A DNA stretch of 40,663 nt, from the NCBI GenBank assembly GCA_021801905.1, contig JAKABJ010000003.1, positions 1 through 40,663 on the forward strand. Direction: 5' to 3'. The notes under the pieces were generated by a model. That model worked only from the letters and a program-made list of their open reading frames with translations. It had not been told where the DNA came from and ran no database searches. The DNA comes from Microcaldota archaeon (GTDB lineage Archaea; Micrarchaeota; Micrarchaeia; Micrarchaeales; Micrarchaeaceae). Shown here piece after piece: positions 1 through 40,663 of this stretch. Position 1 is the stretch's first letter. Each line of letters begins with the position of its first letter. Both the position numbers and the translations under genes were made by a program.

Positions 1-1
1 G

Positions 2-301
2 GAGAAAGAGAAAGTCGATGAGAAGCCGGTCAGGGTTGACTCCCTAATAAAGCCGGATTTCTGGGTATATCCCAAATATGTGATAACAGTTAAGGCTGAT
101 GAAATAACAAGATCCCCAACCCATACCTGCGGAAAAGAAAAACTAGAAAACGGGACCGAAGCTGGCTTTGCTCTGAGGTTTCCAAGGCTGGCCGGAGACG
201 AGGCTATAAGGAAGGACAAAGGGCCTGAAGATGCTACGACCACAAAGGAAATCTCTGAAATGTATAAGAACCAGAAACGCGTAAGCATAGAGGAAGCTTA
301 G
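2..301 (+). CDS. lig: ATP-dependent DNA ligase, C-terminal fragment (5' end outside window)
   Basis: Frame is open from base 2 (EKEKVDEKPVRVDSLIKPDFWVYPKYVITVKADEITRSPTHTCG...LRFPRLAGDEAIRKDKGPEDATTTKEISEMYKNQ), the typical C-terminus of archaeal ATP-dependent DNA ligase. Confidence 0.85.
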   Translation, partial: EKEKVDEKPVRVDSLIKPDFWVYPKYVITVKADEITRSPTHTCGKEKLENGTEAGFALRFPRLAGDEAIRKDKGPEDATTTKEISEMYKNQKRVSIEEA

Positions 302-305
302 CTGC

Positions 306-632
306 CTATTTCTGTATCACAGATTCTATAACATTAGTGAGCTTCTGCACCCCCTTGACTACGTCTTTCATCTTTGGATTAAGCCTGTATCCAAGCCCAT
401 ACCCTTTCTCGGTCCGTATATGGGTTGGCTGTATCACATTAAGATCCAGAGAAAGCTCTCTCAGGGTTATTATCAAAGTTTTTCTTGTGAATTTTTTCTC
501 TAGTACCGAATAAAGTTCTTTCGTAGTCCTCGGCGACTTTTTTAGCAAAAGCTCCATCACGGCGTAATTCGGCCTAGTTATCGCCTTTCTGAGCGCCCAG
601 ATATCGTCTTTCGGCTTCTCTCCCGCAACCAT
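306..632 (-). CDS. small winged-helix/HTH-like protein
   Basis: 108 aa ORF; helical pattern TTKELYSVLEKKFTRKTLIITLRELSLDLNVI resembles wHTH; convergent with ligase gene. Confidence 0.6.
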   Translation of the reverse strand: MVAGEKPKDDIWALRKAITRPNYAVMELLLKKSPRTTKELYSVLEKKFTRKTLIITLRELSLDLNVIQPTHIRTEKGYGLGYRLNPKMKDVVKGVQKLTNVIESVIQK

Positions 633-831
633 AAAGATACATTTCAGTAAAGGTTTATAAATATTTGTAGTTGGTTCATCAAATGTGTGTTTTTATAAAA
701 GCTTATAAATAAATAAAAGCAGATAAACTTCAAAAGTTAAAGATTTAAGTATATCTTCCTAATTTTAAGTAAAATATTTATATTTAAATATATAAACATT
801 TACTAAAGTATATGCTTATCAGACTGATTCG

Positions 832-2085
832 ATGAGTAATTTGAGCGCAATTATTAGGATGTGTGAGAAGAAAGGCGTGGCAATAAATAAACACATGCCA
901 GTGGATGCCAGGATTGGCTTAGCCGCAGAGCAGATTATGGCCCTTTCGCAGGAATCTGGCAATCGGATTTCCGGAGAGGAATGCATTATTGCTTCACACA
1001 TGCTGGCCGGGTATGGGCGCGCAAGTTTCATAATGGAAAAACATGGCTTTAATAGGGTTGATATATTTCCTAATGGAAAGGTTTTTGCATACGGGCCATT
1101 TCCAAAGTACAAGAGAATCCCTATTAAAATGAAAAAGGAGAAATGCTTTGGCAGCATAAAAGAAGCAATCAAGAATGACGCCGAAATGCATTACAATGGC
1201 AGGCTTATGCTCGAGGTATATGCGAAAGCTGGGAAATTAGCGCAAAATAAGTTTGCCACGCTATATTCAAAAACCGCCCCTCCAGCTCCTCTTTCATGCT
1301 ATGCCAATGCATCCACAGAAGACCTGGAAAAAATATCCTGCCTATGGATGGCTCTAGAATCTGGCATGGGGATTGCATTCACAGGAGAAGAGTCAGCAGT
1401 GGGAAAAGCAATCTTTTCTTTTTTGTCATTGCTGCCAAGCAACGGCAAAATTGCCATGTTTTCAAAGAACAGAGTATGGCTAGACGCATATCCCAACATT
1501 ATCCTTTCAGATTGCTTGGCAAAAGAGAAAGGCGGCAAAGTTATGAGCGGCATTGTGGGCCTTAGGGTGATGCTTGCAGCATCCGATGCTCCAGAAGAAT
1601 GCTGCATAAGAAGAGCATTTGAGGCAAGCAACTATGGGATACCCTTTGCAATAAATCTTGGAGATATCGCTGTTGAAGACTCTGTAAGAGTGCTTCTATC
1701 AAGCCCGTACAATATAAGCAGGGAATTGATTAGCGCATTGGACCTTATAGTGCAAATAGATAATAACGGGATGATATCTGGCATGCTGGAGCTGAAATGG
1801 GCCGAGAAGAGCATAACATCTCCTCCTATATACGGGTATAAAATTACTAATATGGCAGAAAAAGGGCCTATAAACAAAATGCTTCTGAAAAGCTCTGAGA
1901 TTGCAAAATTTTATATGAGGATAAACCCATCAAACATCTCATCATTCGAAAAGGAGATCGCACTCCGTTCAAGGTATCTTTGCATTGAGGGCCGCAAGGC
2001 AGTTAGAGCAGGACATTCATCAGCGTATTTCGCAACAAGGTTCTTTGGTTTTATTCACAAAAGAATTAAATATAGCAAAAGCTGA
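832..2085 (+). CDS. degenerate type IV pilus/secretion ATPase-like (VirB11/PilT-type) protein
   Basis: 417 aa ORF; SGMGIAFTGEESAVGKA resembles a decayed Walker A; EDSVRVLLSSPYNISRELISALDLIVQI resembles the conserved GspE/VirB11 C-terminal segment (SAEDAIRRLxSPPxNIPRxLLxALDLIV). Confidence 0.6.
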   Translation: MSNLSAIIRMCEKKGVAINKHMPVDARIGLAAEQIMALSQESGNRISGEECIIASHMLAGYGRASFIMEKHGFNRVDIFPNGKVFAYGPFPKYKRIPIKMKKEKCFGSIKEAIKNDAEMHYNGRLMLEVYAKAGKLAQNKFATLYSKTAPPAPLSCYANASTEDLEKISCLWMALESGMGIAFTGEESAVGKAIFSFLSLLPSNGKIAMFSKNRVWLDAYPNIILSDCLAKEKGGKVMSGIVGLRVMLAASDAPEECCIRRAFEASNYGIPFAINLGDIAVEDSVRVLLSSPYNISRELISALDLIVQIDNNGMISGMLELKWAEKSITSPPIYGYKITNMAEKGPINKMLLKSSEIAKFYMRINPSNISSFEKEIALRSRYLCIEGRKAVRAGHSSAYFATRFFGFIHKRIKYSKS

Positions 2086-2100
2086 ATTGCATCTGCATAT

Positions 2101-2173
2101 GGCCTTAGTGGTGTAACGGCTCGCACGGAAGGCTGTGGACCTTCAAGACCGGGTCCGACTCCCGGCTAAGGCC
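2101..2173 (+). tRNA. tRNA-His(GTG)
   Basis: GCCTTAG/CTAAGGC acceptor with G-1:C73 extension, anticodon arm GAAGG-CTGTGGA-CCTTC, T arm CCGGG-TCCGACT-CCCGG. Confidence 0.93.
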
Positions 2174-2199
2174 TTCGGGTGGAGTCGGACTGCTATCTC

Positions 2200-3381
2200 T
2201 TACTTAAGTGCCTGTTTGATAAAGAACGATGGACTTTTTGCCAGTATTTTTAATAGGTTCTTATTTGAAAAGTCGGCTTTCATTAGATTCAGAAAATCTT
2301 TTTCTGACAGTTTTCCTAGTTTATGTATGCTTTTTTCCCATTCTTTGTCCGAATAGTTAGCCATGTTCCTTTGTAGCATCAGGCCTATCTTATTATGCTT
2401 GGCTGCCTTTGCTGATTCCTTTTCATATACTTGTAATAGACTCATGTTACTATGTTCTATCGCTTTAGCCGAAACATCTGCTGCCAGAAAACCGAACCTA
2501 AGAGCTGGTCTTATTCCTTCTCCAACTACTGGATTTGCTTGGCATGCCGCATCACCGACTAGTATAAGACCATTTGTAGTTACTTTGTTTATAACAGGTT
2601 CAACTGGTATAACTCCAGAATGCATCTCTGTTGGCGTTATTCTGCCCAAGTCCTCTAGTATTGCTGGACGTTTTGCTATTAGATTATCAAGAAGAGGTAG
2701 TGGTGATAGTTTTGAATCTGGCTTTGTGACCCCGACACCTATCCTAACTTTGTGATCAGATAGCGGAAAAACCCATACATAGCCTGTTGGAGCAACTTCA
2801 GAGCCAACGAACAGCATGGCGGTTCGTTTGTCTACATGCTCAACATACGCTTCATACTCTACTCCAGAGCCGAAGCGTGCTGGGCCTTTTCCAAGCATCT
2901 TGAACTTTCTTGCAGAAATGGCAGAGAACCCGCTGCAGTCTATTACGATCTTGGACCTAGCCGTTACCTCTCGGCCGGCTCTGACCACCTTCACGCCTGT
3001 GACATTAGAGCCATCAAACATTATATCCTTGGCGTCAACACCAACCTGGATGTTGCAGCCCTTCTCTGCAGCCCTATTGGCAAGATATTGATAGATGGAG
3101 CGCGTATCCAATATACAGGCAGTATCTTTCTTGTAACAGAACTCTATATTGCTTTTGAATGTTCCAAATATTACTTTCCTTATAGGATTGTAGAATTTGC
3201 TAGGAATCCTGAACTCCTTCATGTCAGCTATGTAAGATCCTCCGCTTGTCCTAACGGGATAGCCAATTTCGTATTGCTTCTCAAATAAGACTGTATCAAG
3301 TCCATGCTCGGAAGCCCTATTTGCAGCGGCGAGGCCAGCGGGTCCGGCACCGATTATTATAATATCAGAATTAAGTTCCAT
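2200..3381 (-). CDS. FAD-dependent geranylgeranyl reductase family protein (digeranylgeranylglycerophospholipid reductase-like)
   Basis: N-terminal IIIIGAGPAGLAAANRASEHG dinucleotide-binding motif; LVGDAACQANPVVGEGIRPALRFG motif of the GGR family. Confidence 0.85.
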   Translation of the reverse strand: MELNSDIIIIGAGPAGLAAANRASEHGLDTVLFEKQYEIGYPVRTSGGSYIADMKEFRIPSKFYNPIRKVIFGTFKSNIEFCYKKDTACILDTRSIYQYLANRAAEKGCNIQVGVDAKDIMFDGSNVTGVKVVRAGREVTARSKIVIDCSGFSAISARKFKMLGKGPARFGSGVEYEAYVEHVDKRTAMLFVGSEVAPTGYVWVFPLSDHKVRIGVGVTKPDSKLSPLPLLDNLIAKRPAILEDLGRITPTEMHSGVIPVEPVINKVTTNGLILVGDAACQANPVVGEGIRPALRFGFLAADVSAKAIEHSNMSLLQVYEKESAKAAKHNKIGLMLQRNMANYSDKEWEKSIHKLGKLSEKDFLNLMKADFSNKNLLKILAKSPSFFIKQALK

Positions 3382-3669
3382 TAATGAGGATTAGCTACGA
3401 AGCCTTAAAGCTCTAGCTATCCAATTTCCAAATATAAAAGTAAAGGCCTAGACCACTTGCACAGTGCCATGGCTAAGGCCTTGAATGTATTCGCTTCTTC
3501 AAGGCTCATTAATTAATTTCTTCACATCCTGATTCTTCATAGGTTCTATGCTCCAGAAAAAGTTATCTTGCAGAGATGAATGAGACGGTTAAACTCAAGG
3601 AATTTCATGCTTGCACCAGTATAAAAAACATTTGGAATATATGCATCTTTCTATAAATATTGCTGCATA

Positions 3670-4863
3670 ATGAGAATTATGATGAAAGACCACCACGGCT
3701 GGTTGAGCAAGAATGTTCTTCTTATATCAATGTCAGCGTTCTTTTCTGACCTGGGCTACCAAAGCGTACTGGCTGCTTTGCCAATATTTCTTGTTCTGAT
3801 ACTGCACGCTCCTGTATACGTATTTGGGATTGTTATAGCAATTTCATCAGGCCTGGGATCTCTTATCGGATACCTTGGCGGAAAAATGTCAGATAAGTAT
3901 GGAATGAAAAAAGTGTCTATACTAGGCAATGCATTCATACCTCTGCTCTCTCTAACTGGCATAGCGGCAAATCTTTATGAGGCCGCAACTCTGTTCTCTT
4001 CAGGATGGCTTGCAAGGAACTTCCGATCTCCTGCAAGGCGGGCTCTTATAAGCAATGAGGCGACTCCAAATACAAGAGGAAGGATATTCGGGTTCTTGAA
4101 TGCCCTTGACGTAGGCGGAGGGGTCCTGTCTGTAGCCATACTTATACTGCTTACATACCTTAAATTTCCCCTCAGGTACATATTGCTTTATACGGCCATA
4201 CCAATAACCTTTGCCACAATACTCCTTCTATTTGTAAAAGAAAAAAAGAAGCCGCAGCTCCGCCAAACCAAAAAAGAGACTCCCTTTAACCATGGCAAGG
4301 CTGGCAGATCGGCATATCTCGGAGTGCTGGCAGCAACGGCGCTATACGGTTTTAGCTTCTACAGCCTAGGCTTCCCAATTCTTACCATAGCACAATCTAC
4401 AGGAAACAATGTAGAAGGATTTGCATCATATGCTGTATTCCTTCTTGCATCTGCGCTCTTCGGCTACTACATAGGAACAAGGAAATTCAATATAATAAGA
4501 AGCCTTGGATTTATGGGATATATTATGTCAGCCGTTGGCGCTCTTTTTCTTGGCATATCATACCTCTACGATTTTGGGCCTATAGCCCTATACCTTTCGG
4601 TAATTATAATAGGCATGGCAGTAGGTACAATAGATACTTTGGAGCCAAACCTGATAACTCAAATTAAAACTAAAGCAAAGAGAGGGGAGGGGATGGGGAT
4701 GCTGACCTCATCAAGAAGCATAGGCATTTTCACAGGCAATTTAGTAATGGGCATCCTATACTATTATGGCCCTTTTTACTCCTATATGTATGCAGCAGCA
4801 ATAGCAGTTTTGGGCGGATGCCTCCTTCTAATTGCAGGTTCAAAATTCAGTGGCAGAATATGA
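3670..4863 (+). CDS. MFS transporter
   Basis: 397 aa, about 12 hydrophobic segments, GGKMSDKYGMKKV motif of MFS loop 2-3. Confidence 0.85.
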   Translation: MRIMMKDHHGWLSKNVLLISMSAFFSDLGYQSVLAALPIFLVLILHAPVYVFGIVIAISSGLGSLIGYLGGKMSDKYGMKKVSILGNAFIPLLSLTGIAANLYEAATLFSSGWLARNFRSPARRALISNEATPNTRGRIFGFLNALDVGGGVLSVAILILLTYLKFPLRYILLYTAIPITFATILLLFVKEKKKPQLRQTKKETPFNHGKAGRSAYLGVLAATALYGFSFYSLGFPILTIAQSTGNNVEGFASYAVFLLASALFGYYIGTRKFNIIRSLGFMGYIMSAVGALFLGISYLYDFGPIALYLSVIIIGMAVGTIDTLEPNLITQIKTKAKRGEGMGMLTSSRSIGIFTGNLVMGILYYYGPFYSYMYAAAIAVLGGCLLLIAGSKFSGRI

Positions 4864-4900
4864 AAATATGCCATATATGAGTGTAAAAAAGATTGAAAGA

Positions 4901-4913
4901 AAGCCTTTTAATA
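4901..4913 (+). promoter_or_regulatory. putative archaeal BRE/TATA promoter for micro-ORF 4945-4974
   Basis: AAGCCTTTTAATA resembles other promoter-like boxes in this window (AAGCCTTTTAAAT near 12071, AAGCCTTTTTATA near 30597). Confidence 0.4.
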
Positions 4914-4944
4914 CTTACTATTGATATTTAAACAGGTGAATTAA

Positions 4945-4974
4945 ATGGGAGGCGGAGATCCAAAACCAACTTAA
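4945..4974 (+). CDS. putative 9-aa micropeptide MGGGDPKPT
   Basis: ATG GGA GGC GGA GAT CCA AAA CCA ACT TAA preceded by AGGTGA SD-like site (4934-4939) and TATA-like box (4901-4913). Confidence 0.3.
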   Translation: MGGGDPKPT

Positions 4975-5101
4975 AATTTAATTGATGCAGCTTATTGCAT
5001 ATATTATTAATATTTGAAATGCTTAGGCTGTATTTCTCTTTTTTTAATTTTAATTCTATAATTTCTATTTGTTAAGGCGCTTATTCGATATTAAATTGGG
5101 C

Positions 5102-6424
5102 CTATTTATCCTGTGCCTCGTTTTTAATATCTGCTAGTCTTCTAAAACCAGGGCAGCCAACCAAGTAATCTGTTATTATTGAACTGCCTATCTCCACACC
5201 CCTTACATTCCTTCTAATCCACAAATCCGCATCTTCCTGTGAATATCCAAATACAGGTGTGAGAAGTATCTCTCCATAAGGTGCAGATGCATCTCCTGCA
5301 ATAGTAAACCTGTTGAAAGGAGAGTTGCCTGCATCGTCCCTCACATATGTTATATACTTCAGCCTATCCTGATTAAAAGAAACAACGTCAAACTGCTTAA
5401 GATAAATTAATAATGAAAACCTGCAATTCGGCTTTGTAGCAACAATTGTTGCCCTCTCTATTACTTTATTTTCAATAAGCTTGCGGTAGGTGTGCTGTGC
5501 ATTCCCTCTCGAGAGGCGGTGTTTTTCATCTATTGCAGTAAATTCCATTCCTCCTTCAGAGTTTAATTCACGAAGCACAGCGTACTCGCTTGGAAGAAGC
5601 TGATCTTTTTCCCTTCTCGGCGAATCCCTGCTCTTTTTCCAGACCCTGCTCTCAAGTAACTTGAAGAATTCATCCCTTAATGGAATATAGCCGTGCCATT
5701 CCCTGAGATAGCCTACCTCCCACGAAGAGGATATGCCTGAAAAAAACCTATTTGATCTTATCCTATAAATTATTTTTTCAACTTCATCCACATTCTCTGC
5801 CAGCATGTAAATCAGAAGATCATGGTCTCCTTTCATAATGGCTGCCATCTGTATTAGAGGCTCTGCAGCAAGCAGGCTTTTTATATTCGAATAATCAGGC
5901 TGTTTAGAAAAAAATTTTACTACTGCAATAAACCTGTAAAAGCCGAATATTTTAGGATATATCTCTATGGTTTTCCTTATATCATATTTTTTGAAGAGGC
6001 TCTTGATCCTATAATAGGCAGAGCCTGTACTAATGCCTGCATTTGATGCAATTATTGGAACAGGCATTCTTGCATCCCTGCTTAAAGATTCCAATATGAG
6101 AGAGTCTACATCGTCAACATGTGCGCTTTCATACTCCCTTCCGGATCGCAAACCTCTCTCTATATACTCGTTAATGTTTTTCGCGCGCGTCTTTTCGGTT
6201 CTATGAACTGCCTTATGAAATTCGCCTAAGTTATCTATCCATCCTATGTAGAATTGCCTTTTTATCCTATTTGATTTCCTGTCAGCATCTACTATGTACT
6301 TGTACTCGTATGCGCAGAATCTCCCTCTTATCATAGACAATGTGACCTTGTTATTGCTCTCCGTACGTAATTTTTCGAGCGTGGCTGCAACACTCTCTGG
6401 GTATTCCATATGCTTCCTTGCCAT
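5102..6424 (-). CDS. double Lrp/AsnC-like winged-helix regulator with N-terminal YIG-type domain (paralogue A)
   Basis: DVDSLILESLSRDARMPVPIIASNAGISTGSAYYRIKSL resembles an Lrp/AsnC HTH; second half repeats a wHTH-like architecture; clear homologue of 21618-22955. Confidence 0.7.
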   Translation of the reverse strand: MARKHMEYPESVAATLEKLRTESNNKVTLSMIRGRFCAYEYKYIVDADRKSNRIKRQFYIGWIDNLGEFHKAVHRTEKTRAKNINEYIERGLRSGREYESAHVDDVDSLILESLSRDARMPVPIIASNAGISTGSAYYRIKSLFKKYDIRKTIEIYPKIFGFYRFIAVVKFFSKQPDYSNIKSLLAAEPLIQMAAIMKGDHDLLIYMLAENVDEVEKIIYRIRSNRFFSGISSSWEVGYLREWHGYIPLRDEFFKLLESRVWKKSRDSPRREKDQLLPSEYAVLRELNSEGGMEFTAIDEKHRLSRGNAQHTYRKLIENKVIERATIVATKPNCRFSLLIYLKQFDVVSFNQDRLKYITYVRDDAGNSPFNRFTIAGDASAPYGEILLTPVFGYSQEDADLWIRRNVRGVEIGSSIITDYLVGCPGFRRLADIKNEAQDK

Positions 6425-6463
6425 ATATGCTTAGTATACCTATAAATATAAATATATTACTCT

Positions 6464-6499
6464 TATCTTACTTAATTTAATAATAAAGTATCTTACTTA
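6464..6499. repeat. direct repeat TATCTTACTTA x2 upstream of regulator A
   Basis: Identical 11-mers at 6464-6474 and 6489-6499, 25 bp apart. Confidence 0.6.
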
Positions 6500-6676
6500 T
6501 ATTCAAATATGATATTAAGTTATAAAATTCACTATTAACTCTTAATATAATATAATAATCCAGCAATAGGATATAAATACAAGAAGATACGTAATATTAA
6601 TGTGCGTAAAAGCGCGCATAGAATAATATCAAAATATTATGCTGGTTTCTAACGTATAAAGTCCCAAACCCATCCT

Positions 6677-6702
6677 GGGCGCATGGCTAATGCTGTGCGC
6701 CC
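6677..6702 (+). other. strong hairpin GGGCGCATGGC-TAAT-GCTGTGCGCCC
   Basis: 11-bp stem (two wobble pairs) with a 4-nt loop in an AT-rich intergenic region. Confidence 0.65.
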
Positions 6703-6732
6703 TTAAAGTTTATAATACGGACATAAGGTAAG

Positions 6733-6858
6733 ATGATGAAGCTGTTCAACATCCAAAATAAGAACGAAGCTAATAAGAAAAATACAGAGCGCCCTATAAA
6801 AGTAATAAAGACAAGCGAAAACTCTTGGCAAATCGTCTATTCTGATTTACCTGATTGA
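6733..6858 (+). CDS. small 41-aa protein
   Basis: MMKLFNIQNKNEANKKNTERPIKVIKTSENSWQIVYSDLPD; preceded by AAGGTAAG SD-like site and AAGTTTATAATA TATA-like box; not in the supplied ORF track. Confidence 0.45.
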   Translation: MMKLFNIQNKNEANKKNTERPIKVIKTSENSWQIVYSDLPD

Positions 6859-6883
6859 ATCGCAAATTCTCCATCCTTAAAGG

Positions 6884-8437
6884 CTAAATAATATATAGGG
6901 CAATCCATCTTGTCATATTCTTGATGAAGATTCTAAATCCGCCCGTATTCTTCTTGATGTCTTTTATCATCTTTTTATACATTACTTTTTCCTGAGGATC
7001 TAGCTTGCCTTCCTTGACGATTTCCTGCTTTTTCCCATCAACCGTCTGAGTCTCAGTCTTGCTTATCACGTCTTTTTTTACCATAAAATACCATTCATCA
7101 AGGGAGCTCCCGCTTTCATCCTTATCTCTAAGCACTGCAAGTATGTCTCCTGTTGTCATCTTCCTCTCAGTATGGTATTGGTATTCGTGCAATAAAGGCT
7201 TCATTGCAGCTTTGTCTACTGCTTTCTTTATGTCTGCTGGCGAATATCCTGCAGTTGCCCTGCCAATACGTCCATAATTTATAAATCCTCTCGGCTTGTT
7301 CCTTGTCTCAAATTTTATCATGGCAACTCTCTCTTTATATGTTGGCGGGCCTATGTAAAGGTGGTCGCCAAACCTTCCGCTTCTTTTAAGAGCAGGATCT
7401 ATGTCCCATGGTTGGTTTGTAGTTCCTATTACGAATATTCCCTCTGGCGTCTTCTCAAGCCCATTCATCTCTACAAGGAATTGGTTTATTGCAGATCTCA
7501 TTGCTGAACCTTGCGTTCCATCCCCTCCGCCTCCTCTTTTAACTCCAAGGGCATCAAGCTCATCAAACATCACTATGCATGGGGTGTTTTTTCTTGCCTC
7601 TTCGAATATCGCATGAAGGTTTTTTTCAGTGTTTCCTGTATACATGTCTATTATCTGGTTTATCTGTGCAATGAATACCTTAGCGTTTGCCTCTCCAGCA
7701 AGTGCATTTACTATATATGTTTTTCCGACTCCTGGAGGCCCGTATAATATCAGTCCAAGCCCTAGCTGCTTCCCGTATTTCTTGAAGAGGCCGGGATTCT
7801 TTATTGCAAGCACCACGTTGGTTGAAAGGTATTCCTTTATCTTCTTCAGCCCTACAACGTTCTCGAAATTGCTGTCTGATTTATAGAAAGCAAGCTTCTT
7901 TATCTGGCCATCCTCTATCACCGTTTTCTGCTCAGCATCTTTAACATTGTTGGCTATTTTTGTAGAAGCCTGTCCTCCGCTTAGATTCGGAATGCTTGCA
8001 TTAACATGTATAAGGGAGTCTATGGATTCGAGTCTGCTCCTGGCTTCTTTATATTCTGGATTGTTAGACAGGGCTTTTTCGTACCATGAGCGAGCTCCAA
8101 TAAAGTCATTATTTGCTTCTAAAATGTCTCCTATAAGCATAGGAGCATCCCAGCTTTTGGGCTGGAGCTTGATTACTGTTTCCAGGTCCTTCTTCGCGCT
8201 TTCGTAATCCTGATTTATCCTATATGCAAGCGCCCTGTTGAAATATGCGTCAGCATATTTTGGGTCTATTTTCAGAGCTTCTGTATATTCAGCTACTGCT
8301 TCTTCCATTTTACTTGCTTCAAAGTTAGCATTGCCCTTCTTCCAATGCTCTACAGCTTGCTCATTGACCTTTGGCTGCGCTTGAGGTTTCAGTTCTTCTT
8401 TCTCATCTGCGCTTCCTTTTGCCAAATTATCACACAA
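6884..8437 (-). CDS. TPR-repeat protein with C-terminal AAA ATPase domain
   Basis: TPR units (AEYTEALKIDPKYADAYFNRALAYRINQDYESAKKDLETVIKLQP...); Walker A GPPGVGKT, Walker B CIVMFDELDAL, arginine-finger region SGRFGDHLYIGPP. Confidence 0.9.
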   Translation of the reverse strand: MCDNLAKGSADEKEELKPQAQPKVNEQAVEHWKKGNANFEASKMEEAVAEYTEALKIDPKYADAYFNRALAYRINQDYESAKKDLETVIKLQPKSWDAPMLIGDILEANNDFIGARSWYEKALSNNPEYKEARSRLESIDSLIHVNASIPNLSGGQASTKIANNVKDAEQKTVIEDGQIKKLAFYKSDSNFENVVGLKKIKEYLSTNVVLAIKNPGLFKKYGKQLGLGLILYGPPGVGKTYIVNALAGEANAKVFIAQINQIIDMYTGNTEKNLHAIFEEARKNTPCIVMFDELDALGVKRGGGGDGTQGSAMRSAINQFLVEMNGLEKTPEGIFVIGTTNQPWDIDPALKRSGRFGDHLYIGPPTYKERVAMIKFETRNKPRGFINYGRIGRATAGYSPADIKKAVDKAAMKPLLHEYQYHTERKMTTGDILAVLRDKDESGSSLDEWYFMVKKDVISKTETQTVDGKKQEIVKEGKLDPQEKVMYKKMIKDIKKNTGGFRIFIKNMTRWIALYII

Positions 8438-8582
8438 ATGCTCAGTATATTTACCTATTTATTTATTACCTTTTTAAAGAACTTAGCAAGTATCAACGCT
8501 AGCTCAAAAACCCTCGCTATTTATGCGCGGGACTATGCACATTGTGCAAAATTATTCTGTTTTGCATAAAATTTCTGCAAAA

Positions 8583-8657
8583 TGGGCCCGCTGAGATTTG
8601 AACTCAGGGCCTCCTGATTATCAGTCAGGCGCTCCAACCAGGCTAAGCTACGGGCCC
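8583..8657 (-). tRNA. tRNA-Ile(GAT)
   Basis: Reverse complement GGGCCCGTAGCTTAGCCTGGTTGGAGCGCCTGACTGATAATCAGGAGGCCCTGAGTTCAAATCTCAGCGGGCCCA; anticodon loop CTGATAA. Confidence 0.93.
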
Positions 8658-8671
8658 AAGCAAGCTTTATT

Positions 8672-9292
8672 TCAATGTACATTCTTGATATGCCTTTCTA
8701 TAACATTTCCTTCTGGGCTTTCCTCTTTAAATACTTGCGTCTCAAACGTGTAAAACTTTACAGCAGGCTGTCTCCACATCTCAGGGCTTATTCCAGCCTT
8801 AATGCATACTTCTTCAAGAAATTTTTTACTATCCCATCCCTGCTCCACTGCAACTATGGGAAGAAGAAGGCCTTCGTGGAAACCATATCTGACAATCAAC
8901 CCATCCTTTCCTATTTTTATTTTCCTATTCCTAGTCTCTGCGCTTCCAGTTATCTCTTTTGGTTCTGTCAGTATGCTAACTTCTATCGTAATATGATCCA
9001 GCTCCTTCAATGATAATGGTGTAAAGCGGGAATCTTCAAATGCTGATGAGAGCGCAGCTTCAATTACGCTTTTTCCTATATCCTCCCTCCCGCTATGGTA
9101 ACCCATGCAACCTCTCAACGTTCTTGTTGGATAATGTTCTATCGTAACAAAAACCCCGTCTTTATACGAAAGCCCAGAAACTCTCTTGTATATGATGTCA
9201 TTTTTAAGATGCTCCATGCGCAAACTAAGCTCTATTGCTGTCCTTGCGGCATTTACAAGAAGCTTGCCTTCCTCAAGAGAGTATTTATGCAT
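8672..9292 (-). CDS. AMMECR1 domain protein
   Basis: TLRGCMGYHSGREDIGKSVIEAALSSAFEDSRFTPLSLKELDHITIEVSILTEPKEI is characteristic of AMMECR1/DUF51. Confidence 0.92.
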   Translation of the reverse strand: MHKYSLEEGKLLVNAARTAIELSLRMEHLKNDIIYKRVSGLSYKDGVFVTIEHYPTRTLRGCMGYHSGREDIGKSVIEAALSSAFEDSRFTPLSLKELDHITIEVSILTEPKEITGSAETRNRKIKIGKDGLIVRYGFHEGLLLPIVAVEQGWDSKKFLEEVCIKAGISPEMWRQPAVKFYTFETQVFKEESPEGNVIERHIKNVH

Positions 9293-9345
9293 ATTCCCAC
9301 ATAGAATTAATCTTATCTGCCAGGATTAATAATTATTGTGATGGC

Positions 9346-9768
9346 ATGTCAATAAAAATATACACTGATGGTGCTGCAAGAGGCAATCCTGGAAGAAGCG
9401 CATCCGGCTTTTCCATTTATTCAGGGAAAAAATTGATTGAATCCAAAGCAGAGTACAATGGAATATGCACAAACAACTTTGCAGAATACAAAGCAATAAT
9501 CTCCGCACTCGTATGGCTCTCTGCAAACATGGAGAAGCCTGATAATCTAGAGATAGAGTTGTACTCAGACAGCGAACTGGTAATCAGGCAGCTTAACGGC
9601 AAATACAAAGTAAAATCCGATGATATGAGAAAACTAAATTCTGAAGTTATGAAACTAGTGCAAAGATTTTCAAAAGTGGCATTCTACAATCTGCCAAGAG
9701 AGCACCCTGAGATAAAGAGGGTAGATAGGCACCTTAACGAGCTTCTGGACCGCCTTCCTGAAAGTTAG
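9346..9768 (+). CDS. rnhA: ribonuclease HI family protein
   Basis: MSIKIYTDGAARGNPGRSASGFSIY...NFAEYKAIISAL...ELYSDSELVIRQLNGKYKVKS; start placed at 9346 rather than 9235. Confidence 0.9.
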   Translation: MSIKIYTDGAARGNPGRSASGFSIYSGKKLIESKAEYNGICTNNFAEYKAIISALVWLSANMEKPDNLEIELYSDSELVIRQLNGKYKVKSDDMRKLNSEVMKLVQRFSKVAFYNLPREHPEIKRVDRHLNELLDRLPES

Positions 9769-9792
9769 CTTAACAGTCAAAACTGGAACGAA

Positions 9793-10767
9793 TCAAATAT
9801 CTGCTTCAATTCCAACAATTCTGTAATTTTCCATAACCTCATTTCTGAAAGGCTCTGCATTATATCCTGCCTTGCTCAAATTCTGCGCAAAAACCTCAGA
9901 GTTTGATCCATACGTTAATATTTTTTTAGGATTTGCTGTTTCTATGTAATTAAGGCTCTGTCTGAAGTCTGCATGATCGCTGAGAGGAAACTGAACATCT
10001 GTGTTAAACCTGAAGAACTTGGCAAAGCCTGTCGCTGATGCTCTAAAAACCCGCCTTCCTGTGTTTTTTGAGATTTGCGATGCAATCTCATCAAGTCTAT
10101 GGGTCTCAATTATTCCTACCGCACTTTCCAATCCAAATCCAGCCCCGCCCGCTTCGGCTTCAATGCAAGAATATTCCAGTTTGATTCCGCTCTCTCTGTA
10201 TACAGAGTTTATCTTACCTATTGCTTCTGTTGTAAAAGGCATTATTCCCTGCATGTTTAGGAGACGCGTAAGCTCCTGCGCCTTTCCCATCCTGTGCGCC
10301 CCGAAAAGGATTATCCCCTGCGATTGCTTTCTTCTTACCCAAAGTTCAATTGCAGACTCAACTTCTTCTCTTGGATCAAATTTAATTTCTGGAGTGCAGT
10401 ATGTAGAATCTATTATCAGAGTGTCGGTTTCAAGCATCTCTATTGGCTTGCACGTTACTGCATGCTGCAGCATAAAGTCGCCCGTATATGTTATTATTCC
10501 CTTGTTATTAGACTCAATCCTTATCTGCTTTGCCCCGAGCATGTGCCCCGAGTCAAGTAATTTTACCCCTGCTATCTGCTCCCTGCATTCCTTTATCTTG
10601 ATGCCCTTAGCAACTTCAAGAAGTCGCGCAGTCTCACTGCTGGCTATTACTGATTTTGAGGATTTTGCAGCAGATATATGATCACTATGTGCATGCGATA
10701 CAAAATCTACATTTGAGGAATGCTCCCTCCTGTCTAATGATATCGCATACCCGTCAAGGTATATCAT
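9793..10767 (-). CDS. metallo-beta-lactamase fold hydrolase (mRNA 3'-processing factor/exonuclease-like)
   Basis: SHAHSDHISA metal-binding motif, TYGSNSEVFAQNLSKAGYNAE C-terminal motif. Confidence 0.8.
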   Translation of the reverse strand: MIYLDGYAISLDRREHSSNVDFVSHAHSDHISAAKSSKSVIASSETARLLEVAKGIKIKECREQIAGVKLLDSGHMLGAKQIRIESNNKGIITYTGDFMLQHAVTCKPIEMLETDTLIIDSTYCTPEIKFDPREEVESAIELWVRRKQSQGIILFGAHRMGKAQELTRLLNMQGIMPFTTEAIGKINSVYRESGIKLEYSCIEAEAGGAGFGLESAVGIIETHRLDEIASQISKNTGRRVFRASATGFAKFFRFNTDVQFPLSDHADFRQSLNYIETANPKKILTYGSNSEVFAQNLSKAGYNAEPFRNEVMENYRIVGIEADI

Positions 10768-10890
10768 TTAGTCGCCTTTCTACTACTCACTAAAAAGGTT
10801 AATATGCTTTGCTGAGCTTTTCAGTATAAGATCTACATGAGCAAGACATAATAAAAATAGAGCAATATAGTAAATTGAAGATGTGATTTA

Positions 10891-11205
10891 ATGGAAGTAG
10901 ATGAAAAAAATATCAATGAGTTCATAAAAGGCGAGAATTCCATAATTCTCTTCTATGCTGATTGGTGCCCATTTTGCAGAAAGTTTAAACCAATATTTGA
11001 TACTTATGCAGCTAAGAATCAGGTTAGGATGGCATCGGCAAAAATAAATGAAGAAGAAAATCCATTATGGGATAGGTTTGGGATAGAAGTAATACCCACG
11101 ATAATATCATTTAATGAAGGTAAAATAACTGGAAGGGTTGATGGAAAGGCAGGGCGTGGATTGGAGGAAGATGATCTCAAGAGGCTAATTGATAAGGCAA
11201 AATAA
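10891..11205 (+). CDS. thioredoxin-like protein with CPFC active site
   Basis: IILFYADWCPFCRKFKPIFDTYA...FGIEVIPTIISFNEGK. Confidence 0.88.
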   Translation: MEVDEKNINEFIKGENSIILFYADWCPFCRKFKPIFDTYAAKNQVRMASAKINEEENPLWDRFGIEVIPTIISFNEGKITGRVDGKAGRGLEEDDLKRLIDKAK

Positions 11206-11265
11206 ATCATTAGTTTGCAAGAGTGCATTATCTTTTAAGCTTTTCCGTTCATCTTTATTTAAGGT

Positions 11266-11976
11266 ATGGTTATGGTAACTGTAAGAGAAACAGAAGAGAT
11301 AAGCGTAGTGCTGATAATTGCAGCAGTGCTGGTTGTTGCATTTGTTGTCTATTTTTCAACATTGGCAATATATGCATCGCAGATTGATACGCTAAAAGCA
11401 AATCTGGGAAGTATTACTTCAAATTACATTAACCTAAATAACAGCTATTCAATACTCAGTGCAAAATATGGAACCCTGCTCAACAGCACATATCAGAAAT
11501 TGTTGACATCAAAGAACATCACCCAGCCCCCGCAAACAATATTCTCAGGAAAGAAGTTAACCCTTAAGTCCCTTTTATACCCGGGCTATATAAATCAACC
11601 ATACAGCGTTAATAGCCTACAGTATTTCCAGCCTTCAAATACATATGTCTACTATAGGCCATACACATACCCGCCATATGCGCCTTTGCAGTACATTAAT
11701 GCCAGCTATTCGAGATTTTACTTCAATATAACCTCACAGACGCCTGGATATGTTCTTGTAAATTATACATCCAATTCGCCAAACGGCCTTGTGCTGGTTA
11801 ACTATCAGTGCCAACAGAATGCATCGCAATCATCTGCATACTCCTCTTCAAATACGTTCTCAAACGGAAGCATAAATATTCCTGTAAATGAAGGGAAAAG
11901 CTGCCTTTACATCCAGAATCCGAGCAACTTCAGCATTGGGGTAAGGTTTACCGCAACACTGGTAGTATACAGATAG
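11266..11976 (+). CDS. membrane-anchored, Asn/Ser/Tyr-rich exported protein
   Basis: One N-terminal TM segment (VVLIIAAVLVVAFVVYFSTLAIYA), then a low-charge extracellular-type domain. Confidence 0.6.
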   Translation: MVMVTVRETEEISVVLIIAAVLVVAFVVYFSTLAIYASQIDTLKANLGSITSNYINLNNSYSILSAKYGTLLNSTYQKLLTSKNITQPPQTIFSGKKLTLKSLLYPGYINQPYSVNSLQYFQPSNTYVYYRPYTYPPYAPLQYINASYSRFYFNITSQTPGYVLVNYTSNSPNGLVLVNYQCQQNASQSSAYSSSNTFSNGSINIPVNEGKSCLYIQNPSNFSIGVRFTATLVVYR

Positions 11977-12072
11977 GCGCGGATAATTCTGGTAAAACTC
12001 CAAGCTATCCTTTTTAATTTTTCCTCTTGGTAAAAATATTCATTATTACTGACAGATAATTTGTAGGAAGCC

Positions 12073-12080
12073 TTTTAAAT
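12073..12080 (+). promoter_or_regulatory. TATA-like box for 12107 gene
   Basis: GCCTTTTAAAT about 30 nt upstream of the ATG at 12107. Confidence 0.4.
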
Positions 12081-12106
12081 TTTTTTAGCAATACGAACAT
12101 GAGAAA

Positions 12107-13090
12107 ATGAAAAAAGGACGCATATTTTCTGCAGATTTGTACAATGAAGAAAGAATAGGCCGAAAATTTTTGACAAATTCAAAACCCACTCTTATCAGTT
12201 CTAATACAGAGAGAATAAATCCGATCATTTGTCGGAAAGCTTCATTAAAGGCCCAGAGCGCAATGGAGTACCTGATGACATACGGCTGGGCCATCCTTAT
12301 TATTGCAATCGTACTTGTAGCGCTTTTCTCCTTGGGAATCTTCAACAGCTCCAACTTCGCGCCCAAGGCGCAACCGGGATCATGCGAAGTGCTAAGGAAC
12401 TCAGCTCAGACCTCTCTTGTGGGCCAATGCAACGGAATGCTGCCTGAATATGTAGCACAATTTGAAACTGCCCCTGCATATATTTTAATAGTGCATGATC
12501 CGTATTTACCCGTTCTACCTAATGCGAGTAGAACCATAACGGCATGGATAAATACGGCAACGTACGGAACAATATTTACCAATCCTAAAGCAGATAATGT
12601 AAATTTGGATACGTGCGGAGGTTTTAACCTAATAATAGATGGCTCTCATCCATTTCTTCACGACTGCGTTTATGATTTGTATTTTTCATCATTAACAATA
12701 AATAAGAATGTTTGGGAATTTGTAGCTGTAGTATATAGTAATAGTTCTGATACAACAACTGTTTATGTTGATAACCAAAATTCAACGCTTTCCAACAAAG
12801 GACTGATGCAATTATCAGGTAATTTTACTATTGGAGGTTGGGATACTTACGAAAATACGATGTCTGGTTACATATCTAATGTGCAATTCTACAACACCTC
12901 ACTCTCTAGCTCTTCAATACAGGCACTCTATAAAGAAGGCATAGGAGGAGCTCCTATCAATGTCAACAACCTTGTAGGGTGGTGGCCTCTAAACGGCAAT
13001 GCTAACGACTACAGCGGAAATGACAATAACGGAGTGCCTACAAACGTCACATACACGAGCGCATGGTCTTCAGGTTATAGTGCACCATAA
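12107..13090 (+). CDS. class III signal peptide (type IV pilin-like) protein with LamG/concanavalin-like domain
   Basis: KAQSAMEYLMTYGWAILIIAIVLVALFSLGIF class III signal peptide; LamG-like VWEFVAVVYSNSSDTTTVYVDN...GYISNVQFYNTSLSSSSIQALYKEGIGGAP...LVGWWPLNGNANDYSG. Confidence 0.8.
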   Translation: MKKGRIFSADLYNEERIGRKFLTNSKPTLISSNTERINPIICRKASLKAQSAMEYLMTYGWAILIIAIVLVALFSLGIFNSSNFAPKAQPGSCEVLRNSAQTSLVGQCNGMLPEYVAQFETAPAYILIVHDPYLPVLPNASRTITAWINTATYGTIFTNPKADNVNLDTCGGFNLIIDGSHPFLHDCVYDLYFSSLTINKNVWEFVAVVYSNSSDTTTVYVDNQNSTLSNKGLMQLSGNFTIGGWDTYENTMSGYISNVQFYNTSLSSSSIQALYKEGIGGAPINVNNLVGWWPLNGNANDYSGNDNNGVPTNVTYTSAWSSGYSAP

Positions 13091-13299
13091 ATTAAATCAT
13101 TAGTATTGATACTTATAAAGAAATTTTGCTTTCTAAAAGCAGTATTAAAACCATTGTTGCTGCAGCAAAACAAGGTTTGAAACGTTAGTCCGAAAAGCCT
13201 TCTCCAGCAGTGAAGGAGCCTGCACGCACTGCCATTTATAACACCAGGGATTTATTTGCTACCTCCTTTGGCACAGAATACGCTCCGTAGCCGCGCCAA

Positions 13300-13920
13300 T
13301 CAGAAGTTTTTCCATTGGTTTACTTTTAGCTTGTCTCCGAGCAGCGGCTTTAGCAGCTCTGTATAAGCGTTATATTCTATTTTCTCAGAACTTATCCAGT
13401 TACGTAAACTGTTTGGTTCTATTACAAAAGAATATTTCTTGCCCGACACTGTGACTACTTTCATCATCATCTTTATCATAGTCACCATTGCTGCAGGATT
13501 ATGCATCATATAAATTGCCTTAACATCGGAATATGAAACTTCAAAATTATTCGGGTCAGCCTTCATGATATCATCAGGATTCCCGCTCATTTGGTTGTTA
13601 ATTTTTTCTTTTTGCGTATCTAGTTCGGTTTTGTATGTTTCTACATTGCCTGCCATCCCTCCAAGTACAGCGCCCACAACTTCCCCTTTGTTGCCACCAA
13701 GTAGGTTTCCCAAAATCGCTCCAGCAGCTACACTGCCGCCTCCGATAGCCACATTCCTGCCTATCTCCTGCGCTGCGGTTATAGTCCTCGCAACTATCAT
13801 GCGTCTGTCTGTGAAGTATATCGCCCACCACATCGTTTTAAGGGCCTTAGCAGCATTAAAAATCCCTAATGTCAGCTGCGCAGACTCTATGACACCCACA
13901 ATCTTCTCGTCTTCTGACAT
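13300..13920 (-). CDS. membrane-associated protein, PH-like fold with glycine-zipper insert (tentative)
   Basis: YFTDRRMIVAR strand motif followed by GGGSVAAGAILGNLLGGNKGEVVGAVLGGMAG glycine-zipper segment. Confidence 0.6.
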   Translation of the reverse strand: MSEDEKIVGVIESAQLTLGIFNAAKALKTMWWAIYFTDRRMIVARTITAAQEIGRNVAIGGGSVAAGAILGNLLGGNKGEVVGAVLGGMAGNVETYKTELDTQKEKINNQMSGNPDDIMKADPNNFEVSYSDVKAIYMMHNPAAMVTMIKMMMKVVTVSGKKYSFVIEPNSLRNWISSEKIEYNAYTELLKPLLGDKLKVNQWKNF

Positions 13921-14007
13921 GCTAAATACTCGCCACCAGAATATTTATATTTTTCCTATCGGTCAGGCTTTGCATTTTCAAGCCAAAGATATGAATGTTA
14001 AAAATGC

Positions 14008-14097
14008 AAACTCAAGAATAAAGTTGCAAGAAGGTCTTTTTAGAGGATATAAAAGTGCAAAACCTGAAAAGTGCAACTTAGATTTTAAATGCAAAGC
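14008..14097 (+). repeat. 5' copy of imperfect flanking repeat
   Basis: AAACTCAAGAATAAA ... TGCAACTTAGATTTTAAATGCAAAGC matches the segment at the 3' end of gene 14153-14950. Confidence 0.6.
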
Positions 14098-14152
14098 CCT
14101 AAAAGAAATATATATAAATATATAGAAATTTATAATAATACATTGTGATTAA

Positions 14153-14950
14153 ATGGCAGCACCAACTCGAAGAATGGCAGTGCCTGTATCCGAGTCTGGA
14201 TACAGAGATTTCAGATTAATATCTGGAACGACAGGAGCTACAATACACGTTCTAAATCAGAAGGCAGATTATGACACAACAATGGCGCTTCTGCAAGTGG
14301 CAGGGCTCAGGCCGTACACTTATCAGGAAATTTTGCTTCTTCTTACCAATGACGGGGGGTTGAAAATCTATCTAAAGGACACGTGGTTCTATCTTGCGGG
14401 TTCAGGACCCGACAAAAAGGGAGTATACACAGTAGATGAAAAGGGAGAGCTTGTGGATATAGAAAAGAAAAATCTTTCTGCAGAAGAGAAGGTTTTTAAT
14501 TGGCCAGAAAATAAGAGCCTGCCGTCCTTGGAGGTCTCTTCTAATGACATGTGTGCCTGCCTTGGCTGGCGGTTCAGCATCAGTGTGGCTAGCGACCCGC
14601 ACGTTGCCGCTCCGATAGTGGTTGGCACGCCAATTGGTCGCGACGCGACCGCGCCGAAAGATGCTGGCAGCCTATTCGAATCTGTGCAGGCTAAATTGAC
14701 AAATGTGCAGGCAAGAAGGGCCGAAATAAAGGAGGCATTTAACAAGGAAGACGAGCAGCTTGCAAAGATGGAAAACAAGCTAAAGGACGCTCTGTCAAAG
14801 GCGAAGGAGGCGGACAATGCCAATGCGCAGGTTAAAGGTCTCATAAGAGATGCTGAGGACAGCGAAAAGTTCGTGATAGCAGCCCAGATAGGCGCATACG
14901 CTAAACTCAAGAATAAAAATAGAATTCTCAAGGATAAAAATGTAAGTTAG
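14153..14950 (+). CDS. uncharacterised protein, C-terminal coiled coil
   Basis: 265 aa; N-terminal domain LISGTTGATIHVLNQKADYDTTMALLQVAGLRPYTYQEILLLL...LKDTWFYLAGSGPDKKGVYTVDEKGEL; C-terminal charged coiled coil. Confidence 0.75.
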   Translation: MAAPTRRMAVPVSESGYRDFRLISGTTGATIHVLNQKADYDTTMALLQVAGLRPYTYQEILLLLTNDGGLKIYLKDTWFYLAGSGPDKKGVYTVDEKGELVDIEKKNLSAEEKVFNWPENKSLPSLEVSSNDMCACLGWRFSISVASDPHVAAPIVVGTPIGRDATAPKDAGSLFESVQAKLTNVQARRAEIKEAFNKEDEQLAKMENKLKDALSKAKEADNANAQVKGLIRDAEDSEKFVIAAQIGAYAKLKNKNRILKDKNVS

Positions 14951-14966
14951 ACTTTAAGTGCAAAGC
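14903..14966 (+). repeat. 3' copy of imperfect flanking repeat
   Basis: AAACTCAAGAATAAA identical over 15 nt at 14903-14917; TGTAAGTTAGACTTTAAGTGCAAAGC 22/26 identical at 14941-14966. Confidence 0.6.
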
Positions 14967-15160
14967 ATATTGGTTAGGCATGCTAAAAAGCCAATTTATT
15001 AGCTGCTAAATTATCAATTTTATATTTTATTAGGAAACTAATCTAAAATAAGAAATCTCTCAGAAATTTTGTGCGATTCTATCCGTATAACTGCCAATGT
15101 GGCATGTGAGGAAAATATATAAATAATCATATCGTATGGGGATTGAACCATTTATGGATA

Positions 15161-15261
15161 AGCCTGGAGAGGGAATTGAACCCTCAACCTCATGCTCTCT
15201 TTGCTTTTTGAAATTTCAAAAAGTTTACAAGGCAAGCGCTCTGCCATTGAGCTACCCAGGC
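15161..15261 (-). tRNA. tRNA-Thr(TGT) with intron next to the anticodon
   Basis: Reverse complement GCCTGGGTAGCTCAATGGCAGAGCGCTTGCCTTGTAAA[intron]...GAGGGTTCAATTCCCTCTCCAGGC; anticodon arm region about 29 nt too long; exact splice sites uncertain. Confidence 0.8.
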
Positions 15262-15291
15262 ACGAAATATATTCACAATCAATAATTTAAA

Positions 15292-16890
15292 TTACTTTTG
15301 CTCTCTTACGAAATAAGAGGTGTAGGCCACCAAAGCGTCAGTTACAAAATGAAAGTGCTTTAGCCGCTTCCCAGCGCTCTTAATAAACTCAAGATTGCTC
15401 TTTTTTGCAGCTCCGAACATTCCTAGCAAGGCTGGGAAGATGAACAGCCCTATTATCAGATTGTATATGAGGGAGAGGCTTCCGGCCTGCACTGCAAAAG
15501 CAGCAACATACATCACAACGCCTCCTGATACCGAAGCCGCCAGGATCGTAGCCAAAGGCCTGAACCTGTGCCTGATTCCAAACTGCTTTTTCAATGCATG
15601 TATGTAAATTATATCTAGTAATACTGGGCTTATCACAAAAAGCGCAACAACCGCGCCTGCGGCCTTGTATATCGGAGTAAGGGCGAACACAAGCCCTATC
15701 TGTATAAATATTGTTATCAGCTGGTATTTCATGAACTTCACAGTATTTCCGCTTCCTATCATGAGGGTGCCTGCATATATTCCTATTATTTGAACCGCCA
15801 TTCCGGCAATCATCACAGAAAAAAGCAATGGGGCTGCAACATATTTGGAAGAAAACAAAAGGCTTGTCAGCGGAGCGGCTTCAACTATCCCATATGCCAC
15901 TACTGGAAGCAGGAACAGGCATGTGTAATAGATGCTTCCATTGTATATTGAATTTATTTTTTGGGATGTCTTCTCTTTAGACAATGTCATAGAATATGCG
16001 CCAAGCAGTATGAATGTTATCGCTGTTATGCTTAGTTCAATGAATCTGGCCAGCTTATACGCGGCTCCATAGCTGCCAACAACAGAGCTTATAGCAACGG
16101 CCCCAAGCAGCAATACTGCCAGGTTCATTGACCCCTGCATTGCAATGTTGTTTACAACTATCGGCAAAGAGAATGAGCGTATGCGTTTTATATCTGATTT
16201 GCCTGCAGCATGCAGCTTGAACCCAAGCTCTTTTATTTGATAAGCAAAAGCCAAAAGGATTCCAGCAGCAAGCCCTATTACAAAACCTGCCATCGCACCG
16301 AGTACTCCATAGCCCATCATTACAAGAGAGACAGAAGCCACAAGATACCCAGCAGAGTACCCTATGTTTGCTATTGTCGCCTCTTTTACTTTTCCAAGTC
16401 CCACAAGCAAACCAAGAAGAAGGTTGAATACCACATATGCGAATTCAGACAGCGCAGCGAGCTCCAGAGCTAGCGTTAGAGTTGGGCTGTTATATAAATA
16501 CCTTGCAACCACCCCGCTTATCAGAAGGCCAACAATTGCTATGATCAGCCCTATCGGCAAGGCAATTTTAAAGCCCGCAGCAACGAAACTTCCAATCTTG
16601 CTATTCTCATTTGCCGAAGCCTCAGGCAGGACTTTTCTGTACGCTGTGCTTATTCCAAATGTCTGCGCCACTGTGAGTATTCCTGCAAATGATATTGCTA
16701 TGGTGTAAAGGCCGAATTGGGAGGGGCCCAGATACCTTGTCAAAAAAACTAGCAGTATCAGAGTTATTATAGATGTAAGTATCTCTCCTCCTAAAAATAT
16801 GCTGCCGGATTTTGCTGCGCCTAGTCCTATCTCCAAAGTCTGATCATTGTTATTTTTACCAGCCAAGTCTCTAGAATCCATCAAGTTCAA
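15292..16890 (-). CDS. oligosaccharide flippase-like multi-TM protein (Wzx/MATE-like)
   Basis: 532 aa, many TM segments, N-terminal GGEILTSIITLILLVFLTRYLGPSQFGLYTIAIS typical of the polysaccharide biosynthesis flippase family. Confidence 0.85.
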   Translation of the reverse strand: MNLMDSRDLAGKNNNDQTLEIGLGAAKSGSIFLGGEILTSIITLILLVFLTRYLGPSQFGLYTIAISFAGILTVAQTFGISTAYRKVLPEASANENSKIGSFVAAGFKIALPIGLIIAIVGLLISGVVARYLYNSPTLTLALELAALSEFAYVVFNLLLGLLVGLGKVKEATIANIGYSAGYLVASVSLVMMGYGVLGAMAGFVIGLAAGILLAFAYQIKELGFKLHAAGKSDIKRIRSFSLPIVVNNIAMQGSMNLAVLLLGAVAISSVVGSYGAAYKLARFIELSITAITFILLGAYSMTLSKEKTSQKINSIYNGSIYYTCLFLLPVVAYGIVEAAPLTSLLFSSKYVAAPLLFSVMIAGMAVQIIGIYAGTLMIGSGNTVKFMKYQLITIFIQIGLVFALTPIYKAAGAVVALFVISPVLLDIIYIHALKKQFGIRHRFRPLATILAASVSGGVVMYVAAFAVQAGSLSLIYNLIIGLFIFPALLGMFGAAKKSNLEFIKSAGKRLKHFHFVTDALVAYTSYFVREQK

Positions 16891-18035
16891 TCCCTTTCCA
16901 TGAATTCATCTATCCTTGCCTTTACAGCATCTCTTCTTTTCCTATGCTCATCCAAAAACGAGTTTACCCGTCTGGCAAGGTCTTGCTTATGCTCCCCTGC
17001 AAGGACTGTGCCATTTCTTTCAGCCTCGAATATCTGTTCTAGTTTGGCATCGTCAGGTTCAAATAAGAACTTGTAATATTGGCAGATCATGCACTTCTCC
17101 GGGTTTCCTCCCATCTTTTTCTGCAATTCCGCAGTGGCCTGCTGCCCTGTAATTGCCTTGTTTATTTTTTTCCTTACGGTCTCTTCATTGTCATCAAGGT
17201 ATATTGCATCATTTTCCTTGCTTGCAGACATCTTCGAATCCCCGCTGAGCCCTGGAAGGAATTTTCCATGTATTATGGCCGGCTTGTAGTATCCGAGCTT
17301 CTCTATCACGTCTCTAGCGACCCTGAAATGAACATCCTGGTCAACCCCGAGAGGTATAAGGCAAGGAACCTTTTTCCCTTCCATAACCGATTTAAGGAAT
17401 GACGGAACCGCCTGCATGCTTGTGTAGAATATCATTCCTATATTGGTGTCGTTCCCCATCCCCAAGGCATCCTTAACCGTAGAGAAGGTTATCTTTCGCG
17501 CCACTCTTACTGCCTGCTTATAAAGCGTCTTCGAATATTCTGTATCAAGGAAGATCCTTGTTTTTTTAGGGTCGAAACCCAATGCTGCTATATCAAGCAC
17601 GGCTTTTTTAGCAAGTCCGTGAAATTCATCAAGCTCTGCTCCCTTCCTTCTTCCAGCAAGATACTTTTCCTCATCAGGTATCTGTATTAGCAAGTCTGCA
17701 TCGAATTTCTGCTGCAGCCAGAGTGTAATCATAAAAGGCACAAGGTGCCCTATCGTCATATCGCTCGAAGGGGCAATTCCTGTGTAGAGGTAGAATTTTT
17801 CCCCTTTCTCGTACATGTCAAGAAGCCAGTCCAATTCCCTATGCCCAAAATATATGCCTCTCCTTATGAGCGGGTGGAGTTCTCCTGTGTGCCTCTTTAT
17901 TCTGTCTAGAAGCTCCTGATCCAAGGGCTTTATTCCAAATCTCTTCATCAGTATTCCGTAATCCACTTTCCCATCAACATTCCATGGGGTTACATCAAAC
18001 GAATCTGCCATCAAATCACTACACATTCCCAACAA
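16887..18035 (-). CDS. trpS: tryptophanyl-tRNA synthetase
   Basis: VTPWNVDG N-terminus, YTGIAPSSDMTIGHLVPF HIGH-like motif, GDSKMSASKENDAIYLDD KMSKS-like motif; overlaps the flippase start by 4 nt. Confidence 0.92.
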   Translation of the reverse strand: MLGMCSDLMADSFDVTPWNVDGKVDYGILMKRFGIKPLDQELLDRIKRHTGELHPLIRRGIYFGHRELDWLLDMYEKGEKFYLYTGIAPSSDMTIGHLVPFMITLWLQQKFDADLLIQIPDEEKYLAGRRKGAELDEFHGLAKKAVLDIAALGFDPKKTRIFLDTEYSKTLYKQAVRVARKITFSTVKDALGMGNDTNIGMIFYTSMQAVPSFLKSVMEGKKVPCLIPLGVDQDVHFRVARDVIEKLGYYKPAIIHGKFLPGLSGDSKMSASKENDAIYLDDNEETVRKKINKAITGQQATAELQKKMGGNPEKCMICQYYKFLFEPDDAKLEQIFEAERNGTVLAGEHKQDLARRVNSFLDEHRKRRDAVKARIDEFMERD

Positions 18036-18068
18036 AGGCTTATATTTATTCTCTAGTTTAAATCTATT

Positions 18069-18545
18069 ATGATATTAAAGGCGCAGAGCGCTATTCAGTA
18101 TCTCATAACATATGGATGGGCATTCCTAATAATAGCTATAGCGCTTGTAGCATTTGTTGCATTGGGGATAACAAAACCCAGCGCATTCATCAGCGATTCG
18201 TGCATAACTCAGGGCGAGTTCAGCTGCACAATCTCCAGCATGGCTACTAATGGCCTAATAACAATAAATATTGTTCAGGATACTGCCTCTCCTATATTAA
18301 TAATAGGAGCTGGGTGCAATGCCACACAGCCTGTAGCCCTCACAGAAACAAACCTGCAGCTGCATCTCAATATAGCAGGGAATGCGACTGTAGCAGTGCA
18401 ATGCTATTCTGGAGGCGTGCAATTTACTGGAAAAATAGGGGGCGCGTATTCAGGAGAGCTAAGCCTGGAATACGTAGATGAAGACACGTCCCTTCCGCAT
18501 TATCTTTCTAGTAAAATAACAGCAAAAGTAAATGCACAGTCGTAA
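18069..18545 (+). CDS. class III signal peptide (pilin-like) protein
   Basis: MILKAQSAIQYLITYGWAFLIIAIALVAFVALGI. Confidence 0.75.
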   Translation: MILKAQSAIQYLITYGWAFLIIAIALVAFVALGITKPSAFISDSCITQGEFSCTISSMATNGLITINIVQDTASPILIIGAGCNATQPVALTETNLQLHLNIAGNATVAVQCYSGGVQFTGKIGGAYSGELSLEYVDEDTSLPHYLSSKITAKVNAQS

Positions 18546-18642
18546 TTGTGCCGGCTCTCGATTTAGTAAGATTTAAATAGCTTGATATCACTAACCTATT
18601 GACTTTGCCTCTTCAAAGGCTAATCATCAAAGTGTTGTTTAC

Positions 18643-18795
18643 ATGGGAAAATTTCCGATAGCTGACGCAGAGCTTTCAAAAATAGTTATATGCAAAAGGT
18701 GCAAGGCGCGCAACAAGGTTGGCGCAACAAAATGCAGAAAGTGCGGATGCCCCTACCTTAGGCCGAAGAGGAAGGATATAAAGATAAAGAAATGA
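18643..18795 (+). CDS. rpl40e: 50S ribosomal protein L40e
   Basis: MGKFPIADAELSKIVICKRCKARNKVGATKCRKCGCPYLRPKRKDIKIKK, C4 zinc ribbon; too short for the ORF track. Confidence 0.9.
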   Translation: MGKFPIADAELSKIVICKRCKARNKVGATKCRKCGCPYLRPKRKDIKIKK

Positions 18796-18807
18796 TACTT
18801 AGGTGAA

Positions 18808-19032
18808 ATGATGACAGATCTAACTCCAATGGAAGAAATGATAGTAAAGGCCATGCAGGAGCTTGGTGCTACAAAGGACAGTGTAATCAAGACAGCTGAC
18901 GACATAGCCAAGAAGTGCAACAGACCAAAGGGTATGGTTAATAACAACCTTGTAACTCTTGTCCAGAAAGGGGTTATAAAAAGAGTGGCAAGGGAGAAGG
19001 CATCAGGATATTACATACTTTCAACGCAGTGA
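18808..19032 (+). CDS. small winged-helix protein
   Basis: SVIKTADDIAKKCNRPKGMVNNNLVTLVQKGVIKRVAREKASGYYI wHTH pattern; SD AGGTGA upstream. Confidence 0.7.
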   Translation: MMTDLTPMEEMIVKAMQELGATKDSVIKTADDIAKKCNRPKGMVNNNLVTLVQKGVIKRVAREKASGYYILSTQ

Positions 19033-19038
19033 AAGAGC

Positions 19039-19497
19039 ATGGAAGAGGAAGGGGACTACATAGATTTCATGGCGAAATACAAAGAATGGATATCCATAAA
19101 ACGGCTTGCCGTGTGGCCTGACACAAAACCAGAGGAGATAAGTTTTCATATGGCTGGAATCAGCGGAGTTATAGACAGCAAGGCACCGATTTTCCTTGGA
19201 ATAGATACACAGAAACTAGAAGCTTTGGCAGCAAAAATGACTGAAGGAAGAAAAAAAGGATACGAATCTCTTTCTGAGGTCATCTCGCTTCTTGGCACAA
19301 AAGAAGTGAAAGGCACAATTTCTGATTCATGCGGAGAGAGGAAGGAAATCTCCAAGCTGGCCGAGGCCTGCCTTCTCGGAAAAATACTAAAGAATATGGG
19401 GATGTACTCATCCATAACGCAAGAGGCAATGACCAAGATCTTCCCTGACCTTAAGATAAAGAAGCCTCTCGGAAGAATAAAAAAGAGCGAGGCCTGA
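19039..19497 (+). CDS. hypothetical protein
   Basis: 152 aa ORF directly after the wHTH gene with typical codon use; family not confidently named. Confidence 0.7.
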   Translation: MEEEGDYIDFMAKYKEWISIKRLAVWPDTKPEEISFHMAGISGVIDSKAPIFLGIDTQKLEALAAKMTEGRKKGYESLSEVISLLGTKEVKGTISDSCGERKEISKLAEACLLGKILKNMGMYSSITQEAMTKIFPDLKIKKPLGRIKKSEA

Positions 19498-19557
19498 AAG
19501 TTAAAAGTACCGCCCTATGGCAGAAATTGGGCAATAATTAAATTGTAAATTAGAACC

Positions 19558-21288
19558 TTAGAACCTCGGCTTGATTGGCTCAGGAACTCCCCTGCCATTA
19601 ACGAATACACTCTCCCATGTGCCGTCAGGATGCCTTCTTACAATGTTAAAACCTTTCGGAAGCCTTCCACCAAGCAAAACCTTATTCTGCTCTGTAAGAT
19701 CTTCAGTAGTTATTGTTCGCTCAGCATCTCCCAGTATCAATTTGGAATGCAGGCTTACATAGGCTGCCGGAGTGAGCTCAATGCCATCAGCCTCCAATTC
19801 TGTTGATATTATTATATGCTCTCTTGATTTCTGGCTGGCTTTTATATCGGTCATTAAAGCTTTTGCAACAAGCCCGCTTCCGTAGAAAACAAGGACCGCT
19901 GGCTTGTTTATCACAAGTTCTCCAAAATGGTGCTGGTCGCTCACTTTTCTTAGCAGGCTTGCCAATGCTACTGGCAGAGATGTAGTGTATGAATTTCCTA
20001 TATTTGACGGAAGGTTTAGCGCATCATCAATATGCAGCCTGCTCAAAAATGAGGTGAATTCTGGCTGCTTCATCACCTTTTTGATCCATTTAAGCTCCTC
20101 CTTTATGTCTTTATCGCTCTCCAAATAAGATATTACCTTGTTTTCAGCATCTCCCTCGAATAAAGATAATTTCTCAGTTATCAAATCTGTAAGCCTTTTT
20201 CCTTGAAGCGGGTCCTCCCCCACATCCCCTCTTTTCTGCATTTGCTCGTAAAGCTTTGGATTAAACATTTTCATATAGTGGATAAAAAGATACCCTGCAC
20301 CCTCCTTTGCTTGTTTTGGGTATGGCACGTGGCTTATGAATGCATACAGGTCGGCAAAAGATAAGCCCTCGTATTTTTCATTTATTTTTTTCAGGACAGA
20401 GCTCATAATTCCTGAAATCATATCTCCTATAGGCTTTGGCACTATCCTGCTTTCCATTAGAGATTGGCTAATGGGTGCTCTTGCAGAATATGCGGCTTCA
20501 AGGTTTTCAACCGCCTTTGCAACTGCATAAACGTAGCCTATATTGGAAGCCTCCCCATGAACTATCGGGGTGCAATCTCCGAATTTGGTGAAATCAGAGA
20601 GAGGCATGCTAAACCTCCCATACCCTCTGTTATATTTTATGTCTACAAGCTCTGGATCCTTAGTGATCCACATTAAAGCCGCTGCAGCCCCTTGCGTTTT
20701 CTCAGCATTTTTTGCTCTTCTTGGATTGTAGACTGCAGTATCAGCGGTTATAACAACTGCGGATTCGTTGCGGCCAAATGAGGATGCTGTATACACGGAA
20801 TCAACCGCATCTGATAAGCTAAGGCCTCCTCCCGCGCAGGCAAATGTGACCTGCTTTATCTCTATATTCTTAAGCGCTTGCGCATATTTTTTGTATCTTT
20901 CAATATCCTCATTCAAAAGCCTTGACAACGCCATTCCTAGTGCTGGAGCTGCCTCTGGCCTGCTATAATCGTCATTGCTCTCAGTTCCAAAGTATATGCT
21001 CTTCGGCATCTCAGCAAAGAACTTTTTCTCCATATCCGGCCATGCAGAAACCCTTTTTATGAACAGGTATATGGCATCGGCCACCATTGTCACATTGCTT
21101 TGGGAGAGAGTAGGGAGCCTTTGTTTTTGAACTCCAAAATGCTCTATTTTGCTTACCTCCTCTCCTGTAACCTCCGATAGGCCTTTTGATGATATGTATG
21201 TGGAAGGAGTCGATATCACTATCATATTTATTCCGATATGAACCTTCCTTCTTTCAGAAGCTTCAACAGAGCTATTCTTTGTTGCCAT
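19558..21288 (-). CDS. hydroxymethylglutaryl-CoA synthase-like protein, unusually long (576 aa)
   Basis: FACAGGGLSLSDAVDSVYTASSFGRNESAVVITADTAVYNPRRA (Cys region), GNSYTTSLPVALASLL and VLVFYGSGLVAKA match HMGS-type thiolase-fold motifs. Confidence 0.75.
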   Translation of the reverse strand: MATKNSSVEASERRKVHIGINMIVISTPSTYISSKGLSEVTGEEVSKIEHFGVQKQRLPTLSQSNVTMVADAIYLFIKRVSAWPDMEKKFFAEMPKSIYFGTESNDDYSRPEAAPALGMALSRLLNEDIERYKKYAQALKNIEIKQVTFACAGGGLSLSDAVDSVYTASSFGRNESAVVITADTAVYNPRRAKNAEKTQGAAAALMWITKDPELVDIKYNRGYGRFSMPLSDFTKFGDCTPIVHGEASNIGYVYAVAKAVENLEAAYSARAPISQSLMESRIVPKPIGDMISGIMSSVLKKINEKYEGLSFADLYAFISHVPYPKQAKEGAGYLFIHYMKMFNPKLYEQMQKRGDVGEDPLQGKRLTDLITEKLSLFEGDAENKVISYLESDKDIKEELKWIKKVMKQPEFTSFLSRLHIDDALNLPSNIGNSYTTSLPVALASLLRKVSDQHHFGELVINKPAVLVFYGSGLVAKALMTDIKASQKSREHIIISTELEADGIELTPAAYVSLHSKLILGDAERTITTEDLTEQNKVLLGGRLPKGFNIVRRHPDGTWESVFVNGRGVPEPIKPRF

Positions 21289-21516
21289 AAAATTATCTTG
21301 AATGATTTAGAAAGCAGTTTATTAAATGACGCATTCTAGTTAGACTATTAACGAACTTATAGGCAAGCGCATGCCAAGCGCTTCCGGTGTGATAGCAACC
21401 CTTACGGCAAAGGCATATCCATGCAAACAATCCAATTTTGCATTGTTACTGCTCTACTCGTAATTAATACCATAGGTATTTAAACTCTACTATCCCAGTT
21501 TGAAATATTAATTCAT

Positions 21517-21561
21517 ATGATGATTAAAATGGTGTATGCAATGGGAGGAGAAGGAAATTAA
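21517..21561 (+). CDS. putative 14-aa micropeptide MMIKMVYAMGGEGN
   Basis: ATGATGATTAAAATGGTGTATGCAATGGGAGGAGAAGGAAATTAA; TATTTAAA TATA-like box at 21478-21485; hairpin plus T-rich tract downstream. Confidence 0.3.
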   Translation: MMIKMVYAMGGEGN

Positions 21562-21589
21562 CCGGTCTATTTTAATACGATATTCATAG

Positions 21590-21620
21590 CCTAGAGTATC
21601 TGCTATTCTAGGTATTTTTA
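21590..21620 (+). terminator. hairpin plus T-rich tract
   Basis: CCTAGAGTA-TCTGC-TATTCTAGG (9-bp stem, one G-T) followed by TATTTTTA. Confidence 0.5.
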
Positions 21621-22955
21621 TTCTTGTAATCTTTTATATAGGTGCGTCTTTTTAACATCTATTTTTCTATAGCCCAGCTCACCTACTATAATATTCGAAA
21701 CCATAGAAGTTCTAATCTTTGTCCCTTTCGCTGCATGTAATAGCTCTGATTCTAACTTTTCCAAATCTCCCTCTTTATATAAAGGCGCAATCACTATCAG
21801 CCCATAAGGTGAACCTATGTCACCAGAAAATATAAATCTATTAAGGGGAGTATCTTCCTCCGCAAGCCTGTATTTTAAGTATTCTTTTTTACTGTTGTTA
21901 AATTTACTAATTTCCATTTGTTCTAGAATAAATACAGCCGTGCCTTTGATTGGGGGCTTGGCCATTGTTATGGTGGCATTTCTAATACTTTCATTATCAA
22001 GTAACTGGTTGTATGTGTATCTAGCCGAGTCTTTTTTAAGTCCATATTTCTTATCTATTAAATTAAAAGGAACTTTGCTATTCTGATTAAGTTCTCGCAA
22101 AGTTGCATACTCCCTGAAAAAGAATTGTTCTGGTCTTTTTCTCTGAGCGTTATCTCGCTCTCTCCTCCAAATGCGCTCCTCCATCAAATCAAAGAATTTA
22201 TCTCTAAAAGGTATAAATCCATATGATTGCGAATGGTAAGTCACATGCCACTCCGCTTTATAATTTGCTAATAGTTCATCGGATCTCAGTTTGTAGACTA
22301 TTCCTTCAGCTTCAAGCGGTCCTTGTGCAAACATAAAGATAAAAAGGTCATAAGCCCCTCTAGTTGAAAGAACTAATCTTATTCTAGGGTCACCCTCTAA
22401 GAGTTTCTTAATCTCAAGAAAGTTGGGTTTCTCTTCAATGAATCTTGCCATTGCTATGAACTGATAATGGTGAAATTGTTCCAGAGTCATATCTATAGTA
22501 TATTTGATTCCAAACTTTTCTTCCAAATTTCTTATATGATTAGCAATGGCCGATTCCGAAACTCCTAATTTTTTGCTTATATTCGATGTGCTCTCTCTAG
22601 CATTCCCGCTTAATTCCGTAAGTATTCCACTGTCAATCCCAGTGTCTGTTATTATACTCTCCCGGTCTTCTTCTATTGCAGACCACGAGATCTTGCCGCC
22701 ATAAGATTCAATTATTGCCTTTGCCTCTTCAAGGCGTTTTTCTCCCTTAGTAGCTGCTTTCTTTACAAAAGCTCCCTCTCTCGTTATTTTCCCTATATAC
22801 TCCGATTCCGTTTTCCTTTTCTTTGTGGCTTTATCGTAGAGACTTTTATGTCTATAAACGTAATAATTTCCATTTATGAATTCAAGTGCGATATAAAAAT
22901 CATACTCCTCTCTTAGTTTCAAGTATGTCCTCTCTATCGCATCCGATATTTTCAT
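21618..22955 (-). CDS. double Lrp/AsnC-like winged-helix regulator with N-terminal YIG-type domain (paralogue B)
   Basis: LTELSGNARESTSNISKKLGVSESAIANHIRNLEEKFGI resembles an Lrp/AsnC HTH; shares YGFIPFRDKFFDLMEERIW, EYATLREL, PLNRFIFSGDIGSPYG with paralogue A. Confidence 0.7.
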   Translation of the reverse strand: MKISDAIERTYLKLREEYDFYIALEFINGNYYVYRHKSLYDKATKKRKTESEYIGKITREGAFVKKAATKGEKRLEEAKAIIESYGGKISWSAIEEDRESIITDTGIDSGILTELSGNARESTSNISKKLGVSESAIANHIRNLEEKFGIKYTIDMTLEQFHHYQFIAMARFIEEKPNFLEIKKLLEGDPRIRLVLSTRGAYDLFIFMFAQGPLEAEGIVYKLRSDELLANYKAEWHVTYHSQSYGFIPFRDKFFDLMEERIWRRERDNAQRKRPEQFFFREYATLRELNQNSKVPFNLIDKKYGLKKDSARYTYNQLLDNESIRNATITMAKPPIKGTAVFILEQMEISKFNNSKKEYLKYRLAEEDTPLNRFIFSGDIGSPYGLIVIAPLYKEGDLEKLESELLHAAKGTKIRTSMVSNIIVGELGYRKIDVKKTHLYKRLQE

Positions 22956-22964
22956 AATAAGATA

Positions 22965-23024
22965 TTAGCATTCACTATATTTATACATTTCCATTTTTAA
23001 TGCTAAATTTACGCTATATATAGC
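22965..23024. promoter_or_regulatory. palindromic operator-like region of regulator B
   Basis: TTAGCATT (22965-22972) / AATGCTAA (22999-23006) flank the minus-strand TATA-like TATAAATATA; perfect 12-bp palindrome GCTATATATAGC at 23013-23024. Confidence 0.5.
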
Positions 23025-23134
23025 ATATACAAGTATGTATATTTTGGAAAATCGTACGTATACTTTCTTAAAAATGATTTAGTTTCAATAAACTACCTCT
23101 ACTAATCCATATATACTCCAAACTTCATAATTAT

Positions 23135-23287
23135 ATGAGGGTGAAGAAGGTGAGTAGTATGAACGGAGGAAATAATTTTTCTAAATATGGTAGGAATACC
23201 AACCCATTCTCAATCTATCCCAATCCTCTGTTATGCCCGATTCACCCCTTTAAGATCAATAGGTGGGGCAATGAAAATACTCAATAG
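23135..23287 (+). CDS. putative small protein, 50 aa (or 42 aa from 23159)
   Basis: MRVKKVSSMNGGNNFSKYGRNTNPFSIYPNPLLCPIHPFKINRWGNENTQ; SD-like AAGGTGAG precedes the internal ATG at 23159; overlaps the next ORF. Confidence 0.35.
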   Translation: MRVKKVSSMNGGNNFSKYGRNTNPFSIYPNPLLCPIHPFKINRWGNENTQ

Positions 23288-23480
23288 TACAAAATCTGTG
23301 GCATCAGGCAAGAAGGATAAATGCGCATACAAGTGCTGGATGTGCGGTAAAGGGCATAATAATTCAATAGCATTCCTTTGGCATATAAGCGCGTGCGAAT
23401 TGGAGACTACCGGAAAATCAGAACTATTGGTCAGGGAGAAAATGGTCTTGTCAAACACAAATGCGATAGCCGGGATTTGA
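23271..23480 (+). CDS. small zinc-finger-like protein (69 aa)
   Basis: MKILNSTKSVASGKKDKCAYKCWMCGKGHNNSIAFLWHISACELE..., CxxC...HxxxC arrangement; SD AGGTG 5 nt before the ATG; stop codon lies in the antisense of tRNA-Gly. Confidence 0.45.
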   Translation: MKILNSTKSVASGKKDKCAYKCWMCGKGHNNSIAFLWHISACELETTGKSELLVREKMVLSNTNAIAGI

Positions 23481-23534
23481 ACCCGGGTTACTGCCTTGGC
23501 AAGGCAATGTCCTACCAGGCTAGACTACTATCGC
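23463..23534 (-). tRNA. tRNA-Gly(GCC)
   Basis: Reverse complement GCGATAGTAGTCTAGCCTGGTAGGACATTGCCTTGCCAAGGCAGTAACCCGGGTTCAAATCCCGGCTATCGC; anticodon loop TTGCCAA. Confidence 0.93.
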
Positions 23535-23624
23535 ACACATCAGGATTGCACATTATAATCTAAAAACCTTTACAGATTAGAATAAGTTAATTCAAGGAAG
23601 GGCAAAACTGCGGAAGCAATGGGT

Positions 23625-24041
23625 TTATTCTATTACAAGAGTGCCGGCTTTCTGAAGTTTTGAAAGAAGTTCTCTATTGTCATTTTCTGCTGCCATTACT
23701 TTTTTCGTTTTTCCGCACTTAAGGCATTCATGTACTATCGTAAAGTTGCCTCCTCTATCATATAACGATGACTTTGGCTTCATAAGCCCTTTGCATTCGT
23801 CAGCCCTGTCTCCCGGATTGATGTCTACATGGTTGCTCCAAAGGCACTCTGGGCAATGGTTAGTGTAACCCGTTCCCTTCACAACATTTCCGCAAAATCC
23901 GCATTCGAAATCCTCAATCACTCTTTTGAAATTGGATTCTCCATTTAACTTTCCTGGTTTTCTAACGATGAAATCACCATCTTTAGATTTTGTTAGTATA
24001 TTAAGATATTTATATGTTTTTGGAGCAGCATTCGTCTGCAA
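23625..24041 (-). CDS. RNHCP domain-like zinc-binding protein
   Basis: FECGFCGNVV...RNHCP-like TNHCPECLWSNHVDINPGDRADECKGLMKP...HECLKCGKTK. Confidence 0.8.
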   Translation of the reverse strand: MQTNAAPKTYKYLNILTKSKDGDFIVRKPGKLNGESNFKRVIEDFECGFCGNVVKGTGYTNHCPECLWSNHVDINPGDRADECKGLMKPKSSLYDRGGNFTIVHECLKCGKTKKVMAAENDNRELLSKLQKAGTLVIE

Positions 24042-24080
24042 AAGATGTTTTTGTTATTTTTAATAGATATCCAAATATGA

Positions 24081-24152
24081 TGCCGCAAGCAGGATTTGAA
24101 CCTGCGACATTCCGGTCTTCAGCCGGACGCTCTCCCACTGAGCTATTGCGGC
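24081..24152 (-). tRNA. tRNA-Phe(GAA)
   Basis: Reverse complement GCCGCAATAGCTCAGTGGGAGAGCGTCCGGCTGAAGACCGGAATGTCGCAGGTTCAAATCCTGCTTGCGGCA. Confidence 0.94.
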
Positions 24153-24230
24153 GCAAGAGAGTATTAATTGTTGGTATATAAATTATTATTGTTGCAGAAA
24201 CTCTATAAAGATTCAATTCAAACCTATTCT

Positions 24231-25775
24231 ATGGCAACTTGGGAAGAACTCGGAAATGCAGCAAAAATGCTAAACCTGAACAGAATCGAGCCAAGGGATT
24301 ACCAGATAAATATAGCAAAAAGCATATTGACCGGGCATAATAGCCTGGTTGTGCTGCCCACCGGCCTAGGCAAGACCTTGATAGCCGTAATAGCTATTGC
24401 AGAAACTCTCTCTAAAGGCAAGAAAGCCATATTACTGGCCCCAACAAAGCCTCTTAGCGAACAGCATTACCAATCCCTGAGCGGGCTGCTTAACATAGAA
24501 AAGGATAAGATCTTGCTGCTTACTGGAAGTTTAGGAGTCAAGATGCGCTCCCAGATGGAGGCTGATGCTAAAGTCATAGTCGCAACTCCTCAAACCCTAT
24601 CAAATGACCTCAGAATGGGAAGGATGAAGATAGAGGATTTCGGGATTGTTATATTCGACGAGTGCCACAGGGCGGTCGGCCGATATGCCTACACATACAT
24701 AGCTGACGAATGCAACCTCCACAGTGTACAGCTTGTGGGGCTTACTGCATCTCCAGGCAGCAATAAAAAAAGAATAAATGCGCTAATATCTGCGCTTGGA
24801 ATAGACAATATCGAAATGAGAAAGTCCACAGACTATGATGTGGCCCAATATGTTATGGACAAATCAACAACCGCGATATACGTCCAGAAAGACGCGCTAA
24901 TGACAGAGATGCTCTCCTCATTAAAAGCGATCATAGACGAGCATCTATCAAAACTGAACAAGCACGGGCTGAGCCAGTTCAGCTCATACGATAACGTGCC
25001 AAAAGGCAGAATCCTCCAGATAGGAGATAACATAAGCAAGCTCCAATCTTCAAACTACAAATACATGGCAATGTTCAATTACGTATACCTGCTTAACCTT
25101 TCACATGCATACGATCTTCTCAGCACGGAAGGCTTTTACTCTTTCTATAGTTACATGGATTCTCTCAAGCAGAGAGATGTGAAGAGCAGGGCCCTGCTCA
25201 GCATACTAGGCAATGAAACTGTGATTAAGCTTATGGAGAGGGCAAAAGAGGCATTGGACAACGGGATAGAGCACCCCAAAATCTTCAAGATAATAGAGCT
25301 GATAATAAACGAATTAAAGGGAAAAACAGTGATAATATTTGCTCAGTACAGGTCCACAATAAAAAAAATAGTAGAGCTGCTTAATCAATACGGTATAAGC
25401 GCAAAGGCATTCGTAGGCAAGAAAGAGGGCGTAACCCATGAAGGGCAGAAGGCAGTGATAGAGAGCTTCAGAAGAGGAGAATTCAGCGCCTTGGTTGCCA
25501 CATCAATTGGCGAGGAGGGGCTCGATATACCCTCTGTAGACGCCGTAATATTCTACGAGCCAATACCGAATGAGATAAGGAATATACAAAGGAGAGGAAG
25601 GGCTGGAAGGATAAAATACGGAGAGGTTTATATTCTTATTACCAGGGGGACTAAGGATGAAATATATTTTATGATATCCAGGACCAGGGAGAAACGGATG
25701 TACGAGCTTTTAACAGAGGCTGTAGAGTCTGCAAGGTCCAGGATGAATAACAGGCAGTCAAGGCTACGCCCGTAA
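24231..25775 (+). CDS. Hef-like (FANCM-type) SF2 helicase, helicase part only
   Basis: EPRDYQINIAKSIL, VVLPTGLGKT, VIFDECHRAVG, ATSIGEEGLDIPSVDAVIFYEPIPNEIRNIQRRGRAGR; no downstream ERCC4 nuclease. Confidence 0.88.
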   Translation: MATWEELGNAAKMLNLNRIEPRDYQINIAKSILTGHNSLVVLPTGLGKTLIAVIAIAETLSKGKKAILLAPTKPLSEQHYQSLSGLLNIEKDKILLLTGSLGVKMRSQMEADAKVIVATPQTLSNDLRMGRMKIEDFGIVIFDECHRAVGRYAYTYIADECNLHSVQLVGLTASPGSNKKRINALISALGIDNIEMRKSTDYDVAQYVMDKSTTAIYVQKDALMTEMLSSLKAIIDEHLSKLNKHGLSQFSSYDNVPKGRILQIGDNISKLQSSNYKYMAMFNYVYLLNLSHAYDLLSTEGFYSFYSYMDSLKQRDVKSRALLSILGNETVIKLMERAKEALDNGIEHPKIFKIIELIINELKGKTVIIFAQYRSTIKKIVELLNQYGISAKAFVGKKEGVTHEGQKAVIESFRRGEFSALVATSIGEEGLDIPSVDAVIFYEPIPNEIRNIQRRGRAGRIKYGEVYILITRGTKDEIYFMISRTREKRMYELLTEAVESARSRMNNRQSRLRP

Positions 25776-25905
25776 CCGCATTCACGCTCGGGTATGCGCT
25801 GCGGTAAATTAAAAAGGTTATCAACTCTTGGCTAAAATATATTCTCTTATAGAAAAACTGCAGCTTCGAAGGTCTTCGTCTTAGGGGTCTGCACGCTATG
25901 AAACT

Positions 25906-26637
25906 TTAGCGTTCCCTCCAAATAGTCAGGTATTTGGCTACAAAGAAAAATATGATTGTTTCAGCCACTAATATGTAAAGCATATACCACAATGTTGGCG
26001 CAAGCCCGAAGAAGCCCTGCATAAGGACGGCAGCAGGAGTTGTAGGTGATATTGACAATATTAGCAGCACAAAATGCGGCAGGTATTTGTAAGGATAGAA
26101 TGTTGGAGGGAAAACCATCATTACAAGAGAAAGCATCCCTGTTATCGCCCATACAAACCTCTGATGCTTTACAAGACTTGTAAGAACAAATCCCAACGAT
26201 GCAGTAGAGAGCAATACAAGCACAGAAACCAAAATCGACATCACAAATGCGTATGGAGTTAATATTCCAAATAAGATGTCTAGTATGAAGTAGATAAATA
26301 TTGCAGGGAGCGACCAGAAAAGATCGGCAAGCATCACTCCCAGCATATAGTCTATTGGGGAGGCTTTTGAAGTCACTATAAGGTCTTTATACATGTATTC
26401 GAATTTGAACATTCCAAGATCTGCCATTGTGGTTATCCCATTTGTTGCCACTACAGATACGAGGCCTCCGACTAATGCATAAGGCAGCAGTGCCCCATCC
26501 GAAAGCACCCCTACTATGAAAAGAAGGGAGAGCGGGAATCCCATTGATGATATCATGTACATCCATGTGGATTTTAGTGAGCCGGCTCCTGTAAGCCACG
26601 AATGCGCAGCTATAAATTTAAGATTCAAGATTAACAC
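25906..26637 (-). CDS. ABC-2 type transporter permease
   Basis: 243 aa, about 6 TM segments, overlaps the ATPase gene. Confidence 0.8.
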   Translation of the reverse strand: MLILNLKFIAAHSWLTGAGSLKSTWMYMISSMGFPLSLLFIVGVLSDGALLPYALVGGLVSVVATNGITTMADLGMFKFEYMYKDLIVTSKASPIDYMLGVMLADLFWSLPAIFIYFILDILFGILTPYAFVMSILVSVLVLLSTASLGFVLTSLVKHQRFVWAITGMLSLVMMVFPPTFYPYKYLPHFVLLILSISPTTPAAVLMQGFFGLAPTLWYMLYILVAETIIFFFVAKYLTIWRER

Positions 26638-27457
26638 CCCTTCTTATAAACAAGTCATCAAGCGTAACTGGTTTTATTATGTCCTCTTTACCTACAAAAG
26701 AGTTCGCCTCCGCCTTTTTTACATAAGATATCCAAGTATTCCCTACTTTATACGATTTATGCCTCTTCTTCTGGCTCTCAATCCTAACCAACCCTGAGAA
26801 CGGCTTAAGCAGCTGTTTAACATTCCCCTGCGCTATGATCTTCCCGGATTCTATCATAAGTACATCATCAGACAGGGCCTGCGCCTCCTCCATATAATGC
26901 GTAGTCAAGATTACCTGGCCCTTAATCGCTTTTATCGCAGCCCATACTTCCACCCTGGAGAAAGGGTCAAGGCCTGTAGTTGGCTCATCCAGGAATACCA
27001 CTTCTGCATCTGCGGCGATCGCCATTGCTACAAAGACCTTCCTTTTCATACCTCCAGAAAGTTCATATGCCAATTTATTGCGCGCATCCCAGAGCCCCAC
27101 CTTTTTCAAAGCATCTTCAGCCGCCTTTTTAGATTCATGCAGCCAAACCCCTCGCGCTGAAAGATAGAGCCTTACCGCATCAAATGGCGTAATATAATCG
27201 ATTGGTTTTGCTTCTTGCGGTATGCTAACCGCAATTTTCCTGACTTGATTTGGATTTTCAACCACATCTATTCCATTAACAAAAGCGCTGCCTGAGGTTG
27301 GGGCAAGCTGCGTTGAAAGTATCTTGATGAGAGTTGTTTTTCCAGCCCCGTTTCTGCCTATAACCGATGTTATTTTTTTATCCAGCTTAAAGCTCACGTT
27401 CTTAAGGGCAATCGTCTTGTCGCTGTATCTTTTTGTAAGCTTATTTACCTTAATCAT
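26618..27457 (-). CDS. ABC transporter ATP-binding protein
   Basis: GRNGAGKTTLIK, YELSGGMKRKVFVAMAIA, VVFLDEPTTGLDP. Confidence 0.93.
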   Translation of the reverse strand: MIKVNKLTKRYSDKTIALKNVSFKLDKKITSVIGRNGAGKTTLIKILSTQLAPTSGSAFVNGIDVVENPNQVRKIAVSIPQEAKPIDYITPFDAVRLYLSARGVWLHESKKAAEDALKKVGLWDARNKLAYELSGGMKRKVFVAMAIAADAEVVFLDEPTTGLDPFSRVEVWAAIKAIKGQVILTTHYMEEAQALSDDVLMIESGKIIAQGNVKQLLKPFSGLVRIESQKKRHKSYKVGNTWISYVKKAEANSFVGKEDIIKPVTLDDLFIRRGVNLES

Positions 27458-27616
27458 GTTCTACACTATATTTTTACTTTTATGTGGCAGCCTCACACCA
27501 ACAAAAGTGTGGGACTCAAAGCTCTCTTTTTTAAATTTTTTATTTGGTTTTGCATTTTTACGCTTTACTTAGTAACCTGCCATTAAATGTGGTAAATTCT
27601 GTTGGAGAATTGCTTA

Positions 27617-28195
27617 TCAAGAAAGGCCGTTAATGATCTCCGCAGTCTTCCTAATCCTTCCTATTCTTTTGAATGCAATATCCAGGGCCGCGTTGTGCAT
27701 CTCAGCTGACATAGATGACATTGCATCTTCTGCAAATATCTGCTGGAAGCCATATTCGTATGCAAACCTAGCAGTACTCTCAACTCCGTGGTTTGTTGAT
27801 ATTCCGCACAGCACAATGGTATCAATACCGCGCCTTCGAAGCTGCAGTTCCAAATCCGTGCCGTAAAACGCACCCCACTGCTTTTTGGTTATTATTATGT
27901 CCCCCTCTTTCGGACCTATTTGAGGTACGAAATCAGCCCAATCCTTTGGCATGGCGGTCTGCGTCCCCCATCCCTGATCGTCAGCAATAACATTGAGTCT
28001 ATCGGCACCATTGGGCATCACATGCACCAAAAAAACAGGCATTCCTTTCTGCCTGAATGCATCCGCAAGTTTTGCTGCGTTTCCTATTACCTCATCCAAA
28101 GCATGCGGGGCAAGTGCCCTTCCGAAAGATGCTATGCCTTTCTGCAAGTCTATTATAACCAGCCCTGTCTTTTTGTTATCTATTTTTAGTTCCAT
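27617..28195 (-). CDS. isochorismatase family cysteine hydrolase
   Basis: GLVIIDLQKGI, ITKKQWGAFYGTDLELQLRRRGIDTIVLCGISTNHGVESTARFAYEYGF. Confidence 0.9.
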   Translation of the reverse strand: MELKIDNKKTGLVIIDLQKGIASFGRALAPHALDEVIGNAAKLADAFRQKGMPVFLVHVMPNGADRLNVIADDQGWGTQTAMPKDWADFVPQIGPKEGDIIITKKQWGAFYGTDLELQLRRRGIDTIVLCGISTNHGVESTARFAYEYGFQQIFAEDAMSSMSAEMHNAALDIAFKRIGRIRKTAEIINGLS

Positions 28196-28483
28196 TAAAT
28201 TACCTACAAATATGCTACGCTAACTCTCTGTAGAGTTCTATATTCTATTGCTCTGCCCATCAGCCCAGAGAATTTTTCATCGGAACCTTTGTAATTCTCG
28301 ATTCTCTTGTTTATTATATTGAAAGATATTTATTATAAACTCTTCCCAGGTAATTATGGGTATCTCACAATGCTTCTTTATCATCGCAGTAAATTGTAGT
28401 TAAAAGAGTCTTACGAATTTCTGAGCAAAGCGATGCAACCCCGTCTATTAAATACCTTTATGGAATATTATTAATGTGGTATC

Positions 28484-28867
28484 TTGACCAGATACACAAA
28501 AGGCGCCAGAAGCGAAAGGGAACTCTTGTCATTGCTCTATGCTAAAGGATACTCTGTAGTGAGGTCAGCCGGCAGCGGAGTAAACTCCATAAGCCCGGAC
28601 ATAATTGCGATAAAGGATGGGAAGGGGCTTGCTTTCGAATGCAAAGCATGGAATAGCACAAGCATATCAATAGACCCTGAGAAATATCAATCATTATTTA
28701 CATGGATGACAAATACGAAGATGGACACTTTCATAGCATGGAGGATGAATGGTGAAGGATGGTTTTTCATAAAGCTGGCAGAGATGCCAAAAGCTGAAAA
28801 GAACTATACCATAACAATGAAAGATGCAAAAAGGCTTGACAGGCGGATAGACGAGATCATAAAATAG
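28484..28867 (+). CDS. hjc: Holliday junction resolvase Hjc
   Basis: KGARSERELLSLLYAKGYSVVRSAGSG...SPDIIAIKDGKGLAFECKAW; TTG start. Confidence 0.88.
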   Translation: MTRYTKGARSERELLSLLYAKGYSVVRSAGSGVNSISPDIIAIKDGKGLAFECKAWNSTSISIDPEKYQSLFTWMTNTKMDTFIAWRMNGEGWFFIKLAEMPKAEKNYTITMKDAKRLDRRIDEIIK

Positions 28868-29078
28868 CATAAAGCGACGACTGCCGATTTAACAGATAAG
28901 GTATATATAGCTTTTCAGCAAATAATAGGTAACTAAGAGTTTAGGATTGGAAGTGTTATTAATGTTAAATAATTATAGATTGCGTCACATAGTGTTTCAC
29001 AGAGATACGCGCAGCGTAGCAGAACTTTCATAAACAAGCAATATCTTCTCCTGAACTTTTAGCCATAGAGTGATAAAT

Positions 29079-30494
29079 ATGGCAAAGTCATACATAGACA
29101 TAGTAAAATACATGGTAGAGGCAAGGTTTGAGATTTCAGGCTCTGTTGAAAAGCCTGACATAATAGGGGCGATATTCGGGCAGACAGAAGGGCTTCTTGG
29201 AGGGGATCTTGATCTTAGGGAGCTCCAGAAGAATGGAAAAATAGGCAGGATAGAGATTGACAGCTCTACCTCTGGAAATAAAACATTTGGAAAGGTGTTT
29301 CTTCCATCATCATTGCCAAGGGTAGAAACATGCATATTGGCTGCCGCCATAGAATCTGTAGACAGGGTGGGGCCGTTTGAGACAAATATGAAGATAATGA
29401 AGATAGAGGATACAAGAAGCGAAAAGAGGAAGAAAATAATAACAAGGGCAAAAGAGCTGGTTAAAAACCTGCTCACCACAGAAATACCCGACAGCAGGGA
29501 GATAAGCGATCTTGTTGAGGCAGATGTAAAATCAAGCACCGTAGGAACATATGGCGCAGAAGCATTGCCTGCAGGCCCTGATATAGACAAAGAAGAGAAT
29601 GTAATCCTGGTTGAAGGCAGGGCTGACGTTATAAACCTTCTAAGGAACGACATAGCAAACTGCATAGCCGTAGGAGGCGCAGCTGGCACCATTCCCCATA
29701 CGATAATAAACCTCTGTTCAGCAAAGGAGGCTACCTTGTTCGTGGACGGCGACAGGGGAGGGGACATGATCATAAAGAACATAACCAGCATGGCTGACGT
29801 AGATTTCATAGCAAAAGCACCTGACGGGAAAGAGGTGGAGGAGCTAACAAGAAAAGAGATAATAAAGTCATTGAGGGCCAGGGTTCCAACCGAGCAAATC
29901 TTGGCCATGAACAAGCAGAGGCAGGACAAGTATGAAGCATCGCATAGCAGGCACATGCAGCAGAGATTTACCCACAGGCCTCAGCAAGACGAGCAAGTAA
30001 AAGAGGTACTCAGCCCGTCTCAAATAACCTCCAACCTTCAAAAGGGGAGAGGAAATGATATCGAAGCCGAGCAGCCCCAGCAGTTCCAGGAGACTGCAAA
30101 CTCCCGCCCAAACCTGGGAATAAAAGACATAAACGACATGCGCGATGAGAACGAGGGCATCGATGCGATACCAAGCATAGAAATGCAATCCGGAGAGGCA
30201 AGACAAGCCATTGAAAATAAAAAATACACAGAATCACTTTCTGAGCTTCACAACACTTTAAGGGGAAGGCTCTACTCCCATGATGGTTCACTCTTGGAAG
30301 AAGTGCCTATACGGGAGCTGATACAGAGAGTGCAATCCGCCCAGGGGGTCTCTGCGGTGGTTTTTGACGGGATAATAACGCAGAGGCTTGTAGATATAGC
30401 GCATGCGAAAGGCGTGAAGGAGCTATACGGGATAAAAGCCAGCCAAGTTACTAGAAAGTACCCAGAGATGGAGATACACACCTCAGAAAAATAG
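29079..30494 (+). CDS. dnaG: archaeal DnaG-like primase
   Basis: KYMVEARFEISGSVEKPDIIGAIFGQTEGLLG; Toprim VILVEGRADVINLLRNDIANCIAVGG and TLFVDGDRGGDMI. Confidence 0.93.
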   Translation: MAKSYIDIVKYMVEARFEISGSVEKPDIIGAIFGQTEGLLGGDLDLRELQKNGKIGRIEIDSSTSGNKTFGKVFLPSSLPRVETCILAAAIESVDRVGPFETNMKIMKIEDTRSEKRKKIITRAKELVKNLLTTEIPDSREISDLVEADVKSSTVGTYGAEALPAGPDIDKEENVILVEGRADVINLLRNDIANCIAVGGAAGTIPHTIINLCSAKEATLFVDGDRGGDMIIKNITSMADVDFIAKAPDGKEVEELTRKEIIKSLRARVPTEQILAMNKQRQDKYEASHSRHMQQRFTHRPQQDEQVKEVLSPSQITSNLQKGRGNDIEAEQPQQFQETANSRPNLGIKDINDMRDENEGIDAIPSIEMQSGEARQAIENKKYTESLSELHNTLRGRLYSHDGSLLEEVPIRELIQRVQSAQGVSAVVFDGIITQRLVDIAHAKGVKELYGIKASQVTRKYPEMEIHTSEK

Positions 30495-30596
30495 GCCCAG
30501 ACGAATGCGGCGGACCACGCAACAAAAATTTTATGATGAGGTTCGCGCATTCATAAAGCGTGTAATTTTGGCGCCTGATAAAAACTTATTTTAGAA

Positions 30597-30648
30597 GCCT
30601 TTTTATATGCTAATATAGTTTAAATTTAAAATAGTTTAATTTAAATAG
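30597..30648 (+). promoter_or_regulatory. promoter plus tandem operator-like repeats upstream of PadR gene
   Basis: AAGCCTTTTTATA, then ATAGTTTAAATTTAAA / ATAGTTTAATTTAAAT directly adjacent 16-bp repeats (30615-30646). Confidence 0.5.
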
Positions 30649-30676
30649 TGTTTTTTTGCAAGATCCACATGACTTT

Positions 30677-30997
30677 ATGACAAAGGAAATGCGCCGCACA
30701 ATATTGAAGATTAGGATACTTATGAGAATAAAGAAAAAGAAAACCTATGCATACGCGATATTAAAGGAGTTTGGAGTAGGAAGCTTTGCAAGTTTCATAG
30801 GGCCAAAAATAAAGAACGACATATACAACTCCCTCTCTGCGCTAGAAAAATCCGGATACATAAAGCATTCTGTAAAAGTTACCAGTACTGGAATCAAAAA
30901 ATATTACAGCATAACCAGCAAGGGAATAAAGGCATCCAAGACCCTGAAGAAGGCTTTTGAGGAGTCTATGGAATATGCAATGAAAATATTGGGGTAG
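30677..30997 (+). CDS. PadR-like winged-helix regulator
   Basis: RILMRIKKKKTYAYAILKEFGVGSFASFIGPKIKNDIYNSLSALEKSGYIKHSVKVTSTGIKKYYSITSKG; TTG start at 30656 is an alternative. Confidence 0.8.
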   Translation: MTKEMRRTILKIRILMRIKKKKTYAYAILKEFGVGSFASFIGPKIKNDIYNSLSALEKSGYIKHSVKVTSTGIKKYYSITSKGIKASKTLKKAFEESMEYAMKILG

Positions 30998-31001
30998 AAG
31001 A

Positions 31002-31991
31002 ATGGCTGATGTAATAAGAGTAGAAAACTTGGTCAAGAGATTCGGAGACTTTACCGCAGTTAACGGAATCAACATAAGTGTCAAAGAGGGGGAGATATTC
31101 GGGCTTTTAGGGCCGAATGGAGCTGGAAAAACAACAACAATAAACATGCTCCTCACCCTCCTTACTCCCACTTCTGGTAAGATCATAGTCGCAGGAATGG
31201 ACCTTGCAAAAGAGCACGCAAAAGCAAAAAGGCTTATGGGGCTAATGACACAGGAAACTGTTGTCGAAGCCGATTTGACAGCAAGGGAAAACCTTGATAT
31301 CTTTGCAAGGCTTTATCACATACCTCCGGCAAAAGCGAAAAAAAAGATAGAGGAGGCATTGGAAGAGGCTGACCTTGTGAAATTTGCTGATGCAAAATCT
31401 GGCACTCTTTCAGGAGGAATGCAGAGAAGGCTCGGCCTTGTAAAAGCGATGCTTCAGGAGCCTAAAATACTTGTCCTGGACGAGCCCACAACCGGCTTGG
31501 ACGTGCAGAACAGGTCTTCCATGTGGGCAAGGATAAAGCAGCTTAACTCTAACGGAACTACGATAATACTTACAACTCAGTATCTTGAGGAGGCAGACCA
31601 GTTGTGCGACAGGCTCGCGATAATAGACCATGGAAAAGTAATCGCGCTAGGCACTCCTTCAGAAATAAAAAGGATAGTAGGAAAAGGAAGGATACTTGAA
31701 ATTATAACAGGGCAGAACGAGACGCAAAAGGTTGCAATGCTGCTTAAATCCAAATTCGGCCTAGCCCCTGAAATAAAAGGAGACAGGGTTACTGCAGTGC
31801 TTGAAAACGGCAAAGAGGCGGACTTTACAAAAATATCTGCCAATATAGATAAGGAGAAGTTAACCGTAATCTCTATAGGAATGCACCTTCCAACACTTGA
31901 TGATGTTTTCATAAAGCTAACAGGCGCAGGTCTGCGCGACAGTTCTGGAGACATGAAGGGGGGCAGGGGATCGCTGGGTGTTCATAGATGA
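31002..31991 (+). CDS. ABC transporter ATP-binding protein (drug-resistance type)
   Basis: GPNGAGKTTTINML, GTLSGGMQRRLGLVKAM, ILVLDEPTTGLDVQNR. Confidence 0.94.
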   Translation: MADVIRVENLVKRFGDFTAVNGINISVKEGEIFGLLGPNGAGKTTTINMLLTLLTPTSGKIIVAGMDLAKEHAKAKRLMGLMTQETVVEADLTARENLDIFARLYHIPPAKAKKKIEEALEEADLVKFADAKSGTLSGGMQRRLGLVKAMLQEPKILVLDEPTTGLDVQNRSSMWARIKQLNSNGTTIILTTQYLEEADQLCDRLAIIDHGKVIALGTPSEIKRIVGKGRILEIITGQNETQKVAMLLKSKFGLAPEIKGDRVTAVLENGKEADFTKISANIDKEKLTVISIGMHLPTLDDVFIKLTGAGLRDSSGDMKGGRGSLGVHR

Positions 31992-33118
31992 GTTTAATAG
32001 AAGATTCATTGACAATCTGCATGAGAGAGATCCTTATATTCAAGGCCAACCTCCGCACAAACTTTTTAAGGACCGCAATCTTTCCATTAGTCATACTCAT
32101 CTTCTTCAGCTTCCTTGGAGCTTCCATAAACAACATACCCGTTGCTGTTGTAAACTACGCAAATAATCAGCAGGCGCAAGAGTTTATAGCATCCCTCAGC
32201 TCCCAAAATATAATAAACGCCTATACATACTCAAGCCAGGCCCAAGCCCTAAGCGCCCTTTCAGCAGGGCATGTCAATTTTGTGCTCGTCATAATGCCAA
32301 ACTTTCCAAATTCCGGCACAAGCCCTACAGTGCAGGTCTATTATGATAATGTCCAATACAGCGTTACAGCGTCAATCCTGCCTGTGATCCAGCAGGATGC
32401 CATAAGGTTTACTAATCCCGGAAACTTCCAGGCGCAAGAATACCTGCCTTCTTCAGCATCCGGAGCAGCAACCCCTTACGTGTCTACTCCAGTTACCGGA
32501 GCAAACGGGAACTATGAAGACTTCCTTTTTTCAGGAGTAATCGGGATGATAATAGTTTTCGGGGCAATATTCAGCGGCGGAATTGCAATAATAACCGATA
32601 GGCTTGGCGGGAACATAAAGTCATTTTTGATAACTCCTATAAACAAATCTGCGATACTCCTCGGAAGGGTGATCTCGGGTGCGATTCAATCTGTATTCTC
32701 AGTAATAGTCGTTGTGATTATAGGGCTTATTCTCGGCTCTACAATAGCTATGGGATTAATCGGAATATTCTGGATAGTTATATTGGGAATGCTGCTTGCG
32801 ATATGCATGACCTCTATAGCTGCGATAGTTGCCTCAAGGATGAAGAATCTGCAAGCTTATACAATCTTCGGGCAAGCGATAGGTCTGCCTCTATGGTTTA
32901 TATCAGGAGGAATATTCCCCATAACTAGCTTCCCGCCAATATTGCAGGCAATTAGCGTGTTTGATCCCATGACATACGCGTTAAACGGATTCCGCTATGT
33001 GGTCCTGCAGGGCATCTATCCTGCAGCAAGCATAATTACAGATGTAAGCGTACTGGGCATCTTCTGCATAGTTACCACATTGATAAGCATACTGCTATTC
33101 AAAAGCACAATAGATTAA
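31988..33118 (+). CDS. ABC-2 type transporter permease
   Basis: ATGA overlap with the ATPase gene; N-terminal TM, extracellular loop, C-terminal TM bundle. Confidence 0.9.
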   Translation: MSLIEDSLTICMREILIFKANLRTNFLRTAIFPLVILIFFSFLGASINNIPVAVVNYANNQQAQEFIASLSSQNIINAYTYSSQAQALSALSAGHVNFVLVIMPNFPNSGTSPTVQVYYDNVQYSVTASILPVIQQDAIRFTNPGNFQAQEYLPSSASGAATPYVSTPVTGANGNYEDFLFSGVIGMIIVFGAIFSGGIAIITDRLGGNIKSFLITPINKSAILLGRVISGAIQSVFSVIVVVIIGLILGSTIAMGLIGIFWIVILGMLLAICMTSIAAIVASRMKNLQAYTIFGQAIGLPLWFISGGIFPITSFPPILQAISVFDPMTYALNGFRYVVLQGIYPAASIITDVSVLGIFCIVTTLISILLFKSTID

Positions 33119-33137
33119 GATAAAAATAGGTGAAATA

Positions 33138-34757
33138 ATGAAAGAAAACAAAAAATTGCTTGGATTGGCAATCATGGCGTCCCTGCTGTTTGCAGCAGGA
33201 ATTTTTCAGGCGCAGAGCATATCTGGCGCAAGCGATGCAACCTCTGCACTCTCCCTGATGAATTTAAAGGTCTCCCCTGCTCCTGTAGTTGCAGGAGACA
33301 ACATCACGGTCTCGTTCCAGCTCTTTAACTCATACAGCCAATCCTTAAGCCAAGTAAACCTCCAGCTTCAGGCAGAGAATCCAATAATAAACATATCCCC
33401 TAGCTACAGCTATTTGATAAATAACATAGGAACCGGGGAATACGGAGGTCTAAGCTATGATTATTTTACCTACAAGTTAAAGGTTCCATCAACGCTACAG
33501 TCGGGCGAGTATACTTTGGACGTAGTAGCCCAGTACCAGACTAGCGATGGCACTGGGAGCGGAACAGAGATAGCTGCGCAGTCTGTAATACCAATAAACA
33601 TATACGTATATGGAAAACCGCAGATATCGCTTAACATACTTCCATCATCGCAGATAATACCTGGGAAGGATTTTACAGCAGAGCTAACTGCAGTAAACTC
33701 AGGAACAGGCACAGCAAGGAATCTTACAATCCAGATACTTAACGGCACGTCATTCGCCCCAGATGGCCCAAGCGAATTCTCCATGGGTATATTGGCTCCT
33801 GGCGCATCAGCAAGCTCTACAGCATCGATATTCACATACAGGAACATAAGCGCAGGAGAGAATTTCCTTAATGCCAAGGTAACATATCTTACAGGAACAG
33901 GCAACACTGTAATCACCAGTGCTAATGTGCCTATAAACATACTTGTAAACGCACCGCAGATAGTGGCAAGCGTTGCAGGAGCAAACCCCCCGCAGCTGCT
34001 TCCAGGAGGCAATCAGACAGTAAGCGTTCTTATTCAAAACATAGGGACCGGCCTTGCTGAAAACCTGAGCATTAACTTTATCAACGGGAATTATGTGAGT
34101 GCGAGTGGAGCCGCATCCTACTTCTTCATAGGCACCCTGCCTGCAGGAGGGGAGGCCACAGAAGAGGTTTTCATAAGCGCAAACCGCAGTGCAAACCAAT
34201 CTACATACTCTCTGCCTGCAATTGCATCATACCAATACGAAAATTATAATGGAACCATAACCAAGAAAATATACGTGCCAATAAAGGTCCAGAACAGCGC
34301 TGTTTTCAATGTGACCTCTGTGAGCAGCCCTGTGCAACTTGGGGTAAATTACAAACCTGTTACTTTCAATGTCAAAAACATAGGGAACGAGGAAGCCACA
34401 AGCGTGACATTCAGCCTGCAGACCGTGTACCCTATAACCCCAACAACTCCAGACGCATATGTGCAGTCCCTTGCTCCGGGCCAGTCTGCAAACGTTACAT
34501 TCTATGTAAACGTGGACTCTAGCGGGAGCGGAGGTGAATATCCAGTTACCTTATACGAGCAGTGGAGACAGCCTGACGGCGCAACAAACCAGCAGTATTA
34601 TGGCTCAAACAACTATTTCATAAGCGTTTCTGGCGGAGGCGGAGGAGGAATATATGAAATCATCGCAGCAGCTGTTGTAATAATTGTGGCTGGGGCATTC
34701 GTCTACAAGAAAAGGATAAAGCCAAGAATGGAAGGAAAGAAGGCAAGAAAGGCATAA
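33138..34757 (+). CDS. exported CARDB-like/NPCBM-type repeat protein with C-terminal TM anchor
   Basis: Signal peptide; repeated VxxxxxNxGTxxAxNLxIxxxNG units; C-terminal IYEIIAAAVVIIVAGAFVYKKRIKPR. Confidence 0.8.
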   Translation: MKENKKLLGLAIMASLLFAAGIFQAQSISGASDATSALSLMNLKVSPAPVVAGDNITVSFQLFNSYSQSLSQVNLQLQAENPIINISPSYSYLINNIGTGEYGGLSYDYFTYKLKVPSTLQSGEYTLDVVAQYQTSDGTGSGTEIAAQSVIPINIYVYGKPQISLNILPSSQIIPGKDFTAELTAVNSGTGTARNLTIQILNGTSFAPDGPSEFSMGILAPGASASSTASIFTYRNISAGENFLNAKVTYLTGTGNTVITSANVPINILVNAPQIVASVAGANPPQLLPGGNQTVSVLIQNIGTGLAENLSINFINGNYVSASGAASYFFIGTLPAGGEATEEVFISANRSANQSTYSLPAIASYQYENYNGTITKKIYVPIKVQNSAVFNVTSVSSPVQLGVNYKPVTFNVKNIGNEEATSVTFSLQTVYPITPTTPDAYVQSLAPGQSANVTFYVNVDSSGSGGEYPVTLYEQWRQPDGATNQQYYGSNNYFISVSGGGGGGIYEIIAAAVVIIVAGAFVYKKRIKPRMEGKKARKA

Positions 34758-34763
34758 ATTCAA

Positions 34764-35660
34764 TTGAGTAGAGAGATATGTGATAAAATGGGACTGCTCT
34801 ACGAAAAGCTGATAGATGCAGCAATGCGCAGGTATGGCGTGCCCCAGTGGATAAAGCCCTACATATACAAATACGCAAAAAACAGCAATGTGGCTACGAT
34901 AAAACAGGCAATAGGGTTTATAAACGTAAGAAGGAGAAAGGGAGAGCTTACAAAGAAGCATGTCATACTTCCAAACGGTACAAAGTTCGATATAGACGCG
35001 GTTCTGCACATGCTCAATCAGTTCTACTATGGCATAAGCAGCACAGGCGAGATAGCAAGAAAATGGTCTGCAGACGCTTCAACTACCCTGATCCCAGAGC
35101 TTGCATCGCAATTCAGGGAAATAGCGAGTGCAAGGCAGAAACACGCGAAAGCGTTAAGGAATATGATTGAAGGCCTTGGGGGAAAAATATGCGCGCCAAC
35201 TGCACAGATAAAAAAAGTTTTTGACAGGGTGGATCTTATAGAAGAGCCAATAAAGAGGGCCCTTGCTCTAGAAATAATAATCAGGGACGCGTATTCGAGG
35301 CCGTTTGGATTTATTTTTTACAAAGTTTTTTATCCTGTTTCTCCAGAGTTCATGAGGTCTTTGGGCAAAGTGTTCTCGATAAAATCTTCAAACGATGTAT
35401 GGATAGAGAGATTCATATCCGAGAGGTTAAGGCGCGGGGAGATCACTGCAGAAGAGATAATGGACCTGTCAACAGACCTTCTCCGGCTAATATACATATC
35501 AATAGAGTCGGAAATATATCTCGCAAAAAGGGCTGGGATCGAACCTGAGGCACAGCTTCTCCGTGACATCTCCATCGCATATCCTCTGCATACGATTCAG
35601 GGAATGGGCGTGGGTATAGACATAAACGAGGAAGTGAAAAAGATAGTAAATAAGAAATAA
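34764..35660 (+). CDS. hypothetical helical protein, possibly ferritin-like
   Basis: 298 aa; EIARKWSADASTTLIPELASQFREIASARQKHAKALRNMIEGLGGK resembles ferritin-like helices. Confidence 0.7.
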   Translation: MSREICDKMGLLYEKLIDAAMRRYGVPQWIKPYIYKYAKNSNVATIKQAIGFINVRRRKGELTKKHVILPNGTKFDIDAVLHMLNQFYYGISSTGEIARKWSADASTTLIPELASQFREIASARQKHAKALRNMIEGLGGKICAPTAQIKKVFDRVDLIEEPIKRALALEIIIRDAYSRPFGFIFYKVFYPVSPEFMRSLGKVFSIKSSNDVWIERFISERLRRGEITAEEIMDLSTDLLRLIYISIESEIYLAKRAGIEPEAQLLRDISIAYPLHTIQGMGVGIDINEEVKKIVNKK

Positions 35661-35752
35661 TGCAAATCTTTTTATAGTCAAGGCAGCAATAAGTATCAAG
35701 CAATTTAACTATAGATTCTATTCAGACCAATTAACAATAGCAAGGTGTAAAA

Positions 35753-36385
35753 ATGGCATCAGAGCAAAATCTCGGCATGGAAGAGGCGCAGGAAAGCAAT
35801 ACAGTATACATAGGCAAAAAGCCGCTTATGAATTATGTTCTTGCAGTGGTTACGCAGCTTAACATGAATAAAAGCCCTGTAGTGATAAAGGCAAGGGGGA
35901 AATCAATATCAAAAGCTGTTGACGTGGCTGATATAGTCAGGAAGAGATTCGTTACAAATGTGAAAGACCCTAGCGATAAGTTCATAGTGATTGGATCGGA
36001 AGAGTTGACCAACGAGGATGGTACAAAATCAAAAGTTAGCTTCATACAGATAAATGCAACAAATTCAGCAGCTCCGCAGCATTCAGATCCTGCAAATGCG
36101 AAGAGCGAGGATAGGACTATATACATAGGCAAAAAGCCTACCATGAATTATGTTCTTGCTGTTGTTACACAGATAAATTCAGGTCTCTCAAATGTGATAA
36201 TAAAGGCAAGGGGCAATGCAATATCAAAAGCTGTTGACGTAATTGAAATAGCAAGGAGCAGGTTTATACCAGGGCTTAAGGACCCCAGCGGCGATACTAT
36301 CCAGATAAAATCCGAGGAAGTTGCAAACGAGGACGGAACCAAATCGAAAGTAAGCTCTGTGAGGATACAGATATCCAAAGCCTGA
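35753..36385 (+). CDS. tandem two-domain Alba-family DNA/RNA-binding protein
   Basis: Two copies of YIGKKPxMNYVLAVVTQxN...VxIKARGxxISKAVDVxxIxRxRF...EDGTKSKVS. Confidence 0.93.
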   Translation: MASEQNLGMEEAQESNTVYIGKKPLMNYVLAVVTQLNMNKSPVVIKARGKSISKAVDVADIVRKRFVTNVKDPSDKFIVIGSEELTNEDGTKSKVSFIQINATNSAAPQHSDPANAKSEDRTIYIGKKPTMNYVLAVVTQINSGLSNVIIKARGNAISKAVDVIEIARSRFIPGLKDPSGDTIQIKSEEVANEDGTKSKVSSVRIQISKA

Positions 36386-36443
36386 CTTAGGATAGCTATA
36401 TATTTATTATCTGCCTCTAGATATCTGCCCGGTGTTAATTGTG

Positions 36444-37730
36444 ATGCGCACTCATTATGTCTCTGAGATAGGCCCGGAATTGGCTGGCAGAGAAGTCGTG
36501 CTTGCCGGATGGGTTCATGAGGTGCGCGAAACCAGCAAGATAACCTTCCTTATCTTGAGGGATATAACCGGAACCATACAGATAATAGGCAAAGAGGGAG
36601 AAGTTGGCCCTTCGATAATAAAAGCCCTTTCGCTTCCTAAAGAGAGTGTAATTATTATAAAAGGAAAGGTAAAAGCCAGCAAGGAAGCAAAGAAAGGGGT
36701 TGAGATAATTCCTGATGAGATATCCAATCTCAATCCATTGTCTTCCAGCATTCCATTTGAAGTAACTGGGAAAGTGCCAGCCGAAATCGACGTGAGGCTG
36801 AACAACAGGCATATAGACATGCGTAGAAAAGAGACGCTTGCAATCTTCAAGATAGAATCTACGGTCCTGAATGCATTTGCATCTTTTTTCTCTAAAAAAG
36901 GATTTATGCAGATAAGGACGCCATCAATAATATCTGAGGCGAGCGAAGGGGGCGCTGACCTGTTCTCGGTAAAATACTTTGAGCGCGAAGCATACCTTGC
37001 GCAGTCCCCGCAGCTCTACAAGCAGCTTGCCATAATCGGCGGCTTCGACAGAGTCTTCATGATAACCCCGGTATTCAGGGCTGAGAAATCCAATACAGTA
37101 TACCATACAACAGAGTGCACCCAGATGGATATAGAGATGGGATTTGCAGATCACAACGATGCAATTAAGCATCTTTCATCATGTTTTACCGCAGTTCTCA
37201 AAGAGGTAAAGAAAAGGAATAAGGGAGAGCTGGAAGTACTCGGCCTTGAGCTTGAAGTGCCAAAAGTTAAAACTGTAACTTATTCTAATGTAATCAAAAG
37301 GCTGAAGGAAAAAGGGCATCTCATCGCACATGGGGATGATTTCTCAAAAGAGCATGAAAAGGCGATACAGCAGGAGTTTGGCAACGCAGTAATAATAAAA
37401 GATTATCCTACTCAGGTCAGGGCGTTTTACTCTATGCCTAAGGAGAAAGATCCGAAGCTATGCAATAGCTTTGACCTTATATACAATGGATTTGAAATAT
37501 CGAGCGGCGCCCAGAGAATACACAAAGCAGACCTTCTTGCAGATGCGATTAAAAATAAAGGGCTGGATCCCTCAAAATTTGAGTTCTATATAAATGCATT
37601 TAGGACAGGTGCGCCTCCACACGCTGGATGGAGCATAGGCCTGGAGAGGTTTGTGATGTGCATTACCAAGTCCACAAATATACGCGAGGCATCTCTTTTC
37701 CCAAGAGACAGAAAACGCCTTACACCATAA
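36444..37730 (+). CDS. aspS: aspartyl/asparaginyl-tRNA synthetase (archaeal AspRS type)
   Basis: VVLAGWVHEVRETSKITFLILRDITGTIQ, FFSKKGFMQIRTPSII, YLAQSPQLYKQLAIIGGFDRVFMITPVFRAEKS, PPHAGWSIGLERFVM. Confidence 0.92.
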   Translation: MRTHYVSEIGPELAGREVVLAGWVHEVRETSKITFLILRDITGTIQIIGKEGEVGPSIIKALSLPKESVIIIKGKVKASKEAKKGVEIIPDEISNLNPLSSSIPFEVTGKVPAEIDVRLNNRHIDMRRKETLAIFKIESTVLNAFASFFSKKGFMQIRTPSIISEASEGGADLFSVKYFEREAYLAQSPQLYKQLAIIGGFDRVFMITPVFRAEKSNTVYHTTECTQMDIEMGFADHNDAIKHLSSCFTAVLKEVKKRNKGELEVLGLELEVPKVKTVTYSNVIKRLKEKGHLIAHGDDFSKEHEKAIQQEFGNAVIIKDYPTQVRAFYSMPKEKDPKLCNSFDLIYNGFEISSGAQRIHKADLLADAIKNKGLDPSKFEFYINAFRTGAPPHAGWSIGLERFVMCITKSTNIREASLFPRDRKRLTP

Positions 37731-37737
37731 GGATAAT

Positions 37738-38721
37738 ATGGCAATATACAGCATAACGCACATAAAAGACATAGATGGAATGGCAAGCTCTGCCCTTCTG
37801 ATGAAAAATTTCGGCATCAAGCCGAACAATATTTTTTTCTTCGATTATTCAGATCAGATATTCTCTGAGATGAAAAAAGAGATTATTTCAAGAAAACCAA
37901 AAAAATCCCTTTTCATATTTTCTGATGTAGGGATGAATTTATCGCTAGTTAAAAAATCCGAAAAGCTGGCCGCCTTTTTGAAAAGAAATGGCAACTCAAT
38001 AATGTGGCTAGACCATCACGTCTGGAATGACGATTATATAACCACATTATCTAAATATGCTAGCCTGATGATAGTTGGCGAAAACAAATATTGCTGCGGC
38101 ACCGACATCGTCTACAAGCTTTTATGCAATAAAGATCCAGAATCGAAAAGGCTTGTTGAGCTTACCCACGTATCAGACCTGCATCTCAAGCCTAAAAACA
38201 AAGCGCAGCTTAAGATGCTGGAGCGCTATGGGTTTGGCATAAAATACCTAAACATGCAAAAAGCAGAGATTAGGAATGCCAAGCTACGCAGGCTGATATG
38301 CCATCTTTCAAAAGGCGAAATAGACAACATTATGATAAGGAAATGCTGCACAACATACAAGAAAATATTAAAAAAGTCATTGAAGATCCTTGATGCTAGT
38401 GCACAGGTGATAGAAACAAAGAAAGCAAAAATCGCTCTCGGATTTGCTCCTGAGATTCAGAGCACACTTGCAGCTTATAGGCTAATCCATAAAAAAAGAG
38501 CAGATATTGGTGCATACATAAATACAAAAGAAGGATCAGGGGCTTTATCCTGCTCACTCAGGAGCATAGGCAAGACCAACTGCCTTTATATCTCAGAGAG
38601 GTTTGGAGGCGGAGGGCATCCGCATGCATGCGCATTTAAAATTCCAAAAAGATATGACATAAGCACTGAAAAAGGAAAGGCTGCATTTATAAAGAAATTT
38701 GCAGAGATTGCTGCAAGCTGA
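37738..38721 (+). CDS. DHH family phosphoesterase
   Basis: ITHIKDIDGMASSALL, IMWLDHHVW, CCGTDIVYKLL, RFGGGGHPHACAFKI (DHHA1). Confidence 0.9.
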   Translation: MAIYSITHIKDIDGMASSALLMKNFGIKPNNIFFFDYSDQIFSEMKKEIISRKPKKSLFIFSDVGMNLSLVKKSEKLAAFLKRNGNSIMWLDHHVWNDDYITTLSKYASLMIVGENKYCCGTDIVYKLLCNKDPESKRLVELTHVSDLHLKPKNKAQLKMLERYGFGIKYLNMQKAEIRNAKLRRLICHLSKGEIDNIMIRKCCTTYKKILKKSLKILDASAQVIETKKAKIALGFAPEIQSTLAAYRLIHKKRADIGAYINTKEGSGALSCSLRSIGKTNCLYISERFGGGGHPHACAFKIPKRYDISTEKGKAAFIKKFAEIAAS

Positions 38722-38723
38722 AT

Positions 38724-39962
38724 CTATTCTATGAGGCCATAGCCAGCAAGGCGCCATCTTTTAGATGCGTTCCTGAGTACGGCTATCCTGACTCCTTTTT
38801 CCGCGCAGACAGGATTTTTAAGCTCTACCTCCAGGCTGCTTTTCTTTATGGCCTTTGCATAGCCTATTACCGTGGCGGTTCCTATGCCCATAAGCAGAAG
38901 TTCGTTCTCCTTTATTTTCTGAGAGGGTATGTCTTTCCTTTCAATGGGATAATATGTGACCTTTAGCTTGGCAGAGCTCTCTGGAAGCTTCCCAACGTGG
39001 CCAACAAGATTTCCCACAAGGCTGTCAGACTTAGTAAAAGCCGGGTCTATCTCTGTCGATATTCCTATAAGCCCTCCAGGCATCGCCTTTTCCATCATGT
39101 CATAGCCGTTGCTTATCCCTGTTATTACTGTGATGATATTCTTGTAGGACTGCTTCTTAGAGCCCGGTTCCTCAAAGTCTGCTCCGGGCCTGAGCTCAAT
39201 TCTGTCTCCAAGTTTCAGTATTCCTTTCTTCAAAGATCCGCCTATTACCCCTCCTGAAAAATTAGACAGCTTGCTGCCTGGCTTGTTTATGTCAAAAGAC
39301 CTTACAACATACATGATCGGATCTGCTTCAAGATCTCTTTCGGGTTTAGGAAGCTCTGTTATCATCTCAAGCAATACATCTACATTTACGCCCTGGTTAG
39401 TCATGACAGGTATTACCGGAGCATTCTCTATTGAGCTTCCCTTAACAAATTCTTTTATCTGCTTGTAATGCTTTATTGCGCCCTCCTTTCCTACAATATC
39501 CACTTTACTCTGGACTATTATCACGTTCTTTATCCCAAGCAGGTTTATTATCATAAGGTGCTCTCTTGTCTGCTGCATTGGGCAAGGCTCGTTTGCAGCT
39601 ATTACAAAAAGTATTGCATCTATAACGCTTGAGCCTGCTATTGCAGTTGCCATAAGGGTTTCGTGCCCCGGCGCATCGAGCAGAGATATTCTCATAAGAG
39701 GTATTGAGGCAGAGCCGCAGTTTTTGCATTTTTCTTCCGTAGTGTATGCTGCAGCCCCTTCGCATTTAGGGCACTTCCTTATTATGGCATCAGCATAGCC
39801 CAGTTTAATAGTCATATTCCTCTTAAGGCTTTCACTGTGCTTGTCAGTCCAGATGTGAGTTATGGCTCTTGTCAAAGAGGTCTTGCCGTGGTCTATATGG
39901 CCGAGCGTGCCTATGTTCATTATGCTTTGCTTTATATCAGTTGCTTCCAATTTACCACTCAT
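38724..39962 (-). CDS. eif2g: translation initiation factor aIF2 subunit gamma
   Basis: GTLGHIDHGKTSLTRAI, LLDAPGHETLMATAIAGSSVIDAILFVIAANEPCPMQQTREHL, CPKCEGAAAYTTEEKCKNCG zinc knuckle. Confidence 0.95.
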   Translation of the reverse strand: MSGKLEATDIKQSIMNIGTLGHIDHGKTSLTRAITHIWTDKHSESLKRNMTIKLGYADAIIRKCPKCEGAAAYTTEEKCKNCGSASIPLMRISLLDAPGHETLMATAIAGSSVIDAILFVIAANEPCPMQQTREHLMIINLLGIKNVIIVQSKVDIVGKEGAIKHYKQIKEFVKGSSIENAPVIPVMTNQGVNVDVLLEMITELPKPERDLEADPIMYVVRSFDINKPGSKLSNFSGGVIGGSLKKGILKLGDRIELRPGADFEEPGSKKQSYKNIITVITGISNGYDMMEKAMPGGLIGISTEIDPAFTKSDSLVGNLVGHVGKLPESSAKLKVTYYPIERKDIPSQKIKENELLLMGIGTATVIGYAKAIKKSSLEVELKNPVCAEKGVRIAVLRNASKRWRLAGYGLIE

Positions 39963-40360
39963 GCGGCAGTCTCAGGGGCCTTTGAACCATCTGCGCCCTT
40001 AGGGAAGATTTCAGATGGGTCTTTTGAGCCATATTCAACTATCACAGTATTGAGCTGCTCCACATCTTGGTTTATCGTATTTCCCCTTATCATATTTCTG
40101 GTAAATATCCCTTTTGATTTTCCAGACCTGTTAGCGCGCTTAAAGATATGGGTCTTTATGCTCCCCTGTATGCTTTTATGAAGAGGGAATCCACTGTTGT
40201 CGCTTCCCCCAGTAATCTTTAATTTATAACCTGCCAATCCTACGATGCTTCCGTCAATAGTATCGCCTATCTTGTAATTAAGTACAAGCCCTACCTTGTC
40301 TTTCGGTAGGTCTACCTGCGCACTTCTTCCGCTCTTTGGGTCAGAATAAATTATCTTCAT
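39959..40360 (-). CDS. rps6e: 30S ribosomal protein S6e
   Basis: MKIIYSDPKSGRSAQVDL...LAGYKLKITGGSDNSGFPLHKSIQGSIK...KGIFTRNMIRGNTI. Confidence 0.92.
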   Translation of the reverse strand: MKIIYSDPKSGRSAQVDLPKDKVGLVLNYKIGDTIDGSIVGLAGYKLKITGGSDNSGFPLHKSIQGSIKTHIFKRANRSGKSKGIFTRNMIRGNTINQDVEQLNTVIVEYGSKDPSEIFPKGADGSKAPETAA

Positions 40361-40495
40361 TTAATTACCTTGCAAAACAGGAAAAGTCCGTTTGCTCAGA
40401 TTTAGTTATGCGCTAAAGTAATAAAAAGGTTTTCTGAATGGCGTAATATGAGTTCGCACGGCAGGTTTCAATTTATTATTCAAATCCTGCGCTTT

Positions 40496-40624
40496 TTATC
40501 TCTTCTGCAGTCTGCGCAGCCTTCTTACTCTCCTTGCCTTTACCCTGTTAAATTTTGATGTTCTCATATTTATCATCTGCATCTCTCTTTTACGAAGAAG
40601 CCTTTTATAGCTTTCCTTAAACAT
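40496..40624 (-). CDS. putative small very basic protein (42 aa)
   Basis: MFKESYKRLLRKREMQMINMRTSKFNRVKARRVRRLRRLQKR on the minus strand upstream of S6e; composition only. Confidence 0.3.
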   Translation of the reverse strand: MFKESYKRLLRKREMQMINMRTSKFNRVKARRVRRLRRLQKR

Positions 40625-40663
40625 GCTTTGTAGTTTGATCAGCTTTTTGTATTATTATTTCAG

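Follow-up and report, generated by a model that had tools for sequence, protein, structure and literature searches.

Most doubled Lrp-type regulators in one order of Micrarchaeota face a glycine-rich peptide gene

In streptococci, the Group III SHP genes are convergent with rgg and overlap its 3′ end, and the leaderless communication peptides are 8–10 residues long (PMC13361665). Regulators of the Lrp family bind their effectors in the RAM domain, altering either the oligomer state or DNA binding; in the known cases, amino acids and small metabolites serve as effectors (PMC2995911). The archaeal locus described here shares features with both. As in the Rgg/SHP and Rgg(RopB)/leaderless peptide systems of the RNPP type, a very short peptide gene adjoins its own regulator gene, and, as in Rgg systems, several paralogous peptide–regulator pairs are present per genome. 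There are, however, several departures. First, the regulator is of the Lrp/AsnC type and does not combine HTH_3 with TPR-like repeats as Rgg, ComR, PlcR and AimR do; Pfam gave no match to HTH_3 or TPR-type repeats in regulator B, regulator A or the family alignment, and the fold is Lrp-like. Secondly, glycine makes up about half of these hydrophilic peptides, whereas Rgg peptides are hydrophobic. Thirdly, and unlike Rgg systems, the peptide genes occur in tandem polycistronic copies, the host is an archaeon, and no SBP_bac_5 or OPT importer was found here. By analogy, the system would work as Rgg does with convergent SHPs or with leaderless peptides, yet it is not a member of the RNPP group.

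The regulators resemble the archaeal Lrp/AsnC (feast/famine) regulators in that a RAM effector domain comes after an AsnC-type winged HTH. They differ from the usual members in their two HTH-RAM modules per chain, an extra N-terminal domain, up to about 10 paralogs per genome and a dedicated peptide gene. Tandem Lrp-like modules in one chain are also a feature of the siroheme decarboxylases NirDL/AhbAB, which are the best PDB fold matches, but those are enzymes of haem d1 and haem synthesis and no peptide gene is known alongside them. The family alignment has no near-invariant His among its conserved columns. Several near-identical micro-ORFs of about 11 codons lie on one transcript in the Drosophila gene tarsal-less/polished rice (pri), although pri is a eukaryotic developmental gene that is not beside a regulator gene, and its peptides are unrelated. 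A search of the open-licence literature returned no description of such a micro-ORF/regulator system, and this looks like an undescribed archaeal peptide-plus-regulator system.

The micro-ORF units facing regulators B and A

The window, that is the whole 40,663-nucleotide stretch of DNA analysed, corresponds to contig C3 in an archaeal genome of 643 kb, 91.5% complete. Between regulator B and an HMG-CoA-synthase-like gene (19558–21288, minus strand) is a gap of about 330 nt that holds a micro-ORF unit with the following features.

21477–21484, plus strand: TATA-like box TATTTAAA, archaeal, of the putative micro-ORF promoter, recognised in the sequence
21494–21507, plus strand: leader block CCCAGTTTGAAATA, a candidate operator, kept in the closest modules (L038, L179 and L195)
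21517–21561, plus strand: 14-codon ORF MMIKMVYAMGGEGN, an alternative longer start, open in the sequence
21531–21534, plus strand: GGTG, Shine-Dalgarno-like, 5′ of the conserved ATG and at the same position in L179
21541–21561, plus strand: micro-ORF MGGEGN, the conserved peptide core, with coding-type conservation across the family
21589–21620, plus strand: 10-bp hairpin and T-rich tail, the probable transcript 3′ end; the hairpin is not conserved
21618–22955, minus strand: regulator B, with an N-terminal domain and two Lrp/AsnC-like HTH-RAM modules (Pfam, AlphaFold2, Foldseek and HMM comparison with the PDB)

The first-pass annotation had placed a self-contained plus-strand unit directly against the 3′ end of regulator B, and this is borne out: the minus-strand stop codon of B occupies 21618–21620, which makes the unit convergent with B, and the T-run of the unit overlaps the B 3′ end. 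Some of its details need revision. The box is present, one nucleotide to the left of the 21478–21485 given previously, and the hairpin, which occupies 21589–21613 and is followed by ATTTTTATTC, has 10 bp and not 9 (terminator-like sites average 0.3 in shuffles of the region). The 14-codon ORF ending in MGGEGN is open as described (ATG ATG ATT AAA ATG GTG TAT GCA ATG GGA GGA GAA GGA AAT TAA), being lengthened to that size by in-frame ATGs at 21517 and 21520, but the start is another matter. The relative L179 has ATTAAAATGGTG....AATGGGCGGAGATGGAAAC in common with B and is without the ATGs at 21517–21522, so the conserved part is MGGEGN (ATG GGA GGA GAA GGA AAT TAA), which starts at 21541. The longer start at B is probably over-extended, and the peptide would be MGGEGN, possibly with an N-terminal extension. 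Its homologues are MGGDGN (L179), MGGDGP (L038) and LGGEGD (L040). The TTTAAA is 38 nt from the first ATG and 62 nt from the conserved one. No conserved RNA fold of the micro-ORF strand was found in B (z −0.11), and the hairpin is not common to the relatives that were read, several of which have a T-rich tract 3′ of the ORF. A leader-peptide attenuator was rejected, since the antisense strand of the regulator lies 3′ of the micro-ORF and there is no same-strand gene downstream at B for a leader peptide to serve.

A second unit faces regulator A.

4906–4913, plus strand: likely TATA box TTTTAATA, 39 nt 5′ of the ATG and conserved in the ortholog L077
4934–4939, plus strand: AGGTGA, Shine-Dalgarno-like, read from the sequence; L077 has AGGTGAATACAATG
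4945–4974, plus strand: micro-ORF MGGGDPKPT, whose ortholog in genome G008 (L077) is MGGGGKPS
5102–6424, minus strand: regulator A, a paralog of B, to which it is 33% identical (Pfam)

The MGGGDPKPT ORF is 157 nt away from the regulator A stop. A TATTTAAA beside its ATG was rejected as the TATA box, the usual TTTAAA-to-ATG spacing being mostly 36–55 nt.

Pairing and covariation of peptides and regulators across the order

Full-length relatives of the regulator were gathered from whole genomes (157 in total, from one archaeal order), and the 300 nt after each regulator stop were scanned for convergent ATG ORFs of 4–30 codons, with at least 25% Gly as the threshold for a Gly-rich product. In the discovery set a convergent Gly-rich micro-ORF is present at 62 of 111 regulators, compared with 10 of 206 other genes at the same loci (Fisher p ~1e-24); Markov-simulated sequence gave about 10 of 111. 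When a TATA-like box was required as well as a Shine-Dalgarno-like motif, the counts were 32/111 regulators and 0/206 other genes. Identical criteria applied to a held-out set of 46 regulators, mostly from previously unused genomes, gave 31 regulators against 1 of 30 other genes (Fisher p ~9e-9), and only 1 of 46 when the opposite strand of these regions was read. A whole-genome pattern of TTTAAA, 20–50 nt, and ATGGGNGG... has 14 matches in 37 genomes, 7 of them at the 3′ ends of these regulators. Exact TTTAAA is found within 80 nt in 58 of 86 units, mostly 36–55 nt 5′ of the ATG and with A-rich DNA just before it, and GGTG or AGGTGA recurs ahead of the micro-ORFs in the family. By strict criteria about one third of the regulators are without a micro-ORF. 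The repeated regulator-plus-peptide module that had been proposed from A and B alone is present at most members of an order-wide family, and ATG-started GG-rich ORFs were found when homologous loci were searched for them; in this order of Micrarchaeota, most doubled Lrp-type regulators face one glycine-rich peptide gene or as many as seven in a row.

The micro-ORFs are conserved in the manner of coding sequence. Differences at codon positions 1, 2 and 3 number 83, 90 and 162 in 50 sister pairs (p 4e-8), and 13, 3 and 19 in 12 close pairs. Genome G012 has three paralogous units (MGGSGD, MGGSGGD and MGGGGGQ) with a nearly identical leader, whose ORFs vary mainly at third positions and by one codon. 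L028, L046 and L053 each contain 5–7 tandem micro-ORFs, most with their own GGTG ribosome-binding motif; those of L046 include MNGGNGGGG, MNGGNSGGG, MDSGNGGGS, MNGGNGGGS and MNGGNSGGS. Across 111 units the composition is 49% Gly with few hydrophobic residues and a median length of 8, the range in the family being about 5–25 residues.

The peptides also follow their regulators. The last residue is identical in 30 of 50 sister-regulator pairs, whereas 300 random pairings gave 7 on average and never more than 15, and clades of the regulator tree have their own peptide types (M.G[AGS]Y; ending in HG; ending in P; MFGPE...GGGG). Pentapeptides of the form M.G[AGS]Y are present at 10 of 157 regulators and none of 206 control genes. 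This covariation could in part reflect the shared ancestry of a linked locus, and not recognition. We note that the M.G[AGS]Y subclade, with penta- to hexapeptides such as MDGAY, MNGSY, MEGSY, MTGAY, MNGGY and MVGGY, comprises L018, L065, L071, L074, L078, L089, L095, L098, L171 and L189.

Two explanations bear directly on these patterns. That the ORFs arise by chance, because an ATG happens to fall in AT-rich intergenic DNA or as antisense noise at the regulator 3′ end, draws on the commonness of short ORFs and on the unremarkable fold of the B region; replication in the held-out set and the controls refute it at the level of the family, and we regard it as scarcely credible. Alternatively, translation itself could be what matters (through peptidyl-tRNA drop-off, Gly-tRNA use or ribosome capture), or else a GGA-rich RNA or DNA motif. 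GGA is indeed strongly preferred, accounting for 284 of 447 Gly codons in the micro-ORFs and 1171 of 4044 in the regulator genes, where GGC is preferred, and there are many strong SD motifs and tandem copies; the changes, however, are mainly at third positions with the amino acids retained, and Gly is replaced, by clade, in the types that are not poly-Gly (M.G[AGS]Y, ...P), and a function of this kind is very improbable. The pairing, the third-position bias, the shared last residues and the tandem arrays together make these look like real, regulator-specific peptide genes.

The regulator family, its promoters and the origin of module B

Regulator B is 445 amino acids long, and in the AlphaFold2 model (mean pLDDT 91.9) an N-terminal domain is followed by two successive HTH-RAM modules. 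Residues 107–145 match HTH_AsnC-type above the curated cut-off; in the family, Pfam places an AsnC-type HTH in 56 of 58 members and a RAM (AsnC_trans_reg) effector domain after the HTH in 21 of 58. The best PDB matches are to the tandem Lrp-like NirDL (4ch7 and 4czc), together with many Lrp-family regulators (Foldseek and HMM). The regulator is a fused variant of the Lrp/AsnC family, unlike the single HTH-RAM monomer of about 15 kDa. Up to about 10 paralogs are present per genome, and of 295 sampled genomes from the phylum, 128 have a strong match, 127 of which are in two families of one order; no plasmid record matches. Regulators A and B share 31–33% identity and the nearest relatives of B (58–63%) are in another family of the order; A and B, at 33% identity, are old paralogs and not a duplicate pair of recent date.

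Module B itself looks like a lineage-specific insertion (about 21360–23458) at the 3′ end of a tRNA gene, judging from two related genomes: in G005 the HMG-CoA-synthase-like gene adjoins the same tRNA-Gly with no intervening regulator, while its neighbour in G008 is another gene altogether. The DNA-level match in G008 covers only 21280–21358, the start of the HMG-CoA-synthase-like gene, and the micro-ORF has no match there because module B is absent; to take this as non-conservation of the micro-ORF would be a misreading. A 32-nt segment of L008 (1501–1532; contig C18 6230–6261) just past a tRNA gene matches, at 91%, the end of the regulator B coding sequence, and is possibly a decayed remnant of a regulator module. 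Rfam identifies only tRNAs among known RNA families in the window; one of them (15161–15261, minus strand), missed by ARAGORN, is about 100 nt long and so probably bears an intron.

The leader of the micro-ORF is a plausible site of regulation. Members of a clade keep similar leader blocks, such as the CCCAGTTTG common to B, L038, L179 and L195, and in one subclade a perfect inverted repeat, CATTCCATTTTGGAATG, lies 3′ of the TATA box; because of these, the micro-ORF promoter is probably a target of the regulator, with a candidate operator in the leader. An operator common to the micro-ORF leader and the regulator upstream region was not found (mean rank 0.52). Nor did a palindromic operator emerge at the TATA box, whose flanks were overall no more complementary than those of other TTTAAA sites. 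The same leader blocks and inverted repeat, and the presence of the peptide's own promoter beside the regulator, would suit a peptide that is an output, acting on some other target such as RNA polymerase, the ribosome or a partner protein, with the regulator merely controlling its promoter. However, clade-specific peptides that track the regulator fit recognition better than one common cellular target, and we consider such an output role unlikely.

On the other side of regulator B there is a further element.

23107–23250, plus strand: divergent promoter-like element and possible structured RNA (TATATA ... CATAATTATATG)

At B and 53 other loci, the 5′ side of the regulator has a divergent TATA box and CATAATA, and then an apparent structured RNA with pairing between its ends across more than 60 nt, with a mean folding z of −2.1 across the 54 loci and perfect stems of at least 9 bp in 7 of 54 (about 0.5% in shuffles). 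At B, GGGTGAA (23139–23145) is able to pair with TTCACCC (23241–23247); the structure is weak here (z 0.2) and strong in many relatives. Small ORFs of varied kinds lie within this RNA or 3′ of it. The ORF at 23187–23480, divergent from regulator B, encodes a small CxxC...H...C zinc-finger-like protein (CWMCGKGHNNSIAFLWHISAC), and similar fragments are in the same place beside further regulators, among them L018, L066 and L035.

A proposed role for the peptides

Where a micro-peptide gene is private to a RAM-domain regulator, lies beside it and covaries with it, the peptide is most simply read as the effector of that regulator. We think it reasonably probable that 21541–21561 is a real, independently expressed Gly-rich peptide gene and that its product serves the adjacent regulator as a dedicated effector. 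The peptide would be produced in the cytoplasm from its own promoter and bound by a RAM effector domain of the neighbouring regulator, and the bound peptide would alter how the regulator assembles or how it binds DNA, both at the promoter of the micro-ORF and at other targets; tandem micro-ORF copies would give a higher dose of peptide. Against the effector reading, a ligand that is half glycine is unusual, and the Lrp effectors known so far are amino acids and small metabolites.

Where such a peptide would act is suggested by what accompanies it. The first-pass annotation had likened the module to peptide quorum systems, in which, as with streptococcal Rgg, the peptide exits the cell, neighbours import it, and the cognate regulator is activated. 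The layout is that of the convergent SHPs and the size that of leaderless communication peptides (PMC13361665), and distinct peptides on distinct regulators are reminiscent of pherotypes. However, the peptides have neither a signal sequence nor a hydrophobic part, the SBP_bac_5 and OPT oligopeptide importer families have no match in the 91.5% complete genome, and no dedicated transporter or peptidase was noted next to the locus. The likeness to quorum sensing is not upheld: the lack of a signal sequence and of detectable SBP_bac_5 or OPT makes signalling between cells less likely and favours action inside the producing cell, and we view a quorum-sensing role as decidedly doubtful.

With an intracellular effector as the preferred reading, we think there is a fair case that these loci represent an archaeal form of peptide control unrelated to RNPP, in which tandem Lrp/AsnC regulators are paired with private, translated effector peptides of about 5–25 residues, the pairs having been amplified and having diverged so that each genome holds several independent ones throughout one order of Micrarchaeota. 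If this is correct, these conserved, tandem-amplified and regulator-matched genes of 5–9 codons, which are invisible to normal annotation, would rank with the smallest known genes for proteins, and archaea would gain a class of peptide-controlled regulators built on the Lrp/AsnC fold. It would also hint at the role of a heavily duplicated regulator family in genomes of about 0.6–1.2 Mb.
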